From Hymenobacter ginkgonis (GTDB lineage Bacteria; Bacteroidota; Bacteroidia; Cytophagales; Hymenobacteraceae): 64,000 bases of DNA. The stretch covers positions 124,001 through 188,000 of the forward strand of contig NZ_WQKZ01000006.1 of the NCBI RefSeq assembly GCF_009755225.1. Reading direction: 5' to 3'. The position numbers and the translations under genes are program-made. The notes under the pieces were generated by a model, which made no database searches, had not been told where the DNA came from, and saw only the letters and a program-made list of their open reading frames with translations. Positions 1 through 64,000 of this stretch are shown piece after piece (the first letter of the stretch is position 1; every line of letters starts with the position of its first letter).

Positions 1-1
1 G

Positions 2-535
2 CCGCCCGTGGCCACGCCCGCCCTGGTGGCGGCTGGTAAAGCCTCGGCTGCCCTAGCCAGTTTCGTCGCGGCTGGCCCGGCACCGCGCCTCATCCCTGCC
101 ACCGCCTACACCCATAAGCAGGAGCGCGCCGGCGAAAAGCTGACCCAGCTGCCTGGCCTGGGCCTCGGTGGCCAGGGCCTCACCCGGCTGCCCTACGACG
201 TGCCTTCTTTTGCCGCCCCCGACCTAACCCAGGCGCCCTACCTGGAGTACCGGGCCGACTTGCCGGCCGGCCCGCACACCATTGCCGTGCGCTGCCTGCC
301 CACCTTTGGGCTCTACGCCGGCCGGGGCCTGCACTACGCCATTTCGGTCAACCAAGGCCCGCCCCAGGTGGTGGATGTGAACGTGCCTGCCGATTCGAAA
401 CAGTGGAAAGAAAACGTGCTGCGCGGCTTCTCGCAGGGCCAGACCACCCACGAGGTTTCGGCCGCGGGGCCGGCTACCATTCGCGTGTATCTACTCGACC
501 CTGGGGTAGTGCTAAACCAGTTACAACTTGATTGA
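2..535 (+). CDS. GH115-like glycoside hydrolase, C-terminal fragment
   Basis: This reading frame is open at the left window edge, so only the last ~178 residues are visible. They form one beta-rich domain resembling the C-terminal accessory domain of GH115 alpha-glucuronidases: a stretch like PHTIAVRCLPTFGLYAGRG, then YAISVNQGPPQVVDV, a WKENVL segment and a final RVYLLDPGVVLNQLQLD. GH115 enzymes remove (4-O-methyl-)glucuronic acid from xylan or arabinogalactan. The catalytic barrel lies outside the window and cannot be checked. The stop codon TGA shares its last A with the ATG of the next gene, so the two are probably translationally coupled. Another large hydrolase with the same C-terminal module is the alternative. 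Confidence 0.62.
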   Translation, partial: PPVATPALVAAGKASAALASFVAAGPAPRLIPATAYTHKQERAGEKLTQLPGLGLGGQGLTRLPYDVPSFAAPDLTQAPYLEYRADLPAGPHTIAVRCLPTFGLYAGRGLHYAISVNQGPPQVVDVNVPADSKQWKENVLRGFSQGQTTHEVSAAGPATIRVYLLDPGVVLNQLQLD

Positions 536-3500
536 TGACGCTAAAAAGCACGTTGCTCTTGCTCCTGTGGGGGCTGCTGAGGGGGGTAGGGCAGGCGCAA
601 GTAGCGCCTACCCCTCCGCTCTGGCACAACCAGCCGCGCACGCTGCGCTACCATCCCGAGGGCCAGGATTTTGTCATTACCAACGGCGAACGGCGCTTCA
701 ACCGCGCCCTTTATGGCACCAATACCGCCTTCCGCGTCGAGGCCGGTGACCTACCCGAGTTTGCCCTCTACCTGCCCGGCATGGGCGGCAATCTAAAATT
801 TGGCCTGCTCGCGGGTGGCCAGAGCAAGTGGCTGCTAAAGGCGGAGCACATCACCGCCCGCTATCGCCCCGGCGCCATGCTCTACGACATCACCGACCCG
901 CTGCTGGGCGCTGGCCGGCTGCACCTCGAAGTGCTGGCCCTGGCCGACGCCGAAGGCGTGCTGGTGAGAGCGCAGTTCGATAATGTGCCCGCCAAAAAGG
1001 TGCAGCTGCTGTGGGTTTTCGGCGGGGCCACGGGCAAGAAGTTCAGCCGCGACGGCGACATCGGCGCCGACCCTGAATCGAGTTTTTACCTCAAGCCGGA
1101 GTATTGCCAAGGCAACGCGTTTGTGCTGAAAGACAACACCTTTCAGCTGACCTATGGGGTAGGGGAGCCGGCCAAAGCGCCTACCCCGCCGCCCGCGCCC
1201 AAGGTGCTGGTGGGGGTAGGGCCGCCCGCGGCCAAGCTCCGCCTGGCCGACGCCGCGCAGCAAGCGTCGCCGGAGGAGCTGCTGGCTTCTCAGGGCTCGG
1301 CCACGCCGGTGCTGGCCGGCGTGATGTCCGTGCGGGCCGGCGAGGCGCTGTACTTCCAGGTGCAGAAGCCAGGCGATGCTAAGCAGTTAACTTATAAAGA
1401 GTTGCCCGCTGCTTTTGCGCAAGCCGAAGCGGCGCGGACGGCGCTGGCCAGCCGCGTGCAAGTCAGCACCCCCGACGCGTATATCAACACGCTGGGCGGG
1501 GCGCTGGCGGTGGCGGCCGATGCCATTTGGGAGGCACCCTCGTACCTGCACGGCGCGGTGGCCTGGCGCATCCGGCTCAACGGCTGGCGCGGGCCCTACG
1601 CCGCCGACCCGCTGGGCTGGCACGACCGAGCCAGCCAGCACTTTCGGGCCTACGCCAAGTCGCAGCTCCTGAGCCCGGCCAGCGGCCCGGTGGTGCCCGA
1701 TACGGCGCTGCACGAGGCCCGGCAGCTTGAAAAGCTGGGCACGGCCATCTTCAGCAGCGGCTACATCAGCCGCAACCCCGGCGGCGATTTTCGGCCCCAC
1801 CACTACGACATGAACCTCGTGTACGTGGATGCCCTGCTGCGCCATCTGCGCTGGACCGGCGACCTGGCCGAGGCCCGCGAGCTGTGGCCTACCCTGCAAC
1901 GCCACCTGGCCTGGGAAAAGCGCAACTTCGACCCCGACGGCGATGGCCTCTACGACGCCTACGCCGCCATCTGGGCCAGTGACGCGCTCCAATACAGCGG
2001 CGGCGCTGTCACGCACACCTCGGCCTACAACTACTTCGCCAACCAGCTGGCCGCCGAGCTGGCCGCGCTGCTGCACGAAGACGCCGCGCCCTACCGCCAG
2101 GAGGCCGCCCGCATCCACGAGGCGATTAATAAGCGCCTCTGGCTGCCGGGCCAGGGCTGGTACGCGGAGTATCAGGATGCTTTGGGGTTGAAGCAGTTGC
2201 ACCCCGCCGCGGGCCTCTGGACCATTTACCACGCCCTCGATTCGGAGGTGCCCGATGCTTTGCAGGCCTACCAGGCCCTGCGCTACATCGATGCCGAGCT
2301 GCCGCACATTCCGGTGCGGGCGGCGGGCCTGCCCGACGCCGGCTACTACCTGCTTTCGACCACCAACTGGCAACCCTACGACTGGTCGCTCAACAACGTG
2401 GTGATGGCCGAAAACCTGCACGCCACCCTCGCCTACTGGCAGGCCGGGCGCCGCGAAGCGGCTTTTCTGCTTTGGAAAAGCGCCCTGCTCGAAAGCATGT
2501 ACCTGGGCGCCAGCCCCGGCAATTTCCAGCAAATCTCCTTTTACGACGCCAACCGCGGCGAACTGTACCGCGACTTTGCCGACCCCATCGGGGTAGCCGC
2601 CCGCTCGCTGGTCGAGGGCTTGTTCGGCATTCAGCCCGATGCCCTGCACGACACGTTGCGGGTGCGCCCCGGCCTACCCGCCGCCTGGGATTCGGCCCGG
2701 CTTAAGGTGCCCGATGTATCGTTTCAGTTTCGGCGGCAGGGCCAGCGCGAGGTGTACACCATCGTGCCGAGCTTTGCCAAAGCGCTGGCTCTGAAGCTGC
2801 AAGTGCCCGCCCTGGCCGACCACATCCAGTCGGTGACGGTGAACGGCCAGCCGGTTGCCTGGCACAACTTAGCCGGGGCGGTGGGCCAGCCAACTATCGA
2901 AGTCACGAGTGCCCCGGCGGCCCGCTACGTGGTGGCCATTCAGTGGCAAGGGCCGGCTATCAGCCCGGCGCGGCCCGCGCCCACGGTGGCGCCCGGTGGC
3001 CGCTTCGCGGCGCAGTTTGCCCCGGCCAGGGTAGGGCCGGTGCGCGACCCGCAGCAGGCCTTGCGCCAGGTGCAAACCCCAGCCACCGGCACCGAACTCA
3101 CGGCCCAGGTAGCCGGGCAACCCGGTAGCCGCACCGCTTTCGTGCAGCTTCAGCAAGGAGATTTCCAGTGGTGGGAGCCACTGCCCCTAACGGTGCAAAG
3201 CCCGCTCGCCGCCGCGCCCATCGCTACCCCGGCTAAGTCCGCCAAGTGGGAAACCGTGGACCTCGCGCCCTACTACAACGACCAGGTAACGCGTATTTTT
3301 CAGAACCGCTACCTGAGCCCGCGCGCCACTACGGCCACGCTGGAGCTGCCCACCCAGGGCATCGGCAACTGGTGCTACCCCCTCACCCAAGCCAACATCG
3401 ACGACAGCGGTCTGCGCCGGTTGGCGGGCACTAAAAACGAGATTCAACTGCCTACGGGGATGCCCTTTCGGACGCCCAGCGCGGCCGGAAGTAGGAATAT

Positions 3501-3969
3501 TCTGTTCGTGTCGCAGTGGGATAACTACCCGCGCCAAGCCACGGTGCCCCTGCGCGGGCAGGCCGCCCGCGCCGTGCTGCTGCTGGCCGGCAGCACCAGC
3601 GCCATGCAAAGCCAGTTTGCCAACGGCGAAGTGACCGTGGCCTACACCGATGGCAGCACCGCCACCCTACCCCTGCGCAACCCCGACAACTGGTGGCCCA
3701 TCGAGCAAGACTACCAGGACGATGGCTTTGCCTTCCGCACCAACGCCCCCAAGCCCTACCGGGTGCACCTCAAAACGGGCCTCATCACCCGCGATTTTGC
3801 TAAGTATACCAGCCTCAAGGGCTACAGCACCCGCGCCATCGACGGTGGCGCGGCCACCGTGCTGGAACTACCCCTCGACCCGAAAAAGAAGCTCAAAAGC
3901 CTCACTATGCACGCGTTGGCTAATGATGTAGTAATCGGCCTAATGAGCGTGACGCTGGGCCGCCAGTAG
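535..3969 (+). CDS. DUF4450-type secreted (alpha/alpha)6 glycosidase-like protein
   Basis: Large secreted protein of about 1,144 residues. The ATG at 535 overlaps the upstream stop by one base and opens a signal peptide (TLKSTLLLLLWGLLRG ending near AQA). The N-terminal region (FVITNGERRFNRALYGTNTAFRVEAGDLPEF) has the look of DUF4450. The middle (~residues 310-730) resembles a six-hairpin glycosidase barrel, with segments such as WRIRLNGWRGPYAADPLGWHDR, HYDMNLVYVDALLRHLRWTGD and FDPDGDGLYDAYAAIWASD. The C-terminal ~350 residues look like beta-sandwich domains. Proteins of this kind occur in Bacteroidota pectin loci, but I do not know a defined activity. Given the RG lyase-like, GH2 and CE8 neighbours, a role in trimming rhamnogalacturonan or arabinogalactan oligosaccharides is inferred. 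Confidence 0.7.
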   Translation: MTLKSTLLLLLWGLLRGVGQAQVAPTPPLWHNQPRTLRYHPEGQDFVITNGERRFNRALYGTNTAFRVEAGDLPEFALYLPGMGGNLKFGLLAGGQSKWLLKAEHITARYRPGAMLYDITDPLLGAGRLHLEVLALADAEGVLVRAQFDNVPAKKVQLLWVFGGATGKKFSRDGDIGADPESSFYLKPEYCQGNAFVLKDNTFQLTYGVGEPAKAPTPPPAPKVLVGVGPPAAKLRLADAAQQASPEELLASQGSATPVLAGVMSVRAGEALYFQVQKPGDAKQLTYKELPAAFAQAEAARTALASRVQVSTPDAYINTLGGALAVAADAIWEAPSYLHGAVAWRIRLNGWRGPYAADPLGWHDRASQHFRAYAKSQLLSPASGPVVPDTALHEARQLEKLGTAIFSSGYISRNPGGDFRPHHYDMNLVYVDALLRHLRWTGDLAEARELWPTLQRHLAWEKRNFDPDGDGLYDAYAAIWASDALQYSGGAVTHTSAYNYFANQLAAELAALLHEDAAPYRQEAARIHEAINKRLWLPGQGWYAEYQDALGLKQLHPAAGLWTIYHALDSEVPDALQAYQALRYIDAELPHIPVRAAGLPDAGYYLLSTTNWQPYDWSLNNVVMAENLHATLAYWQAGRREAAFLLWKSALLESMYLGASPGNFQQISFYDANRGELYRDFADPIGVAARSLVEGLFGIQPDALHDTLRVRPGLPAAWDSARLKVPDVSFQFRRQGQREVYTIVPSFAKALALKLQVPALADHIQSVTVNGQPVAWHNLAGAVGQPTIEVTSAPAARYVVAIQWQGPAISPARPAPTVAPGGRFAAQFAPARVGPVRDPQQALRQVQTPATGTELTAQVAGQPGSRTAFVQLQQGDFQWWEPLPLTVQSPLAAAPIATPAKSAKWETVDLAPYYNDQVTRIFQNRYLSPRATTATLELPTQGIGNWCYPLTQANIDDSGLRRLAGTKNEIQLPTGMPFRTPSAAGSRNILFVSQWDNYPRQATVPLRGQAARAVLLLAGSTSAMQSQFANGEVTVAYTDGSTATLPLRNPDNWWPIEQDYQDDGFAFRTNAPKPYRVHLKTGLITRDFAKYTSLKGYSTRAIDGGAATVLELPLDPKKKLKSLTMHALANDVVIGLMSVTLGRQ

Positions 3970-3994
3970 CGGCCGCGCTACAGCGCCGCTGTGG

Positions 3995-5752
3995 CTAGTA
4001 GTGCGTGTGGTTTACCACGGTGCGTTGCAGATACTCCGGGTTTTTCTTCAGGTCTACCCCCCTCGATTGGGCTTGGCGGCTGCCGTACACGCGCAGCCAG
4101 CCGGGGCTAAGGGTGATGACCTGCTCGGCCCCGGTACCTTCAAAATCAAATAGGTGAAACACCGGATCGGGGAAGTACAGCTCGCCGGTACCGGCATCGT
4201 TGAGCCGAAACTTGTACCAGAACAAGTCGGTAGTGCGGCCGTCGCCGCGCCAGTTGCCGCGCACAAAATCGGGGTTGCCGTTGAGCGGGGTGCCGGGCCA
4301 TTTCTTCACGCGGCGGCCTTGGCTGTCAAACCAATAGAGCTGGCTCGAAAGGTAGGGCTCGCCGGCTTCGCGGTTGCCGTAGGTGCGGCCGCCCACCACT
4401 ACTTGCGGCCCCGGCACGGCACGCAAAAAGTCGCCCACCTGAATTTGCTGGCTGTGCTCGGCGGTGACCTGCCAAATGGTTTTGCCCGTGAACGCCTGGC
4501 GCACGAAGACGCCGGTTTCGCTGTTGGCCGTCACGATGTCGAGGTGCCCGTCGTGGTTCACATCCGCAAATTTGTAGCTGTCGGCGTGGTCGTGGTTGTC
4601 GGGCAGCAGGTCGAAGCGGTTCCAGATTTCCTTCCCCTTGGCGTCGAGCAGCAGCGAGCCCACCAGCACCTCATCCACACCATCTTGGTCGAGGTCAACG
4701 GGGTAGACGTAGTGGCCGAGGCTGTCCTTTTTGCGCGGTTCGGTGTGCGTCCAGAGCGGTTTTAGCTGGGCATCGTAGGCTGAAACCGAAATGGTGCCGC
4801 CCATATCGGTGAGCACCACCAGGTCGTTGGGGGCGCCGCCGGGGTGCAGCCGGCCCACCGCCAGCCGGAAGTTGTTGTAGTCGTGGGGTAGTGGGCGGGT
4901 AGGCCAGGGCACCTCGCGGCGGATGCGGCCCGTGCGGCCGTCGGCCAGCACCAGCCACTCGCGGCCGTCGTGGAAGCGCCAGTGCGCCAGCTCGGCCCGG
5001 CGGTCGTGGTCAAAATCCCACACCACGCCGGGCGCCTCAAATTCGGAGCGCTCTTTTACGTACTCACTAGGAGCCTGGTACTGCCACAGCGCACGGCCGC
5101 TGTTGTCGAATACGTGCACCGAAAAATCGGGGCTTAGCACGGCAAAATCAGTCTTGCCGTCGCCGGTCACATCGCCAAACTTCACGGCGTTGGAAGCCGG
5201 AATAGGGTACTCGTGCAGCAGCTGCACATCGGCGGCTAGCTGCTGGGGCCGCACGTCGGCTTCCGCCAGCTGCGGGTTTTGGCTGAGCACCAGCACGTCA
5301 AACGCCCCGCCCAGCTCGACGCGGGTAATCTTGATATCGGCCGGGCCGGCGGGCAGCGCGAAGGTGCCGCCCGGCTGCCAGCTCAGCGGCCCCTGGCCAA
5401 AAGCGGTAGCCGTTAGCTGGTCGTTCACGGCCACCCGAAACGACGTTTTGGGGCCGCCCTGGCTGCGCACGTAGAGGTAGTAGGTGCCCGCGGCCGGCAC
5501 CTGCACCTGGGTGAGCAAGTTGGTTTTCGACTTGAGCACCAGCGCCGTATTGTTGAACAGCCACGGCGCCTTCAGCTCGCCGGCAGTGGCGATAATGTCG
5601 CCCTTCGGCAGCTCCTCCAAAAAATCCGAAGCCGGCACGATGACGGTGTTAGGCAGGGGGGTAGGGCCACTCGCCTGGGCGTGGGCCAAGCTGCCTAAGC
5701 CTGCGCTAAGTAGCAGCAGTGTTGCGCCAATGCTGCGCAAAAAGTAGCTCAT
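3995..5752 (-). CDS. Secreted beta-propeller protein, PL11-like rhamnogalacturonan lyase candidate
   Basis: A 585-residue protein with a clear signal peptide (SYFLRSIGATLLLLSAGLGSLAHAQA). Residues ~40-160 form a beta-sandwich module. From ~180 onward there are FG-GAP/VCBS-type blades with calcium-loop motifs: DVTGDGKTDF, DFDHDRRAEL, DLDQDGVDEVLVG and DVNHDGHLDIV. The order of an NHDHADSYKF segment, an SETGVF segment, TGKTIWQ, then H-x-QQIQVGDF and a C-terminal GTGAEQVITLSPGWLRVYG blade recalls PL11 rhamnogalacturonan lyases (YesW/YesX). Those enzymes cut the RG-I backbone by calcium-dependent beta-elimination. Assignment to PL11 is by pattern and could be wrong; a non-catalytic FG-GAP protein is the alternative. 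It converges with the DUF4450 gene across only 25 bp. Confidence 0.6.
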   Translation of the reverse strand: MSYFLRSIGATLLLLSAGLGSLAHAQASGPTPLPNTVIVPASDFLEELPKGDIIATAGELKAPWLFNNTALVLKSKTNLLTQVQVPAAGTYYLYVRSQGGPKTSFRVAVNDQLTATAFGQGPLSWQPGGTFALPAGPADIKITRVELGGAFDVLVLSQNPQLAEADVRPQQLAADVQLLHEYPIPASNAVKFGDVTGDGKTDFAVLSPDFSVHVFDNSGRALWQYQAPSEYVKERSEFEAPGVVWDFDHDRRAELAHWRFHDGREWLVLADGRTGRIRREVPWPTRPLPHDYNNFRLAVGRLHPGGAPNDLVVLTDMGGTISVSAYDAQLKPLWTHTEPRKKDSLGHYVYPVDLDQDGVDEVLVGSLLLDAKGKEIWNRFDLLPDNHDHADSYKFADVNHDGHLDIVTANSETGVFVRQAFTGKTIWQVTAEHSQQIQVGDFLRAVPGPQVVVGGRTYGNREAGEPYLSSQLYWFDSQGRRVKKWPGTPLNGNPDFVRGNWRGDGRTTDLFWYKFRLNDAGTGELYFPDPVFHLFDFEGTGAEQVITLSPGWLRVYGSRQAQSRGVDLKKNPEYLQRTVVNHTHY

Positions 5753-5783
5753 AGCCAGAATAATTTACATAAATGAAATGCTC

Positions 5784-5875
5784 AGAACGTCCTGCTGAAA
5801 GTAGGGAAACATCGCTACCACATCGCGCTTGGGTAATGCGAGCGAGCTGCTTCCCTGCGTTCAGTAGGACGTTCT
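5784..5875. repeat. Intergenic palindrome, AACGTCCTGCTGA family
   Basis: The outer 15 nt AGAACGTCCTGCTGA is answered by TCAGTAGGACGTTCT with one mismatch. The pairing continues inward through GGGAA/TTCCC and ATCGCT/AGCGAG segments to ~33 nt arms. It lies upstream of the PL11-like gene and downstream of the GH2 gene, both on the minus strand, so it could terminate the GH2 transcript. It belongs to a family seen many times in the window. Confidence 0.75.
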
Positions 5876-5917
5876 TTTTAGGCGTAATAATCAGGTTTTA
5901 CTCACTGCTCTACCCCC

Positions 5918-8827
5918 CTAAAACAGGTCATTCTTGGCCGGCACGGTGTAGGGCTGGGGCTTGCCGGTCGTCTTCGGGATGCCGAAGAAGAAATACAGTG
6001 TGCGCCGGGTGGGGCCGCCGAGGTGGTTAACTTCGCTGAGCGGGCCCAGGTTTTTGGTGTTGTTGTCGAGGTTGAGAGCCAGCTTGGTGCCGATGGGCGG
6101 AATAGCATCCAGAAACGAAAAATTGCCTGGCGGCAGCGCCGGCGCGGGTACCACGCCCGACAGCCCGTAGAAATCGAACAGCCGCACGAACAGGCCTTTG
6201 TCAGGGGTAGCAACTAGAAATTTGCCTTCTACGGTGTTCATTTCGAGCCAGGCCACGTCGGCAAAATAACCTTTAAACTCGGGGTAGAGCCAGGGCGCAG
6301 CACCGGTTTGGGTGTTATTGTATGCATTTTCCCAGACGTTGGTGGTGGGGCCGGCCAGGCGGTTTTTCCACACGCGGTAGGGGCCTTTGCCCAGCCACTT
6401 GGCGCCGAGCACGTAGTTCTCGGGGTAGGTAAACGTCAAGCCCGCGGCGGGGTAGTCGCCCTTGGGCAAGTCGTAGGTGTAGTCGAGGCGCAGCCAGCCG
6501 TCGGGGCCCATCGTCCAGCGCACGGTGGTGAGGGCGCCCTGGTAGCGCACCTCCACCACTTCGGCGCCGGCCTCGGGGTGGTGCGCCAGGCCGGCGAAAG
6601 TGGCCGCGCCGCCCACCAGCACCGGGCCGTTGGCGAAGCTGAGCTTGTCGCCGTTGTTGCCTTTTACCTTGCCCAGCTGGCCCGTCAATTTGCTGAAGCT
6701 GACCGCGATGCCGCCGGCTTGCAGCGTGAGGAGGCTATCGGTCTCGGTTACGGCAACGGGGGGTAGGGGCGGGGGGGCGGTGGCCGTTGGTAGTGGCTTG
6801 GCGCTGGCGAGGGGGGTAGGCAGGATGTCGCGCAGCAAGCTAGTATTGGCGCCCGTTTGCCAGGTCCACTGGTACACCAGGTTCTTCTGCGGGTCGAAGG
6901 CTGAGAGTAGAATGGCGTCGTAGGTCTGCCAGTCTTTGGGCAGCTTGAGGTCGAGCTGGCCGGTGGCCAGTGGCGCTACGCTGGGGCTAGCAATGCGGCT
7001 CTTTTTCAGGGTAGTATAGCCGGCGAAAGCTTCGCCAGGCTGGCGGTATTTCACCAGCTCCCACTGAAAAAAGCACTGGTTGAGGTTGGTGAAATGGTAG
7101 CGGTTTTCGACCGCCACGCGGCCGTTGAACTTGGCGGGCAGCTCCTTGAGGGCAATGTGTACCGGCGAGAAAATCTCCCGAATAGCAAAAAAGCTACCCT
7201 CCTTTTCGCGGTGCGGCCCGAGCACGCCGTCGGGCGCGTTCACGCCGTTCACGTCGATGATGTTGCGCTGGTCGGTGCGCACGATGCCCTCGTCTACCAA
7301 GGCCCAGAGGAAGCCGCCGCCCGAGCGCGGGGCGTGCCAGTGCAAATCCCAGAAGTCGGCTAGGGCCGCCCCGCCCCCGCCATCGTCCTGCGAGTGCAGA
7401 AACTCGGTGGGCATGTAAATGAGCGAATCGGCGAGTATCTGCTTGGTGCTGTAGTAGTTCTCGTAGTGGTTGCAGTCGATGCCGCTGTGCGCATTGCCCG
7501 GCCGGTGGTGCGGGTGAAGGACGGGCCGGTTCGACAAATCGTACTTCGCAAACTCGGCGTCGAGCTCCTTATTCGTGCCGCCCTCGTTGCCGTTGTCCCA
7601 AAAAATGATGCTCGGGTGGTTCACGTCTTTGCGCACCATTTCGCGCACGATGGGCCGGCCGGCCTTGGTGCTGTAGGCCTTCTGCCAGCCGGCCAGCTCG
7701 TCGAGCACGTACAGCCCCAGCGAGTCGCAGAGGTGCAGAAACTCGGCGTCGGGTGGGTAGTGCGACATGCGTACCGCGTTCATATTCATCTCCTTAATGA
7801 GCTTCACGTCCATCAAGTGAATCGAGTCATTGAGGGTGCGGCCGGTTTCGGGCCACCAGCTGTGGCGGTTGGTGCCCTTCATTTTTACCTGCGTGCCGTT
7901 CACGAAAATGCCCTGGCCCCGCCGCACCTCAATGGTGCGAAAGCCGAAGGTTTCGGTGGTTTGGTAAAGCGGCTGGCCGGCGGCTTGCAGCACGAAGCGG
8001 GCGCGGTAGAGGTGGGGCGTTTCGGCGGTCCAGGTCAGGGGCTTGGCTACTTGGGTGCGCAGCTGCACCACGGTATCGGTGGCAGTGGCGCGGCCGGTAG
8101 CGGTGCCCACCACCTTGCCCGCAGCGTCGAGGATATCGGCCCGCACGTCGGTGGCCTGGCTTAGGCCGCGCAAACCCACGTTCACGGCAAACGAGCCGTC
8201 GGCACGGGCATTAATGGCAGTGTAGGGGACGAATTGGCGGGGGTAGGCTTCGAGGTAAACCGGTCGGAAAATGCCGCCGAATATCCAATAATCGGCCAGG
8301 CGCTCGGCGTTATTTACCGAGGCGTCGGCCGACATTTTGCTTACCGTTACTTCGAGCTGGTTGGGCTGGCCGGCTTTCAGCAGCGGGCTGATATCGTACT
8401 TAAATCGGTAGAACGCGCCTTGGTGAATGGGTCCGGCCAACTGGCCGTTGACGCGCACTTCGGCGTCGGTCATGGCGCCTTCAAACACGATATAAACCGC
8501 TTTTTGCTGCCAGTCGGCGGGCACCGAAAACGTGCGTTTGTACTTGCCCTGCTCATCGGCAAAGCGGAAATTCTTGCCGTAAGTCTTGTAGTCGCGGCCG
8601 TAGTTGTACGAGCCAAACCCCTGCTGCTCCCAGCACGAAGGCACTTGAATAGTAGTCCAGTAGCCGCTTTTGCGCCCGCCGGTGCAATAAAAATCCCAGG
8701 GTACGGTGTGGGTATTGTCGCGGCCCGAGAGGTATTGCACCTGCTTCTGCGGGGCGGTGGGCTGGGCCAGGGCGGGCAGCACCAATAGAAGCAAACCGAG
8801 TAGGTAAGCGGCGAAGGCTGGAGGCAT
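5918..8827 (-). CDS. Secreted GH2 beta-galactosidase-like enzyme
   Basis: A 969-residue glycoside hydrolase family 2 protein with a signal peptide (PPAFAAYLLGLLLLVLPALAQP). Domain order is a jelly-roll sugar-binding domain (~80-200, with NGQLAGPIHQGAFYRFKYDIS), an Ig-like domain (~200-310), a TIM barrel from ~315 (KGTNRHSWWPETGR, NAVRMSHYPPDAEFLHLCDSLGLYVLDE), then C-terminal beta domains. The acid/base is E415 in GNEGG and the likely nucleophile is E475 in PTEFLH. Bacteroidota GH2 enzymes of this type remove beta-galactose or related sugars in RG-I and galactan utilisation loci. Substrate is inferred from the pectin neighbours. The gene is divergent from the CE8 gene across ~270 bp in which I see no other feature. 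Confidence 0.85.
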   Translation of the reverse strand: MPPAFAAYLLGLLLLVLPALAQPTAPQKQVQYLSGRDNTHTVPWDFYCTGGRKSGYWTTIQVPSCWEQQGFGSYNYGRDYKTYGKNFRFADEQGKYKRTFSVPADWQQKAVYIVFEGAMTDAEVRVNGQLAGPIHQGAFYRFKYDISPLLKAGQPNQLEVTVSKMSADASVNNAERLADYWIFGGIFRPVYLEAYPRQFVPYTAINARADGSFAVNVGLRGLSQATDVRADILDAAGKVVGTATGRATATDTVVQLRTQVAKPLTWTAETPHLYRARFVLQAAGQPLYQTTETFGFRTIEVRRGQGIFVNGTQVKMKGTNRHSWWPETGRTLNDSIHLMDVKLIKEMNMNAVRMSHYPPDAEFLHLCDSLGLYVLDELAGWQKAYSTKAGRPIVREMVRKDVNHPSIIFWDNGNEGGTNKELDAEFAKYDLSNRPVLHPHHRPGNAHSGIDCNHYENYYSTKQILADSLIYMPTEFLHSQDDGGGGAALADFWDLHWHAPRSGGGFLWALVDEGIVRTDQRNIIDVNGVNAPDGVLGPHREKEGSFFAIREIFSPVHIALKELPAKFNGRVAVENRYHFTNLNQCFFQWELVKYRQPGEAFAGYTTLKKSRIASPSVAPLATGQLDLKLPKDWQTYDAILLSAFDPQKNLVYQWTWQTGANTSLLRDILPTPLASAKPLPTATAPPPLPPVAVTETDSLLTLQAGGIAVSFSKLTGQLGKVKGNNGDKLSFANGPVLVGGAATFAGLAHHPEAGAEVVEVRYQGALTTVRWTMGPDGWLRLDYTYDLPKGDYPAAGLTFTYPENYVLGAKWLGKGPYRVWKNRLAGPTTNVWENAYNNTQTGAAPWLYPEFKGYFADVAWLEMNTVEGKFLVATPDKGLFVRLFDFYGLSGVVPAPALPPGNFSFLDAIPPIGTKLALNLDNNTKNLGPLSEVNHLGGPTRRTLYFFFGIPKTTGKPQPYTVPAKNDLF

Positions 8828-9098
8828 AGGGTGGGGGTAGGCGAAGCGGCAAGTGAGGCAATTAGCGCCTCAATCTTAGGAGCCAGCGCCGGGCGCGGCG
8901 CCCTGTAGTGTCCTGCCTGGGGGGTAGGGCCCACCGCAGAAGGCGAACCCACCTAGTACCCCCTAAACCGCCCGAGCACGGCCTCAACTACGCTCACTGC
9001 TTTGGCAACGATTGCATAAATAAAGGCCGAAGACTGGCTTTTTCTGGCGGTCAGGCTGGGTAATATTGACGTCTATTCCCACTCGCTTTTTCTTCGTG

Positions 9099-10517
9099 AT
9101 GACTGTATTCGCTACTGGCCCAGCTGGCCGTTTTTGGGCGCTGCTAGGCTATTTGTTGCTGGCCACCTGCGGCGCGCGGCTTTATGCCTACGACGTGACG
9201 GTGGCCCAGGATGGCAGCGGTACCTACCGCACTATTCAGGCGGCCGTGGCGGCGGCGCCCGAGGGGCGCACGGCCACTTACACCATCTTCATCAAGGATG
9301 GCATTTATACCGAGAAGGTTATCGTGCCGGCTACCAAGCCTTTTTTGCAGTTCGTGGGCCAAAGCGTGGCCAATACCATCCTCACTTGGCACGACAATAA
9401 CAAGACGCCCAACGGCCAGGGTGGCACCGTGGGCACGGGTGGCTCGGGCAGCATTGTCGTGAATGCTACCGATTTTTCGGCCCTGAACCTGACGTTCGTC
9501 AACTCGTTTGGCGACGGCTCGCAGGCGGTGGCCGTGAGTTTGTACGCCGACCGGGCGGCGTTCCAAAACTGCCGCTTTCTGGGCAACCAAGACACGCTGC
9601 TGACCTATGAAAGCAACGGCGCCGTATCGCGTCACTACTTCCAAGATTGCTACATTGATGGCAACGTCGATTTCATCTTCGGCAACGCGATTGCTATTTT
9701 TGACAACTGCGTGATTTACGCCAAAACCCGCGTGGTAAACCCGGCGGCGTCCTACATCACGGCCGCCAATACACCGCCTACCCAGCGCTACGGCTACTTG
9801 TTTCGGCACGCCAAAATCCCCGCCAACAACGGCACTACCCTGTATTACCTGGGCCGGCCCTGGCAGAATGCAGCCGGCTTTTCGGTGGCGGCGGGCAATC
9901 TGTCGCACCCTCAAGTTATTTTCCTGCATACCAAAGTAGGCGCTAATGAGATTCAGCCGGCTGGCTGGGTGGTTTGGAACGCGGGCACCGACACCACCAA
10001 AATCACCTACGGCGAATACCAGACCCGTTACTTGGCCGGCCAGCCAGTAGCTACCGCCCAGCGCGTAGGCTGGGCGCGGCAACTGGCGCCCGCTGATACG
10101 GTGGCGTACACGCTCGCCAACTTGTTTGGCCCCGGCACGGGCACTGCTACCCGCACTGGCGCGCCCGTGAGTGCCGCCTGGGACCCTGCCACCGTGGCGC
10201 CCGTTTTTGGCCACTACCGGGCCCCCGACATTGCCGTATCCAACTTGCGCGCCACCCAAACCGCCACCCAAACACTCCTGCAATGGAACATCAGCTGGGC
10301 GATGGCGGGCATTAAATACGACCTTTACCGCTCGGCCGATAACAGCACGTTTAAGCGTATCCGCAGCCAAACGGCGGCTACCGACTCGCTCTACAACTTT
10401 GCGGCGAGCGATGCCCTACCCCCCCTCGGCACTACGTACTACTATAAGGTAGTGGCTTCGAAAAAGAAGCTGGCGCCGCATACCACGCCGGTCGTGCCGG
10501 TGGTGCGCGGTCATTAA
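9099..10517 (+). CDS. Pectin methylesterase (CE8) with C-terminal FN3-like domain
   Basis: Secreted carbohydrate esterase family 8 protein that demethylates homogalacturonan. The ATG at 9099 is chosen because it opens a signal peptide (TVFATGPAGRFWALLGYLLLATCG, cut near LYA). A TTG 33 nt upstream is in frame but less likely. The right-handed beta-helix carries the family signature residues: GIYTEK near residue 68, QDT with Q164/D165, VDFIFGNA with D191 and LGRPW with R253/W255, matching the catalytic Gln, two Asp, Arg and Trp of the family. After the esterase (~residue 370) there is an ~80-residue fibronectin-III-like domain (LLQWN...YDLYRSAD...YYYKVV), often a carbohydrate- or surface-associated module. 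Confidence 0.92.
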   Translation: MTVFATGPAGRFWALLGYLLLATCGARLYAYDVTVAQDGSGTYRTIQAAVAAAPEGRTATYTIFIKDGIYTEKVIVPATKPFLQFVGQSVANTILTWHDNNKTPNGQGGTVGTGGSGSIVVNATDFSALNLTFVNSFGDGSQAVAVSLYADRAAFQNCRFLGNQDTLLTYESNGAVSRHYFQDCYIDGNVDFIFGNAIAIFDNCVIYAKTRVVNPAASYITAANTPPTQRYGYLFRHAKIPANNGTTLYYLGRPWQNAAGFSVAAGNLSHPQVIFLHTKVGANEIQPAGWVVWNAGTDTTKITYGEYQTRYLAGQPVATAQRVGWARQLAPADTVAYTLANLFGPGTGTATRTGAPVSAAWDPATVAPVFGHYRAPDIAVSNLRATQTATQTLLQWNISWAMAGIKYDLYRSADNSTFKRIRSQTAATDSLYNFAASDALPPLGTTYYYKVVASKKKLAPHTTPVVPVVRGH

Positions 10518-10581
10518 GCGCCACCCCGCTCACATAGCCAGCCGCCCCACATATGCGCGCTGTTGCTCAAATTTGCGGGCG

Positions 10582-11184
10582 ATGTCCGTTTTCACGACCT
10601 ACCTCCAACTGGGCTTTCTGCACATTTGCAGCTGGAAGGCTACCGACCACCTCACCTTTCTGCTGGCGCTGTGCGCGCCCTACGTGCTGGCCGACTGGCG
10701 GCGCGTGGTGGCGCTGGTTACGAGCTTCACCGTAGGCCATTCCATCACGCTGGCGCTGGCTACGCTGGGCCTCGTGGGCGTAAATGCGCCCGTGGTAGAG
10801 GCGCTGATTCCGGTCACCATCCTCCTCACGGCCTTGGTAGATATGCGCCAGGCGGGGCCGGCGCTGGCCCGGCAGTCGCGCCGCCCTACCCCCCTTATTT
10901 GGTCGGCACCCAATGCGTTGGCCGTTGCGTTCGGGCTGATTCACGGGCTGGGGTTTTCCAATTATTTGCGGGCGCTGCTAGGGAGTCAGCGCCGCCCGGT
11001 GGTCGAGTTGCTGTCCTTCAACCTGGGCGTTGAGATGGGCCAGCTATTAGTAGTAAGTGGAATTTTGCTGTTCGGCTTTATCATGCTGCGCATCTTCGGC
11101 GTGGCCCGCCGCGACTGGATACTCACCACTAGCGGCGCGGCGCTGGGCGTGGCCGCGCTACTGCTTGTGCAAATGTTTGCCTAA
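10582..11184 (+). CDS. HupE/UreJ-like membrane protein
   Basis: About 200 residues with five or six hydrophobic helices. Histidine motifs typical of the HupE/UreJ family lie at helix ends: FLHICSWKATDHLTFLLALC near the N-terminus, SFTVGHSITLALA, and IHGLGFSNYL in the second half. Family members are proposed nickel or metal permeases of hydrogenase and urease loci, but many genomes, as here, carry one with neither nearby. The ATG at 10582 is preferred over an upstream TTG. A Rho-independent terminator follows. Function in this organism is unknown. Confidence 0.75.
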   Translation: MSVFTTYLQLGFLHICSWKATDHLTFLLALCAPYVLADWRRVVALVTSFTVGHSITLALATLGLVGVNAPVVEALIPVTILLTALVDMRQAGPALARQSRRPTPLIWSAPNALAVAFGLIHGLGFSNYLRALLGSQRRPVVELLSFNLGVEMGQLLVVSGILLFGFIMLRIFGVARRDWILTTSGAALGVAALLLVQMFA

Positions 11185-11228
11185 GGAAACAGGGGGTAGG
11201 CAATAGAAGAAAGCACGTTATCAGGAAA

Positions 11229-11272
11229 GAAGAACGACCTAGAGTGCGCAGCCGGTCGTTCTTCTCTTTTGC
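11229..11272 (+). terminator. Terminator after the HupE-like gene
   Basis: GAAGAACGACC pairs perfectly with GGTCGTTCTTC across a 14-nt loop, followed by TCTTTT. It lies 45 bp after the HupE-like stop. Confidence 0.75.
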
Positions 11273-11317
11273 GTGCAAATAGGTCTTGCCTCCTTCCACT
11301 TCCCGCAACCCCCGGTG

Positions 11318-11325
11318 TATCTTCG
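11318..11325 (+). promoter_or_regulatory. Candidate -7 box (TATCTTCG) of the M1 peptidase gene
   Basis: TATCTTCG fits TAnnTTYG, a variant of the Bacteroidota -7 element that recurs before several genes here. It is 36 bp upstream of the chosen ATG. No convincing -33 element is visible. Confidence 0.4.
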
Positions 11326-11361
11326 CCGACTATACCCACTGATTCTCTTTACCCTTCTTCT

Positions 11362-13785
11362 ATGCGTATTTCGCTACTGGCTGCCGGGCTGGGGCTACTG
11401 CTGGCCCCCGCCATTGGCCGGGCTCAGACGACCAACTCCGGGACTGATAAATTTGCGCAGCTCGAAACGCTGCTCCCTACCCCCAATTCGTACCGCACCG
11501 CCAGCGGCGCGCCCGGCCCGCAGTACTGGCAGCAGCGCGCCGACTACAACATCAAGGTGAGCCTCGACGACCAGAAGCAGGCCATCACCGGCTCGGAGAC
11601 CATCACTTATACCAACCTCTCGCCCGATGTGCTGACCTACCTGTGGGTGCAGCTCGACCAGAATATTCTGGCCAAAAACTCCATCACGGCGGCTACCAAT
11701 GTGGGCCAGGTAGCGGGGGGTAGGCTCTCGTTTCAGGAGCTCGACAACCAGCTGGCGGTGGCCGAGTTTGATGGCGGCTACAAAATCGCGGCCGTGACCG
11801 ACGCGGGTGGTAAGGCGCTGAAGTACACCATCAACCACACGATGATGCGCATCGACCTGCCTACCCCCCTGCGGCCCAAACAGGCCATTTCGTTTGGGGT
11901 AAAGTGGAGCTACAACATCAGCGACCAGCTCAAAATAAACGAGCGCAGCGGCTACGAGTACTTCCCGGCCGACAAGAACTACCTCTACGAAATGGCACAG
12001 TTTTACCCCCGCATGGCCGTCTATTCCGACGCTACGGGCTGGCAGAACAAGCAGTTTTTGGGTAATGGCGAGTTTACGCTGCCCTTCGGCAACTACCGCG
12101 TGAGCATCACGGCGCCCGCCGACCACATTGTGGGCGCCACCGGTACGCTGCAAAATGCGTCGCAGGTGCTCACGGCCACCCAAATCAAGCGCTTGGCGCA
12201 AGCCAAAAACGCCAAGAAGCCGGTGCTCATCGTGAGCCAGGACGAGGCCACGCGCAACGAAACCAGCCGCGCCACCGGCACCAAAACCTGGACCTTTGCC
12301 GCCACCAACGTGCGCGATTTTGCCTGGGCTAGCTCGCGCAAATTCATCTGGGATGCCATGCAAATTACGCAGAGCGGCAAGCCCGTGCTCTGCATGAGTT
12401 ACTACCCCAAGGAAGGTAACCCGCTGTGGGGCAAGTACTCTACTGAGGTGGTGGCCCACACCATCAAGACGTATTCGAAGTTCACCATTCCCTACGCTTA
12501 CCCCGTGGCCATCTCGGTGCACGGCCCGGTGGGCGGCATGGAATACCCGATGATTTGCTTCAACGGCGGCCGGCCCGAGAAGGACGGCACCTACTCGGCC
12601 GACCGGAAATACGGGATGATTTCGGTGATTATCCACGAAGTGGGCCACAACTTCTTCCCGATGATTGTGAACTCCGACGAGCGCCAGTGGACCTGGATGG
12701 ACGAGGGCCTCAACACCTTCTGCCAGTACCTAACCGAGCAGGAGTGGGAGCGCGACTACCCCAGCCGCCGCGGCGAGCCCAAGAACATCGTGGACTACAT
12801 GCGCACCGATAAGAGCCTGCAAACCCCGATTATGACCAACTCGGAGTCGGTATTGCAGTTCGGCAACAACGCTTACGGCAAGCCCGCCACTGCCCTCAAT
12901 ATCCTGCGCGAGACAGTGATGGGCCGCGAATTATTCGACTACGCCTTCAAAACCTACGCCCAGCGCTGGGCCTACAAGCACCCGCAGCCGGCCGACTTCT
13001 TCCGTACCATGGAAGACGCCTCGGCTGTGGACCTCGACTGGTTCTGGCGCGGCTGGTTCTACACTACCGAGCGCTGCGATATTTCGCTCGATGGCGTGAA
13101 ATATTACCGCCCCAACACCAAGAACCCCGGCGTCGAAAACGCCCGCTTGCAGAACGAGCGCCAGGCCCAGCTGCCCAGCATCTCGGCTCAGCGCAATGCT
13201 ACCGACCTCAAAACCACCGCCGTGGATGAGAAGCCCGACCTCAAGGATTTCTACAACGGCTACGACCCGCTGGCCGTGAGCGAGGCCGACAAGCAGCGCT
13301 ACTTCCAGTACCTGAGCACGCTCAACCCGCAGCAGCAAGGCCGCCTCAACAGCAACCTCAACCTTTATGAGCTGAACCTGCACAACGTGGGTGGCCTCGT
13401 GATGCCCGTCATCATTCAGATGACCTACGACGATGGCAGCTCGGATATCGTGAACATTCCGGCCGAAATCTGGCGCAAAAACAACGAGCAGGTGACCAAG
13501 ATTATCGTGTCGCCCAAAAATGTGGTGTCGTTTGTGCTCGACCCCTACCAGCAAACTGCCGATACCGACCTGAGCAACAACGCCTACCCCCGCCAGCCCA
13601 CGCCTTCGCGCTTCGACTTGTTCCAGCAAGGCCAGGCCGGCAACAATGCCCAGCAGCCCCTCAACCCCATGCAGCAAGCCACCACGGCTGCGCCAGCGCC
13701 CGCTACCCCCGGCACCACCGGCCAGCCCGCGCCTGCCATGCCCTTGCAGCAGCGCGAGAAAAAGCCGAACCCCAGCGGCCGCTAG
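11362..13785 (+). CDS. M1 family zinc aminopeptidase, secreted
   Basis: An 807-residue gluzincin metallopeptidase. The ATG at 11362 is chosen because it starts a signal peptide (RISLLAAGLGLLLAPAIGRAQ); the longer reading frame has 31 extra residues without signal character. After an N-terminal beta domain with the LSPDVLTYLWVQLDQN motif, the exopeptidase motif appears as GGMEYP and the zinc site as HEVGH (H425, E426, H429) with the third ligand E448 eighteen residues later (WMDEGLN). A Pro/Ala/Gln-rich tail of ~60 residues ends the protein. Members of this branch (ERAP-like, secreted in Bacteroidota) cleave N-terminal residues from peptides, probably in the periplasm. Confidence 0.93.
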   Translation: MRISLLAAGLGLLLAPAIGRAQTTNSGTDKFAQLETLLPTPNSYRTASGAPGPQYWQQRADYNIKVSLDDQKQAITGSETITYTNLSPDVLTYLWVQLDQNILAKNSITAATNVGQVAGGRLSFQELDNQLAVAEFDGGYKIAAVTDAGGKALKYTINHTMMRIDLPTPLRPKQAISFGVKWSYNISDQLKINERSGYEYFPADKNYLYEMAQFYPRMAVYSDATGWQNKQFLGNGEFTLPFGNYRVSITAPADHIVGATGTLQNASQVLTATQIKRLAQAKNAKKPVLIVSQDEATRNETSRATGTKTWTFAATNVRDFAWASSRKFIWDAMQITQSGKPVLCMSYYPKEGNPLWGKYSTEVVAHTIKTYSKFTIPYAYPVAISVHGPVGGMEYPMICFNGGRPEKDGTYSADRKYGMISVIIHEVGHNFFPMIVNSDERQWTWMDEGLNTFCQYLTEQEWERDYPSRRGEPKNIVDYMRTDKSLQTPIMTNSESVLQFGNNAYGKPATALNILRETVMGRELFDYAFKTYAQRWAYKHPQPADFFRTMEDASAVDLDWFWRGWFYTTERCDISLDGVKYYRPNTKNPGVENARLQNERQAQLPSISAQRNATDLKTTAVDEKPDLKDFYNGYDPLAVSEADKQRYFQYLSTLNPQQQGRLNSNLNLYELNLHNVGGLVMPVIIQMTYDDGSSDIVNIPAEIWRKNNEQVTKIIVSPKNVVSFVLDPYQQTADTDLSNNAYPRQPTPSRFDLFQQGQAGNNAQQPLNPMQQATTAAPAPATPGTTGQPAPAMPLQQREKKPNPSGR

Positions 13786-13805
13786 CCACGATTTCTTAAA
13801 TAAGC

Positions 13806-13839
13806 AAAAAGCGCCAGTCGGTTTCGGCTGGCGCTTTTT
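13806..13839 (+). terminator. Rho-independent terminator of the M1 peptidase gene
   Basis: AAAAAGCGCCAG pairs with CTGGCGCTTTTT around a 10-nt loop, 21 bp after the stop codon. The flanking A and T runs would let it act in both directions. Confidence 0.88.
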
Positions 13840-13910
13840 GTTGGGGGTAGGGGTTGCCACGTAACGAGGTCTGCTGAGGTAATAAGTGCGGGCAGGTCGC
13901 CCATTGCATC

Positions 13911-14055
13911 ACCCTCGCCCCCTAGCCTCCTCTCCTTGGGGAGAGGGGGAACTAACTCTAGTTTGGGCTTTTGCTCTAGCCTTTTGATTTATAATTTAAC
14001 ATTAGGTTAAAACTAGTTCCCCTCTCCCCAAGGAGAGGGGGCTGGGGGGTGAGGT
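13911..14055. repeat. Large palindrome, CCCCTCTCC family
   Basis: The arm from ~13911 to 13955, containing CTCTCCTTGGGGAGAG, is inverted at ~14014-14055 (CTCTCCCCAAGGAGAG), with an AT-rich ~55 bp centre. Each arm contains its own smaller hairpin. This accounts for most of the 355-bp gap between the M1 peptidase and AraC genes. A half-length relative occurs near 24.6 kb. No transposase is associated, so it could be a non-autonomous mobile repeat. Confidence 0.75.
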
Positions 14056-14141
14056 CGACGCCAGCACAACGCCCACGAACTCCCGAACAGCAGCCGGTAA
14101 TCAGCAATTTTCGCCCGGCGCGGTAGTTTCTTGCGCCTCGT

Positions 14142-15020
14142 ATGAAGCCCGCTACCCTGCCCGTGCTGCCACTGGCCGCTTTTCCAGCGCCCGCTACTGC
14201 CGCCTCGGCGGCGCGGCATCCCTACTATGTGCAGCAGCTCGCCGCCCACGTGGCGCAGTTTCCGGGCGTGAGTGCGCCGCACGCGCACGACTTTTATTTG
14301 CTGCTCTACATTACGCGCGGTAGCGGCACGCACACCATTGATTTGCAGGCGTATGAGTTGCGGCCGGGCGCCTTGTTTTTCTTGGCGCCGGGGCAGGTGC
14401 ATGGCTGGGAGCTGAGCGCCGACGCAGCGGGCTACATCGTGTTTTTTGAGGCCGAATTTTACCAGCGGCACTACCCGGCCGGCCGCCTGCTGAGCTACCC
14501 GTTTTTCGACCCTAGCCACCTGCCAGTGTGCTACCTGCCTGCCCCCGGCAACGCCATCGAGCCGCTGCTAGGCCAGCTGTGGCAGGAAGCCCGCCCGCCC
14601 GCGGCCCCGCCCAGCGATGAGGTAGTGGCCGCCTACCTCTTCTTGGTGCTGGAGCTGGCGGCGCGGTGCTACCCCGCCACTATGGCCCCGGCTGCCGCGT
14701 TGGGCCGGCAGCAGGTGCGCGAGTTCAGCCGCCTGCTCAATCAGCACTTTCGGCAGGAGAAAACGGTGGCTTTCTATGCCGATAAACTGAATGTCAGCCC
14801 CAACCACCTCACCGCTATTTGCCAGCGCGTGGTGGGCCACCCGGCCCGCGACCTTATCGTGGCCCGCGTGATGGCCGATGCCCAACGCCGCCTGCGCCAC
14901 TCGGCCGATTCGGTGGCGCAGGTGGCCGCGGCCCTAGGCTACGACGATACGTCGTACTTCAGCCGCGCCTTCAAAAAGCACGTGGGCCTAACGCCCGAAG
15001 CCTTTCGCAAACAGCGTTGA
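14142..15020 (+). CDS. AraC-family transcriptional regulator with cupin sensor domain
   Basis: A 292-residue regulator. Residues ~35-170 form a cupin-like ligand-binding domain (HAHDFYLLLYITRGSGTHT, then GALFFLAPGQVHGW). Residues ~190-292 hold the tandem helix-turn-helix of AraC/XylS proteins (FYADKLNVSPNHLTAICQ, VAQVAAALGYDDTSYFSRAFKKHVGLTPEAFR). This class usually activates catabolic or stress genes in response to a small ligand. No obvious target is fixed by position; it stands alone between a palindrome and the DUF983 gene. Confidence 0.9.
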   Translation: MKPATLPVLPLAAFPAPATAASAARHPYYVQQLAAHVAQFPGVSAPHAHDFYLLLYITRGSGTHTIDLQAYELRPGALFFLAPGQVHGWELSADAAGYIVFFEAEFYQRHYPAGRLLSYPFFDPSHLPVCYLPAPGNAIEPLLGQLWQEARPPAAPPSDEVVAAYLFLVLELAARCYPATMAPAAALGRQQVREFSRLLNQHFRQEKTVAFYADKLNVSPNHLTAICQRVVGHPARDLIVARVMADAQRRLRHSADSVAQVAAALGYDDTSYFSRAFKKHVGLTPEAFRKQR

Positions 15021-15072
15021 TTTGTGCGGTCTTTGCCCGCCTTCGGCTCTTTTAGAGGGGGTAGGGGCCGGG

Positions 15073-15080
15073 TAATTTTG
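15073..15080 (+). promoter_or_regulatory. Candidate -7 box (TAATTTTG) of the DUF983 gene
   Basis: It matches TAnnTTTG exactly and lies 28 bp upstream of the ATG. The -33 region is not clear. Confidence 0.5.
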
Positions 15081-15108
15081 TAGGGTACTTCACGCTTCTA
15101 TTTCGGCT

Positions 15109-15507
15109 ATGGCTGCTCCTCTCGAATCCTCGACGCTGGCTTTGGCGGCGCTGCGCTGCCCGCGCTGCCACCAAGGCAACTTATTTACCTACCCCGCTTA
15201 CAAGCTCACGAAGTTCGCCGATATGCCCGAACACTGCCCGGTGTGCGGCCAGGCCTACGAGCCCGAGCCAGGCTTTTACTGGGGCGCCATGTTTGTGAGC
15301 TACTTCTTCGCCGTAGCCGTGTTTGCGGTAAGCGGCGTGGCGCTGTACTACCTGGCCGGCGACCCGCCGCTGTGGGTGTACGTGAGCACGGTGGCGGTGG
15401 TATCGCTGCTCTCGACGCCACTGGTCTTTCGCTACTCGCGGGCCATTATGCTCTATTTATTCGGGGGCGTAAGCTATAATCCGACTTGGGTAGCGCGCCG
15501 GGCTTGA
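15109..15507 (+). CDS. DUF983 membrane protein
   Basis: A 132-residue protein with an N-terminal zinc-ribbon-like part holding two CxxC motifs (CPRCH, CPVCG), the FYWGAMFVSYFFAV segment typical of DUF983, and two transmembrane helices at ~65-85 and ~92-112. Such proteins are widespread in alpha-proteobacteria and Bacteroidota with no defined function. It is preceded by a good -7 box and followed by a terminator, so it is probably monocistronic. Confidence 0.85.
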   Translation: MAAPLESSTLALAALRCPRCHQGNLFTYPAYKLTKFADMPEHCPVCGQAYEPEPGFYWGAMFVSYFFAVAVFAVSGVALYYLAGDPPLWVYVSTVAVVSLLSTPLVFRYSRAIMLYLFGGVSYNPTWVARRA

Positions 15508-15542
15508 GGCGTGTTTCCAGGAGTAGCTGTTCGTGTTACGGC

Positions 15543-15575
15543 AAAAGCCGGCTGCTTTTTGCGGCCGGCTTTTTT
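15543..15575 (+). terminator. Terminator after the DUF983 gene
   Basis: AAAAGCCGGC pairs with GCCGGCTTTT and runs into TTTTTT, 36 bp downstream of the stop. Confidence 0.87.
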
Positions 15576-15767
15576 GCGTAGGAGAAGCTACTAAGCCGTC
15601 CGTAGTCTGCGCTAAATAGACAGGGGTAGGAGAGTTGCGATTTGCAGTGCTCAATCTGACGCTTTGCAGTGATAATTAATAGCTTACTACTCCATCTGCG
15701 TAGGCAAACAGTGGAGAGCGCTATTACGTAGTAGAAAGCTGCCTCACCACGCGCTATTTCTACCCGA

Positions 15768-16415
15768 ATGCTACCTCCTGACGACCACACTCCTGACCAG
15801 GCCGCTACGCCGCCTGGCCCTTCCCGCCGTTCCTTCCTCAAGCAAACCGGCGGTTTGCTGGGGGTGGCGCTGGCCCCGCCCATTGCCAGCCAGGCCGAAG
15901 CACTGGCCGACAAGCTGGCCCCGGCCAGCCCCATCGTATCGGGCCCTACCAACGTGAGCCTCAACATCAACGGCCAGGCGCGCAACTTGCGCCTCGAGCC
16001 GCGCACTACCCTGCTCGACGCCCTGCGCGAAAACCTCGACCTGACGGGTACTAAAAAAGGCTGCGACCACGGCCAGTGCGGTGCCTGCACCGTGCACGTG
16101 GACGGCCGCCGCGTCAACGCTTGCCTCACGCTGGCTGTGATGAGCCAGGGTAAGCAAATCACGACCATCGAAGGCCTGGCCAAGGGCGAAGAATTGCACC
16201 CCATGCAGGAGGCTTTTCTCAAGCACGACGGCTTTCAGTGCGGCTACTGCACGCCGGGCCAGATTATGTCGGGCGTATCGTGCGTGAAAGAGGGCCACGC
16301 TACCACCGACGACCAGACCCGCGAGTGGATGAGCGGCAACATCTGCCGTTGCGGCGCCTACCCCAACATCCTGGCCGCCGTGCGCGAAGTGGCTGGCCAA
16401 CAAGTAAAAGGCTAA
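15768..16415 (+). CDS. paoA: Aldehyde oxidoreductase 2Fe-2S subunit
   Basis: A 215-residue small subunit of a xanthine-oxidase-family molybdoenzyme. The N-terminus has a twin-arginine signal (SRRSFLKQTGGLLGVALAPP), so the assembled complex is expected in the periplasm. The plant-type ferredoxin cluster ligands are C99, C104, C107 and C119 (GCDHGQCGACTVHV). The second 2Fe-2S cluster uses C158, C161, C193 and C195 (QCGYCTPGQ, ICRCGAYPN). It is the first gene of a paoABC operon, five bp before paoB, and transfers electrons from the Mo subunit to FAD. The E. coli homologue (YagT) belongs to a complex detoxifying aromatic aldehydes. Confidence 0.93.
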   Translation: MLPPDDHTPDQAATPPGPSRRSFLKQTGGLLGVALAPPIASQAEALADKLAPASPIVSGPTNVSLNINGQARNLRLEPRTTLLDALRENLDLTGTKKGCDHGQCGACTVHVDGRRVNACLTLAVMSQGKQITTIEGLAKGEELHPMQEAFLKHDGFQCGYCTPGQIMSGVSCVKEGHATTDDQTREWMSGNICRCGAYPNILAAVREVAGQQVKG

Positions 16416-16419
16416 CCCG

Positions 16420-17400
16420 ATGAACAACTTCGCCTACACCCAAGCCGCTTCGACCAAGGAAGCCGCTACCGCCGCGCAAGCCGATAAGCAGGCTGCTTTT
16501 ATCAGCGGCGGCACCTCGCTCATCGACCTGATGAAGTCGAACATCGAGCAGCATACCCTGCTGATTGACCTCAACAAACTCTCGCTGCTGGGCATCGAAA
16601 ACTCGGCCGCTGGCCTGCGCATTGGCGCCCTCGAACGCATGAGCGACGTGGGCGAGCACCCGCAAGTAGTGCAGAACTACCCGGTGGTGTCGCAGGCGCT
16701 GCTGGCTTCGGCCTCGCCGCAGCTGCGCAACATGGCCAGCATGGGCGGCAATCTGTTGCAGCGCACGCGTTGCGGCTACTTCCGCGACACGGCGTTTCCG
16801 TGCAACAAGCGCGTGCCCGGCTCGGGCTGCCCCGCCCAAACGGGCGACAACCGCACGCTGGCCATCCTGGGCGGCAGCCCCAGTTGCATTGCCACCCACG
16901 CCTCCGACCTAGCCGTGTCGCTGGTGGCGCTCGAAGCCAAGCTTACCATCGAAAGCCCGAAAGGCCAACCGCGCACCGTGCCGCTGGCCGATTTTTATAA
17001 GCTGCCCGGCTCGACGCCGCACATCGAAAACCACTTGGCGCCCGGTGAAGTCATCACCGCCATCACCATTCCGGCCGCGGCGCACGCCCGGCGCTCGCAC
17101 TACCTCAAGGTGCGCGACCGTGCCTCGTACGCCTACGCACTGGTGTCGGCCGCCGTGGGGCTTGATGTGCAAGGGGGCACCATTCGCTCGGCCCGCGTGG
17201 CGCTAGGGGGGGTAGGCACCGTGCCGTGGCGCGTGCCCGCCGTGGAGCAAGCCTTGGTGGGCAAGTCCGCTACCGAAGACACTTTCCGGGCGGCCGCCGC
17301 ACTGGCCGTGCGCGATGCTTCCCCGCGCGAGCACAATAAGTTCAAGCTCGAGCTGGCCCAGCGCACCATAGTGCGGGCACTGTTGGAAGTAGCGGCCTAG
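16420..17400 (+). CDS. paoB: Aldehyde oxidoreductase FAD-binding subunit
   Basis: A 326-residue medium subunit. AFISGGTSLIDLMK near residues 26-39 is the FAD pyrophosphate-binding loop, and PQLRNMASMGGNLLQRTRCGYFRD the second FAD motif. Four cysteines (C118, C128, C137, C156) lie in the insertion that coordinates a 4Fe-4S cluster in E. coli PaoB, so this is the PaoB/YagS type and not plain xanthine dehydrogenase. It has no export signal of its own; export would depend on the Tat signal of PaoA. It is in an operon with paoA (4-nt gap) and probably paoC (135 bp downstream). Confidence 0.92.
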   Translation: MNNFAYTQAASTKEAATAAQADKQAAFISGGTSLIDLMKSNIEQHTLLIDLNKLSLLGIENSAAGLRIGALERMSDVGEHPQVVQNYPVVSQALLASASPQLRNMASMGGNLLQRTRCGYFRDTAFPCNKRVPGSGCPAQTGDNRTLAILGGSPSCIATHASDLAVSLVALEAKLTIESPKGQPRTVPLADFYKLPGSTPHIENHLAPGEVITAITIPAAAHARRSHYLKVRDRASYAYALVSAAVGLDVQGGTIRSARVALGGVGTVPWRVPAVEQALVGKSATEDTFRAAAALAVRDASPREHNKFKLELAQRTIVRALLEVAA

Positions 17401-17535
17401 CCTTACTCCCCTCGCAGAGCCGAAGCAAGCAAAATTATTTCATCAATAAAGCAGCCTAGCTGCTGGTTGCCCTAGGCTTTCTTCCCTAAACAAGGACGGG
17501 GTAGGGGTAAAGCTAGCTGCTAGCTCCACGCTATT

Positions 17536-19866
17536 ATGTCATCCGAACCCCAATTTTTTGACCAACCCGGTGGCGTTGTTGGCAAGCCGCTCGTGCGCGT
17601 AGAAGGCCGCGAAAAGGTCACTGGCAAGGCCAAGTACTCGGCCGAGTTTCCGCTGCCGGGCCTCACCTACGGCGTGCTAGCTACCAGCACCATCGCCAAG
17701 GGTAAGATTCAAAACATCGACACCACGGCGGCGGCGCGCGAGCCGGGCGTCATCGCGGTGCTTACCCACCAAAATTTGCCTAAGCTGGCCAAAACGCCCA
17801 ACGACGCGGCCGGCAAAAAGGATATTGGCGCGCCCATGGGTTTTTTGCCCATGACGAGCGACGAGATTTTTTACTCTGCGCAGCCCGTGGCGATGGTTGT
17901 GGCCGATACCCTGGACCACGCCATCCACGCCGCTACGTTGGTGAAGGTGACGTACCAGGCCGAAAAGCCCATTGCTAGTTTCCACGACTCGCGGGCCGAG
18001 TTGTTTAACCCGGCGAAGGTGCAGGACGGCAAAGAAGATGGCCACAAGCGGCGCGGCGATGCTAAAAGCGCCTTTGCCAGCGCGCCCATCCAACTCACGG
18101 CCACCTACACGCACCCCGTGTACAACCACAACCCGATGGAGCCCGGCTCGACCACCGCCCACTGGGAGGCGCCCGACCGCCTCACGGTGTACGAATCGAC
18201 GCAGGGTGTCACGCGCACGCAGTCGTCGCTGGTGGCGATGCTGGGGATGCCGCGCGAGCAAGTGCGGGTCATTACCAAGTACATAGGTGGTGGCTTTGGC
18301 TGCAAAGGCTCTACTTGGCCGCACACCATTCTCACCATTCAGGCCGCTAAAGCTGTGGGCCGCCCGGTAAAGTTGATGCTCACGCGCAAGCAAATGTTTA
18401 CGAGCATGGGCCACCGCGAAGACCAAAGCCAGACGGTGCAGCTCGGAGCCACCGCCGACGGCAAGCTCACGGCCCTGATTCACACCAAAGTCTCGACTAC
18501 TTCGCCCTGGGACAATTACGCCGAGTCGAATTCCAAGATTATCGACTTGCTCTACGCTACCCCCACCTTCGAGGCTAGCTATGAGATGGCGCGGGCCAAC
18601 GTCATGACGTCCACATTTATGCGGGCGCCGGGCGAAGCGCCGGGCTCGTTTGCCCTCGAGTGCTCGATGGACGACCTGGCCGCGCGCCTAGGAGTAGACC
18701 CCATCGAAATCCGGCTGCGCAACTACGCCGACCATGACTACAGCACCGGCCAGCCTTGGTCGAGCAAAAGCCTCAAGCAGTGCTACGCCCGCGGCGCCGA
18801 GCTGTTTGGCTGGAGCAAGCGCAACCCCAAAGCCGGCGCCACCCGCGACGGCCGCTACCTTGTGGGCATGGGCATGGCTTCGGCCAGCTACCCGGTGCAC
18901 AATTCGCAGGGCTCGGCCCGCGCGCGCCTCTACGCCGACGGCCACGCTGTGGTGCAAAGCGGCGCCACCGACCTGGGCACCGGCACCTACACCGTGATGA
19001 CGCAGGTAGCCGCCGATTCGCTGGGCTTGCCCATGGATAAAGTGCGCTTCGAGCTGGGCGATACCAACCTGCCCACGGCCCCCAACTCGGGGGGCTCGGT
19101 GGCGGCTGGCACGGTATCATCGTCGGTGTACCTGGCCGTGCAAGATGTGTGGCAGAAGCTGATTAAAGTAGCCGTGGCCGACAAAAAATCGCCGCTCTAC
19201 AAAGCCAAGCCCGAAGACGTGACGGCCGAAAAAGGCCGCCTCTTCCTCAAAAAGGACGCCAGCAAAGGCGAAGCTTTTGGCGACCTCATGAAGCGCGCCG
19301 AACTCACGGACGTGGAAGGCATGGCCCAGGGCAAATACGGCCCCGGCTACGAAAGCGGCCACTCGGCCAGCCCCGCCGGCCCCGGCAACAACACCGAGTC
19401 GGCCTCGGCGCACTCGATGCACTCGTTTGGCGCGCACTTCTGCGAGGTGCGGGTCGATATGGACCTGGGCACCGTGCGCGTGTCGAAGTGGGTGAGCGTG
19501 ATTGGCGCCGGCCGCATTTTGAACTCCCAAACGGCGCGCAGCCAGATTATTGGGGGCGCTATCTTCGGCATCGGCTCGGTGCTGATGGAAGCCACCGAGC
19601 GCGACGCCAACTACTCGCGCTACACCAACGCCGACCTGGCCAACTACCACGTGCCCGTCAACGCCGATATTCCGGACATGACGGTGGAGTTTGTGGAAGA
19701 AAACGACCCCTACATCAACGCCATGGGCGTGAAGGGCATCGGCGAAATCTCGATGGTGGGCGTGGCAGCGGCGGTGGCCAACGCCGTGTTTCACGCCACC
19801 GGCAAGCGCCTGCGCGACCTGCCCCTCACGCCCGACAAGGTGATGATGGCGGGGCTGGCGAGCTAA
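17536..19866 (+). CDS. paoC: Aldehyde oxidoreductase molybdenum-binding catalytic subunit
   Basis: A 776-residue large subunit. Segments typical of the family are visible: KVTGKAKYSAEF near the start, QGVTRTQSSLVAMLG, YIGGGFGCKGSTWPHT (molybdopterin contact), RAPGEAPGSFALECSMDDLA, and the catalytic base E737 in VKGIGEISMVGVAAAVANA. It would oxidise aldehydes to carboxylates at a molybdopterin-cytosine-dinucleotide cofactor. The 135-bp gap before it shows no terminator, so co-transcription with paoAB is likely. A MocA-like cytidylyltransferase gene, which would make that cofactor, follows. Confidence 0.93.
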   Translation: MSSEPQFFDQPGGVVGKPLVRVEGREKVTGKAKYSAEFPLPGLTYGVLATSTIAKGKIQNIDTTAAAREPGVIAVLTHQNLPKLAKTPNDAAGKKDIGAPMGFLPMTSDEIFYSAQPVAMVVADTLDHAIHAATLVKVTYQAEKPIASFHDSRAELFNPAKVQDGKEDGHKRRGDAKSAFASAPIQLTATYTHPVYNHNPMEPGSTTAHWEAPDRLTVYESTQGVTRTQSSLVAMLGMPREQVRVITKYIGGGFGCKGSTWPHTILTIQAAKAVGRPVKLMLTRKQMFTSMGHREDQSQTVQLGATADGKLTALIHTKVSTTSPWDNYAESNSKIIDLLYATPTFEASYEMARANVMTSTFMRAPGEAPGSFALECSMDDLAARLGVDPIEIRLRNYADHDYSTGQPWSSKSLKQCYARGAELFGWSKRNPKAGATRDGRYLVGMGMASASYPVHNSQGSARARLYADGHAVVQSGATDLGTGTYTVMTQVAADSLGLPMDKVRFELGDTNLPTAPNSGGSVAAGTVSSSVYLAVQDVWQKLIKVAVADKKSPLYKAKPEDVTAEKGRLFLKKDASKGEAFGDLMKRAELTDVEGMAQGKYGPGYESGHSASPAGPGNNTESASAHSMHSFGAHFCEVRVDMDLGTVRVSKWVSVIGAGRILNSQTARSQIIGGAIFGIGSVLMEATERDANYSRYTNADLANYHVPVNADIPDMTVEFVEENDPYINAMGVKGIGEISMVGVAAAVANAVFHATGKRLRDLPLTPDKVMMAGLAS

Positions 19867-19890
19867 GCAGCTTCGCAAAAAAGAACAAAC

Positions 19891-19997
19891 GCCTGTTATT
19901 GCGCGGAAGAATGACGAAGCAACCTTTCCTTTACGGCAGCTAACGTAGCGACCGCGAAGGAGACATTGCTTCGTCATTCTTCCGCGCAATGACAGGC
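19891..19997. repeat. Intergenic palindrome between paoC and the mocA-like gene
   Basis: The arm starting GCCTGTTATTGCGCGGAAGA is matched by an arm ending TTCCGCGCAATGACAGGC, about 33-36 nt per arm with few mismatches. Its core, AGAATGACGAAGCAA / TTGCTTCGTCATTCT, differs from the main family but shares the CTTCG element. Confidence 0.78.
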
Positions 19998-20028
19998 TTT
20001 TTTCGATAAAAAATAACCTCCCTACCCC

Positions 20029-20646
20029 ATGCACCACGACCCCACCGCCACTGTTGGCTTGCTGCTTCTTGCTGCCGGCTCGTCTTCGCGCCTGGCGCGC
20101 CCCAAGCAGCTCTTGCCTTACCAGGGCCAAACGCTGCTGCGCCACGCTGCCGAAGTGGCCGCCGCTACTCCCTGCCGCCCGCTGGTGCTCGTGACGGGCG
20201 CGCTCCACGACGAGCTGCTGCCCGAAATCGACGGCCTGCCCTTCCACGTGGTGCGCAACGATAACTGGGCCGATGGCATGGGCGGCAGCATCGCCGCCGG
20301 CCTAGCCGAGCTCGAAACCGCCGCCGAAACGGCCGCATTGCCCGCCCAGGTCGATGCCGTGGTGGTTATCCTCTGCGACCAGCCGCTCCTTACCCCCGAG
20401 GTTATCGGCGAGCTGATTGTGCAGTTTCAAGCCACTGGCCAGCCGGTGGTGGCCTCGGCCTACGCGGGTACGCAGGGCGTGCCGGCGCTATTTAGCCGCG
20501 CTATTTTCCCGCAGCTGCTGGAGCTGCGTGGTGCGGCCGGCGCCCGCGAACTGTTGCAGCAATACGCCCACCTGCCCACCGTAGACTTTCCGGGCGGTGC
20601 CACCGACGTGGATACGGTGGCGCAGTACGAGGCGCTAAGTAAGTAA
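20029..20646 (+). CDS. mocA: MocA-like molybdopterin cytidylyltransferase
   Basis: A 205-residue nucleotidyltransferase of the MobA/MocA fold. The nucleotide-binding loop LLAAGSSSRLARPKQLLPYQG begins at residue ~10, and the metal-binding motif VVVILCDQPLLTPE lies near 107-120. MocA uses CTP to convert Mo-molybdopterin to the cytosine dinucleotide form that xanthine-oxidase-family enzymes such as PaoC need. Position directly downstream of paoABC supports this over a MobA (GTP) or glycolipid role. A palindrome separates it from paoC, so expression may be partly independent. Confidence 0.85.
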   Translation: MHHDPTATVGLLLLAAGSSSRLARPKQLLPYQGQTLLRHAAEVAAATPCRPLVLVTGALHDELLPEIDGLPFHVVRNDNWADGMGGSIAAGLAELETAAETAALPAQVDAVVVILCDQPLLTPEVIGELIVQFQATGQPVVASAYAGTQGVPALFSRAIFPQLLELRGAAGARELLQQYAHLPTVDFPGGATDVDTVAQYEALSK

Positions 20647-20656
20647 TATATTTGCC

Positions 20657-20735
20657 GAAACGCGACACGTCGCGCCGGGTCGTTGTACCGAAGACAGTAG
20701 CTTCCGCAACGGCCCAGCGCGACGTGTCGCGTTTC
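20657..20735. repeat. Perfect 19-bp inverted repeat downstream of the mocA-like gene
   Basis: GAAACGCGACACGTCGCGC at 20657-20675 is exactly inverted at 20717-20735, with a 41-bp centre. The distal arm ends where the TAnnTTTG promoter box of the MFS gene begins. It could be a terminator-like hairpin without a T-run, an operator, or a mobile palindrome. The partial arm GTGAAACGCGACA appears again near 25,645. Confidence 0.8.
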
Positions 20736-20743
20736 TATTTTTG
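20736..20743 (+). promoter_or_regulatory. Candidate -7 box (TATTTTTG) of the MFS gene
   Basis: Exact TAnnTTTG match starting at the last base of the palindrome, 17 bp before the ATG, implying a very short 5' leader. Confidence 0.5.
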
Positions 20744-20760
20744 CCCAAATTCCTCGCCAC

Positions 20761-22191
20761 ATGCAGCCAACCCTACCCCCCCCGCCCGTCGAGAAGGACA
20801 ACAAACGCGTTACTACCGGCTGGACGTTCTACGACTGGGCCAACTCGGTGTACCCGCTCGTCATTACGAGTTCGATTTTCCCCATCTACTGGGGCAGCGT
20901 CACCAAGGATATCAACCCCACCGACGTGGTCGATTTCCTGGGGTTTCAGGTGCCGGGGTCGTCGCTGCTGACGTACGCCATCTCGGCATCCTTCCTCATT
21001 ATTGCGCTGGTTAGCCCATTTCTGACGTCGCTGGCCGACTATTCGGGGCGCAAAAAACTGTTTCTGCAAATCTTTTGCTACCTCGGGGCCGCCAGCTGCG
21101 CGGGGCTGGCTTTGTTTACCAAAGACACGCTCACCCTGAGCACGTTTATCTTCATTGCCGCCACGGTGGGCTTTAGCGGTAGCATCGTTTTTTACAACTC
21201 CTACCTGCCCGAAATCAGCTCCGAGGAGAAGTTTGACGCGCTCTCGGCGCGGGGCTTTTCGATGGGCTACATCGGCTCGGTGCTGCTGCTGGTTATTTGC
21301 CTGGGCATCATCATGGGGCCGCACATTGCGGGCGGGCCCGAGGGCGTGGCCCTATTTGGTATAAGCACAGGGGCCGCTACCCGGCTCAGCTTCCTGCTCA
21401 CCGGCGTGTGGTGGGTAGGCTTTGCCCAGATTCCATTTTTCACCCTACCCCCCGACACCGGGCGCCCCGCCGATGCGCCCGTTTCGCAAGATGGCTGGCT
21501 GCTCAACGGCTTCCGCGAGCTAGGCAAGGTCTGGGACCAGCTCAAGCATTTGCCCAACCTTAAACGCTTTCTGCTGGCCTACTTCACCTATAACATGGGC
21601 GTGCAAACGGTGATGTACGTAGCCACCATCTTTGGCGATAAGGTATTACAGCTCGATAGTACCTCGCTCATTGTCACCATCTTGCTATTGCAAATAGTGG
21701 GCATCTTGGGCGCCTGGCTATTTGCCAAGCTCTCGGAGCGCATCGGCAACACGCGGGCCCTGAGCTGGGCCGTATTTATCTGGATGCTCATTTGCGTGGC
21801 TGGCTACTTCGTGCAAAAGGGCTGGAGCTTCTTCGCCCTGGCCGCCGTCATCGGCCTCACCATGGGCGCCGTGCAGAGCCTTTCGCGTAGTACGTACTCT
21901 AAGATTATTCCCGAAAACACGTCCAACAACGCGGCCTTTTTTAGCTTTTTCGACGTGGTAGAAAAGCTGGGCATCGTCATCGGCACGCTGTCTTTTGGGC
22001 TGATTGGCCAAATCACGGGCTCTATGCGCAACAGCATTCTCTCGCTCATTGTGTTCTTCATCTTCGGCCTAGGGTTTTTGCTGACCTTGCGCGGTAAAAA
22101 ACTGCGCGACGAGCCAGCGGGTGGCATTGTGCTGCCGCCCCCACCGCCCGCCTCAGCCGCTGTCGAAATGGGCGGCCGGCAAACCGTCTAG
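20761..22191 (+). CDS. UMF1/Atg22-type MFS transporter
   Basis: A 476-residue membrane protein with about twelve transmembrane helices. The opening GWTFYDWANSVYPLVITSSIFPIYWG is the signature of the UMF1 branch of the major facilitator superfamily, related to yeast Atg22. SPFLTSLADYSGRKKLFLQIF is the loop-2/3 motif and GAVQSLSRSTYSKIIPEN a conserved helix-11 segment. Family members are assumed to export amino acids or other small solutes, but the substrate here is unknown. A short Pro/Ala tail ends the protein. Confidence 0.88.
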   Translation: MQPTLPPPPVEKDNKRVTTGWTFYDWANSVYPLVITSSIFPIYWGSVTKDINPTDVVDFLGFQVPGSSLLTYAISASFLIIALVSPFLTSLADYSGRKKLFLQIFCYLGAASCAGLALFTKDTLTLSTFIFIAATVGFSGSIVFYNSYLPEISSEEKFDALSARGFSMGYIGSVLLLVICLGIIMGPHIAGGPEGVALFGISTGAATRLSFLLTGVWWVGFAQIPFFTLPPDTGRPADAPVSQDGWLLNGFRELGKVWDQLKHLPNLKRFLLAYFTYNMGVQTVMYVATIFGDKVLQLDSTSLIVTILLLQIVGILGAWLFAKLSERIGNTRALSWAVFIWMLICVAGYFVQKGWSFFALAAVIGLTMGAVQSLSRSTYSKIIPENTSNNAAFFSFFDVVEKLGIVIGTLSFGLIGQITGSMRNSILSLIVFFIFGLGFLLTLRGKKLRDEPAGGIVLPPPPPASAAVEMGGRQTV

Positions 22192-22236
22192 TTCAGCCTC
22201 GATTAAGGCAAATCCATTTTCCTACCCCCCTCGCTT

Positions 22237-22758
22237 ATGCATACCGCTTCTATTCAACAAAATATTCTCGCCGAGCTCGACCTCGAACTGGCCTCCACTC
22301 GCCGCATTCTGGAGCGCGTGCCCTACGACACCCAGGCCGACTGGAAACCCCACCCCAAGAGCATGACCCTGGCCCAGCTCGCGGCCCACGTCGTGAACCT
22401 GCTGGCGTTCAACACGCTCTTTGTGCAACACGAAAGCCGCGACTTTCTGGACCCCAATGCGCCCAAGCCCGGCCCCCGGCCCACCAGCCTCGAAGAGCTG
22501 CTAGCCCGCTTCGACGACTACAGCGCGCAGCTGCGCCAAGCCCTGCACGAAACCGACGACGAAAAACTGACCCACAATTTCCGTCTGCACCGGGGCGAGC
22601 ACACCATTGTGGAGCGTACCAAGGGGGCGGCCATCCGCATTATGGGGCTGAACCACAGCATTCACCACCGCGGCCAGCTCACGGTATACCTGCGCCTGCT
22701 CGATGTCCCGGTGCCCGGCCTCTACGGCCCCAGCGCCGACGAGCAAGGCAGCTTTTAA
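22237..22758 (+). CDS. DinB-like four-helix protein
   Basis: A 173-residue DinB/YfiT-type four-helix-bundle protein. Three histidines suit the metal site of the fold: AAHV (~residue 49), RGEHTI (~130) and the C-terminal HSIHHRGQLTVYLRLL motif (~147-160), the most diagnostic piece. Superfamily members are metal-dependent thiol-S-transferases or proteins of unknown function. It is monocistronic and converges on the amidohydrolase gene through a bidirectional terminator. Confidence 0.87.
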   Translation: MHTASIQQNILAELDLELASTRRILERVPYDTQADWKPHPKSMTLAQLAAHVVNLLAFNTLFVQHESRDFLDPNAPKPGPRPTSLEELLARFDDYSAQLRQALHETDDEKLTHNFRLHRGEHTIVERTKGAAIRIMGLNHSIHHRGQLTVYLRLLDVPVPGLYGPSADEQGSF

Positions 22759-22777
22759 TATGCTTTCTGCCTAATAG

Positions 22778-22832
22778 AGGTAAAAAAGAACATCCTGCTG
22801 CGCTTGCCGAAGCAGGATGTTCTTTTTTACCT
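22778..22832. terminator. Bidirectional terminator between the dinB-like and amidohydrolase genes
   Basis: AGGTAAAAAAGAACATCCTGCT is inverted perfectly over 22 bp as AGCAGGATGTTCTTTTTTACCT with an 11-nt loop. A-runs and T-runs on both sides suit termination in either direction. The core AGAACATCCTGCT is a relative of the AACGTCCTGCTGA repeat, showing the repeat family overlaps terminator function. Confidence 0.88.
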
Positions 22833-24508
22833 CAGTTTTTTATTGCTTGATTCTTAGCAGTAAACACCTGCTTGCCGCCAATCCAGGTTTGCTGCACCGG
22901 GGCGGTGCGCAGCTGCTCGTTGGGTGCGGTGAGTAGGTCGGTTTTTAGGATTACAAAATCGGCGAGCATACCGGGTTTTATCTGGCCTTTGCGCTTGTCC
23001 TCGAAGGCGGCGTGGGCCGCCCAGGTGGTCATGCCGCGCAGGGCTTGCTCGCGGGTGAGGGCGTTTTCGGGCTGGAAGCCACCGGCCGGAAAGTTCTTGG
23101 CATCTTGCCGCGCCACAGCTGCGTGGAAGCCGTAGAGCGGATTAATATCCTCCACGGGGAAGTCGGAGCCCAGGGCTACCTGGCCGTACTGCTTCAGCAA
23201 ATCTTGGTAAGCGTAGGCGTATTTCAAGCGTTGCGCGCCCAGCCGCTCGCCGGCCCAATACATATCGGAAGTGGCGTGCGTGGGCTGCACCGAGGGCACA
23301 ATGTGGTACTGGCCAAACTTGGGCACGTCGGCCCGGCTCACCACTTGCGCGTGCTCGATGCGCCAGCGCCGGTCGGGCTGCCCGTGCAGCGCCGCGCCAT
23401 AAATGTCGAGCAGCAGCCGGTTGCTGGAGTCGCCAATGGCGTGGGTATTCATCTGGAATTTTGTCGCCGCCAGCTCCTTGGCCAGCGCGCGGTAATACTC
23501 GGGGTGTTGCAGCAAAAAGCCGCGCTCGGCGGGCCGGTCGGTGTAGGGCGCCAGCAGCGAGGCGCCCCGCGAGCCCAGCGCCCCATCGGCGTACACCTTA
23601 AAGGCGCTGATAGTGAGATTGTCGCTAAAGTACGGCCCCTTGGGCAAGTAGTACGCCTTATTTTCGGGGGTAGGGTTGAGCATGGTGTAGAGCCGCAAGT
23701 GCAGCTTGCCAGCTTGCTGCAACGCTGCCATCCGGTCGATATCGGGCTTGTTGAGGCCTGCATCGGCGAGGCTGGTGAGGCCCACGGCCAGGCAGTTTTG
23801 CTGCCCTTGCAACAGCGCCGCGTCAGCCTCGGCGGGGCTGGGCTCGGGGATTTTGGCGGCCACCAGCTTCACAGCATTGTCTACGAGCAGGCCGGTGAGG
23901 CGGCCCTGCGCATCGCGCCCAATCACGCCGCCGCTGATGGGGGTAGTGGCCGTGACCCCCGCTAAATCCAGCGCCTTTTGGTTGGCCAGCGCCGCGTGGC
24001 CATCCACGCGCGCGATGAGCACGGGCACATTGGGAAAGAGCTTATCCAGCGTGTCTTTGGTGGGGTAGCGTTGGCCAGGCCAATCGTTTTGGTCCCAGCC
24101 GCGGCCGGTGAGCCAGGTGGCGCCCGGTTGCTGCTGGCGGTGCTGGCTCAGGCGCCCCACCGTTTCGGCCCACGAGGTGGCACCCACCAAGTTGGCCGAG
24201 CGCAGGCCCAACGCATAGCGGTAGAAGTGGCAGTGCGCGTCGTAAAAGCCAGGGTAAATAAACTGCTCTTGCGCATCTACTGTCTGTGCGGCTTGGTAGC
24301 GGCGCTGCAAATCGGCGGTAGTACCCACTGCCACGAAGCGCCCGTCGCGCACAGCAAAGGCCTGGGCTTTGCTAAACGTGGAGTCAACGGTATATACTGT
24401 GGCGTTAGTAACCAGTAAGTCAACGCTTTCGCGCTTCGACTGGCAGCTTTCTACCCCCAAAGCCGCTAGTAAGCAGAAGGCACTCCCAAGTTTATAGACA
24501 AGCTGCAT
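22832..24508 (-). CDS. YtcJ-like amidohydrolase, probable lipoprotein
   Basis: A 558-residue amidohydrolase-3 family protein. The ATG at 24508 is chosen because it starts a signal sequence (QLVYKLGSAFCLLAALG) leading to a possible lipobox cysteine (VESC); the 29 residues of the longer frame lack signal character. Metal-site motifs are DAHCHFYR (~residue 90), a VDGH segment, the MNTHAIGDSSNR histidine region and LGSDFPVEDINPL with its metal-binding Asp. YtcJ-type enzymes hydrolyse N-substituted amides or related substrates of unknown identity. A lipoprotein form would sit in the cell envelope. Confidence 0.87.
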   Translation of the reverse strand: MQLVYKLGSAFCLLAALGVESCQSKRESVDLLVTNATVYTVDSTFSKAQAFAVRDGRFVAVGTTADLQRRYQAAQTVDAQEQFIYPGFYDAHCHFYRYALGLRSANLVGATSWAETVGRLSQHRQQQPGATWLTGRGWDQNDWPGQRYPTKDTLDKLFPNVPVLIARVDGHAALANQKALDLAGVTATTPISGGVIGRDAQGRLTGLLVDNAVKLVAAKIPEPSPAEADAALLQGQQNCLAVGLTSLADAGLNKPDIDRMAALQQAGKLHLRLYTMLNPTPENKAYYLPKGPYFSDNLTISAFKVYADGALGSRGASLLAPYTDRPAERGFLLQHPEYYRALAKELAATKFQMNTHAIGDSSNRLLLDIYGAALHGQPDRRWRIEHAQVVSRADVPKFGQYHIVPSVQPTHATSDMYWAGERLGAQRLKYAYAYQDLLKQYGQVALGSDFPVEDINPLYGFHAAVARQDAKNFPAGGFQPENALTREQALRGMTTWAAHAAFEDKRKGQIKPGMLADFVILKTDLLTAPNEQLRTAPVQQTWIGGKQVFTAKNQAIKN

Positions 24509-24616
24509 AGTACAAAAGAGTATGTTAAGTTCCGAAAGGCAAAGTACGGCCGAAGCTGATTTAGGCAGTAGTGGGCAGTAATATGCGTCCATCATGTGGA
24601 CGTGCTAGCGCGTGCC

Positions 24617-24649
24617 TCGCCCCCTACCCCTCTCCGAAAAGGAGAGGGG
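24617..24649. repeat. Short palindrome of the CCCCTCTCC family
   Basis: CCCCTCTCC and GGAGAGGGG are separated by five bases and preceded by CTCGCCCC as in the large copy at ~13.9 kb. It lies between two minus-strand genes and is probably a degraded or half copy. Confidence 0.6.
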
Positions 24650-24760
24650 ATGCCAAGCATGGGCCTTGATGACTACCTAGCTTCAAACCAGCAAATGGCG
24701 CCTTGCAACCAGACCGCGCGCTGACTACAAAATCCGCTTAAATCCTCGTTCATCCGGGGT

Positions 24761-25531
24761 CTATTCAAACTTCATGTGCTTCACCGACTCGCCCGAGTTC
24801 TTCAGTTCGAGCAAAGACTCGATGCCGATTTTGAGGTGCATTTTCACAAAGTCGGCGGTTACTTTCGAATCTGACTCAGCGGTTTTCACGCCCTCGGGCG
24901 TCATGGGGTTGTCGCTCACGAGCAGCAGCGCGCCGTGCGGAATGTCGTTCATGAAGCCCACCACGAAGATGGTTGCCGTCTCCATATCCACGGCCAGGGC
25001 GCGCACGCGGCGCAAGTAATCCTTAAACTCCTGGTCGTGCTCCCACACGCGGCGGTTGGTGGTGTACACGGTACCGGTGTAATAGTCGAGCTCGTGCTTT
25101 TTAATCATCGACGATACCGCCCGTTGCAACCGGAAGGAGGGTAGGGCCGGAATCTCTTTGGGCAAATAATCATCCGACGTACCATCGCCGCGAATAGCCG
25201 CGATAGGCAGCACCAAGTCGCCGAGCTTAGTTTTTTTCAAGCCGCCGCACTTACCCAAAAAGAGCGCCGCTTTTGGCTTAATAGCCGAGAGCAAATCCAT
25301 GACCGTAGCGGCCATCGGCGAGCCCATGCCGAAGTTAATGATGGTGATGCCGTTGGCCGTGGCCGTTTGCATAGGCTTGTCGGTGCCACGCACTTCGCAG
25401 CCAAACTGCTCGGCAAACATATACACGTAATTGCTGAAATTGGTGAGCAAAATGTACTGGCCAAACTCGTTCAGCGGCACGCCCGTGTAGCGCGGCAGCC
25501 AGTTATTGACGATGTCTTCTTTGGTCTTCAT
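24761..25531 (-). CDS. amn: AMP nucleosidase
   Basis: A 256-residue nucleoside-phosphorylase-fold enzyme that hydrolyses AMP to adenine and ribose-5-phosphate. Seen are the family start DIVNNWLPRYTGVPLNEFGQYILLTNFSNYV, the glycine-rich INFGMGSPMAATVMDLL, LFLGKCGGLKKTKLGDLVLPIAAIRGDGTSDDY and VDMETATIFVVGF (substrate-ribose contact around the Glu). It is the short form typical of Bacteroidota, lacking the N-terminal regulatory domain of E. coli Amn. It is divergent from the HsdR-N-like gene. Confidence 0.93.
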   Translation of the reverse strand: MKTKEDIVNNWLPRYTGVPLNEFGQYILLTNFSNYVYMFAEQFGCEVRGTDKPMQTATANGITIINFGMGSPMAATVMDLLSAIKPKAALFLGKCGGLKKTKLGDLVLPIAAIRGDGTSDDYLPKEIPALPSFRLQRAVSSMIKKHELDYYTGTVYTTNRRVWEHDQEFKDYLRRVRALAVDMETATIFVVGFMNDIPHGALLLVSDNPMTPEGVKTAESDSKVTADFVKMHLKIGIESLLELKNSGESVKHMKFE

Positions 25532-25667
25532 AAAAGGGTGATTAAGGATTGTTTGATAAAATGTTTTGGTGAGTATGCGCGTAAGAGGAAATAAAAAAAC
25601 CGCCTACCCGGTAGGGTACGGCGGCGCGACGGGCAATAAACCTAGTGAAACGCGACAGCCAAACCCA

Positions 25668-25675
25668 TACCTTTG
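25668..25675 (+). promoter_or_regulatory. TACCTTTG promoter box, possibly giving a leaderless transcript
   Basis: Exact TAnnTTTG match ending only 6 bp before the ATG at 25682. A transcription start about 7 nt downstream would fall on or next to the start codon. The identical octamer precedes rnpB and an hxlR gene in this window. Confidence 0.5.
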
Positions 25676-25681
25676 GAGGTG

Positions 25682-26167
25682 ATGCAAGCGCTGGACCTGC
25701 CGCCTTTCGATGCCAAAATTAGGCAAACATCGGCGAATATCTTCGAAATCTGGGACGAATTGCGCCGCAAGTACGTGGTGCTTACCCCCGAGGAGTGGGT
25801 GCGGCAGCACGTGGTGCAGTACCTGATGCAGCACTTAGGCTACCCCCGCGGCCTACTAAGCCTAGAGCGCGGCCATCGCTACAACCAACGCCAGAAGCGC
25901 ACCGACCTCGTAGCCCTCGGCCCCGACGGCCGCCCACTGCTGCTGGTAGAGTGCAAGCGGCCCACGGTGGCCATTACGCCCGCCGTGGCCCAGCAGGCGG
26001 CTACCTACAACCAAACCCTGCGCGCCCCACTGCTGCTGCTCACCAACGGGCTGGTGCACTACTGCTGGCGCGTCGATTTTGAGCGTGGGCTGAATGAGCG
26101 GCTGGCCGAAATACCCACCTACGCTGCCGCGCTTGGGCCCCCGGCCCCCGGCGACTTGGGGGGGTAG
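25682..26167 (+). CDS. Orphan HsdR N-terminal-like nuclease-fold protein
   Basis: A 161-residue protein matching the type I restriction R-subunit N-terminal-like domain (HSDR_N_2). The start at 25682 gives MQALDLPPFDAKIR, the usual opening of Bacteroidota members. The domain runs from RRKYVVLTPEEWVRQHVVQYL to ~150. PD-(D/E)XK-like residues are visible: E from LSLERG, D in KRTDLVALGPDG and the LLVECKRP pair (ExK). There is no helicase, HsdM or HsdS nearby, so this is the stand-alone form with unknown function and not a restriction system. It is followed by an FAH-family gene 38 bp downstream. Confidence 0.82.
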   Translation: MQALDLPPFDAKIRQTSANIFEIWDELRRKYVVLTPEEWVRQHVVQYLMQHLGYPRGLLSLERGHRYNQRQKRTDLVALGPDGRPLLLVECKRPTVAITPAVAQQAATYNQTLRAPLLLLTNGLVHYCWRVDFERGLNERLAEIPTYAAALGPPAPGDLGG

Positions 26168-26205
26168 GGCCGCTACCTTCGCCAGCGGTGCCCGTAAGTA
26201 GGGGT

Positions 26206-27066
26206 ATGAAATTATTTCGTTTCGGCCCAGTGGGCCAAGAAAAACCGGGTGTTTTGACCGCCGCCGGCCAACACCTGGACGTGTCGGCATTTGGGGAAGA
26301 TTACCACGAAGCTTTTTTTGCCACTGATGGCCTGACGCGCTTAGCCGCCTGGCTGCCCGGCCACGTCGCCGAATGCCCACCCCTGCCGGCCGGCGTGCGG
26401 CTGGGGCCGTGCGTGGCTCGGTCGTCCAAGCTCATCGGCATTGGGCTCAACTACCGGCAGCACGGCGCCGAAACCGGCCTGGGCACGCCCCTAGAGCCGG
26501 TATTTTTTCTGAAAGCCCCCTCGGCCATCAGCGGGCCCCACGACGACGTGGTGCTTCCGCGCGATGCCACCAAGCTCGACTACGAAGCGGAACTGGCGTT
26601 CGTCATTGGGCGGCGGGCCAGCTACGTGCCGGAGGCCGAGGCGCTCAGCTACGTAGCCGGCTACACCATCCTCAACGATTACAGCGAGCGGGCCTTCCAG
26701 CTAGAGCGCGGCGGGCAGTGGACCAAGGGAAAAAGCGCCGACACCTTCGCACCCTTGGGGCCGTATCTCACGCCCGCCACCGCAGTGCCCGACCCGCAAA
26801 ACCTGCCCATTTGGCTGGCCGTCAACGGCGAAACCCGCCAGGATGCCAGCACCCGCGACATGCTTTTTACCCTGCCTAAGCTCATCAGCTACGTGAGCGA
26901 GTTTATGACGCTGCTGCCCGGCGACATCCTTACCACCGGTAGTCCGGCGGGGGTAGGGATGGGCTTAAACCCGCCCCACTACCTGCAAGCCGGCGACAAG
27001 GTGGAGCTGCGCATCGGCGAGCTGGGCACGCAGCGCCAGCGCATCGTGCCGTTTCGCCGCACCTAG
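26206..27066 (+). CDS. Fumarylacetoacetate hydrolase (FAH) family protein
   Basis: A 286-residue FAH-fold enzyme. Start ATG at 26206 gives KLFRFGPVGQEKPGV. Catalytic and metal residues of the family are seen in IGIGLNYRQHGAETG (His), LDYEAELAFVIGR (two Glu), YTILNDYSERAFQ (Asp) and the C-terminal GDILTTGSPAGVGMG. Members hydrolyse or decarboxylate 2,4-diketo acids, for example ureidoglycolate lyase-like, acylpyruvase or 2-keto-3-deoxy sugar acid enzymes. In several sugar pathways FAH proteins act on 2,4-diketo-3-deoxy acids of fucose or rhamnose, but no pathway partner is adjacent, so the substrate is left open. Confidence 0.88.
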   Translation: MKLFRFGPVGQEKPGVLTAAGQHLDVSAFGEDYHEAFFATDGLTRLAAWLPGHVAECPPLPAGVRLGPCVARSSKLIGIGLNYRQHGAETGLGTPLEPVFFLKAPSAISGPHDDVVLPRDATKLDYEAELAFVIGRRASYVPEAEALSYVAGYTILNDYSERAFQLERGGQWTKGKSADTFAPLGPYLTPATAVPDPQNLPIWLAVNGETRQDASTRDMLFTLPKLISYVSEFMTLLPGDILTTGSPAGVGMGLNPPHYLQAGDKVELRIGELGTQRQRIVPFRRT

Positions 27067-27125
27067 CGTGGTCTAATTAACCCAAGTTGTGGACTATAGG
27101 GTGTTGTTAAACAATAAGGGGGAAA

Positions 27126-27216
27126 CCGCCGACTTAGCCCTGCTCGGGTTTAGTCGGCGGCTACCAGGCGGCAATTAACGCCTTATCAAGAGAGGCCTTA
27201 GCCAGCTGGGGCTAAG
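27126..27216. other. Hairpin-bearing intergenic stretch at the left edge of the SDR island
   Basis: Two clean hairpins lie here: CCGCCGACT/AGTCGGCGG (27126-27134 with 27152-27160) and CTTAGCC/GGCTAAG (27197-27203 with 27210-27216). There is no T-run. Base composition changes just to the right. This may be the end of a vanished mobile element; no open frame of recognisable identity is present. Confidence 0.35.
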
Positions 27217-27273
27217 CGGAAAAGTCGTATTTGCCAGGCAGGTTCGCGTGGCGGTCAGGAGGAACCCCAAAAG

Positions 27274-27627
27274 TTATTTCGCGAATATTTTATCGTGATG
27301 CGCCAGTCCCCACTCCGTTAGGTTGTCGATGATGGATTTGAGCGTTTTGCCGTGCTCCGTCAGCTCATATTGCACCGTTATGGGCTGGGTATTTAGCACG
27401 GTACGCTTGACCAGCTGATTGATTTCCAACTCTTTCAATTCCTTGCTCAGCATCTTATTGGAGACGCCGACGACGTCGTTCAGCATATCCGAAAACCGCC
27501 GCTTTTGGTAACAGCAAATGGAGGATATGATGGCGATTTTCCATTTGCCATTCAGCACGTCCATGGAATCCTGGACGGCCCGCATGGCCCGTTTATTTTC
27601 GGCGTCCTGCTGGATGATGCACTTCAT
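27274..27627 (-). CDS. HxlR-family transcriptional regulator
   Basis: A 117-residue winged-helix regulator. VQDSMDVLNGKWKIAIISSI is the HxlR signature, CYQKRRFSDMLNDVVGVSNKMLSKELKELEINQLVKRTV the recognition helix and wing region, and YELTEHGKTLKSIIDNLTEWGLAHHDK the family C-terminus. The N-terminal Cys (KCIIQQ) is placed like sensor cysteines in YodB/HypR-type members, which respond to quinones or aldehydes. It is divergent from an SDR gene, with a palindromic operator in between, so autoregulation and control of the SDR is likely. Confidence 0.92.
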   Translation of the reverse strand: MKCIIQQDAENKRAMRAVQDSMDVLNGKWKIAIISSICCYQKRRFSDMLNDVVGVSNKMLSKELKELEINQLVKRTVLNTQPITVQYELTEHGKTLKSIIDNLTEWGLAHHDKIFAK

Positions 27628-27654
27628 AGGTTACTTGGTTAACGCGTGGTTACT

Positions 27655-27687
27655 GTTACTTTTCGACACAAAGTTACCAAAAGCAAC
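27655..27687. promoter_or_regulatory. Candidate HxlR operator, copy 1
   Basis: GTTACTTTT at 27655-27663 and AAAAGCAAC at 27679-27687 form an inverted repeat with a 15-nt spacer and one mismatch. It lies between the hxlR start and the SDR start. An almost identical, perfect version is found at 29056-29088 before the second SDR gene. Confidence 0.65.
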
Positions 27688-27733
27688 CGTATAATCCGAC
27701 CTTTGCAGCTCACAATTTCACTGAAATACGCAG

Positions 27734-28486
27734 ATGAGCAAGTTAGCGAACAAGGTTGCCGTGATTACTGGCGGTAATAGTGGTATCGGGCTTGGTATTG
27801 CCCAAGAATTCAAAAATGAAGGTGCTAAAGGCGTTATTGTCGGCCGAAATCAGGAAACGTTAGCTGGTGCGGTGGCGCAGCTTGGCGACAGTTTTATCGC
27901 CATTAATGCCGATGTAACCAACCCTGCCGACCTAGAAAGGGTGTTTAAAGAAACCGCTGAAAAATTTGGTAAAATCGACGTGGTGGTAGCCAATGCGGGT
28001 GGGGGAACTGTCGGAACGGTGGAAAGTCTAGGCGAAGCCGACTTTGACAAGACCATTGATTTAAACCTGAAAAGCGTCTACTTCACTGTTCATAAAGCAC
28101 TGCCCCATATGAATGATGGGGGCTCTATTATTCTTATCGGGTCCAATGCCGCGCACCGGGCCTATCCAAATTTCACGCTTTATGGTGCTGCCAAAGCGGC
28201 CGTCATCTATTTTGCAAAAGGCTTTTCAAGCGACCTTTTAGGTAGAAAGATTAGAGCAAATGTCATAACACCAGGTACCACGGATACTCCGGCATTTGAC
28301 AAGTTTGTTCCCGCCGAACAAATTGACGCGTTAAAAAAACACTTTGCGGGTGAAATGCCGATAGGCAGAATCGGGCAACCGTCTGACATTGGTAAAACAG
28401 CGGTTTTCTTGGCTTCTGATGATTCTTCGTTTATGCTTGGGGCTGAACTCATCGTGGACGGTGGTATGACCTATTTGTCTAAGTAA
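27734..28486 (+). CDS. SDR-family oxidoreductase, AT-rich, HxlR-linked
   Basis: A 250-residue classical short-chain dehydrogenase/reductase. Cofactor motif is VITGGNSGIGLGIAQEF, followed by NADVTNPADLERVF, VVANAGGG, catalytic Ser in ILIGSNAA and YGAAKAA (Tyr-x3-Lys). The C-terminus ends LGAELIVDGGMTYLSK. It would reduce or oxidise a small carbonyl or alcohol with NAD(P)H; substrate unknown. Sample lines give ~37-47% G+C by eye, against about 60% or more in neighbours, indicating recent acquisition. It is divergent from hxlR with the candidate operator in between. Confidence 0.9.
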   Translation: MSKLANKVAVITGGNSGIGLGIAQEFKNEGAKGVIVGRNQETLAGAVAQLGDSFIAINADVTNPADLERVFKETAEKFGKIDVVVANAGGGTVGTVESLGEADFDKTIDLNLKSVYFTVHKALPHMNDGGSIILIGSNAAHRAYPNFTLYGAAKAAVIYFAKGFSSDLLGRKIRANVITPGTTDTPAFDKFVPAEQIDALKKHFAGEMPIGRIGQPSDIGKTAVFLASDDSSFMLGAELIVDGGMTYLSK

Positions 28487-28507
28487 GGGGCCCCACGCTG
28501 GGGCGAG

Positions 28508-28643
28508 TTTAGGAAGTAGGCAAGTCAATTTGAACGTCATGCTGAGCTTGTCGAAGCATCTTTACCGCTTCGTATGAGCTAGTGCAACGAAGCGGTAGCG
28601 ATGCTTCGACAAGCTCAGCATGACGACCTGGCGACTTCCTAAA
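28508..28643. repeat. Composite palindrome, CGTCATGCTGAGCTTG family
   Basis: The inner palindrome 28532-28560 / 28600-28625 starts GAACGTCATGCTGAGCTTGT and has nearly perfect arms of 26 nt or more. It is flanked by an outer pair TTTAGGAAGT (28508-28517) and ACTTCCTAAA (28634-28643), so the whole unit looks like a miniature element with terminal inverted repeats. It lies downstream of the AT-rich SDR gene. Confidence 0.75.
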
Positions 28644-28690
28644 TAGCTTCTATATTTCGTGCCAGTGAACAAGTCGAAACTGTACAAGAG

Positions 28691-28728
28691 AAGCCCCGGA
28701 AGCTATTGCCTCCGGGGCTTTTCTTTTT
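28691..28728 (+). terminator. Rho-independent terminator downstream of the first SDR locus
   Basis: AAGCCCCGGA pairs with TCCGGGGCTT around a 10-nt loop and is followed by TTCTTTTT. It lies ~205 bp after the SDR stop, behind the composite palindrome, which may have inserted between gene and terminator. Confidence 0.8.
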
Positions 28729-28816
28729 CGGTGATTTCTACACGTTAATTGCCATAAGTCCTTCGCTAGGTAGCAGTTGCTTTAAGCCAGTAACACGAGC
28801 ACCTGCTGGCTTCTTA

Positions 28817-29028
28817 TTACAACGGAGCGAAAAATTTCGGCAGGCGTTTGACTAGCTCGCTATTCTTTTCTGAGCTAGCGCATTGATTGGTGAGATGCCA
28901 ATAAAAGGCACTTAGCCGAGGACGTGCGGAACGGCACTCTTCCTTTTGCCATTTAGCACATCCATGGCATCCTGGACGGTCCCTATTGCCCTTCTGAAAT
29001 CTTCGCTCAGGCAGGATTTGCACGGCAT
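28817..29028 (-). pseudogene. Decayed HxlR regulator gene
   Basis: From an ATG at 29028 the minus strand reads MPCKSCLSEDFRRAIGTVQD and continues AMDVLNGK before losing similarity and stopping at 28912. This matches the N-terminus of the hxlR gene at 27.3 kb (RAMRAVQDSMDVLNGK) including its position relative to the operator. Further on, a fragment EKNSELVKRLPKFF may derive from the INQLVKRTV region in another frame. The recognition helix is missing, so the gene is dead. The operator and SDR promoter beside it are preserved. Confidence 0.7.
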
Positions 29029-29055
29029 AGGTTACTGTGTTACCCCGGGGTTACT

Positions 29056-29088
29056 GTTACTTTTTGATACATAGTTGCTAAAAGTAAC
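29056..29088. promoter_or_regulatory. Candidate HxlR operator, copy 2 (perfect)
   Basis: GTTACTTTT (29056-29064) and AAAAGTAAC (29080-29088) are exact inverted repeats with a 15-nt spacer. The surrounding ~80 bp, from GGTTACTG to CTTTGCAGCTCA, closely parallels the sequence before the first SDR gene. The right half-site overlaps the spacer of the candidate promoter. Confidence 0.65.
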
Positions 29089-29106
29089 ATTGTGATTCTA
29101 GCTTTG
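29075..29106 (+). promoter_or_regulatory. Promoter of the second SDR gene
   Basis: TTG at 29075-29077, then 21 bp, then TAGCTTTG at 29099-29106, agreeing with the Bacteroidota consensus TTTG-N19-22-TAnnTTTG. The candidate operator overlaps it, which suggests repression by HxlR. The transcript leader would be ~22 nt. Confidence 0.6.
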
Positions 29107-29134
29107 CAGCTCAATTTTTCAACTGAACTAGAAG

Positions 29135-29893
29135 ATGAGCAAGCTCAAAAACAAAGTAGCCATCGTGACTGGGGCCTCGAAAGGAATCGGCGCGGCTATC
29201 GCGACCTATTTTGCCGCCGAAGGGGCCAACGTGGTGGTAAATTATGCCTCCAGTAGAGAAGGAGCGGCCCGGGTGGTGAAAGCCATTACTGAGGCCGGCG
29301 GCACGGCTATTTCGGTGCAGGCCGATGTATCGAACGAAGCCGATGTTAGCCGGCTGTTTGCCGAAACCAAGGCGGCGTTCGGCACTCTCGATATTCTGGT
29401 TAACAACGCGGTCTTTCAAGGATACACCCCAATTGAACAGGTATCGGTCGAAGCTTTTCATCAACATTTCAACGTCAATGTGTTGGGGCCTATCCTGACT
29501 ATCCAGGCCGCGTTGAAACTGTTTGGCGAGAAGGGCGGCAATATCATCAATATCAGTTCGGGGGCCAGCAAATACCCGCTTCCAGCCGCCTCGTTGTACT
29601 CGGCCACGAAAGCGGCCTTGGATGCCATCACCATTTCGTTGTCGAAAGAACTGGGGGCCAAAAATATCCGGGTCAATTCTATTTTGCCGGGCGCGACGGC
29701 AACCGAAGGGGCCGCTAGTGCGGGCGTCACGGCGGGCAGTGAGTACGAAAAAATGTTTATTGCCAACACCCCGCTTGGGCGCCGAGGCCAGCCCGCAGAT
29801 ATTGCCAAAGCGGTCGTCTTTCTGGCTTCCGATGAGGCCGCCTGGATTACGGGCGAGCAACTTTCCGTTTCGGGTGGAATGTATGGGTTTTAA
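29135..29893 (+). CDS. SDR-family oxidoreductase, second HxlR-type locus
   Basis: A 252-residue classical SDR. Motifs are VTGASKGIGAAIATYF, a VVNYASSREGA stretch typical of NADP-dependent members, QADVSNEADVSRLF, LVNNAVFQGY, catalytic Ser in NISSGAS and LYSATKAAL (Tyr-x3-Lys), ending ITGEQLSVSGGMYGF. It resembles glucose-1-dehydrogenase or FabG-like enzymes. It is only distantly related to the SDR at 27.7 kb and has native-like GC (~60% in a sampled line), although both share the same upstream regulatory region. Its own divergent regulator is a pseudogene, so it may be controlled by the intact HxlR 1.5 kb away. Confidence 0.9.
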   Translation: MSKLKNKVAIVTGASKGIGAAIATYFAAEGANVVVNYASSREGAARVVKAITEAGGTAISVQADVSNEADVSRLFAETKAAFGTLDILVNNAVFQGYTPIEQVSVEAFHQHFNVNVLGPILTIQAALKLFGEKGGNIINISSGASKYPLPAASLYSATKAALDAITISLSKELGAKNIRVNSILPGATATEGAASAGVTAGSEYEKMFIANTPLGRRGQPADIAKAVVFLASDEAAWITGEQLSVSGGMYGF

Positions 29894-29963
29894 CGGGTAG
29901 TAGTACTACGCACCTTCATACTGATGTCACGTCCGGCTAGGTGTTGACTAGAATAAGGCAAGG

Positions 29964-29994
29964 GCCCCGCTCGGATTTTCCGGCGGGGCTTTTT
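29964..29994 (+). terminator. Terminator after the second SDR gene
   Basis: GCCCCGC pairs with GCGGGGC followed by TTTTT, 70 bp after the stop. Confidence 0.78.
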
Positions 29995-30057
29995 GTGGGC
30001 TAATGGACGTAGCTAGAGGTTACCAGTAGTCTCAATGCCTTTGCGAAAGTGTTAAAG

Positions 30058-30373
30058 CAACTAAGCCTGCACCGGGTGGTAGGGACGCTTACTGTGCTTG
30101 CGACGCGCCGTCTGCTGCGGGCTACCTATGGCCTGGGCAAACACGTCTTCCAGCGCATAGTCGTGTAGGCGGCATCGAGGCAGTACGTGCTACCTATCAG
30201 TAAATTCACGGCCATGGCCCGCAGGCCGGTGATGTTGGCCTAGCTTCCAGCGTAGAGGTAAAACTCGACAGGCACACCAGCGCCGTCGTCAGTACCTGCG
30301 CGTCTGTCAGCCGGCGGGGCGGGGGTAGTAAATCGTCTGGGAGGCAATGCAGTGCAACGGTCTGTTTGCGCAT
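30058..30373 (-). pseudogene. Transposase remnant
   Basis: From an ATG at 30373 the minus strand reads MRKQTVALHCLPDDLLPPPR and then RLTDAQVLTTALVCL, which resembles the N-terminus of IS982/IS4-like transposases of Bacteroidota (the LTDAQVLTTALV segment). A frameshift follows; another frame continues as ANITGLRAMAVNLLIG, and the last piece reads ARRKHSKRPYHPVQA before a stop. In-frame stops and frameshifts mean it is inactive. Family assignment is uncertain. It fills most of the 690-bp gene-free stretch after the second SDR gene. Confidence 0.5.
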
Positions 30374-30457
30374 AGTAGGTTGGGAGGTCAGAAATCCAAA
30401 CCTGGCCTGTTTACGCCGAACAAACTTTTTTTAGGAGCCGCCTACTCCGCAACTTGA

Positions 30458-30566
30458 GTTAATAAAAAACAGCCCGTCCTGCTGACGACAGGAAGCAGCT
30501 CCGCCACGCCGTTCAGCGAAGCGGTAGAGTTGCTTCCTATCGCCAGTGGGACGGGCTGTTAATTAA
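30458..30566. repeat. Intergenic palindrome, GTCCTGCTGA variant
   Basis: AACAGCCCGTCCTGCTGACG... is answered by ...GGGACGGGCTGTT, with an inner GGAAGCA/TGCTTCC pairing. It lies just downstream of the quinone-reductase-like gene (minus strand) and could be its terminator. Confidence 0.7.
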
Positions 30567-30582
30567 CCAGTTGGCCTACGCT

Positions 30583-31455
30583 TTACAACTGGTAGGCCGC
30601 CTTCAAAAAATCGGCCGCTGACTCGGGCTTGTGGCCCAGTAGCTTTTCTAGGGTAGAGCTGGGGAGGTCAAATTCGCCCTGCGCAATGGCCACGCTAAAA
30701 CCCGCGGCCATCTGAATGCCTTCGGCCGGCACGCCGGCTTGCGCCAGCTGCGTACCAAACTCCTCAGCGGTGGGTGACACGTAGTGCACCTCTTTGCCCG
30801 ATAAGTCGCTTAAAATCTTGGCGATATCAGCGAAAGACAACGACTCATTACTGGCTATCTCATAGGACTGGTTTTCGTGGCCGGTGCCCGTGAGCACGGC
30901 AGCACACGCGGCGCCCATGTCGGCGCGGCTCGCAAACGAACCGCGCCCTTCGCCGGCCGGCAAGTAGATAGTGCCGATTTCGAGTGCCGGCCCCATAAAC
31001 TGGGGTAGCACGTCGAGGTACAGCGCGTTTTTAAGAATGGTGTAGGTGAGGCCCGATGCTTTCAGCAGCTTTTCGGTAGCCAAGTGGGCTTCCGTCACGA
31101 AGGCAACTGCCGAAGAGCCATCTTCCGTTTTGCGCTGCGCGCTGGTATAAACGAGGTGCTGCACGCCGGCGGCCGCAGCAGCTTTTAGCACGTTGGTGTG
31201 CTGCGGCACGCGCTGCGTGATGTCGTTGCCCGATACAAGCAGCAGCTTGTCGATGCCTGCAAAAGCTGCCGTGAGAGAATCGTAATCAGCATAGTCGCCC
31301 TTGCGGACGGTTACGCCCCGGGCTTGTAGGTCGGCAGCTTTGGCGGGGTCGCGCACTAAAACGGAAATCTGGTCGGCACCGACGGTTTTCAGCAGGTTCT
31401 CAACTACTGCTTTGCCCAGGCCGCCCGTGGCGCCGGTTACGAGTATTTTGCTCAT
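30583..31455 (-). CDS. NAD(P)H:quinone oxidoreductase-like atypical SDR (QorB/YtfG type)
   Basis: A 290-residue NmrA-like atypical SDR. ATG at 31455 chosen because it precedes SKILVTGATGGLGKAVVENLL, the Rossmann start; the longer frame adds unrelated residues. Other family pieces are LVRDPAKAADLQARGVTVRKGDYADYDSL, AFAGIDKLLLVSG and VQHLVYTSA. YtfG (QorB) reduces quinones with NADPH. It is divergent from an HxlR gene, the same arrangement as E. coli qorB with its HxlR-type regulator QorR/YtfH, which supports the call and suggests quinone or electrophile induction. Confidence 0.87.
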   Translation of the reverse strand: MSKILVTGATGGLGKAVVENLLKTVGADQISVLVRDPAKAADLQARGVTVRKGDYADYDSLTAAFAGIDKLLLVSGNDITQRVPQHTNVLKAAAAAGVQHLVYTSAQRKTEDGSSAVAFVTEAHLATEKLLKASGLTYTILKNALYLDVLPQFMGPALEIGTIYLPAGEGRGSFASRADMGAACAAVLTGTGHENQSYEIASNESLSFADIAKILSDLSGKEVHYVSPTAEEFGTQLAQAGVPAEGIQMAAGFSVAIAQGEFDLPSSTLEKLLGHKPESAADFLKAAYQL

Positions 31456-31543
31456 ATAACTAAAGGGGGGTAGGGCTGGTAGCCCCGGTTGTGGTGAAAA
31501 ACCCTCCCAGCCTAGTAGCGCAAATCGCGGCTGGAGGAGGCGA

Positions 31544-31561
31544 CAAAGGTCGCTACCTTTG
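31544..31561. promoter_or_regulatory. Palindromic promoter-operator between qorB-like and hxlR genes
   Basis: CAAAGGT-CGCT-ACCTTTG is a perfect 7+7 palindrome. Its right half completes TACCTTTG, an exact TAnnTTTG box for the hxlR gene; the left half read on the minus strand gives a near-match for the divergent gene. A single regulator dimer could cover both -7 elements. Confidence 0.55.
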
Positions 31562-31624
31562 CTTACCAAAAGTCAGCAGCTACCTCTAGGTAAGCGCTTA
31601 CCCCGACGTAACCACTCGCTTCGC

Positions 31625-31990
31625 ATGGAATTCCTCACCCCCGGCCACTGCATCTCGTCTATTCGCCCCTTGCGCGATGCGCTCGACGTTATCAACGGCA
31701 AGTGGAAACTGCAAATTTTGGTGGTTATTACCACTGGACACCAGCGCTTTCGCGAAATAGAGCGCAGCATTCCCAGTATTTCTTCCAAAGTACTCGCCAA
31801 GGAGCTGAAGGACCTCGAAGCCCACAAGCTCATCAAACGTACCGTGCAGGAGGGCCCGCCCGTGCTCGTGACCTACGAGGTGCTCCCCTACGCCGATAGC
31901 CTTGACCCTGTCATTTTTGCCCTGCGCGACTGGGGCCTGAAGCACCGGGCAATGATTATGGGCCCGGACGCTGGCGCTAGCCCCGCCTAA
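31625..31990 (+). CDS. HxlR-family regulator, QorR/YtfH-like
   Basis: A 121-residue winged-helix protein. ATG at 31625 precedes EFLTPGHCISSIRPLRDALDVINGKWKLQIL, the HxlR N-terminus with a conserved cysteine (GHC) that senses redox state or electrophiles in several members. The recognition region is GHQRFREIERSIPSISSKVLAKELKDLEAHKLIKRTV. It is divergent from the qorB-like gene and probably its repressor. Confidence 0.9.
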   Translation: MEFLTPGHCISSIRPLRDALDVINGKWKLQILVVITTGHQRFREIERSIPSISSKVLAKELKDLEAHKLIKRTVQEGPPVLVTYEVLPYADSLDPVIFALRDWGLKHRAMIMGPDAGASPA

Positions 31991-32030
31991 AAAAAAGGCC
32001 TGCCGGACAAGCGTCCGGCAGGCCTTTTTT
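31991..32030. terminator. Bidirectional terminator between hxlR and ald
   Basis: AAAAAAGGCCTGCCGGAC pairs perfectly over 18 bp with GTCCGGCAGGCCTTTTTT around AAGC. It serves the hxlR gene (plus) and possibly the convergent alanine dehydrogenase gene (minus). Confidence 0.93.
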
Positions 32031-32065
32031 AACTAAATGCAGACTTGGTAGTCCGCGCTGCGGCA

Positions 32066-33193
32066 CTATACAGTCGCGCCTTCCAGCACCGAATCCACGT
32101 CCACAAGGGGCAGGTTCCAGGCTTCGGCCACGCCTTTGTAGACTACCTCGCCGTGCACCACGTTTAGGCCGAGGCGCAGGGCCGCGTCTTGGCGGCACGC
32201 CTCCTGCCAGCCTTTGTTGGCGAGCTTCACGGCGTAGGGCAGGGTAGCGTTGGTGAGGGCTAGCGTGCTGGTGTAGGGCACCGCGCCGGGCATGTTGGCC
32301 ACGCAGTAGTGCACCACGTCGTCGATGATGAAGGTCGGGTCTTCGTGGGTAGTGGGGCGGCAAGTTTCAATGCAGCCGCCCTGGTCCACGGCCACGTCTA
32401 CGAGCACGGTGCCGGGGCGCATGGTCTTGAGCATGTCGCGGGTGATGAGGTGCGGGGCTTTCGCACCCGGAATCAACACGGCGCCCACCACGAGGTCGGC
32501 CGTTTTAATGGCTTCGCGAATGTTGTACTCGTTGGAATACTGCGTCACCACATTTTTAGGCATGAAATCATCCAACTCGCGCAAGCGGTTCAGGTTGATG
32601 TCCATCACCGTAACCTGAGCGCCGAGACCGGCGGCCACTTTCGCCGCTTGTGTGCCCACGATGCCCGCGCCTAGCACGAGCACGTGCGCGGGCTTCACAC
32701 CGGGCACGCCGCCCAGCAAGATGCCGCGGCCTTTGAGGGGTTTTTCGAGGTACTTGGCGCCTTCCTGGGGGGCCATGCGGCCGGCCACTTCGCTCATCGG
32801 AATGAGGAGGGGTAGGGCCCGCGAAGGCGTTTCCACCGTCTCATAAGCCAGGCAAATGGCCTTGCGCGCTATCATGGCGTGGGTCAGTTCCTCGCCGCTG
32901 GCAAAGTGGAAGTAGGTGAACAACAGCTGGTTCTCCTTGATGAGCGGATACTCCTCGGCAATTGGCTCCTTCACCTTGATAATCATGTCGGACTGCCCGT
33001 ACACGTCGGCAATGGTGGGAAGCAGCATGGCACCCGCCGTCTCGTACTCGGCATCGGTAAAGCCCGAGCCTTCGCCCGCACCTGCTTGCACAAAAAGCGA
33101 GTGGCCGTTTTTGCGCAGCTCGGCTACACCCGCGGGGGTAAGGCCCACGCGGTTTTCGTTATTTTTAATTTCCTTCGGAACACCAATAATCAT
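32066..33193 (-). CDS. ald: Alanine dehydrogenase
   Basis: A 375-residue enzyme converting L-alanine to pyruvate and ammonia with NAD. ATG at 33193 opens the typical MIIGVPKEIKNNENRVGLTP. Substrate-site Lys lies in MIIKVKEP and the His in LFTYFHFA. The NAD fold is HVLVLGAGIVGTQAAKVAAGLGAQVTVMDIN, and the family segment LVDVAVDQGGCIETCRPTTH follows. Full length, no anomalies. A TATCTTTA box (33234-33241, minus) lies ~40 bp upstream. It links amino-acid and pyruvate metabolism. Confidence 0.95.
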   Translation of the reverse strand: MIIGVPKEIKNNENRVGLTPAGVAELRKNGHSLFVQAGAGEGSGFTDAEYETAGAMLLPTIADVYGQSDMIIKVKEPIAEEYPLIKENQLLFTYFHFASGEELTHAMIARKAICLAYETVETPSRALPLLIPMSEVAGRMAPQEGAKYLEKPLKGRGILLGGVPGVKPAHVLVLGAGIVGTQAAKVAAGLGAQVTVMDINLNRLRELDDFMPKNVVTQYSNEYNIREAIKTADLVVGAVLIPGAKAPHLITRDMLKTMRPGTVLVDVAVDQGGCIETCRPTTHEDPTFIIDDVVHYCVANMPGAVPYTSTLALTNATLPYAVKLANKGWQEACRQDAALRLGLNVVHGEVVYKGVAEAWNLPLVDVDSVLEGATV

Positions 33194-33268
33194 GGGAGCA
33201 GGGGAGGGGAGTAGATAGGGGAAAAACGTGTCGTAAAGATACAATCCCCGCTACGCTCGGGCTCCGCT

Positions 33269-33787
33269 TTAGCTGGCTAGCGCCAGTAGCCCAGGCAGGT
33301 CGAGAGCGTGGGTGTACATAGTAAATTCGCCGGTGGGCGTGGTGGGCCAGTCGGCGCGGGGGCGGTCCCAATACAGCTCTAGGCCGTTGCCGTCGGGGTC
33401 GTCGAGGTAAATCGCCTCGCTCACGCCGTGGTCGGAGGCGCCCCGCAGGGGGTAGCCCGCATCGAGCAAGCGCTTCACGATGGCTGCCAACTCGGGCCGC
33501 GTGGCGTACAAAATAGCCACGTGGTAGAGGCCCGCTACCCCCTGGCGCTGCGCCGGGCGCCCACCCTCGCTGTGCCAGGTATTGAGCCCAATGTGGTGGT
33601 GGTAGCCCCCGGCCGATAAAAATGCCGCCTGCCCACCCGCCAGCAGCATCACCTCAAAACCTAGCAGGCCGTGGTAAAAAGCGAGCGCCCGCTGCAAGTC
33701 CGTGACTTGCAAATGGACGTGGCCGATGCTGGTGCCCGCCGGGGCAATGTACGGCGCAAGGGAGGGAGTAGGGGCAGTAGGGTTCAT
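33269..33787 (-). CDS. VOC-family protein, CatE-like extradiol dioxygenase fold
   Basis: A 172-residue vicinal-oxygen-chelate protein with two beta-alpha-beta-beta-beta modules. Metal-ligand candidates are His in GHVHLQV (~24), His in GGYHHHIGLNTW (~70) and Glu in DDPDGNGLELYWDRP (~145). The sequence resembles the first half of CatE/YfiE-type catechol-2,3-dioxygenases, but such short proteins often have other VOC chemistry. Start at 33787 lies 24 bp downstream of a TACTTTTG promoter box. Confidence 0.85.
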   Translation of the reverse strand: MNPTAPTPSLAPYIAPAGTSIGHVHLQVTDLQRALAFYHGLLGFEVMLLAGGQAAFLSAGGYHHHIGLNTWHSEGGRPAQRQGVAGLYHVAILYATRPELAAIVKRLLDAGYPLRGASDHGVSEAIYLDDPDGNGLELYWDRPRADWPTTPTGEFTMYTHALDLPGLLALAS

Positions 33788-33811
33788 GAGTACGAGCGCA
33801 AAGTGTAGTTG

Positions 33812-33819
33812 CAAAAGTA
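33812..33819 (-). promoter_or_regulatory. -7 box (TACTTTTG) of the VOC gene
   Basis: Exact TAnnTTTG on the minus strand, 24 bp before the ATG at 33787. Confidence 0.5.
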
Positions 33820-33844
33820 ATGTACCTACATTGATTAGCAAGCC

Positions 33845-33876
33845 AAAAAAATAGCCCTGCCCAATCGGCCGGGCTA
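33845..33876 (-). terminator. Terminator of the DUF1573 gene
   Basis: On the minus strand TAGCCC and GGGCTA flank a 13-nt loop and run into ATTTTTTT. A small CACGCC/GGCGTG hairpin precedes it. Confidence 0.7.
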
Positions 33877-33909
33877 CCCCCTTGCCACGCCAAAGGCGTG
33901 AAGTTTTTG

Positions 33910-34680
33910 TTATTTAAACGGCACCGACGACCCGCTTTCCTTCACCAGGCTCGTGGGCACTAGGTCCTTCACCACGTTGGCTTTGAGCGTCAGCTTGGTA
34001 TCGCCGTGCAGGTCATTAGAGGAGATTTTGACTTCTTCGGCCGCCGCGCCCACGGTGCGCTGCGCATACACCAGCTCGACTACTACGCTTTGGCCAGGCT
34101 TGATGGGGGCGGGCGCCGCCCGGTAGCCCACGCAGTAGCACGGTGATGACAGCGTGCTCAGCACCAAATCCTTAGGCCCGTTATTGCGCACGCCGATGCG
34201 GGCTATTGACTGCTGCCCGACCTCGATACGGCCAAAATCGTAGCTGCTGCGCTCGAGCACCAGCCGGGGCGAGGCCGCCAGCTGGGCGGGGGTAAGCGTA
34301 GCGCGCAGCTCCTCTTTAGTAAGCACTGTGCCCTTGAGGCTGAGTATTTTGTTGCTGTCAGTAGCGTTGCTCATTACCGTTACGGTTTTGGCAAACACGC
34401 CGGGGCGGCCCGCACTATTATACACAGCTTTAATAACGCCCGATTTGCCGGGCATCACCGGAGCTTTGGTCCACTCGGGGGTGGTGCAGCCGCAGCTCGC
34501 CTGCGCACTGGCAATGACGATGGGCTGGTTGCCAGTGTTTTTAAATTTAAACTCGTAGGTCGCCATCGTGCCTTCGGGCACCTTGCCAAAATCGTGGTCG
34601 GTGCTCTCAAACGTGAGCACACCCTGGGCACGGGCTGCCAAAGCCAACAAGCAGAAAACGAGGGTAGAAGCGAAGCGCAT
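33910..34680 (-). CDS. Secreted protein with two DUF1573 domains
   Basis: A 256-residue protein with signal peptide (RFASTLVFCLLALAARA, cut before QGVL); ATG at 34680 chosen for that reason. The first DUF1573 domain (~20-120) contains the hallmark DHDFGKVPEG, YEFKFKNTGNQPIVI and SCGCTTPEW. The second (~140-235) repeats it in weaker form (YDFGRIEVGQQ, SPCYCVGY). DUF1573 is an Ig-like domain common in Bacteroidota secreted and periplasmic proteins; function is unknown. It is divergent from the E1 dehydrogenase gene, with promoter boxes for both within 30 bp. Confidence 0.9.
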   Translation of the reverse strand: MRFASTLVFCLLALAARAQGVLTFESTDHDFGKVPEGTMATYEFKFKNTGNQPIVIASAQASCGCTTPEWTKAPVMPGKSGVIKAVYNSAGRPGVFAKTVTVMSNATDSNKILSLKGTVLTKEELRATLTPAQLAASPRLVLERSSYDFGRIEVGQQSIARIGVRNNGPKDLVLSTLSSPCYCVGYRAAPAPIKPGQSVVVELVYAQRTVGAAAEEVKISSNDLHGDTKLTLKANVVKDLVPTSLVKESGSSVPFK

Positions 34681-34795
34681 AGTGAGGGCGCCCGGCCGCA
34701 GCCAGGCCAATAAGTTGAACAAAGGCCGCCCACCAGTTGCTGTAAAGGAGCGCAAGCTGCCCCCAGCCAGCGTGGGCCTTCCTAGCAAATATACA

Positions 34796-34803
34796 GCCCG
34801 CCC
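34796..34803 (-). promoter_or_regulatory. -7 box (TATATTTG) directed at the DUF1573 gene
   Basis: Exact TAnnTTTG on the minus strand, 115 bp upstream of the DUF1573 start and 13 bp from the opposing E1 box. Confidence 0.45.
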
Positions 34804-34816
34804 CCGGCCCATTTCG

Positions 34817-34824
34817 TAGATTTG
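34817..34824 (+). promoter_or_regulatory. -7 box (TAGATTTG) of the E1 dehydrogenase gene
   Basis: Exact TAnnTTTG, 46 bp before the ATG at 34871, back-to-back with the divergent box at 34796-34803. Confidence 0.5.
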
Positions 34825-34870
34825 TACTACCCTTCTTCCATCCCACCCGCCCACTCCAACTCCAGTCGTT

Positions 34871-37297
34871 ATGTCCGTGCCCTTGCTTGCTGCTACCGAA
34901 GCCCCGGCCCTCCTTGCACTTTCCAAAGCCGATATCCTCGACGATTACCGCCTGGGCTGGGAAAGTCGCCACGCCTCGCTGGCGGGCCGCCGCGAGGTAT
35001 TTATGGGCAAGGCCAAATTTGGTATTTTCGGCGATGGCAAAGAGCTTCCGCAGCTCGCCATGGCGCGCGCCTTCAAGGCCGGTGATTTCCGAGCTGGCTA
35101 CTACCGCGACCAAACCTTTATGGTGGCCGCCGGCGAGCTAACCTGGGAGCAGTACTTCGCCCAGCTCTACGCCCACCCCGACCCCGAGGCCGACCCCGCC
35201 ACCGCTGGCCGCTGCATGAACGGCCACTTTGCTACCCGCCTACTCGACGAGGACGGCCACTTCAAGCCCCAGACGTCGAGCAAAAACTCGTCGGCCGATA
35301 TTTCGCCCACCGCCGGCCAAATGCCGCGCCTCGTGGGCCTGGCCTACGCCAGCAAGCTGTACCGCCAAAACCCCGAGCTGCATCCGTTTAGCGACTTTTC
35401 GGTAAACGGCAACGAAGTGGCGTTTGGCACCATCGGCAACGCCAGCACGTCAGAAGGCATGTTTTTCGAGGCCCTGAACGCGGCCGGCGTGCTCCAGATT
35501 CCGCTGCTGATTTCGGTGTGGGACGACCACTACGGCATCTCGGTGCCCGCCGAGTACCAGACGACCAAGCAAAGCATTTCGGCCCTTATGGCCGGCTTGC
35601 AGCGCGAGGGCGAAGGCCAGGACGGCTTCGAGATTTACGTGGTGCGCGGCTGGGATTATCCTACCCTGCTCGATACCTACCAGCGTGCTGCGGCCGTGTG
35701 CCGCGAGCAGCATGTGCCCGTGCTGCTGCACGTGACGGAGGTGACGCAGCCCCAGGGCCACAGCACCAGCGGCTCGCACGAGCGCTACAAGCCCAAGGCC
35801 CGCCTGAGCTGGGAGGAAGAGCACGACTGCCTGACCAAGATGCGCGAGTGGCTGCTCACCGAAGGCATCGCGGGCGAAGACGAGCTGGCTCAAATCGAAA
35901 AAAACGCGGCCGCTACCATCAAGCAGGCCCGCACGGCCGCGTGGGCCGCGTTTTTCAATCCTATTCAGCAGGAGCGCGAAGAAGCTCTGGTAGTCCTCAA
36001 TCAACTGGTGGCCGACAACGGCGCCGAAAACCAGTTGGCCGAATTGGTCAAAGGTCTGCAAACCAACGTGACACCCATTCGGGCCGACATTGTGCGGACG
36101 TTGCGCAAGGCCCTGCGCGCTGTGCGCGGCAACAAGCCCACTGCCGGCCGCCGCGCTACTCAGCGCCTGCTCGAAGAGTGCCTGGCCAATAGCTCCGATT
36201 ACTACAATTCCTACCTGTTCAGCCAAAGCGAAGAGGCTGTGGGCAACATCGAAGAAGTGCCGGTAGAATATGCCGCCGACGCGCCGCAGGTAGACGGTCG
36301 CGAGGTGCTGCAAGCGTGCTTCACGGCCAACTTTGAGCGCGACCCGCGCATCTTCGCCATTGGCGAGGATGTGGGCCAGATTGGCGACGTTAACCAGGCA
36401 TTTGCGGGCTTGCAGGAGAAGTTCGGCGAGCTACGCGTGACTGATACTGGCATTCGCGAGTGCACCATTATTGGGCAGGGAATCGGCGCGGCGCTGCGTG
36501 GCTTGCGCCCCATCACCGAGATTCAATACCTTGATTACCTGCTGTATGCCATTCAGCCGCTAAGCGATGACCTCGCCTGCCTGCAATACCGCACCAAAGG
36601 CGGCCAGAAGGCGCCGCTCATCGTGCGCACCCGCGGGCACCGCCTGGAGGGCGTGTGGCACTCGGGTTCGCCCATTCAGATGATACTGGGCGCCATTCGG
36701 GGGATGCACCTGTGCGTGCCGCGCGACATGACGCAGGCGGCGGGCTTCTACAACACGCTGCTGCGTAGCGATGAGCCCGCGCTGGTGATTGAGTGCTTGA
36801 ACGGCTACCGCCTCAAGGAAAAGCTGCCCACCAACGTGGGCGAGTTTACCCTACCCCTCGGCCAGCCCGAGGTGCTGCGCGAAGGCGCTGATATTACGCT
36901 CGTTACTTACGGTTCGATGTGCCGCATCGTGCTTGATGCAGCCAAGCAGCTGGCCGAAGTCGGCATCTCGGCCGAAGTGATTGACGTGCAAACGCTGCTG
37001 CCCTTCGACACCGACCAGCTCATCGCCGATAGCTTGCGTAAAACCGGCCGCGTCGTATTTGCCGACGAGGACGTGCCCGGTGGTGCCACGGCCTATATGA
37101 TGCAGCAAGTACTTGATAACCAAAATGCTTATCAATTGCTCGACTCGGCCCCGCGCTGCCTCACGGCGCAGGCCCACCGCCCGCCCTACGGCTCCGATGG
37201 CGACTACTTCTCGAAGCCCAACGTGGAGGACTTGTTCGACCTGGTGTACGAAATGATGCGCGAAGTAGAGCCCGCCAAGTACCCGGCCATCTACTAA
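34871..37297 (+). CDS. Fused E1 alpha-beta component of a 2-oxoacid dehydrogenase
   Basis: A single 808-residue chain joining both E1 subunits. Residues ~20-410 are E1-alpha: GYYRDQTFM, FGTIGNASTSEGMFFEALNAA and WDDHYGISVPAEYQT (TPP and magnesium site). Residues ~460-808 are E1-beta: IFAIGEDVGQIGDV, VTDTGIRECTIIGQGIGAAL, TEIQYLDYLLYAIQPL and VIDVQTLLPFDTDQL. The enzyme decarboxylates pyruvate or branched-chain 2-oxo acids with TPP and passes the acyl group to lipoyl-E2. The fused form is common in Bacteroidota and is usually annotated as branched-chain or pyruvate dehydrogenase E1. No E2 or E3 gene is adjacent. Confidence 0.92.
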   Translation: MSVPLLAATEAPALLALSKADILDDYRLGWESRHASLAGRREVFMGKAKFGIFGDGKELPQLAMARAFKAGDFRAGYYRDQTFMVAAGELTWEQYFAQLYAHPDPEADPATAGRCMNGHFATRLLDEDGHFKPQTSSKNSSADISPTAGQMPRLVGLAYASKLYRQNPELHPFSDFSVNGNEVAFGTIGNASTSEGMFFEALNAAGVLQIPLLISVWDDHYGISVPAEYQTTKQSISALMAGLQREGEGQDGFEIYVVRGWDYPTLLDTYQRAAAVCREQHVPVLLHVTEVTQPQGHSTSGSHERYKPKARLSWEEEHDCLTKMREWLLTEGIAGEDELAQIEKNAAATIKQARTAAWAAFFNPIQQEREEALVVLNQLVADNGAENQLAELVKGLQTNVTPIRADIVRTLRKALRAVRGNKPTAGRRATQRLLEECLANSSDYYNSYLFSQSEEAVGNIEEVPVEYAADAPQVDGREVLQACFTANFERDPRIFAIGEDVGQIGDVNQAFAGLQEKFGELRVTDTGIRECTIIGQGIGAALRGLRPITEIQYLDYLLYAIQPLSDDLACLQYRTKGGQKAPLIVRTRGHRLEGVWHSGSPIQMILGAIRGMHLCVPRDMTQAAGFYNTLLRSDEPALVIECLNGYRLKEKLPTNVGEFTLPLGQPEVLREGADITLVTYGSMCRIVLDAAKQLAEVGISAEVIDVQTLLPFDTDQLIADSLRKTGRVVFADEDVPGGATAYMMQQVLDNQNAYQLLDSAPRCLTAQAHRPPYGSDGDYFSKPNVEDLFDLVYEMMREVEPAKYPAIY

Positions 37298-37298
37298 T

Positions 37299-37348
37299 AA
37301 AAAGCGGGGGTAGGGGAGGCGCCGTGCCATTCCCTACCCCCACTTTTT
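37299..37348. terminator. Bidirectional terminator built from the GGGGGTAGGG motif
   Basis: AAAAGCGGGGGTAGGG pairs with CCCTACCCCCACTTTT with one internal mismatch, directly after the E1 stop codon and before the convergent lipoprotein gene. The stem is made of the octamer that is over-represented throughout the window. Confidence 0.8.
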
Positions 37349-37364
37349 AAATTGACCGCTTGGC

Positions 37365-37943
37365 CTAGCGCGGTTTGATAACGATGCTGTCGGTGGTAAT
37401 GACATTGCTGACGTGCAGCGCGCGGTCGGCAATGCTGACGCGGAACCGGACGGTTTGGCCCGCGGTGAACACGTCGCCGTAGCCGAAGTTGATGTTGCGC
37501 GTGAGCGTACCCTTAATAGGAGCGCTTTTGTTGTCGGTCAGGCTGGTGATGCGGTCGAAGGTGCCGTAGTAGCCGCCGCGCACGTACGCCGTATTGCCCG
37601 CCAGGCTGTCGATGGTTGCCAGCGATTGGTACTTGTTGCCTACTTTCAGGAGTGGCTCGATGAAGTAGTTCTTGCTAAAACGGCTCGGAAACGTATACTG
37701 CGGCAGCTTTTGGTCGGCCGCACTCAGGCCCAGGTCGCCGTCGCCGTCCTGGTAGCGAATGGTAATCAAGACCGAATCAACGGGCTGGCCGCCCGAAACT
37801 TTCGGCGCCACCCGAATCGGATTGATACTCGCAAACTCAATAACGGGCGTCGACGAGTACGTCGGCTCGCTCAGGCAACTGCTCAAGCCACTGGCCAGCA
37901 GGCCCAGGCCACCCATTGTTAGTGTAAGTCGAAACAGATTCAT
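37365..37943 (-). CDS. Bacteroidota lipoprotein of unknown function
   Basis: A 192-residue protein whose ATG at 37943 starts a lipoprotein signal (NLFRLTLTMGGLGLLASGLSSC) with lipobox cysteine at about residue 22. The mature part is predicted beta-rich with one Ca-loop-like YQDGDGDLGLS segment found in many Bacteroidota envelope lipoproteins. No enzyme motif is seen. Divergent from the LuxE-like gene. Confidence 0.8.
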   Translation of the reverse strand: MNLFRLTLTMGGLGLLASGLSSCLSEPTYSSTPVIEFASINPIRVAPKVSGGQPVDSVLITIRYQDGDGDLGLSAADQKLPQYTFPSRFSKNYFIEPLLKVGNKYQSLATIDSLAGNTAYVRGGYYGTFDRITSLTDNKSAPIKGTLTRNINFGYGDVFTAGQTVRFRVSIADRALHVSNVITTDSIVIKPR

Positions 37944-38056
37944 AACCAAGATTTAAGGATGCTACCCCCGCCGATAGCCGAAGCCGAAGATACGCCAGCA
38001 CACAACGTTGTGCCCCCTCCGGTTGTTGTGAACCCTGCTAACCCTTGTGGCACCCT

Positions 38057-39058
38057 ATGAGTTTCCGCGCCGATTACCTCCACTCCCTACCCCTCGTCAC
38101 GGCGGCCACGGCCGATGCCGCGGCCCTGCGCCTGTTTCAGTACCAAGCCGTGGCCTGCCCACCCTATACCGCTTATTTGGCGGCGCTCGGCTGCCAGCCG
38201 GCCCGTGTGGCGCGGGCCGTGGACATTCCGTTTCTACCCATCGAGTTTTTCAAAACCCACGAAGTCCGCACCGACCCCGGCGAGTGGCAGCCGCAGGAGG
38301 TATTTCGCAGCAGCGGCACCACCATGCAGCAGCGCAGCCGCCACCTTGTGCGCGACCCAGCGCTGTACCGTGCCAACGCGGCGGCCATCTTTGAAACGGC
38401 ATACGGGCCGCTGACCGACTGGATTTTCTTGGCCCTGCTACCCTCTTATTTGGAGCAAGGTGAGTCGTCGCTGGTAGCGATGGTGGCCGATTTTGCCCAG
38501 CGCTCGGGGCAAGCGCAGCCAGCATTTTTCCTGCGCGACCACGCCGGGCTGGTGCAAGCCCTGGGCGAAGCCAAAGCCCAGGCTGGCCGCCGCGTCATGC
38601 TCTTTGGCGTTACGTACGCGCTGCTCGACCTCGCCGCCGAATACGGGGGTAGGGCTGAATTACAAGGCATTACCATCCTCGAAACCGGCGGCATGAAAGG
38701 TCGCCGCCGCGAAATGATTCGCGAAGAATTGCACCAAGAATTGCAGCAAGCCTTCGGCCCGGCGCCCATTCACTCGGAGTATGGCATGACCGAGCTGCTG
38801 AGCCAGGCATACTCGCCGGGTGAGGGACTATTTTACTGCCCGCCGCAGCTGCGCGTGCTGCTGCGCGACCCTGCCGACCCGTTTTCGGTAGCCGAAAACC
38901 GGGCCGACGGTGCCATCAACGTCATCGACCTAGCCAACGTCGATAGCTGCGCTTTTATCGAAACCAAGGACCTCGCCCGCATGCACCCCGACGGCTCGTT
39001 TGAGGTGCTGGGGCGCATGGATAACTCCGATATTCGGGGATGCAGCCAACTGGTGTAG
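38057..39058 (+). CDS. LuxE/PaaK-like acyl-protein synthetase family protein
   Basis: A 333-residue adenylate-forming enzyme of the LuxE branch. ATG at 38057 (MSFRADYLHSL). The ATP-binding loop is EVFRSSGTTMQQRSRH; further motifs are ILETGGMKGRRREMIREEL, IHSEYGMTELLSQAYS and FIETKDLARMHPDGSFEVLGRMDNSDIRGCSQLV. LuxE activates fatty acids for bioluminescence; in Bacteroidota, homologues are non-luminescent and of unknown role, possibly acyl activation for cell-surface or secondary metabolites. Stand-alone gene followed by a palindrome. Confidence 0.83.
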   Translation: MSFRADYLHSLPLVTAATADAAALRLFQYQAVACPPYTAYLAALGCQPARVARAVDIPFLPIEFFKTHEVRTDPGEWQPQEVFRSSGTTMQQRSRHLVRDPALYRANAAAIFETAYGPLTDWIFLALLPSYLEQGESSLVAMVADFAQRSGQAQPAFFLRDHAGLVQALGEAKAQAGRRVMLFGVTYALLDLAAEYGGRAELQGITILETGGMKGRRREMIREELHQELQQAFGPAPIHSEYGMTELLSQAYSPGEGLFYCPPQLRVLLRDPADPFSVAENRADGAINVIDLANVDSCAFIETKDLARMHPDGSFEVLGRMDNSDIRGCSQLV

Positions 39059-39093
39059 TTGCTAAATTATTCTCCTTGCTCATACTATCCTAA

Positions 39094-39149
39094 CCCTACC
39101 CCTACTTGTCATTGCCGCGCTTCGCTCGCAATAACAAGTAGGGGTAGGG
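39094..39149. terminator. Palindrome with perfect CCCTACCCCTACTTGT arms
   Basis: CCCTACCCCTACTTGT (39094-39109) and ACAAGTAGGGGTAGGG (39134-39149) are exact inverted repeats around GC-rich TTGCCGCGCTTCGCTCGCAA, itself partly self-complementary. It sits between two convergent genes (LuxE-like and response regulator), where a bidirectional terminator is expected, but lacks T-runs. Confidence 0.65.
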
Positions 39150-39179
39150 CTCGCAAGAATAACAGGGAGTAGGGAAAAT

Positions 39180-40349
39180 CTATTTGCCCGCAAACGCCTT
39201 GGCGTCAGCTTCTTCAATCGTGGCGTCGCTCATGATTACCAGGCGCTCGACCACGTTGCGCAACTCGCGGATGTTGCCGCGCCAGTCGAGGCCTTGGAGG
39301 TATTTGAGCGCGTCAGTCGAAATTTTCTTGGGCTTGTTGCCGTAGTCGGCGGCAATGTCCTGCAGAAACTTCTGCACCAGCTCGGGGATGTCCTCGCGGC
39401 GCTCATTCAGCGAGGGCACCTGAATGAGAATTACCGATAGGCGGTGGTACAAGTCTTCGCGGAAATTTTTGTCGGCGATTTCCTGCAGCAGGTTTTTATT
39501 AGTAGCGGCCAGCACACGCACATTTACCGAAATCTCCTTTTCGCCACCCACGCGGGTTATTTTATTTTCCTGCAAGGCGCGCAGCACCTTGGCCTGGGCC
39601 GAAAGGCTCATATCGCCAATCTCATCCAAGAAAAGCGTGCCGCCGTCGGCCTGCTCAAACTTGCCGATACGCTGCTTCACAGCCGAAGTGAACGAGCCCT
39701 TTTCGTGGCCAAAAAGCTCGCTTTCAATCAACTCTGAAGGAATAGCGGCGCAGTTTACTTCTACCAGCGGGCCATTGGCGCGCGGGCTGAGTTGGTGCAG
39801 CTGCCGCGCCACCATTTCCTTGCCCGCGCCGTTGGGGCCGGTGATGAGCACGCGCGCATCGGTGGGGGCCACTTTTTCGATGGCTTTGCGCACCGCGCCC
39901 AGCGTGGTGGAAGCGCCAATCATGTCGGAGCCGGTTTTGCCGGCAGTGGCCAGCTTCTTCTTAAGTGTCTTGGTTTCGGTTACCAACTTGCTGCGGTCGA
40001 GGGCATTGCGCACCGTCACGAGCAGGCGATTGAGGTCGGGCGGCTTGGGCAAGAAGTCGAAGGCGCCTTTCTTGGTGGCGTCCACGGCCGTTTCGATGTT
40101 GCCGTGCGCCGATACCATAATGAAGGCCGCATCGGGCGCCAGGGTGCGGGCGCGCTCCAGCACTTCGAGGCCATCCATTTTGGGCATTTTAATATCGCAG
40201 AGTACCACATCGTACTTCTGCTGAATCAATAAATCCAGCCCCGCCGGGCCGTCTTCCGCCTGGTCCACGGTGTAATCTTCAAACTCCAGAATTTCCTTGA
40301 GCGTGTTGCGAATGGATTTTTCGTCGTCAATAATGAGAATGCGGGGCAC
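39180..40349 (-). CDS. Sigma-54-type AAA+ response regulator lacking a C-terminal HTH
   Basis: A 389-residue NtrC-family protein. Residues 1-~120 are a receiver domain with phospho-acceptor D52 (LCDIKMPKMDG). The AAA+ domain follows with Walker A variant TGPNGAGKEMV, the sigma-54 contact loop as GSFTSA (usually GAFTGA), Walker B GTLFLDEIGDM, and R-finger region FREDLYHRLSVI. The protein ends at EADAKAFAGK right after the AAA+ lid, with no Fis-type DNA-binding domain. It could activate sigma-54 from solution or act without sigma-54. No cognate kinase gene is adjacent. Confidence 0.92.
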   Translation of the reverse strand: MPRILIIDDEKSIRNTLKEILEFEDYTVDQAEDGPAGLDLLIQQKYDVVLCDIKMPKMDGLEVLERARTLAPDAAFIMVSAHGNIETAVDATKKGAFDFLPKPPDLNRLLVTVRNALDRSKLVTETKTLKKKLATAGKTGSDMIGASTTLGAVRKAIEKVAPTDARVLITGPNGAGKEMVARQLHQLSPRANGPLVEVNCAAIPSELIESELFGHEKGSFTSAVKQRIGKFEQADGGTLFLDEIGDMSLSAQAKVLRALQENKITRVGGEKEISVNVRVLAATNKNLLQEIADKNFREDLYHRLSVILIQVPSLNERREDIPELVQKFLQDIAADYGNKPKKISTDALKYLQGLDWRGNIRELRNVVERLVIMSDATIEEADAKAFAGK

Positions 40350-40454
40350 GGTGGGGGAGGTATAAGTAAAAAAAGTAGGGAGTAAGAGTTGGCCACTGCG
40401 CGAGAAAAGAAGCCTTAACTTCTAATTCACAGTTTTTCAGCTCATAATTCAACT

Positions 40455-40489
40455 AAAAACGGCTGCCCTCGCCAAAACGAAAGCAGCCG
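40455..40489 (-). terminator. Terminator of rnpB
   Basis: On the minus strand CGGCTGC and GCAGCCG flank a 16-nt loop and are followed by TTTTTAG, ~11 bp after the mature RNA end. Confidence 0.85.
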
Positions 40490-40499
40490 CCTAAATTAA

Positions 40500-40894
40500 G
40501 CAATGAGCCGATAAGCCGGGTTCTGTCTGCCCCCGAGTTTCCTCCGAAGCAGCCCCACCATTTATCTAGGCCCGCCGTCGCCGACGGGCTCTAGCAACCT
40601 ACCCGCGAACCCGAGCGGGCCGCCCGGTGCCAGCTGCCCGAAGGCCGCCAACGTGTTCGCTTATTTGGTTTTGCAACCCCTGAGGTTTACCCAGCCGGCG
40701 TAGTCACCTAGCCGCTGGTGCGCTCTTACCGCACCTTTTCACCCTTACCCTTGCGGGCGGTTATTCTCTGTGGCACTGGCTGTCCTGGCCCGATTGGCCA
40801 GTCCTTCCCGTTAGGAAGCAGGGTGCCCTGCGTTGCCCGGACTTTCCTCCCCGCCCGCATTTGCGTTGGGCGCGGCGGTGGGGTGGCTCACTGC
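40500..40894 (-). ncRNA. rnpB: RNase P RNA
   Basis: Catalytic RNA of RNase P, which matures tRNA 5' ends. The minus strand contains the universal 5' block GAGGAAAGTCCGGGC and the 3' block ACAGAACCCGGCTTATCGGC. The ends close helix P1: GCAGTGAGCC at the 5' end pairs with GGCTCATTGC at the 3' end with one G-U pair, which sets the boundaries and gives ~395 nt. It has its own TACCTTTG promoter box 6 bp upstream and a strong terminator downstream. Exact termini are inferred from P1. Confidence 0.95.
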
Positions 40895-40899
40895 GGGGG

Positions 40900-40907
40900 C
40901 AAAGGTA
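40900..40907 (-). promoter_or_regulatory. -7 box (TACCTTTG) of rnpB
   Basis: Exact TAnnTTTG on the minus strand at the spacing expected for the P1-defined 5' end. It is the best-anchored promoter element of the window because the RNA end is known independently. Confidence 0.75.
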
Positions 40908-40909
40908 CG

Positions 40910-41269
40910 CTACGCGGGGGGTAGGGCCGCGGGCAGAAAATCTTGGCGCAGCGGGCTAAACGAATCGAGCAGCGCACCGGCCTGCCGGGCCACCACGCCG
41001 TGCGGCACGTTGGGCGCGGCATAAAACGAGTCGCCGGTGCGCAGCACCCGCATGTCATCGCCCACAGTCACCTCAAACTCCCCGTACTCCACGTACGAAA
41101 TCTGGCTGTGTACGTGCTGGTGCAGCGCGCCCACCGCGCCGGCTTCAAACGCTACTTTCACCAGCAGCAGGTCGTCGTTGTAGGCCACCAGGGTGCGGCG
41201 CACACCGGGGCTGGTTTCTTCCCAGCGAAGGTCAGCGGCGGGGGAAAAGGCGGGCGTGGAATAGGTCAT
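40910..41269 (-). CDS. KdgF-like cupin protein
   Basis: A 119-residue single-domain cupin. The metal-binding motif is ALHQHVHSQISYVEYGEFEVTVG (three His, one Gln) with the second cupin motif NVPHGVVARQ. The C-terminal ALLDSFSPLRQDFL is the segment I associate with KdgF, which linearises 4,5-unsaturated uronates from pectin and alginate lyases. Given pectin enzymes elsewhere in the window this role is attractive, but other small cupins share the pattern. It ends 3 bp from the rnpB promoter box. Confidence 0.7.
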   Translation of the reverse strand: MTYSTPAFSPAADLRWEETSPGVRRTLVAYNDDLLLVKVAFEAGAVGALHQHVHSQISYVEYGEFEVTVGDDMRVLRTGDSFYAAPNVPHGVVARQAGALLDSFSPLRQDFLPAALPPA

Positions 41270-41292
41270 GATTGATTGTTACTTGTTTAATT

Positions 41293-41393
41293 AAGAACGT
41301 CATGCTGAGCTGGTCGAGGCATCTCGCTCGCATCGTCTGGGTTCGTTCAATGGTGCGAGCGAGATGCTTCGACCAGCTCAGCATGACGTTCTT
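41293..41393. repeat. Large palindrome, AAGAACGTCATGCTGAGC family
   Basis: Arms 41293-41332 and 41354-41393 are nearly perfect 40-nt inverted repeats around a 21-nt centre, with AAGAACGT/ACGTTCTT ends. It lies between two minus-strand genes. Confidence 0.85.
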
Positions 41394-41411
41394 TTTTGTG
41401 AACGGCGATTG

Positions 41412-42335
41412 CTACGAAACCCACACCAATTTATCAGCGCTGAGCGTGGTTTCACCGTCCCAGCGGTAGCCGATGAGCTGGCCGCCGCGGGCCACGCTGT
41501 AATCGAGGCACACGGCGTGGGGCTGCAAGATGCGGGGCTCGCCGCGTAGCCAGTAATGGCCAAAAAAGACGGGCTTTTCCTCCTGATAATACCACGGGTC
41601 GAGGTTGGCCAAATCGACGGGTTGGCCGCGCAGTTCGGGTAGGTCTTCGAGAAAATATTCGTGGTAGGCGGCCGCCGTGGCAGGGCTTTGCCACCAGCGC
41701 ACGCGGGTGCGGGTGCGGTGGTGGCCATCTTTATCGGCGAAGGAGAGGCCGCCCGGCAGCCGCACTTCGCGGCCTTTAAGCGTGACTTCAACGGCCGCAA
41801 ACTCGGGGCTGCCGCGCCGGCAGGCGCGCAGCAAAAAGTCGGGCGTGAGGCACAAGTTGGGCAATTCGCGGCGCAGGTACTCGACGTGCCGGGGCTCCCA
41901 GCAGGCGTGCACCGCCCGCAGGCCGGGCAGCTCCAGCAGCAGGGGTAGGGTACGGAACCAGGCCAGGTAATCTAGCCATTCGGCAAACAGCTTCTCTGTT
42001 CGAAATTCCTTGATGGTTTCGATATGCTGCAAGATGTGCACCGGTTTGTGCGGCCGCAAGTGCCCGCCGTCTGGGTGAAATTGCCAAAAAGCCAGCGCGT
42101 TATATTCGTGGTTGCCCAAGATGGCTAAGGCCGCCCCGCCCTCGACCATGCCGCGCACTAGCTGCAAGGTCTCACGGATTTTGGGGCCGCGGTCCACGTA
42201 ATCGCCCAAAAAAATGACCTGCCTACCCCCCGCGTGGCGCGGCACCCCGGCCGCATCGGGCCGGTAGCCGAGGTGGTGCAGTAGGGCCCGCAACTCGTCG
42301 GCGTGGCCGTGAATGTCGCCAATAAGGTCGTACAT
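41412..42335 (-). CDS. Calcineurin-like metallophosphoesterase (PP1/ApaH-like)
   Basis: A 307-residue phosphoesterase with all family blocks: GDIHGHADEL (residue ~6), FLGDYVDRGP (~43), ILGNHEYNAL (~71), a HACWEPRH segment (~140) and FFGHYWLRGE (~260). It resembles bacterial PrpA/ApaH-like proteins acting on phosphoproteins or diadenosine polyphosphates. It starts 11 bp after the following gene's stop, so it is likely co-transcribed with it. Confidence 0.88.
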   Translation of the reverse strand: MYDLIGDIHGHADELRALLHHLGYRPDAAGVPRHAGGRQVIFLGDYVDRGPKIRETLQLVRGMVEGGAALAILGNHEYNALAFWQFHPDGGHLRPHKPVHILQHIETIKEFRTEKLFAEWLDYLAWFRTLPLLLELPGLRAVHACWEPRHVEYLRRELPNLCLTPDFLLRACRRGSPEFAAVEVTLKGREVRLPGGLSFADKDGHHRTRTRVRWWQSPATAAAYHEYFLEDLPELRGQPVDLANLDPWYYQEEKPVFFGHYWLRGEPRILQPHAVCLDYSVARGGQLIGYRWDGETTLSADKLVWVS

Positions 42336-42345
42336 AAGCAGCAGA

Positions 42346-42780
42346 TTAGGAGGATTTTTCCTCCTCAGTCGGTGGGTATTGCGAAAGCATAAGGCCCGCG
42401 CCCAACTCGCCCACGAGCCGAACTAACTCGGGCGGAAAGAAATCAATTTGTGCCCCGACCTTGAACATGCGGGTAGTAATGCCAAAATCAAACAGAAACT
42501 GGCTATCCGCTAAGTCGGCCGCGGCGGTGGCCAGGCGCCGCAACGCCGGGTGGTTCAGCTTGATAAAATCCAGCGTATCCGTTACCTGCTGCTTAAAATC
42601 TGCAAACGGAGCCTCGCTGGCCGCTACCTGAAAGCCGGAAGTCATAAAAACGCCTCTTTCGGGCTGGTGCGCGGCTCGCAGCTGCCCTTGGCGGTACAAG
42701 CCATAAATGGCCAAATCCAGGCTAGCGGCTATCGCATCAAGGTCGCAGTTGGGCGCGCTGAATCTTATAATACAAGGCAT
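42346..42780 (-). CDS. Hypothetical protein, upstream of the metallophosphatase gene
   Basis: A 144-residue alpha/beta protein I do not firmly recognise. The opening PCIIRFSAPNCDLDAIAASL and a later FDFGITTRM stretch are loosely similar to DUF4279-type proteins. No signal peptide or membrane helix is seen. It precedes the metallophosphatase by 10 bp, suggesting an operon. Confidence 0.65.
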   Translation of the reverse strand: MPCIIRFSAPNCDLDAIAASLDLAIYGLYRQGQLRAAHQPERGVFMTSGFQVAASEAPFADFKQQVTDTLDFIKLNHPALRRLATAAADLADSQFLFDFGITTRMFKVGAQIDFFPPELVRLVGELGAGLMLSQYPPTEEEKSS

Positions 42781-42842
42781 TAACTAAGCGGGAATTAGCA
42801 GACAACTACTGGAGCTGTTTGAGAAGTGTTACAACCATAAAT

Positions 42843-42950
42843 TAGCACGTCCTGCTTATCTGATGTCCGCCTGCCGTAGCGTCTCTACCGCATCTAGTTA
42901 ATGAGGCGAGCTGCTTCGGCAAACAAACGCCAGATGAGCAGGACGTGCTA
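42843..42950. repeat. Large palindrome, AGCACGTCCTGCTTATCTG variant
   Basis: TAGCACGTCCTGCTTATCTG at the left is answered by CAGATGAGCAGGACGTGCTA at the right with one mismatch; the centre contains CGTCTCTACC and CTTCGG remnants of the family. A single-arm relative (GAACGGCCTGCTTATCTGG) is found at 61.04 kb. Confidence 0.8.
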
Positions 42951-42972
42951 GTAACATTTTAAAACAGCTTCA

Positions 42973-44160
42973 CTACTTCAGCCGGACCAGCGTGGCGCCG
43001 TAGCCAAATTTCTCTTTCTGAGCATCTTCGAAGAACTTGATGTCCTTGTTGCGGCTCAGCTGGCGGTGAATTTCCTTGCGCAGCGTGCCATTGCCGGCGC
43101 CGTGGATGAAGATGATTTCGTGCATGTTGGTGGCCAGTGCGCGGCTCAGGGCATCCTCAAACGCGTCGAGCTGCTGGCGCAGCATGGCGGTGTTGCTCAG
43201 GCCCTCAGCACCCTCGGGGCGCAGGGCTTCGATGTGCAGGTCGAATTCGTGGGGCGGTGCCACCAGGGCCTCGGCCGGCTTGGGGGGGGTAGGGGCAATG
43301 GCGGCCGGCACGGTTAGGGGCTTGTCGCCGCCCAGGGCTTGCTGCAACACGTTGGCCTGCTTGGAGTCGAGCACCGGCGGGGGAGTAGCCGCAGCTTCAA
43401 TTGCTGCTTCAGCGGCGGCCAGTTTCTCGGGGTTGAGGGCGGGCGCGGGCTTCTCGTCGAGCTGAAACAAGTACGCCTCCTTGCCAATAACCGGCGCCGG
43501 GCGGCGGCTGGTGTAAAATGTGGTCGCCTTAAACGACTGCCGCTTGGTGAGCAGGTCGTAGGCCGCGTCGCCGTTTAGCTTGAAGTTCAACAACTGAAAT
43601 ACCACGGCGGGCCACTGCTCAAAATCTTTGAGGTGCAGATGAGCCAGGGCAGCGCTGGCCGCTTTGGCTTTCAACTTGTCGGCGGCCAAGGCGCGATACT
43701 TGCCCTGGCGCTCCTCGCCGTAGGTGAATACCACTTCTACTTCCGTATTGTTGAGCAGGTGCAGGGCCAGCAACTCGGGCGCTTGGTGCACCAAGGCCAG
43801 GTACAGGCCTTTGGCGGCCGGTGGCGGGGGAGTAGCCGCCGCCGGCTTTGGGGGCATAGCGGCGCTGGGGCCGGCGGGCTGGGGCCGGCCCGCAGGGGTA
43901 GGGGCAACTGGACGGGCAGCCTTAGACTGGCCGCCCTGGGGCTTGTTCTTTTTGCTGCCGGTGGCCGGGCGGCTGGGCTCGGGCGCGGCGCGGCGGAAGG
44001 CTTGGCCTTCTTCGGCGGCTACGGGCACAAGCTCGCGCAGCAGCACCGGAATGGTAAAGTCGTTGTCAATGGCTACTTCTACGAGCTCGCTGTCGAGCAC
44101 GCGGGTAATAATGCCTTCTTCGGTGCCCGTAAGCAGCCGTACTCTATCTCCTACGTTCAT
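42973..44160 (-). CDS. DUF2027 and Smr-domain protein
   Basis: A 395-residue protein. N-terminal GDRVRLLTGTEEGIITRVLD (~3-22) is an SH3-like DUF2027 element. A Pro/Ala/Lys-rich linker covers ~60-120, a beta domain ~120-230, a second linker ~230-300, and the C-terminal Smr (MutS2-related) domain ~300-395 contains EFDLHIE and IIFIHGAGNGTLRKEIH, with LDxH-type and HGxG motifs for nucleic-acid nicking. DUF2027-Smr proteins are Bacteroidota-specific; role in RNA or DNA metabolism is presumed. Confidence 0.9.
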   Translation of the reverse strand: MNVGDRVRLLTGTEEGIITRVLDSELVEVAIDNDFTIPVLLRELVPVAAEEGQAFRRAAPEPSRPATGSKKNKPQGGQSKAARPVAPTPAGRPQPAGPSAAMPPKPAAATPPPPAAKGLYLALVHQAPELLALHLLNNTEVEVVFTYGEERQGKYRALAADKLKAKAASAALAHLHLKDFEQWPAVVFQLLNFKLNGDAAYDLLTKRQSFKATTFYTSRRPAPVIGKEAYLFQLDEKPAPALNPEKLAAAEAAIEAAATPPPVLDSKQANVLQQALGGDKPLTVPAAIAPTPPKPAEALVAPPHEFDLHIEALRPEGAEGLSNTAMLRQQLDAFEDALSRALATNMHEIIFIHGAGNGTLRKEIHRQLSRNKDIKFFEDAQKEKFGYGATLVRLK

Positions 44161-44407
44161 AAAACACGATTTTTGTCAATGCTACACAGTACGCGAAGCG
44201 GGCAATAAAGGTAAGCGGGGGGGCGGGTAGGCACCCGGCCGACCCGCGCAACGCCGGTTTTAGCAGCGCAAACGTTTGGGGAACCTCCCGGTGAAATACA
44301 AGTGAAAACGCTGAAACTGGCTTTATTCCAGTTGTATCTTAGCCGAACACTAGGTTAACCAGGCACTAGCCGGCACCCGGTAGTATTTCTCTTTCCCCAC
44401 CCACTTT

Positions 44408-47320
44408 ATGAAAAAACCTCAACTCTGCGGGCGTTTGCTCCTGGCTCTAATCCTGTTGCTGCTGGGCGGAGCCCCAGCGGCCTGGGCCCAGGTTACGACC
44501 AATCCGGCGGTTTTTACGGATGCTACGTCCGTGACCCTCACCTACGATGCTACCCAGGGCAATGCGGCGCTGAAGGATTTTGCCGGCGACGTGTACATCT
44601 GGACGGGGGTAGTTACGAGTGGCCCTACCGGCACGGGCTGGACCTACGTTAAGAGCCCCACTTTCGGCCAGGCCGACCCGGCGGCGAAGATGACGCGCAG
44701 CACCACCAACCCTAACCTGTACACCATCACCTTCGTGCCCCGCACGTTTTATGGGGTGCCCAGCGGCACGCCTATTTACCGCCTGGGCATGATATTTAAG
44801 GACGCAGCGGGCACTACGGTGGGCCGCAGCGCCACCGGCGGCGACATTTTTGTGGACGTGGCCCAGGACGCCTTTAACCTGCGCTTTACGAGCCCAAGCG
44901 GCACACCGCCCTACTTTTTTGCCCTGAACACGGCCACGAACGTGACCGTGACGACGAGCACGCCGGCCACCATCACCTTGTTTCTCAACGGCACGCAGGT
45001 GGCGCAGCAAGCCAACGTGACGACCCTCACGGCGCCCATCACGCTGACCTCGACCACCGCCGGCACGCTAAGCGCCACGGCCACGAGCGGCGGCAGCACG
45101 GCTACTATTCAGGCGGCAGTGCAAGGCTACGCGGCCCCGGCCGTTAGTGCTTTGCCGGCCGGCGCCAAGCCCGACGGCATTACCTATATCAATAACGGCA
45201 CCTCGGCTATCCTTACCCTCACGGCGCCGCGCAAGCAGTTTGTGTACGTGGTGGGCGATTTTAACAACTGGCAGCCCACCGCCGCCAGCTACATGAGCCG
45301 CACCACGGCCAGCAGCCCCAGCACCCTGAGCGACCCCGCCTCGGCCACTGATGCTACCGCCGGCCGCTGGTGGGTGCAGGTTGATGGCCTTGTGCCGGGC
45401 CAGGAGTACGCCTACCAGTTTCTGGTGGATGGCCAGCTGCGCGTGGCTGACCCATATTGCGAGAAGATTCTGGATTCCGAAAACGACCAGTATATCAACA
45501 CCGCGGCCTACACGGTATATCCGAATTTGAAGGCCTACCCCACCGGCAAGACCACGGGCCTCGTGTCGGTGCTGTCGCCGGGCGAGGCCGCCTACACCTG
45601 GAAGACGACCAGCTTCCAGCGCCCGGCCCGCACCAACATGGTTATTTACGAGCTGCTGGTGCGCGATTTTGTGGCGCGCCACGACTACCGCACCGTGCGC
45701 GACTCGCTGAACTACTTGCAGCGCTTGGGCATAAACACGCTGGAATTGATGCCCGTCAACGAGTTTGATGGCAACGAGAACTGGGGTTATAGCCCGTCGT
45801 TTTACTTCGCTCCCGATAAATACTACGGTACCAAAAACGACCTGAAGGCGCTGGTGGACGAATGCCACCGCCGCGGCATTGCCGTGGTGCTCGATATGGT
45901 CCTCAACCACTCGACCGGCAACAGCCCGATGGTGCAGCTCTACGGCAACGTAACGACCGGCCCCACGGCCGACAATCCGTGGTTTAATACCGCCGCCCCG
46001 CACCCCTACAGCGTGTACAACGACCTCAACCACGAGAGCCCCTACACGCGTTACTTCTCCAAAAACGTCATCAAATTCTGGTTGCAGGAGTACCACATCG
46101 ATGGTTATCGCTTTGACCTCGCCGGTGGTTTCAGCCAGGTAACCAAAACGGAGGGCACCTACGAAGACTACGACCAGTCGCGCGTAAACATTTGGCAGGA
46201 CTACTACAACGCGCAGATGAGCGTGGATAATACGTCCTACCCCATCCTGGAGTTCTTCCCCCACCAGGTAAGCGCCACCAACCCTACTGATGAAGGCAAG
46301 GTGCTGTCGGCGGCCGGCATGATGTTCTGGGGCAACCAGAACCCGGCCTACACGCAAGCCGCCATGGGCTACGCCACCAACCCGAGCTGGGACCTGAGCG
46401 GTGGCTACTACGGCACCACCGGGGGGGGTAGGGGCCTAAGCCAGCCCAACTTCATCGCCTACATGGAAAGCCACGACGAGGAGCGGATGCAGTTTAAGAA
46501 CATCACTTACGGCAACGCCAACGGCAGCTACTCGACCAAAGACCCCGCTACGGGCCTCAAACGCGACGAGCTGGCCGCGGCGCTGTTCTTCACCCAGCCC
46601 GGCCCGCGCCTAATGTGGCAGTTTGGCGAAGTAGGCTACGACATCAGCATCGACCAGAATGGCCGCACCGGCAACAAGCCGATTCTGTGGGACTACTACA
46701 AGGACGCCAACCGCCGCCACCTCTACGATACCTACCGCGCCCTCATCACGCTGAAGCAGCAGCCGGTATTTGCCGCGCCTACTTCCTATACCCAGAACCT
46801 GGGCGGCGCCGTCAAGACTATCAGCATTGCCAACGCCGACTTGAGCGTGGTATCGGTGGGTAACTTCGACGTGGTGGCCAGCACGGCTACCGTTACCTTC
46901 CCGCAAACGGGCGTGTGGTACAACTACCTCACGGGGCAGCAGTTGAGCGTGACTACGGCCGCTACGTCCATGACCTTGCAGCCCGGCCAGTACGCCGTAT
47001 ACACGAGCCGCCGGATTAGCGTGCCTGCCGGCACTACCCTCGCCACCCGCCAGCAGACGGAGGCCGTGTTCAAGCTAAACCTGGCGCCTAACCCGGCTAC
47101 CGGCACTACCACCATTGCCTACGAGCTGCCTACTGCCGCCACGGCCACCATCGCGGTGCAAAACCTGCTCGGCCAAACTGTGCGCCAGCTCGCCCCCGCC
47201 CGCCAGGCGGCCGGTGCGCAGGCCCAGACGCTGCCTTTGCAAGGCCTCGCCGCCGGCGTGTACCTGGTGAAGCTCCAGGCTGGCGACCAAGCACAAACGA
47301 CGCGCTTGCTGGTTCAATAA
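44408..47320 (+). CDS. T9SS-secreted GH13 alpha-amylase family enzyme
   Basis: A 970-residue secreted starch-active enzyme. Order: signal peptide (ending AAWAQ), N-terminal beta domains ~25-245, a CBM48-like module with FVYVVGDFNNWQPT (~280), then the GH13 barrel. Conserved regions are VVLDMVLNHS (I), GYRFDLAGG with nucleophile D570 (II), ILEFFPH with acid/base E615 (III) and YMESHDEE with D690 (IV). After the C-domain the last ~80 residues are a type A T9SS sorting domain (FKLNLAPNPATG ... GLAAGVYLVKLQ). It probably hydrolyses alpha-glucans at the cell surface or outside. A classic hairpin terminator follows. Confidence 0.94.
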   Translation: MKKPQLCGRLLLALILLLLGGAPAAWAQVTTNPAVFTDATSVTLTYDATQGNAALKDFAGDVYIWTGVVTSGPTGTGWTYVKSPTFGQADPAAKMTRSTTNPNLYTITFVPRTFYGVPSGTPIYRLGMIFKDAAGTTVGRSATGGDIFVDVAQDAFNLRFTSPSGTPPYFFALNTATNVTVTTSTPATITLFLNGTQVAQQANVTTLTAPITLTSTTAGTLSATATSGGSTATIQAAVQGYAAPAVSALPAGAKPDGITYINNGTSAILTLTAPRKQFVYVVGDFNNWQPTAASYMSRTTASSPSTLSDPASATDATAGRWWVQVDGLVPGQEYAYQFLVDGQLRVADPYCEKILDSENDQYINTAAYTVYPNLKAYPTGKTTGLVSVLSPGEAAYTWKTTSFQRPARTNMVIYELLVRDFVARHDYRTVRDSLNYLQRLGINTLELMPVNEFDGNENWGYSPSFYFAPDKYYGTKNDLKALVDECHRRGIAVVLDMVLNHSTGNSPMVQLYGNVTTGPTADNPWFNTAAPHPYSVYNDLNHESPYTRYFSKNVIKFWLQEYHIDGYRFDLAGGFSQVTKTEGTYEDYDQSRVNIWQDYYNAQMSVDNTSYPILEFFPHQVSATNPTDEGKVLSAAGMMFWGNQNPAYTQAAMGYATNPSWDLSGGYYGTTGGGRGLSQPNFIAYMESHDEERMQFKNITYGNANGSYSTKDPATGLKRDELAAALFFTQPGPRLMWQFGEVGYDISIDQNGRTGNKPILWDYYKDANRRHLYDTYRALITLKQQPVFAAPTSYTQNLGGAVKTISIANADLSVVSVGNFDVVASTATVTFPQTGVWYNYLTGQQLSVTTAATSMTLQPGQYAVYTSRRISVPAGTTLATRQQTEAVFKLNLAPNPATGTTTIAYELPTAATATIAVQNLLGQTVRQLAPARQAAGAQAQTLPLQGLAAGVYLVKLQAGDQAQTTRLLVQ

Positions 47321-47347
47321 TCGCCGCTTGCTCTTAGTATTATCCGC

Positions 47348-47398
47348 TCCGGGTGGCGGGTCGAAGCAAAGCTTCGGCCTGCCACCCGGAGTTTTTTT
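47348..47398 (+). terminator. Terminator of the GH13 gene
   Basis: TCCGGGTGGC pairs with GCCACCCGGA, with an inner CGAAGC/GCTTCG helix, followed by seven Ts; 27 bp after the stop. Confidence 0.88.
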
Positions 47399-47593
47399 GG
47401 TGTCTAGTGCCTCCCTACCCCCTGCTTTGGCAGGCAGCTTGCTGGGCGGGCTTTGGGATAGGGAGAGCGGCTTGCCTTCGCGTGAGTCAATAATCGACTA
47501 TCCAACGGCGGCCGTTAGCGCTGCGCCCTGCACTGGTAAAGCACGCTGCCTGTAGGCTGGGCCAGCCTAGAGGGGGTAGGGAAGCCGCAATAA

Positions 47594-47623
47594 AAAAGGG
47601 AGCCCAGCAACGGGCTCCCTTTT
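47594..47623. terminator. Bidirectional terminator downstream of the T9SS beta-sandwich gene
   Basis: AAAAGGGAGCCC and GGGCTCCCTTTT are exact inverted repeats around a 6-nt loop, 24 bp past the minus-strand gene's stop. The ~190 bp between it and the GH13 terminator hold no other feature I can see. Confidence 0.88.
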
Positions 47624-47646
47624 AAGAAGTTAAAAGCGGCAGACAG

Positions 47647-48765
47647 CTATTCAATAACCACTTTCTGGCTGGTGTGCTGGTCGGCTACGTCGAGCTTCAC
47701 CACATATATGCCCGCGGCTAGGCCAGCCAGGGCGTACGACTGCGGCCCGGCCTGGTCGGCAGCGAGCGAGCGCACGCGGCGGCCGGTGTTGTCGAAGATA
47801 TTTAGGGCCACGCTCTGCTTGCCCTGTGGCACTGTGTATACTACCTCAGCGGCCGTGCCGGGATTAGGATACACGCTGAAAGCTAGCGCAGTAGCGGCCT
47901 CGCTGCGCGTACCGAGTACGCCCGTGCCCAGCACAAAGCTTACCGTTTGCGTGCCCGCAATGGTCGTGAAGTCAGGGTCGGCACCGAGGGCAGTGGTGCG
48001 GTTCGCAATCTGCGGAATCACGTCGGTGGTGAAGATGCCGTCCGAGTCGGTGTAGGCGCCAAACACGTCGATGCGGCTGCCGGCGGCTACCGCAGTAGTC
48101 GTGCTGCTGAGGGCCGACAGCGGGATGGAGATTTCCAGTCCATTATTAGCCGTATTGGCACTGATGGAAGCCGAGTTCTTATAAGCCAGCATCAAGCCGG
48201 GCAGGTCGGCGAGGGTGGCAGTGTAGACGGCGCCGGTTTTGCTACCCTGGCCCAAGTAGGTGTCGGTGCCTGCCGGCACGGCTGCGCCGCTGGCCGTAGT
48301 GCCCGACACGTACGATACACGGCTGAAATACACGTCGGTAGCCGCGTTGCCCGTGCCACCCAGCGACAGACGGAAGCCGTAGTCGACCTCCATATCCATG
48401 GTGGGCTTGTGCTTGAGCGGCGACTGCGGGTCGGCGCCGCCCGATAGCTTGGTGCCGCGGGCCACGCCGGTGCGGCCGGGCGTGTTCAAGTACACTACCA
48501 GCGACTTGTAGGTGGTGCCGCTGGCCTCGATGGCACCTACCAGCATGATGTTAAGGGTAGTAGCGCTGTAGCCGACGTACATGCTCTGCAAGCCCCGGTC
48601 GGCGTCGGAGTGCGTGTTGGTGTAAGAGCCGGCCAACTGGTATTTGCCGACGCCAGTGCCGATTTCGGCTGCCGATAAGGTGCCATCAACGGTTATTTGC
48701 GCCTGCGCCCCGAGCGAGGCAAAAATCAAGGCACCAGCAGTAAGCAGGGGTAAAATATTCTTCAT
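47647..48765 (-). CDS. T9SS-secreted beta-sandwich protein
   Basis: A 372-residue secreted protein. ATG at 48765 starts a signal peptide (KNILPLLTAGALIFASLGAQAQ). The mature domain (~25-285) begins ITVDGTLSAAEIG and is Gly/Thr/Ser-rich and beta-stranded, similar in outline to CBM9/DOMON-like domains that open with this kind of phrase. The last ~75 residues are a T9SS type A sorting domain (SVYPNPGTAAEVVYTV ... LAAGIYVVKLDV). No catalytic motif is seen. It lies convergent to the GH13 gene; a surface binding role is possible but unproven. Confidence 0.82.
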   Translation of the reverse strand: MKNILPLLTAGALIFASLGAQAQITVDGTLSAAEIGTGVGKYQLAGSYTNTHSDADRGLQSMYVGYSATTLNIMLVGAIEASGTTYKSLVVYLNTPGRTGVARGTKLSGGADPQSPLKHKPTMDMEVDYGFRLSLGGTGNAATDVYFSRVSYVSGTTASGAAVPAGTDTYLGQGSKTGAVYTATLADLPGLMLAYKNSASISANTANNGLEISIPLSALSSTTTAVAAGSRIDVFGAYTDSDGIFTTDVIPQIANRTTALGADPDFTTIAGTQTVSFVLGTGVLGTRSEAATALAFSVYPNPGTAAEVVYTVPQGKQSVALNIFDNTGRRVRSLAADQAGPQSYALAGLAAGIYVVKLDVADQHTSQKVVIE

Positions 48766-48922
48766 AAGAAGAGAAGTTAGGTGGGAAATGTGTGCGAGCA
48801 AATGTAAGAACCAATTCGATTTTTGGTTATAAAATTTACCGATATTCTGCAACTATTTCGGCCACCTAACACTCATTGAGGAGTTAATTATCAGCTGATT
48901 GGCCTAGCATACGCAATCGGGG

Positions 48923-50665
48923 CTACCATTTAGTGAACCGCAGAGCCGAGCGGGTGCCGCCGCAGTCGATGCGCACCAGGTAACTGCCGGTTGGCAAGGT
49001 GCTGGCAACGGGGAGCGCTAGCTCGTGTCGGCCGGCCGTTTGGGCTGGTAAATCGGCCAATACTTGCACCAACTGGCCAGTAAGCGAGTACAGCTCAACG
49101 CGCACCGGCGACGCGCTGCCCAAGGTGTAGGCGAGCGTGGCGGGCCCAGTGCCAGGGTTTGGGAAAAGCTGCGTGGCCAGGGCAGCCGCGGCTGGCGTAG
49201 TGGCCAGCGCAGTGCTCACCAGCTCCACATCGTCGAGGTTGCAATAATTGCCCGCGGCACCCACCGAGCGCAGGCCGATTTCGCATTGCCCGTTGGCCAC
49301 TACAATGCCGGGCACGCTCACTTGCGTCCAGGTGCCGGTGGGTACGGCCAGCGTGCGCTCGGCAGTGCCCGAGCGGCCGTAGAGCTGGCAGGTAGTTTGG
49401 CCGCCGCCACTCTGCACCCAGGCGCGCAGCGTGTAGGTGCCATTAGGCAAATTACTGATAACCTGCGAAGTAGTGACCTGGTAGGCCGTGGCCTTGTAAT
49501 GCGTGAACTGAAACTGACCAACTTGGCCGGGGCGTCCGCCGGGCTCGGTTTTGTCGGCATCGGCGTCAGCGGTGCTGGTAGTCGTCCAGCCCAGCGGGTT
49601 TTGGGTAGCCGCAGTGTACTCGAAGCCGGGGTTGTTGACCAGCGGCGGCACGAAGGGCAAATAGCCATCGAGGCCCGCGGTGGCGCGGTTGTTGGCGCCC
49701 CAGGCGCCTTTGGTATAGCCATTCCAGTTATATGACTCAGGCTCCCAGTACACTACGCCCAAACCCTTGCCGCCCGGCACGGCCTGGGTTTTGGCAATGA
49801 GGTCGAGCAGCATTTGGCGGGTAGCGATGGGAATGTAGTTATCGAGGCCGACTTCCACCACCATCACTTCCTTGCCGGGGTAGCGGCTCACAAGGTCGTT
49901 CATGTTGGCCTGGGCTTGCGCCGTGAAGGTGGGCCAGGTGTCGCCGTCGGGGTAGAGCGAGAGGCCCATCACGTCCCAGCGCGCGCCGTTGGCCTGCAAG
50001 CCATCGAAGTAGTAGCGGAAAGCGCCGTTGTTCTGGCCGTTGGCAAAATGCGCAATAACTTTAGTGGTGGGGCTCACGGCCTTCACGGCCGCATAGCCTT
50101 GGTCAACAAACTGCGCAAAGTTGCCGAAGCCATTCACCGTGAGGCGGCCTTCGGGCCAGAGCATGCCGTCGTTGGTTTCGTTGCCGACCTGCACCCACTC
50201 GGGCGTGATGCCGTTGGCTTTCAAACTAGTAAGCACCGAAAAAGTGTGGTCGTACACCGCCTGCTTGAGTTGGGCCACGGTATAGCTTTGCCAGGCGGCG
50301 GGCTTGGTCTGCTTGCCAGGGTCGGCAAAGTCGTCGCTGTAATGAAAGTCGATGAGCAGGCGCTGCCCCAGCGCCTGCGCGCGTTTGGCCTTGGCCAGCA
50401 CATCGGCGGGGCCGTTGTAGCCACCGGCGGGGTTCACCCACACGCGCAACCGAATAGTATTCAGGCCATAGTCGGCTTGCAGCAGCTGAAACAAGTCTTG
50501 CTGGGCCCCAACCTTGTTGTAAAACTTGTAGCCGGCCGCCTCCATCTCGGTTACCCAGCTGATATCGGCCCCCTTGGCGAAGGCGGGGGTAGTAGTTTGG
50601 GCCACGGCGGGCCACCAACTGGCCAGCAGCAAAAGCGTGGCCACAAGTCGGGTAGAAATTGACAT
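48923..50665 (-). CDS. T9SS-secreted GH53 endo-beta-1,4-galactanase
   Basis: A 580-residue arabinogalactan endo-galactanase that cuts beta-1,4-galactan side chains of RG-I. ATG at 50665 starts a signal peptide (ending AVAQ). The GH53 barrel (~30-360) shows FAKGADISWVTEMEAAG, NTIRLRVWVNP, LLIDFHYSDDFADPGKQ, acid/base E163 in VQVGNETND and nucleophile E271 in VMVVEVGL. A beta-sandwich binding module follows (~370-500, NGTYTLRAWVQSGGG), then a T9SS sorting domain (TQLFPNPGTGPATLAY). It is 144 bp downstream of the GH147-like gene on the same strand. Confidence 0.93.
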   Translation of the reverse strand: MSISTRLVATLLLLASWWPAVAQTTTPAFAKGADISWVTEMEAAGYKFYNKVGAQQDLFQLLQADYGLNTIRLRVWVNPAGGYNGPADVLAKAKRAQALGQRLLIDFHYSDDFADPGKQTKPAAWQSYTVAQLKQAVYDHTFSVLTSLKANGITPEWVQVGNETNDGMLWPEGRLTVNGFGNFAQFVDQGYAAVKAVSPTTKVIAHFANGQNNGAFRYYFDGLQANGARWDVMGLSLYPDGDTWPTFTAQAQANMNDLVSRYPGKEVMVVEVGLDNYIPIATRQMLLDLIAKTQAVPGGKGLGVVYWEPESYNWNGYTKGAWGANNRATAGLDGYLPFVPPLVNNPGFEYTAATQNPLGWTTTSTADADADKTEPGGRPGQVGQFQFTHYKATAYQVTTSQVISNLPNGTYTLRAWVQSGGGQTTCQLYGRSGTAERTLAVPTGTWTQVSVPGIVVANGQCEIGLRSVGAAGNYCNLDDVELVSTALATTPAAAALATQLFPNPGTGPATLAYTLGSASPVRVELYSLTGQLVQVLADLPAQTAGRHELALPVASTLPTGSYLVRIDCGGTRSALRFTKW

Positions 50666-50722
50666 AAAAAGGGCGGGAAAAGTGAGAAAAAATAGGGGTA
50701 CTTGACTCGATTCAAATGAAAA

Positions 50723-50773
50723 ACTATCCAGAACGCCATACTGAACGCCGGGAAGCATGGCGTTCTGAATAGT
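50723..50773. repeat. Short palindrome between GH147-like and GH53 genes
   Basis: ACTATCCAGAACGCCAT is answered by ATGGCGTTCTGAATAGT with one mismatch, loop 17 nt. CAGAACG/CGTTCTG ends relate it to the main family. Confidence 0.68.
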
Positions 50774-50809
50774 CTCGACAAATAAAACGAGGGTAGAAAA
50801 AGCTAAAAA

Positions 50810-53401
50810 TTATTGTAGCGTAACCGACTCTACGTCAACTCGCAGCTGCTCGGTTAGGCTAGTGGGCGCGTCCAGCACTACTTGCAGTACTTCCACGTCG
50901 GCGAGGCGCAGGGCCGGCCGGTTGGTCGGGCTGTAAGTGAGGGGTAGGAAGCCGGGGTAGGGCCGCGGACTCAGTAGCAGCGGGGCCGGCTGCAAGGCGC
51001 TCAGCGGCACGTGTACCTCGCTGACATTCGCAGTGAGCGGCACGGTAGCGGCGTAGGCCACCGCGTCGCGAGTCACGAGCACCACGCGCAGCTGCGTGGC
51101 CGCAACTTGGTTGGTTTGGCCTTTGATAACCAGCTCTTTGAAAGAAGCAAGGTCGGCGGCGCGGCCGGCTGTTTTTAGTCCCAGGTAAGTGCGCAGGCTG
51201 GCCGCCGGGCCAGTAGCAGGAGCCGCCGGCGCGGCCGGGTTGGCTTTGGGCGGTGCCACTACCAGGCGCAGCGCCGGGGCGCCAGCCGCCGTAGTCGGGT
51301 AGTCGATGTAAGCACCCTGGCTGATGCCCTGCGCCTCCACGCTGCCGCGGTCGGTAGCGGCCACGAAGAGGGGTAGGGGCGCGGTGGTGGGCACCAGCGG
51401 CACCTCCCAATGGGCCGCGTCGTAGTAGTCCCAATCGGCGGGGCTACCGGCCTGGCTACCGGGAAACGTGCGCGCCGGTTGGCCGGCTTTTTTCACCACC
51501 ACCCAATAGCGCAGTAGGCCAGGGTAGGTGAGAGCCGTAGGCACGGTAGCTGCCACGGTAGTAGTGCCGGTGCGCTGCATGGGCAAGGTGCGCGTAGGCC
51601 CGTAGTAGTGCCGCGCCACCAGCAAAACGCTGTCCGCGGGCCCTACCCCGGCCACCGTGGCTGAGATAACAAGCGGTTGCCCGGCCGACGCTTGTGCCAC
51701 TGGCTGGTGCCGCACGTGGGCCGGCAGCGCCGTGGCGGGCGGCGCTACAAATTCGCCCAGCCGGATGGCGCCCATCGGCGATTGGGCGGTGTAGGCGGCA
51801 CTGTTTTGGCCGGCGCGGGTGAGCAGGTAGGCACCTGGCCGCACTGTGAGGCGGCCGCCGCTGGCCTGCGCCTGGGCGGTGTTGCCGTCGTTGAGGCCTT
51901 TGAGGGCGAAGCTCGGGCCGAGGTCGGCCAGGGCGATGGTCAGCGGCTGGTCGGCCCAGGAAATCTGCGTCACCGGTTTTTTCAGCGAGGGCGTCTCAAA
52001 CGGGTCGCGGATGAGCACGGCGTCGGGCATTACTTCCAGCCGCCACACGCCGGGCGCTAGTTGGTCGAGGAAGTACGCGCCGCTGCCGCCGTACTGCACT
52101 ACCCCCGATGACCCTACCCCCCCCACGTGGCGCAAGGCGGCCGGTTTTACCGGTTTATCGATTGTGTTGGCGGAATAATAAAATTCGGTTGGTGCATTCC
52201 ACTGGCTTAGCTGCCGGCGGTAGCTCACCAGCGCCGCCCCAAATACCGAGTCGGCCGGGTAGCGGCCAAACGATTGCCCGCGCTTCACTTCGTGAAATAC
52301 CTTGCTGGCTATCAGCGTGCTTACGGCTTTAGCCGGGGTGTAGGCCAGGTTGAGGTAGTGCGTTTGGTACTCCGTATTGTAGGCCGCAATAGCCAGTGGG
52401 TCGTAAGCAAACTGCGTAGCCCACTGGAAGCCCGCCTCGCGCAAGCTCTTGGCCACAAAAGGGTACATGATGGGTTGCAGCACGTCGGCCGATTCAAACT
52501 CATACACCATTTTGGCGCGGCGCTCGAAGCGGGCGTCGCCCTTGTAGGGCAGCGGGTACTGGTCTACATAAGGCAGGAAATTGCCCTTCAACTCGTGCCT
52601 CGCCACCAAGCCCTCGGGGTACCACTGAAAGGTGAGGCCCTGCACGTTGGCATCCAGAATGGCGTCATGCACCGTAGGACTCTCGGCGATGTTATAAAAA
52701 ATTGGTTTCTGGTAGGCGGTAGCGCGCATAGCGGCCACCAGGCGGTTGGCAAATTCCTTTACCGGAGCCAGCGGCAGGTGGTAGTGCGGCTCGTTGCAGA
52801 CCTCGAAGGCGATGATGTCGGGGTCTTGGCGGTTGAGCAGGCCCGTGTACTGGTTGCGGTGGTTGAGGAACTGGCCGAGGTAGTTTTCCTGCGCCTTAAT
52901 GGCCCGCGGATTGGTGTAGGCTACCCCCTTGTCGTAGATGCTGGAAAAGCCGGGCCCCGTATTCTTGGGCTCGGGGTAGGCATTGCCCCAGTAGGCGATG
53001 GGGGTCAGAATAATCTTGATGCCCCGCGCTTTAAGTTTGGAAATTAGGTAGTCAAGCAAGCGCAGATGCTCGTTCTGCTGCAAGTTGCCGAGCGTGTCGG
53101 TGATTTCAATATCCCACACGTGCAACCGAAAAGCATCGACGCCCATGCGGCTCAAGTGGTACACATCTTGGTCGATGCCCTGCTCGTGGCTGGTGCCCAC
53201 GGCCGCCGTAGCCCGGTACGAGTAAGCAAACGGCGCCGTGTAATTGACGCCAAAAAGGGCTACTTCGCGCTTGGTTTTCTGCCAGCGCAGCACGCCTTTG
53301 GCATCCACAAATACGTCGCCCTGCGGCGGGGGGGTAGGGGCCTGGGCGCCGGCCGACAAAGCCAGTAGCCCGGAGATAAATAGTAGTAAGAAGCGAGGCA
53401 T
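50810..53401 (-). CDS. Secreted clan-A glycoside hydrolase, GH147/GH5-like galactanase-associated
   Basis: An 863-residue secreted hydrolase (signal peptide PRFLLLFISGLLALSAGAQA). The N-terminal barrel (~30-430) is clan GH-A: FGVNYTAPFAYSYRA, MGVDAFRLHVWDIEITD, KIILTPIAYWGNAYPEP, acid/base E204 in FEVCNEPHYH and probable nucleophile E301 in MVYEFESAD. The rest consists of beta-sandwich domains. The overall plan and link with GH53 recall GH147 beta-galactosidases of Bacteroides pectin loci, but GH5, GH35 or GH42-like neighbours cannot be excluded by eye. It likely releases galactose or trims galacto-oligosaccharides made by the GH53 enzyme. Confidence 0.75.
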   Translation of the reverse strand: MPRFLLLFISGLLALSAGAQAPTPPPQGDVFVDAKGVLRWQKTKREVALFGVNYTAPFAYSYRATAAVGTSHEQGIDQDVYHLSRMGVDAFRLHVWDIEITDTLGNLQQNEHLRLLDYLISKLKARGIKIILTPIAYWGNAYPEPKNTGPGFSSIYDKGVAYTNPRAIKAQENYLGQFLNHRNQYTGLLNRQDPDIIAFEVCNEPHYHLPLAPVKEFANRLVAAMRATAYQKPIFYNIAESPTVHDAILDANVQGLTFQWYPEGLVARHELKGNFLPYVDQYPLPYKGDARFERRAKMVYEFESADVLQPIMYPFVAKSLREAGFQWATQFAYDPLAIAAYNTEYQTHYLNLAYTPAKAVSTLIASKVFHEVKRGQSFGRYPADSVFGAALVSYRRQLSQWNAPTEFYYSANTIDKPVKPAALRHVGGVGSSGVVQYGGSGAYFLDQLAPGVWRLEVMPDAVLIRDPFETPSLKKPVTQISWADQPLTIALADLGPSFALKGLNDGNTAQAQASGGRLTVRPGAYLLTRAGQNSAAYTAQSPMGAIRLGEFVAPPATALPAHVRHQPVAQASAGQPLVISATVAGVGPADSVLLVARHYYGPTRTLPMQRTGTTTVAATVPTALTYPGLLRYWVVVKKAGQPARTFPGSQAGSPADWDYYDAAHWEVPLVPTTAPLPLFVAATDRGSVEAQGISQGAYIDYPTTAAGAPALRLVVAPPKANPAAPAAPATGPAASLRTYLGLKTAGRAADLASFKELVIKGQTNQVAATQLRVVLVTRDAVAYAATVPLTANVSEVHVPLSALQPAPLLLSPRPYPGFLPLTYSPTNRPALRLADVEVLQVVLDAPTSLTEQLRVDVESVTLQ

Positions 53402-53430
53402 AAAGCGAACAGTAAGGGCAGATAACTAGG

Positions 53431-53481
53431 GATAAAAAGAACGTCATGCTGCGCCTGGCGCAGCATGACGTTCTTTTTATC
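53431..53481. terminator. Perfect 25-bp hairpin with family core, kinase-gene terminator
   Basis: GATAAAAAGAACGTCATGCTGCGCC is inverted exactly with a single base between arms. A- and T-runs lie inside the stem base, so it can terminate in either direction. Its core AGAACGTCATGCTG is the same as the dispersed palindromes, linking the family to terminators. It lies 24 bp beyond the kinase-like gene's stop. Confidence 0.88.
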
Positions 53482-53505
53482 TTTATTGGGAATAAGTAGC
53501 GACGC

Positions 53506-54351
53506 CTACCCCTCGTGGAAGCTCACCAAATCATCAATGGGCGAGCGCACGATTTTGCCTACTTGCATGCCGTGGCTATTAGCCACCTGGGTGAGGGCAT
53601 CGCGGAAGTTGTACCCTACCGAGCCGATGCAGTTGAAGGTATACTGCTGATAATTGGGGTAGTGCAGCACGATGTTCTGGAAGAAAGCCTCGAAGGCCTC
53701 CACCACAATCTGGCGGCAATAGCTAACGTTGTTGTGGTCGTAGGCAAACTTGGCGAAGCTGGCCAAGAAACGGTTGGGTAGCGGCTGGTTGTAGAGCCGG
53801 TCGATGATGTCGTTGCGGGTGCCCAATTGGTAGGCATTCTTAAACTCTTCCTGTAAGCCATCGGGCAGCAGGCCGCGCAGGTAGTCGCGCAGCAGGCGCT
53901 TGCCCAAAAACGAGCCGCTGCCTTCATCACCCAGGAAATAACCCAGCGAATCAACGTTATACGTAATCTTGTCGCCGTCGTAAACGCACGAGTTGGTGCC
54001 CGTGCCCAGAATAGCGGCGAAGCCTGCCTCGTGGCCCAGCAAGGCGCGGGCGGCGGCCAGCAGGTCTTCGGTTACCTCAACCTTATTGGCGCCGGTGAAT
54101 ACGTGGCGCATGGCGGCGGCAATTACCTCAGCCTTGGCGGGGCTCGACACGCCCGCTCCGTAGAAGTAGATTTCGCGTACTTCTTCGCGGGGCAGCGTAT
54201 CGGGCAGGTTTTTCTCCAACGAGGCCACGATGTCCTGCGTGTTTACGAAATCGGGATTGTAGCCTTCCGTGTTGAAATACACGCGCTGGCCCCCATCGGA
54301 GAGTTGGCACCAGTTGGTTTTGGTCGAGCCGCCGTCGGCAATAAGAATCAT
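53506..54351 (-). CDS. N-acetylglucosamine-kinase-like ATPase (BadF/BadG family)
   Basis: A 281-residue ASKHA-fold kinase. Phosphate-1 motif ILIADGGSTKTNW, phosphate-2 region FAAILGTGTNSCVYDG, and LGDEGSGSFLGKRLL are visible. Bacteroidota proteins of this type are annotated as N-acetylglucosamine kinases acting in amino-sugar recycling. The start at 54351 is preceded at 26 bp by a TACTTTCG promoter box and the gene is closed by a strong hairpin, so it is monocistronic although it neighbours the galactan enzymes. Confidence 0.88.
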   Translation of the reverse strand: MILIADGGSTKTNWCQLSDGGQRVYFNTEGYNPDFVNTQDIVASLEKNLPDTLPREEVREIYFYGAGVSSPAKAEVIAAAMRHVFTGANKVEVTEDLLAAARALLGHEAGFAAILGTGTNSCVYDGDKITYNVDSLGYFLGDEGSGSFLGKRLLRDYLRGLLPDGLQEEFKNAYQLGTRNDIIDRLYNQPLPNRFLASFAKFAYDHNNVSYCRQIVVEAFEAFFQNIVLHYPNYQQYTFNCIGSVGYNFRDALTQVANSHGMQVGKIVRSPIDDLVSFHEG

Positions 54352-54377
54352 GGTGGGAAAGTCAAAAGTTAAGGCCG

Positions 54378-54385
54378 CGAAAGTA
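54378..54385 (-). promoter_or_regulatory. -7 box (TACTTTCG) of the kinase-like gene
   Basis: TAnnTTCG on the minus strand, 26 bp before the ATG. Confidence 0.42.
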
Positions 54386-54464
54386 CGGATTTTTGCCTCT
54401 GCAAAAACAAAAAGAGCTTCCTGCTTCAGCCGGACGTTCTTTGATAAAGCGGGTGCAGCACTGG

Positions 54465-55928
54465 TTACGTGTGCAAGGCAGAGGGCAGCAGGTCAATCCA
54501 CCCATCTTCGCTCACTACCACCGCTAGGCAGGGGTAGGGCGAGGAACTGACGTAACGAACGGCCGAATTATAGCGCGCTCCCCGGCTTGAATCGCCTTTT
54601 TCGGTGGCCTGCCCGTCGAGGATAACCCCAATGGCGTAGCACACGCCGGTAGGCTCGATGAGCACCGCCCCGTCGATAGACGAGGCCTGGCGCAGCACCG
54701 GGGCCGTCATGGGCCGCGGCACTACCCGGAAGCACTGGCGGCGTAAGCGCTCGGCTTCGGGCTTGGCGCCGGTGCTGATGCAGAGCATGGTGCCGTGGCT
54801 TTGGCCCGAGGCTTCGAGCGCTAGCTCCCAGAGATAATCGACGCCTTCGTCGTTGACGTCGGGGAAAACCTGCCGCACCACCCGGGCAAAATTATCGGCC
54901 TGCACCTTGCCCTGAGGCAGGCGCGGCGTGTTGCTGACCACCCGCATGAGGGTGTGGCCCGCGTGGCGCAGCTCCCAGCCGTAGTGGTTGGTGAAGTGCA
55001 CCGTGGCCAGCGGCTCGTAGCGGGCATCGCCTTCCTCCACGGCGTAGCCTAGGCCAAACACGTGTGAGGCATCGGATACCAGCCCCGTGCGCCCTTCGGT
55101 CAGTTCCAGCAGTTTGCGGATGGAGCGGTGGTCGCGCAGGGGCACGGGCGTTTCGAGCGTCAGTACCGGCACGATGGCCGCGTGCTGGCGGCGGCCGAGT
55201 AGCATAGTGCCGCGGCCCTCGTCGCCCTCGTGGCGCAGGGCGGCCACGCCCAGGCAGGCATCGTAAAGGCCGTGCATATTGCCGGGCGAGATGCGCAGCA
55301 TCAGCCGGCGGCCGGCGCCGCGCAGCACCTCATTGTAGTCGCGGTCGAGCACCGGCTGCTCGTTGTCGGCGGTGTCGGCCTCGCGCAGAGCGCGGGTGCA
55401 CTCGTGCAGAAACTCGAGCACCGCCGCGTGCGGCAGCGAAGCCGGCCACGTTTGGCCCTGCTTGCCGGGGAGGGTATAGTAGGCATTGAAGGCATCGGCG
55501 GCCAGCTGCACCACCACTACCACCAGGTAGCCATTGAGGCTGAGGGGGGTAGAGCAGAACGAGCGCCGGTTTTCCTGGCGCTTTTTTACTATCTGCTGCA
55601 TGGTTTGGTCGGTGGCGCGGCACACCAGCTCGTACCAGTGCTGCTTTTCCATGCGGTCGTGGTCCTGCGGGTGCAGGTGGTACACGTTCTCACGCGGGCC
55701 AATATCCTGCTCAAACGAAGCCGCCAGCGATTTGATGCTGCCAAACTCGGCGGGGGTGTAGCGCAGGCTTGCCGGCTCTACTACCACGCTCTGGGGGTCG
55801 TCTTCTTCCCGGCCAGAAGCCAGGCCCAACAAAAAAACCTCAGGCCGCAAATTGCGGTCGAGCAAATTAAAAATGCCTTCGGCAAACAGCTGAGCCGAGA
55901 CGCGAAATAGACTTTGGTGTTCCCACAT
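54465..55928 (-). CDS. DisA_N (diadenylate cyclase)-like protein with unknown N-terminal domain
   Basis: A 487-residue soluble protein. The C-terminal ~100 residues form a diadenylate cyclase-like domain: SIDGAVLIEPTG with the DGA motif at 419-421, GVILDG, then RGARYNSAVRY, and VVVSEDGWIDLLP. Canonical DAC domains have R-H-R in the second motif; here it reads R452-Y453-N454, so c-di-AMP synthesis from two ATP is uncertain. Residues 1-~380 have no membrane helix and no domain I recognise; they may be a sensor domain as proposed for several DAC fusions. No c-di-AMP phosphodiesterase or effector is adjacent. Confidence 0.8.
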   Translation of the reverse strand: MWEHQSLFRVSAQLFAEGIFNLLDRNLRPEVFLLGLASGREEDDPQSVVVEPASLRYTPAEFGSIKSLAASFEQDIGPRENVYHLHPQDHDRMEKQHWYELVCRATDQTMQQIVKKRQENRRSFCSTPLSLNGYLVVVVVQLAADAFNAYYTLPGKQGQTWPASLPHAAVLEFLHECTRALREADTADNEQPVLDRDYNEVLRGAGRRLMLRISPGNMHGLYDACLGVAALRHEGDEGRGTMLLGRRQHAAIVPVLTLETPVPLRDHRSIRKLLELTEGRTGLVSDASHVFGLGYAVEEGDARYEPLATVHFTNHYGWELRHAGHTLMRVVSNTPRLPQGKVQADNFARVVRQVFPDVNDEGVDYLWELALEASGQSHGTMLCISTGAKPEAERLRRQCFRVVPRPMTAPVLRQASSIDGAVLIEPTGVCYAIGVILDGQATEKGDSSRGARYNSAVRYVSSSPYPCLAVVVSEDGWIDLLPSALHT

Positions 55929-56082
55929 AAGTAGTGGTCGGGGGCGATGGGGCGATGGCCGCCAGGGCCGGGAAGGCCTCCTGCATACGCAGCAGGCGGC
56001 CTGGCTCTTCCTGCATACGTAGAAAGTGCCCAGAAAGTAACGCGCCGGCCGCCAAACTGGTCATTCTCACCCCAAAAGTTCG

Positions 56083-56090
56083 TATCTTCG
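56083..56090 (+). promoter_or_regulatory. Candidate -7 box (TATCTTCG) of the small membrane protein gene
   Basis: Same octamer as before the M1 peptidase gene; 44 bp upstream of the ATG at 56135. Confidence 0.38.
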
Positions 56091-56134
56091 GGTTGCCAAC
56101 CCCCCAGTTCCCCACTGCTCAGCCTATCTAGCCT

Positions 56135-56386
56135 ATGCTCTTTGTCGACATGCTTTTGGTGATGGTGGTGGCAATCTCCTTCATTCCCATTATGACGGGC
56201 TACTGCGCCGCCTCGCGGGGGCGCTCGTTTTGGGTGTGGTTTGCCTTGGGCTGGCTGCTGCCCATCATTTCTTTCCTGCTGCTTTTTGCCCTCATTGCCC
56301 GCGACGAGCTAGACCCCGGCCGCCGCCTGCTTAGCGAAGCCCGCCAGATTTTGAAAGAAGCCGAAGAAAAAGCGATAAGTAAATAA
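56135..56386 (+). CDS. Small two-helix membrane protein
   Basis: An 83-residue protein with two transmembrane segments (~4-22 and ~31-52), an intervening CAASRGRSFWVWFALGWLLP turn, and a charged C-terminal helix (ARQILKEAEEKAISK). The layout is like small inner-membrane PLDc_N or superinfection-type proteins, but no family is certain. Divergent from the DAC-like gene. Confidence 0.65.
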   Translation: MLFVDMLLVMVVAISFIPIMTGYCAASRGRSFWVWFALGWLLPIISFLLLFALIARDELDPGRRLLSEARQILKEAEEKAISK

Positions 56387-56393
56387 GCCAGCG

Positions 56394-56425
56394 ATTAAGC
56401 CTAGATAAGATTAAGCCTAGATAAT
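56394..56425. repeat. Two tandem copies of a 16-nt AT-rich repeat
   Basis: ATTAAGCCTAGATAAG is followed at once by ATTAAGCCTAGATAAT, directly after the small membrane protein gene. Confidence 0.7.
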
Positions 56426-56435
56426 AATTAAAATG

Positions 56436-56470
56436 GAACGTCCTGCTGAGCTTGCCGAAGCAGGACGTTC
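56436..56470. repeat. Minimal palindrome of the AACGTCCTGCT family
   Basis: GAACGTCCTGCT (56436-56447) and AGCAGGACGTTC (56459-56470) are exact inverted repeats around GAGCTTGCCGA. It lies between convergent genes, where it could act as a terminator. Confidence 0.8.
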
Positions 56471-56500
56471 TGTTTTGGGCTATTTAATGTTATGGAGTTG

Positions 56501-57742
56501 CTAGCATGGTCCTAGCCAGCCACTAATAGCCGCCGCTACCCAGGCACCGGTGCTGAAGCAGCCTTGCAGCAGGTAGCCGCCGGTGGGCGCTTCCCAGTCC
56601 AGCATTTCGCCGGCCACAAAGGTGCCGGGGCGCCGGTGCAGCATAAGGTGGTCATCTACCTCGGCAAACCCTACCCCCCCCGCCGACGAGATGGCCTCTG
56701 CCAGCGGCCGCAAGCCTGCCACCGGAATGGGCAAGTGCAGCAATTGCTCGGCCAGGTTGGCGGGGGTAGGGCTCAGCTCGCGCAGCAGCGTGGGCACGGG
56801 CAGCTTGAGGTGGAAGGCGCTCGCCAGAAACGAGGGTAGGGATGTGCCTGGCCGCCGACTGGCCAGCCGCCGTTGCACCTCGGCCGCTGGCAAATCAGGC
56901 TTCAGGTTGAGGTGCAAAAGGGCGGGTTCCGGGCGGGCCAGCGCCGCCCGCAGCGCAGGCGTGAGCGCATATACCGGCGTACCCTCCAGGCCATAGTCGG
57001 TGAGCATAAGCTCGCCGCGCACCGTGTGGCCGCCGCAGCTCAGGGCAATGTTTTTGAGCGGGGCGCGGCCCACTTTCTCCTTAAAAAAGGCCGACCACGC
57101 CACCCCAGCGCCGCAGTTGCTGGGCGCAAACGGCTGGCACGGCACCCCAATGGCTTGCAGCAGCGGCACCCAGTGGCCGTCGGAGCCGGTCTGGGGCCAG
57201 CTGGCGCCGCCCAGTGCGAGCACGGTAGCAGCGGGCGCCAGCGTAAATTCTTCCTGGGTAAGCTCGTTCAAAAACCGCAGGCCGGTATCGCCCGCAAAGC
57301 CCAGCCAGCGGTGCCGCGTTTTCAGTTCCACGCCCAGCGCGGCCAGGCGGCGCAGCCAGGCGCGCAGCAAGTCGGCGGGCGTGTGCTGGGCCTCGGGAAA
57401 CACGCGCCCGCTGGTGCCCACAAACGTGGCAATGCCCAACTCGGTGGCCCACTGGCGCAAATCGGCGGGCGAAAAATGCGCGAGCACCCGCCCAAAGAAG
57501 GGCGTCGCCGCGCCGTAGCGGCCGGCAAACGCCGCGGCGTCCTCGCCATTGGTGAGGTTGAAACCCCCGTGGCCCGCCACCAAAAACTTGCGCCCAACCG
57601 TTGCTTTCTGCTCAAAAACCTGCACTCGAAAGCCCGCCTCGGCTAGGCGCTGGGCGGCTAGCAAACCGGCCGGCCCGCCGCCCACCACGGCCACCAGCGG
57701 GGCCGCCGGGCCAGCAGCAAAAGCGGGGGTAGGGGCTAACAT
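56501..57742 (-). CDS. HI0933/BaiN-type FAD-dependent flavoprotein
   Basis: A 413-residue NAD(P)/FAD-dependent oxidoreductase. Start ATG at 57742. Dinucleotide-binding motif VAVVGGGPAGLLAAQRLAEAGFRVQVFEQK (~17-46), then VGRKFLVAGHGGFNLTNGE typical of the HI0933 family, GTSGRVFPEAQHTPADLLRAWLRRL and a C-terminal FAD motif GGVGFAEVDDHLMLHRRPGTFVAGEMLDWEAPTGGYLLQGCFSTG. It probably represents the subgroup of flavoproteins with the GTSGRVFP signature; substrate unknown. A TATTTTTG box lies 4 bp before the ATG. Confidence 0.9.
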   Translation of the reverse strand: MLAPTPAFAAGPAAPLVAVVGGGPAGLLAAQRLAEAGFRVQVFEQKATVGRKFLVAGHGGFNLTNGEDAAAFAGRYGAATPFFGRVLAHFSPADLRQWATELGIATFVGTSGRVFPEAQHTPADLLRAWLRRLAALGVELKTRHRWLGFAGDTGLRFLNELTQEEFTLAPAATVLALGGASWPQTGSDGHWVPLLQAIGVPCQPFAPSNCGAGVAWSAFFKEKVGRAPLKNIALSCGGHTVRGELMLTDYGLEGTPVYALTPALRAALARPEPALLHLNLKPDLPAAEVQRRLASRRPGTSLPSFLASAFHLKLPVPTLLRELSPTPANLAEQLLHLPIPVAGLRPLAEAISSAGGVGFAEVDDHLMLHRRPGTFVAGEMLDWEAPTGGYLLQGCFSTGAWVAAAISGWLGPC

Positions 57743-57746
57743 GGGG

Positions 57747-57754
57747 CAAAAATA
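57747..57754 (-). promoter_or_regulatory. -7 box (TATTTTTG) immediately before the flavoprotein ATG
   Basis: Exact TAnnTTTG on the minus strand ending 4 bp before the start codon; transcription would begin at or near the ATG, implying a leaderless mRNA. Confidence 0.38.
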
Positions 57755-57872
57755 GCGCGCAGCCCTGCGGCGCGGCCCGCCCACCGCAGGTACCCAGCAA
57801 CGGCGAGCCACCCCATTTGGCCAACTTTGGCCTGGGCAACGACGTCGTCTTACCCCCCGTACCTGAACAGCA

Positions 57873-59075
57873 ATGGGTTCTTATAGCATCTTAATTGGCC
57901 TCAGCCTGGCCGTTATCCTCTCCTATATCTATAACCTGGCCTCGCGAGCCACGCGTGTACCGGCGGTGCTCCTCTTGCTGCTCACCGGTATTGGGCTGCG
58001 GCAGTGGGCCGACTACCAGGGCATCAACTTCCTGGTGCCCAAAACCCTGCTCGAAATATTTGGCATTATTGGTCTGATAATGATAGTGTTGGAAGGCGCC
58101 CTCGACCTGCGCCTGACCCGCGACAAAGTGCCGCTTATTCGGCGCTCGTTTTTGGCAGCGGCCGCGATGTTGGTGGCCCAGGCAGCCGCCATCGGCGGGC
58201 TATTGCACCTGTGGCTGGGCGCCTCGTGGCAAACCTGCCTGCTCAATGCCGTGCCGCTGGTGGTCATCAGCAGCGCCATCGCCATCCCGAGCGTGACCAA
58301 TCTCACGCGGGACAAACAGGAGTTTATCGTCTACGAAAGTACGTTTTCTGACATCCTGGGCATTATGCTCTTCAACTTCGTTGACCAAGAAGACTTTGCC
58401 CAGGGCCACTCGCTGCTCACTTTCGGGAGGGGGGTAGTGCTGATTGTGTTGGTAGCCATCGTTAGCACTGTGCTGCTGAGCTTTTTGCTGGGCCGCTTGC
58501 GCGAGCACGTGAAGTTTTTCTTGCTCTTTGCTTTCCTGATTTTGATGTACAGCCTGGCCAAAAAGCTGCATCTTTCGTCGCTACTGCTCGTGCTGGCTTT
58601 TGGCCTGGCTGTGAATAATGCTGACTTGCTGCTGGGTTGGCTGCGCCTGCGCACCGGCTGGCGCGGTATCACGGTCGAGTCGCTGGCCCCCGACCTACAC
58701 CAGCTCAAAAGCATCACGGCCGAGTCGGCATTTCTCATTCGCACGTTCTTTTTTCTGCTTTTCGGCTACTCTATCACGCTGGCCAACCTCATCAGCTGGC
58801 AGCTGCTAGGCCAGGGCCTGCTGATAGTGGCCGTGCTCACGGCGCTGCGCTACGGCTACCTGCGCTTCGTAGCCCGCACCGACTTGCTCCCCGAATTGTT
58901 TATCGCGCCTAAGGGCCTGATTACGGTGCTGTTGTTCTACAGTATTCCGGCCCAGCACGTGCTCGGCGATGTGAGCGAAAATATTCTGTTTGTGGTCATC
59001 CTGCTCACCAGCCTGCTCATGATGGTGGGCTTAATAGCCAGCCACCAGCGCCAAACGGCGGAGATTGAGTTTTGA
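57873..59075 (+). CDS. CPA1-type Na+/H+ (cation:proton) antiporter
   Basis: A 400-residue integral membrane protein with about 12 helices. RVPAVLLLLLTGIGLRQW, IIGLIMIVLEGALDLRLTRD and NAVPLVVISSAIAIPSVTNL / YESTFSDILGIMLFNFV match the NhaP/CPA1 fold, with the Ser-Asp pair in ESTFSDILG at the ion-binding helix. It exchanges Na+ or K+ for protons at the cytoplasmic membrane. It lacks a C-terminal regulatory TrkA domain. Neighbouring ClC channel gene suggests ion or pH homeostasis. Confidence 0.9.
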   Translation: MGSYSILIGLSLAVILSYIYNLASRATRVPAVLLLLLTGIGLRQWADYQGINFLVPKTLLEIFGIIGLIMIVLEGALDLRLTRDKVPLIRRSFLAAAAMLVAQAAAIGGLLHLWLGASWQTCLLNAVPLVVISSAIAIPSVTNLTRDKQEFIVYESTFSDILGIMLFNFVDQEDFAQGHSLLTFGRGVVLIVLVAIVSTVLLSFLLGRLREHVKFFLLFAFLILMYSLAKKLHLSSLLLVLAFGLAVNNADLLLGWLRLRTGWRGITVESLAPDLHQLKSITAESAFLIRTFFFLLFGYSITLANLISWQLLGQGLLIVAVLTALRYGYLRFVARTDLLPELFIAPKGLITVLLFYSIPAQHVLGDVSENILFVVILLTSLLMMVGLIASHQRQTAEIEF

Positions 59076-59091
59076 TTTTTAACAGCTGCCA

Positions 59092-59197
59092 AAAGAACGT
59101 CCTGCTGAGCAAAGGGAAGCATCTCACTCGCACCACTAGGGGTAGTAACCTAACGACGCGAGCGAGATGCTTCGGCAAGCTCAGCAGGACGTTCTTT
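59092..59197. repeat. Large palindrome, AAGAACGTCCTGCTGAGC family
   Basis: AAAGAACGTCCTGCTGAGC at the left is exactly inverted at the right; inner GAAGCATCTC...CTCGC segments also pair, giving ~40-nt arms. Located between the convergent antiporter and ClC genes. Confidence 0.85.
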
Positions 59198-59228
59198 GGG
59201 TCGCCATTGACCGTCAAGAAACGATTAC

Positions 59229-61016
59229 TTACACCTGCCCTTCCTCAATCAGCTCGCGGCGATAGCGGGCCAGGATGGCCGACTTCATAATGAAACCCAG
59301 GTATTGGCCTTCGGCAGTGCAGACGGGTAGGGCCTGGGTGCCTGTGCGTTCGAGCAGGTCGAGGGTGTGCTCTACGCTGTCTTCGGGCCCTACAATGGCC
59401 AGGGCGGGGCGCATCAGCTCGCTAACTTTGGTGGTGGTGTAGTGGGCGCCGTCGAAGAGCGTGTCGCGCACCATATCGAGCGTGATAATGCCGCGCAGCT
59501 CGCCGCTTTTACTCACTACCGGAAACACATTGCGCGTGGCGTGGCGGAAAATGTCGACCAGTTCGCCCAGCGTGGCGCTGGGGGGTAGGGGCACAAATTC
59601 GGTGTCGAGCAAGCGGTGCGGGTCGAGGCGCGAGAGCAGGTCGCGGTCGCGGTTGGCGTACACGTCCACGCCCTTCAGCGTGAGCTTGCGGGTGTAGACC
59701 GAGTACGGCTCGAAGTGCTTGGTAATGAGGTATGAAAAGCTCGTGACGAACATCAACGGCACAAATAGCGCGTAGCCGCCCGTGATTTCGGCAATCAAAA
59801 AGATGGCCGTAAGCGGCGCGTGCACTACCCCCGCGAGCACGCCGGCCATGCCCAGCACCACAAAATGCACCTCCGGAATGGCCACTAAACCGGTGAGATT
59901 AATGAGGCGAGCAAACAGAAAGCCTGCCAGTGCGCCCGCCACCAGCGACGAGCCAAACATGCCGCCGTTGCCGCCCGCGCCCACCGTCACGCTGGTGGCC
60001 ACCACCTTCATCATCATGGTGAAGAATACGAGCAGCAGCAGTAGCCACACGTTGTCGTCGCCATACACCGAGAACAAGCTGCCGTCGGTAATTTCCTGGG
60101 CGCGGCCCGCCAGCAGCTTCTCCACAATGTTGTAGCCCTCGCCGTAGAGCGGCGGAAATAAGAAAATGAGCAGGCCCAGCGTGGCGCCGCCCAGCACGAC
60201 CTTCTGCCAGCGCAAGCCCGGCCAGCGCTCCACAAAGTGGTCGAACCAGTGGTAGGTGCGAATCATGTACACCGAGAGCAACGCCGACAACAGCCCCAGT
60301 AGCAAATAAAACGGTACCGTATTGAGCACCCACGAGTTGGTAATGAGCGCAAACGGCTGGCCCGCGTACAGCGCCTTCGACACCACCGTGGCCGTGGCCG
60401 ACGAGATGAGCAGCGGAATAAAATACTGCGCTGGCAGCTCCAGCAAAATGGCCTCCACCGCAAACAGCACCCCCGCGATGGGCGCGTTGAAGATGGCCGC
60501 TACCCCCGCCGCCGCGCCGCAACCCGTGAGCAAGCGCCGCCGCCGCCGGCCCGCCCGCAGCACCCGCGCCGCATTAGAGCCAATGGCCGCGCCCGTTACC
60601 GAAATAGGCGCCTCGGTGCCCGCCGAGCCGCCAAACGACACCGTGAGAAAGGCCGTTACGAGTTGCGAATACAGTTTAGAGCGCGGTACGAGGGCGTTTT
60701 CGCGGGCTGTGTTGTAGATGATGGGGCCGATGCCGCGGCCCAGGTTGCCATTTAATAAATATTTGGTAACCAGCACCGTGAGCGTGATGCCGATGATGGG
60801 GTAAATCGAGAGCGCAAATACCCGGTTGGGCTCCGTCACGGCCGCGGCCAAGCGGGCCTGCTGCCAGTGCACCGCCGTTTTGAGGGCTACCGCCGCCAGG
60901 CCTGCCAGCAAGCCCACTAGCGCGGCTAGCCACACCACATACACCCGCTCGCTGACGTGGCGCAACCGCCACAACAGGAGCGGGTTGAGAAAGCGGTAGA
61001 TGCGGCTCTTGTGCAT
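59229..61016 (-). CDS. ClC-family chloride channel/transporter with CBS pair
   Basis: A 595-residue membrane protein. ATG at 61016 (MHKSRIYRFLNPLLLW). ClC motifs: LGRGIGP (selectivity region, GSGIP-like), FGGSAGTEAPISVTGAAIGS (GxEGP-like with gating Glu), NAPIAGVLFAVEAILLE and GGNGGMFGSSLVAGA (GxFxP-like). After ~10 or more helices, two CBS domains (~430-595) follow: LGELVDIFRHATRNVFPVVSKSGELRGIITLDMV and VEHTLDLLERTGTQALPVCTAEGQYLGFI. It moves chloride across the inner membrane; the CBS pair suggests nucleotide regulation. Confidence 0.93.
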   Translation of the reverse strand: MHKSRIYRFLNPLLLWRLRHVSERVYVVWLAALVGLLAGLAAVALKTAVHWQQARLAAAVTEPNRVFALSIYPIIGITLTVLVTKYLLNGNLGRGIGPIIYNTARENALVPRSKLYSQLVTAFLTVSFGGSAGTEAPISVTGAAIGSNAARVLRAGRRRRRLLTGCGAAAGVAAIFNAPIAGVLFAVEAILLELPAQYFIPLLISSATATVVSKALYAGQPFALITNSWVLNTVPFYLLLGLLSALLSVYMIRTYHWFDHFVERWPGLRWQKVVLGGATLGLLIFLFPPLYGEGYNIVEKLLAGRAQEITDGSLFSVYGDDNVWLLLLLVFFTMMMKVVATSVTVGAGGNGGMFGSSLVAGALAGFLFARLINLTGLVAIPEVHFVVLGMAGVLAGVVHAPLTAIFLIAEITGGYALFVPLMFVTSFSYLITKHFEPYSVYTRKLTLKGVDVYANRDRDLLSRLDPHRLLDTEFVPLPPSATLGELVDIFRHATRNVFPVVSKSGELRGIITLDMVRDTLFDGAHYTTTKVSELMRPALAIVGPEDSVEHTLDLLERTGTQALPVCTAEGQYLGFIMKSAILARYRRELIEEGQV

Positions 61017-61040
61017 GGCAGTAGATGTAGGCAACAATAC

Positions 61041-61069
61041 AAAAGAACGGCCTGCTTATCTGGCGTCCT
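61041..61069. repeat. Single arm of the palindrome family
   Basis: AAAAGAACGGCCTGCTTATCT followed by GGCGTCC resembles one arm of the copy at 42843-42950; no opposing arm is present. Likely a degraded copy. Confidence 0.45.
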
Positions 61070-61110
61070 TTTGGGTTAGCTAATATTCTCCCTACCCCCT
61101 CGCAAAAACC

Positions 61111-64000
61111 TTACCGCGCGCAGATGCTGCGGTAGGGGCAGTACTCACATTTGGCTAAATCGTCGGTTTTGCGGATGGGCTCGGCGGGGTCCAGGATGCG
61201 GCGGGCCAGGCGGGCCACCAGCGTAGCGCTGGCCCGCAGAAAGTCGGGCTCGCCGGTGCCTTCGGTGATGAAATCGAGGGGCGCGCTCAGCAGGCCCTCG
61301 TCGATTTTGCGCATCGAAAGGATGGCCGCTTCCGAACCGGGCGGGGCGGGGTGCAGCAGGTCGCTTTCGAGCATGAAACGGTAGAGCCAGAGCTGGCGCA
61401 CCTTGTCGGCGCCGCTCGACGACTCGCTGAGCAGGCGCTCCACGGTGTCGGCGGGGGGTAGGGGCTTTTGGGTGCCGCGTAGGTTAAGCTCGCGCTTTTC
61501 AACGAGGCCCGTTTTGTAGTCTACCACCCGGCGGCGCCCGTCGGGCAGCCCATCGATGCGGTCGGCGCGGCCCCGCAGGCGCATGGCCAGCGGCGCGGCC
61601 TCGCCCGGCAGGTCCACAAAAACAGTGGCCGCCATATCGGTTTCCTGGGCCACGATGCGCAGCGGCAGCACGCCCGGCTGGCCCGGCAGGCTCTCTAAGT
61701 ACTTGCGAATGAGGCGCACCGCCACCTGGCCCAGCACGTGGTTGAGGCCATCGTCGGGGCGGGCCTGGCGGTCGGCTTCCTCCTGGCGCAGCTGGCGGTT
61801 GACCTCAGCGGGTACTTTTTTCAGAATATCGGGCAGGTCGGCGGCCGTAAGGTCGCGCTTCTCCAGCTCAAACGGCTTGAGCAAGTGCTCCAACGCATCG
61901 TGCACCACGGTGCCAAAGCCATCGGCGCCCAAGGCTTCTTCTACCTCCTCGTTTTCCTGGAAGCGGGCCAGGCGCGAGAAGTAAAATTTAAGCGAGCACG
62001 CCAGGTATTCGTTGAGGGCCGAGGGCGAGAGGCCGCGCTCCAATACGCCGCGCAGGGCGGCCAGCATCAGGTCGTCTTTGTGCAGAACGAGGTCGTTGAG
62101 CAATTCGCCCGGCGCCGGGGCTTCCTGCCCTACCCCCTCTAGTAGGGGGGAGGCCCCCGTTGCTGAAGCTGACCCCGCTTCTACTTCCACCACCTTATCC
62201 TCGACTACCAGCGCCGGGTTTTGGGCCGCTAAATCAAACTCTAGCTGCCGCAAAAACCGGCTGCGCTCGCCCGTTCTTACCCCCTCGGCGCCGGGCAGCA
62301 CGTGCACCAAATCGACGCGCCCGGCACGCTGGAGCAGCCGCCAGAAATTGTAGGCCGCGTTGGCCTCCGCATCGGCGTAGGTGGGCAGCTTGAACTCGGC
62401 CAGCACATCGTAGGGAAAAAGCGAGTTCTGGCGTTTGGGAGGGGGTAGGGTATTCTCATTGCAGCTCAAGATGATGACGTGGTCAAAATCCAGGGCGCGG
62501 GTTTCGAGCAAGCCCATAATCTGGACCTGCGCCAGCGGCTCGCCGGCAAAGGGCAGGCGCGTGCGCCGCATCTGCTCGTACAAAAACCGCCGAAACGAAC
62601 GCACGCTCAACCGCTGCTCTTGGCAGCTAAAGGCCGAATCGAGCTGCCGCACCAGCGTATAAAACAGGTACAAGTACTCAGCCTCGATGGCCGTGTGGTC
62701 AGTTTCATACACCTGCTTCAGCAAGTTGATGAGCGTGTAGCAGGCCTTGATAATGTTATCGCAGTTGTCCCAGGTCTGGAACAGCGCCTCGATGAGCGGG
62801 TGGCCGTGCCCGAGCTTCAGCAGCTCGGTGGCGGGCAGCAGCACCAGGTGCTTGCGCACGATTTCGTGGCAAATGCTATCAAGCAAGCCGTGAAACTGTG
62901 GCTCAGCGGTTTGCGCATCTAAATACTGCTGGTAGCGGCGCAAAAATGGGTGCGCCAGCAACTTACTCACGGCTAGGTGGTGATACTTCGGCACGCCGTA
63001 GTCCTTGCCCGGCTCGCCCTCCCGAATGCCCGTCAGGTGCACCTCAAACAGCAAATCAACCAGGTTGAACAGCGCCGTGCTTTGGAAGCTCAGGCCCATT
63101 GTCACGTTGAAGTCGGGCACTATTTCGGCGGGGGGTAGGCCGTGCAGCACGGGCAGCAGCAGAGTTTCGTCGGGCAGCACCACGGCCACAGTGGCGTCGG
63201 GGTTTAGTTGCCGCGCCTCGGCCAGCAGCTGGCCGGCCAGCTTGCCCTGCATGCTGGCATTGGCCACGCCCAGCAGCCGCAGGTGGTGGGGCTGGCCGCG
63301 CAGATGCTCTTGGTAGGTGAAGGTATCGCGGGGCAAATTCCACTGGCGCCAATAGCCGCGCAGTGCCTGCCCGGCGCGGTTAGGCGAGTCATCTTCGAGG
63401 TAAAACGGGTCGCCATCGAAGTATAGCTCGGCCCGGCCCACCTTGCGCAGCAGGCTGATAAACGTTTCCTCGGCCTTACTCAGCCCGCCCAGGCCCACAA
63501 AGACGTGGGTTGCCGGTAGTGGCTTCTTAGGGTCGGCTAGCTCGGCGCGCAGGCCCTGCACGGCGCGCCGGTAGGCCAGGCCGGGGTAGGCGAGGTGGTC
63601 TTTCTTAAGCAGCTTCTTGAAGCGCAGATACACCCGGTGCAGCTGCCCCCAAAAACCAAAGTAGCGGTCGAGCCCCGTGGTTTTGAGGTCGGGGTCGAGC
63701 TGCCAACGCTCGAGCGCTTTAGCTTCGGCCAAGTACTTAAACACGCCCCGGGTATCGGTTAGGTTTTGGTCGAGGCTCGAAAAATCTTGCAGCAGCAGCC
63801 CACCCCAGCCCACAAACTGGTCAAACACCAAGTCGGGGTCAATGGCCTTAAAAATGTCAAACAGCAAGAGCTGCAACGCAATCGGCTCTTCTATTTGCAC
63901 GCCAGCGCGCTCCACCATGTAGTCTTCCATGGCCGCAATGCGCGGGGCCCACAGCGCCTGGCCATCGGGCGTGGCCAGGGCCAATTCATTCTTTAAATAC
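61111..64000 (-). CDS. AddB/RecB-type PD-(D/E)XK nuclease, partial (N-terminus outside window)
   Basis: The frame is open at the right window edge; ~963 C-terminal residues are visible. The middle has helicase-like remnants as in AddB (VLPDETLLLPVLHGLP, FDHVIILSCNENTLPPPKRQ, YNFWRLLQRAGRVDLVHVL). The C-terminal RecB-like nuclease (~660-957) contains LNEYLACSLKFYFSRL, RLRGRADRIDGL, RRRVVDYKTG (Asp and Lys of the active site) and a CEYCPYRSIC motif, the cysteines of the AddB 4Fe-4S staple. It would work with an AddA helicase in recombinational repair. Two Pro-rich or charged linkers coincide with CTACCCC motifs. Confidence 0.86.
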   Translation of the reverse strand, partial: YLKNELALATPDGQALWAPRIAAMEDYMVERAGVQIEEPIALQLLLFDIFKAIDPDLVFDQFVGWGGLLLQDFSSLDQNLTDTRGVFKYLAEAKALERWQLDPDLKTTGLDRYFGFWGQLHRVYLRFKKLLKKDHLAYPGLAYRRAVQGLRAELADPKKPLPATHVFVGLGGLSKAEETFISLLRKVGRAELYFDGDPFYLEDDSPNRAGQALRGYWRQWNLPRDTFTYQEHLRGQPHHLRLLGVANASMQGKLAGQLLAEARQLNPDATVAVVLPDETLLLPVLHGLPPAEIVPDFNVTMGLSFQSTALFNLVDLLFEVHLTGIREGEPGKDYGVPKYHHLAVSKLLAHPFLRRYQQYLDAQTAEPQFHGLLDSICHEIVRKHLVLLPATELLKLGHGHPLIEALFQTWDNCDNIIKACYTLINLLKQVYETDHTAIEAEYLYLFYTLVRQLDSAFSCQEQRLSVRSFRRFLYEQMRRTRLPFAGEPLAQVQIMGLLETRALDFDHVIILSCNENTLPPPKRQNSLFPYDVLAEFKLPTYADAEANAAYNFWRLLQRAGRVDLVHVLPGAEGVRTGERSRFLRQLEFDLAAQNPALVVEDKVVEVEAGSASATGASPLLEGVGQEAPAPGELLNDLVLHKDDLMLAALRGVLERGLSPSALNEYLACSLKFYFSRLARFQENEEVEEALGADGFGTVVHDALEHLLKPFELEKRDLTAADLPDILKKVPAEVNRQLRQEEADRQARPDDGLNHVLGQVAVRLIRKYLESLPGQPGVLPLRIVAQETDMAATVFVDLPGEAAPLAMRLRGRADRIDGLPDGRRRVVDYKTGLVEKRELNLRGTQKPLPPADTVERLLSESSSGADKVRQLWLYRFMLESDLLHPAPPGSEAAILSMRKIDEGLLSAPLDFITEGTGEPDFLRASATLVARLARRILDPAEPIRKTDDLAKCEYCPYRSICAR

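What the first reader, a model, noticed from the sequence alone, without database searches (positions are those of the whole stretch)
27274..29893. Two SDR loci share one HxlR operator-promoter cassette; one regulator has decayed
The ~110 bp between hxlR and SDR at 27.63-27.73 kb and the region at 29.03-29.13 kb are closely similar, including GTTACTTTT-N15-AAAAGYAAC and the CTTTGCAGCTCA segment. The SDR genes themselves are only distantly related and differ in GC. On the far side of the second copy lies an hxlR pseudogene starting at 29028. So a regulatory head was duplicated or swapped onto a different enzyme, and the surviving HxlR may now control both loci. This is a small natural case of regulon building by cassette duplication.
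Basis: seen in the sequence. Interest (0 to 1): 0.6.

Follow-up and report, generated by a model that had tools for sequence, protein, structure and literature searches.

The report
One regulator, two duplicated gene switches
In a Hymenobacter-type bacterium, two related oxidoreductase genes that many relatives keep under one shared switch each carry their own copy of that switch, beside one intact regulator gene and the stump of a second; it is a tidy but modest example of how shared gene control can survive rearrangement.

Summary
In detail: 27532-27771 and 28933-29172 are colinear, 75% over 237 bp, E 5e-38. They cover the hxlR 5' third, a ~107-bp promoter/operator 'head' and the first SDR codons. 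A 38-codon hxlR stump starts at 29028. At the thresholds used the genome holds only these two heads and one HxlR of this group.

No new enzyme was recruited: the same HxlR, head and both SDR types already lie together in 35 of 74 non-Hymenobacter loci examined, and head 2 is closer to heads of other species than to head 1. Exchange is suggested but not proven: the surviving hxlR groups with regulators of hxlR|SDR2 loci (96/91; AU test against the alternative p 0.06), while the head cannot tell the two types apart.

The unit fills a site empty in three relatives. Three other Hymenobacter have one hxlR and two heads; Puia/Mucilaginibacter loci carry an hxlR stump. Most likely two related units merged, one regulator died, and the survivor serves both heads; control in trans is inferred. 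A new variant of a known kind.

The parts
27274..27627 (-). hxlR-A, intact HxlR/DUF24 regulator, 117 aa
   Evidence: Pfam HxlR 83.1 bits, cut-off 20.8; only match of its group in the genome at E<=1e-38
27628..27733 (.). head 1: promoter/operator region between hxlR and SDR1
   Evidence: head HMM 76.1 bits (the window heads were in the training set)
27655..27687 (.). inverted repeat in head 1 (1 mismatch)
27698..27705 (+). predicted -7 element of SDR1, GACCTTTG; its first base departs from TAnnTTTG
   Evidence: 78 of 83 scorable heads have T here, 5 have G; consensus from PMC6847099 passages
27734..28486 (+). SDR1 (type 1a), short-chain dehydrogenase/reductase, 250 aa
   Evidence: Pfam adh_short_C2 211 bits, cut-off 27; 87% to G310, 83% to G147
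28912..29028 (-). psi-hxlR: 38-codon stump of a second hxlR; similarity to hxlR ends near 28933
29029..29134 (.). head 2: second copy of the promoter/operator region
   Evidence: head HMM 83.9 bits (in the training set)
29056..29088 (.). inverted repeat in head 2 (0 mismatches)
29099..29106 (+). predicted -7 element of SDR2, TAGCTTTG
   Evidence: sequence; consensus from PMC6847099 passages
29135..29893 (+). SDR2 (type 2a), short-chain dehydrogenase/reductase, 252 aa
   Evidence: Pfam adh_short_C2 215 bits, cut-off 27; 89% to G083, 88% to G104
27058..30579 (.). segment absent from G070, G086 and G108, where the FAH hydrolase gene is followed closely by the NmrA-like gene

Best explanation
A 3.5-kb segment, probably acquired, carries an old HxlR-regulated pair of SDR enzymes. 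Two related hxlR-head-SDR units came together and recombined somewhere between the hxlR body and SDR codon 9. One hxlR-head now stands before SDR1; SDR2 keeps its own head but only the 5' third of its hxlR. The surviving HxlR most likely binds both heads in trans, answering an electrophile or redox signal, so that two transcripts stay under one control. Shown: anatomy, empty site, uniqueness of heads and regulator at the thresholds used, recurrence in relatives. Supported but not proven: the exchange. Inferred: binding, signal, sign of control (derepression slightly favoured), co-regulation.
For: HxlR groups with G083/G104/G103, whose partner is SDR2a: 96/91 on DNA, 92/89 and 95/89 on protein. 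hxlR identity: G104 301/354, G083 298, G103 286; SDR1a-linked G108 276, G080 271. At hxlR sites where the two types differ the window matches G083 or G104 over G108 or G080 by 46:24 to 54:24 (p 0.012 to 0.0009); states shared only with the SDR2a-linked trio 11, only with the SDR1a-linked pair 2; the SDR body goes the other way, 9:100 to 12:104. G108:C202: head 92-97% like G108:C1/G080, leader (81%) and codons 1-8 (88-96%) like three of four SDR2a heads (leader 65% to the fourth, G083), body SDR1a. G103: SDR2a groups with G108/G080 (100/99), HxlR with G083/G104 (94/89). Head 2 is kept while the stump decays: vs G104 95/107 and 68/95, p 0.002; vs G083 90/107 and 66/95, p 0.018. One hxlR with two heads in G019, G116, G118; an hxlR stump before a full head in L134, L136, L138. 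Empty site in G070, G086, G108. Cys3 and Cys38 invariant in 14 of 14 aligned HxlR-A; a conserved N-terminal Cys senses electrophiles or oxidants in this family (PMC7835342, passages; I did not align Cys3 with it).
Against: The AU tests do not reject a grouping with the SDR1a-linked regulators (p 0.060 DNA, 0.092 protein). The head itself does not discriminate: 83/106 to G083, 80/104 to G108, so the junction is not located, and against G103 the hxlR site counts are not significant (p 0.31, 0.11). The Fisher contrast is not significant for G103, G019 and G118 (p 0.10, 0.07, 0.20), and the comparisons are not independent or corrected. The stump's best match is the window's own hxlR (72/95; next G370 70/95), which leans slightly to an in-genome copy. 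The direction is open: G083-type loci could instead arise by loss of SDR1 between two heads. The leader and codon segments total 50 nt. No binding or expression data.
Confidence: 0.45

Rival explanations
1. One reading: hxlR and head were copied within this lineage onto a different enzyme, recruiting it to the regulon.
For: Two heads 1401 bp apart; the stump's best match is the window's own hxlR, 72/95; the regulator beside SDR1 groups with SDR2a-linked ones.
Against: Head 2 is nearer to G104 (95/107) and G083 (90/107) than to head 1 (83/107); head 1 is nearer to G083 (90/106) than to head 2 (82/106), though in a global alignment head 1 has only a small margin (75% against 73%). SDR1a already stands beside this HxlR in Mucilaginibacter, Puia, Flavobacterium and Chryseobacterium loci and in G108 and G080, so no new enzyme joined.
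Confidence: 0.13
2. Two complete hxlR-head-SDR units simply lie in tandem; one hxlR decayed and nothing was exchanged.
For: Intact hxlR|SDR2a (G083, G104, G103) and hxlR|SDR1a (G108:C1, G080) units exist; the head does not discriminate; AU p 0.060 and 0.092.
Against: hxlR site counts 46:24 to 54:24 for G083/G104 over the SDR1a-linked type, and 11 to 2 shared states.
Confidence: 0.27
3. Head 2 is only a leftover promoter; SDR2 no longer answers to HxlR (compatible with any of the origins above).
For: No binding data; selection on the promoter alone could keep the -7 element and leader.
Against: The side of head 2 next to the dead hxlR is still 52/60 like G104, 49/60 like G083 and 46/60 like G103, against 69/96, 67/96 and 67/96 for the stump; its inverted repeat has no mismatch.
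Confidence: 0.2
4. The 38-codon stump is a functional small protein, for example a dominant-negative HxlR fragment.
For: Open frame with start, Cys3 and stop; a stump of the same 5' region recurs in L134, L136, L138.
Against: 48% identical to HxlR residues 1-33; the three other stumps are split between frames.
Confidence: 0.03

Closest known systems
hxlR|SDR2-SDR1 and hxlR|SDR1-SDR2 loci of Bacteroidota (Dyadobacter, Flavobacterium, Chryseobacterium, Chitinophaga, Mucilaginibacter)
   Same: Same HxlR group, same kind of head, same two SDR types
   Different: In 35 non-Hymenobacter two-SDR loci no head was found before the second SDR
Hymenobacter crusticola-type loci (G019 = L132; also G116, G118)
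   Same: One intact hxlR, two heads, two SDRs
   Different: SDR2b first, SDR1b second; no convincing hxlR stump before the second head (best blastn E 0.008 over 17 bp in G019)
HxlR/DUF24 regulators: HxlR of Bacillus subtilis (PMC7835342, passages); YodB, HypR, QorR (recalled, listing)
   Same: Pfam HxlR domain, N-terminal Cys
   Different: No Lys two residues after Cys3, unlike the Cys11-Lys13 pair; signal and sign of control unknown
Horizontal regulatory transfer by recombination of intergenic regions (recalled; papers holding the term seen only as listings)
   Same: A promoter region changes its gene by recombination
   Different: Here a regulator gene would move with it, and the exchange is not proven

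Membership tests
HxlR/DUF24 regulators (PF01638) | HxlR domain over the curated cut-off | tested here: met
   83.1 bits, cut-off 20.8
HxlR/DUF24 regulators (PF01638) | conserved N-terminal cysteine | tested here: met
   Cys3 in 14 of 14 aligned rows; the four HxlR partners of the third SDR type, not in that alignment, lack it (sequences)
HxlR/DUF24 regulators (PF01638) | binds the divergent promoter and answers an electrophile or oxidant | not testable with these tools
   needs gel shift and expression
classical SDR enzymes (PF00106/PF13561) | domain score over cut-off; TGxxxGxG and YxxxK (motifs recalled) | tested here: met
   adh_short_C2 211 and 215 bits, cut-off 27; TGGNSGIG/YGAAK in SDR1, TGASKGIG/YSATK in SDR2 (translations)
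Recent in-genome duplication | the two copies are each other's closest relatives | tested here: not met
   Head 2: G104 95/107, head 1 83/107. Against this, the stump alone is best matched by the window's hxlR, 72/95, by a small margin
Regulon expansion to a new enzyme | the enzyme is outside the regulon in relatives | tested here: not met
   SDR1a and SDR2a lie in HxlR-A loci elsewhere; but in G310, G147, G401 and G142 the same SDR types lie beside a different HxlR, 29-33% identical

The most novel reading that the evidence does not exclude
The hxlR-head, perhaps with the first few SDR codons, works as an exchangeable regulatory adaptor: homologous recombination anchored in the conserved 5' end of SDR genes moves it between SDR subfamilies, so that one HxlR keeps or regains control of scattered SDR genes. 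Possible traces: the window's hxlR/SDR1 mismatch, the G108:C202 mosaic, G103, second heads in G019/G116/G118, and stumps in Puia/Mucilaginibacter.
Probability: 0.25. Interest if true: 0.5.

Novelty: new variant of a known kind. Interest (0 to 1): 0.35.

Why it matters
It gives a small natural series: one switch before two genes, two switches with the stump of a second regulator, and two switches with one regulator. With it one could test by simple gel shifts whether a duplicated operator is kept for shared control after its own regulator is lost. No known function is overturned.

Tried and rejected
Chance similarity of the heads: rejected. The idea that a different regulator (HxlR-C) was the ancestral partner of SDR1a/SDR2a came from G310, G147, G401 and G142; dropped as a general rule when the named set showed HxlR-A with SDR1a in several genera. 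The idea that the head carries the first codons because headless SDR1b begin MKLQGK or MKLKNK and head-bearing ones MSKLxNK was weakened: operon copies without their own head begin MSKL, MEKL or MKRL. Sigma-70-type promoter scan: 1 found, 3.1 expected; terminator-like sites 6 found, 4.6 expected; not used. Literature, listings only: searches (15 of 26 rows; 15 of 44; 2 of 2) showed no paper on this module by title and abstract; others (15 of 19; 1 of 1; 8 of 58; 8 of 27) gave background. Passages only were read of PMC7835342 and PMC6847099.

redid it: the hxlR signal stays, the head signal goes. Three rows (G118_2b, G100_1b, G407_2b) also had a wrong start; they were re-anchored and their values are not used.
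Full report
Observation. Window 27532-27771 and 28933-29172 are direct repeats at constant spacing, 177/237 identities, E 5e-38. They contain the 5' third of hxlR (minus strand), a ~107-bp head and the first ~12 codons of SDR1 and SDR2. The second hxlR is a 38-codon open stump, 28912-29028, 48% identical to HxlR 1-33; no convincing match to the rest was found. SDR1 and SDR2 are 39% identical. In the 5.67-Mb genome only these two heads were found (DNA query at E<=0.001; patterns with up to 3 mismatches) and one HxlR of this group at E<=1e-38.

Anatomy of the head. Over 86 heads the consensus is GTTACtt.GTTAC.tc.atGTTACtGTTAcTTTT.g.tACAAAGTTaCtAA, then TA.cTTTG. The last element fits the Bacteroidota -7 box TANNTTTG (PMC6847099, passages). 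With a transcription start 4-5 nt after it, the inverted repeat spans about -55 to -23 in both heads (my calculation). That suits blocking of the -33 region but is also centred where an activator could sit, and formaldehyde increases transcription by B. subtilis HxlR (PMC7835342, passages), so the sign of control is open. Head 1 has G instead of T at the first base of the -7 box; 78 of 83 scorable heads have T and 5 have G.

Relatives in the genus. 13 of 120 genomes, own included, hold this HxlR at E<=1e-38, so it is patchy. G083, G104 and G103 have hxlR|SDR2a; G108:C1 and G080 hxlR|SDR1a-SDR2a; G108:C202 an interrupted hxlR (run of N) before SDR1a; G100 hxlR|SDR1b; G019, G116 and G118 hxlR|SDR2b, then a second head and SDR1b; G014, G015, G024 and a second G100 locus a third SDR type. 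Names by equal contig length: G080 Hymenobacter sp. UV11, G019 H. crusticola, G103 sp. CA1UV-4, G100 sp. YC55; so the window's genus is taken to be Hymenobacter.

Wider set. The head model was built from the upstream regions of these 80 loci plus the window's two heads, so its finding a head in 80 of 80 is by construction; of the 29 other fetched regions it finds one in 20 (101 of 110 sources in all), and the nine without are, by count, the regions in which one search showed no HxlR-A. Of 74 non-Hymenobacter loci, 35 hold an SDR1-type and an SDR2-type gene on one strand at my cut-off: SDR2b-SDR1b 20, SDR1a-SDR2a 13, SDR1b-SDR2a 2. None of the 35 has a head before the second SDR; three (L134, L136, L138) have two heads, both between hxlR and SDR1a. 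DNA ended at 4-kb flanks or contig ends, so 35 is a lower bound. Genes between SDR1a and SDR2a include F420-oxidoreductase-like, cNMP-binding and SnoaL-like proteins. Nine of the 80 loci had no recognised SDR directly beside hxlR by my cut-offs; two of them, L134 and L136, do have SDR1a after an extra head. In four genomes of the order (G310, G147, G401, G142) SDR1a or SDR2a lies near a different HxlR, 29-33% identical, with a different upstream region.

Was anything exchanged? The surviving hxlR is nearer to SDR2a-linked regulators (G104 301/354, G083 298, G103 286) than to SDR1a-linked ones (G108 276, G080 271), with G019 at 281. Trees agree (96/91 DNA; 92/89 and 95/89 protein), but AU tests do not reject the alternative (p 0.060, 0.092). 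At sites where the types differ the window sides with G083 or G104 by 46:24 to 54:24 (p 0.012 to 0.0009) and with G103 by 45:35 and 46:31 (p 0.31, 0.11). The head is silent: 83/106 to G083, 80/104 to G108; the tree of hxlR 5' end plus head is weak and does not pair head 1 with head 2. The SDR body is SDR1a: codons 9-100 222/276 to G108 and 124/264 to G083. So an exchange between hxlR and SDR1 is likely, but its junction is not located. Two other discordances point the same way: G108:C202 (head like G108:C1/G080; leader and codons 1-8, 50 nt, mostly SDR2a-like) and G103 (SDR2a with G108/G080, HxlR with G083/G104).

Decay and selection. Relative to G104 head 2 keeps 95/107 and the stump 68/95 (p 0.002); G083 p 0.018; G103, G019 and G118 0.10, 0.07 and 0.20; at locus 1 the same contrast gives p 0.15 to 1. 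The hxlR side of head 2, no longer needed for its own dead hxlR, is 52/60, 49/60 and 46/60 like G104, G083 and G103, the stump 69/96, 67/96 and 67/96. The switch seems to be kept while its neighbour rots, on modest statistics.

Site. In G070 and G086 the FAH hydrolase gene is followed after 86-89 bp by similarity to the NmrA side; in G108 after ~123 bp (its FAH gene is split over two contigs). The window has 27058-30579 in between. In G077, G047 and G011 FAH and alanine dehydrogenase are also near each other, but without hits to NmrA, HxlR or the SDRs. Insertion in the window's lineage is the simplest reading; loss in several genomes is possible.

Verdict. Two related hxlR-head-SDR units most likely merged, one regulator died, and one HxlR probably serves two heads. 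The two enzyme types were an old pair, so this is shared control kept by duplicated switches, not recruitment. Ordinary in kind, with a useful natural series; interest 0.35.

Noticed in passing
28529-28721: 39-bp palindrome repeat after SDR1; Rfam AaHKsRNA41 reaches 97.1 bits (cut-off 97). With up to 2 mismatches its 25-mer matches 5 times in the window, so it looks like a dispersed repeat rather than an sRNA gene.
   Followed up: partly
30583-31990: A second, different HxlR (31622-31990, about 37% identical) faces an NmrA-like oxidoreductase next door; this pair is also in G070, G086 and G108.
   Followed up: partly
27698 (head 1); also L134, L136, L138, L184: G at the first base of the -7 box. 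Four of the five such heads lie in loci with two heads; three of these are alike, so perhaps two events.
   Followed up: no
L134, L136, L138, about 3640-4002: Puia/Mucilaginibacter: intact hxlR with a partial head, then an hxlR stump split between frames, a full head and SDR1a.
   Followed up: partly
L066 about 11860-12215: Interrupted hxlR with a run of N before SDR1a in G108:C202; the N run may be an assembly gap, so that it is broken is uncertain.
   Followed up: no
30206-30373: 55-codon minus-strand ORF downstream of SDR2 that reads like a transposase piece by eye; no Pfam match at E<=0.001.
   Followed up: no
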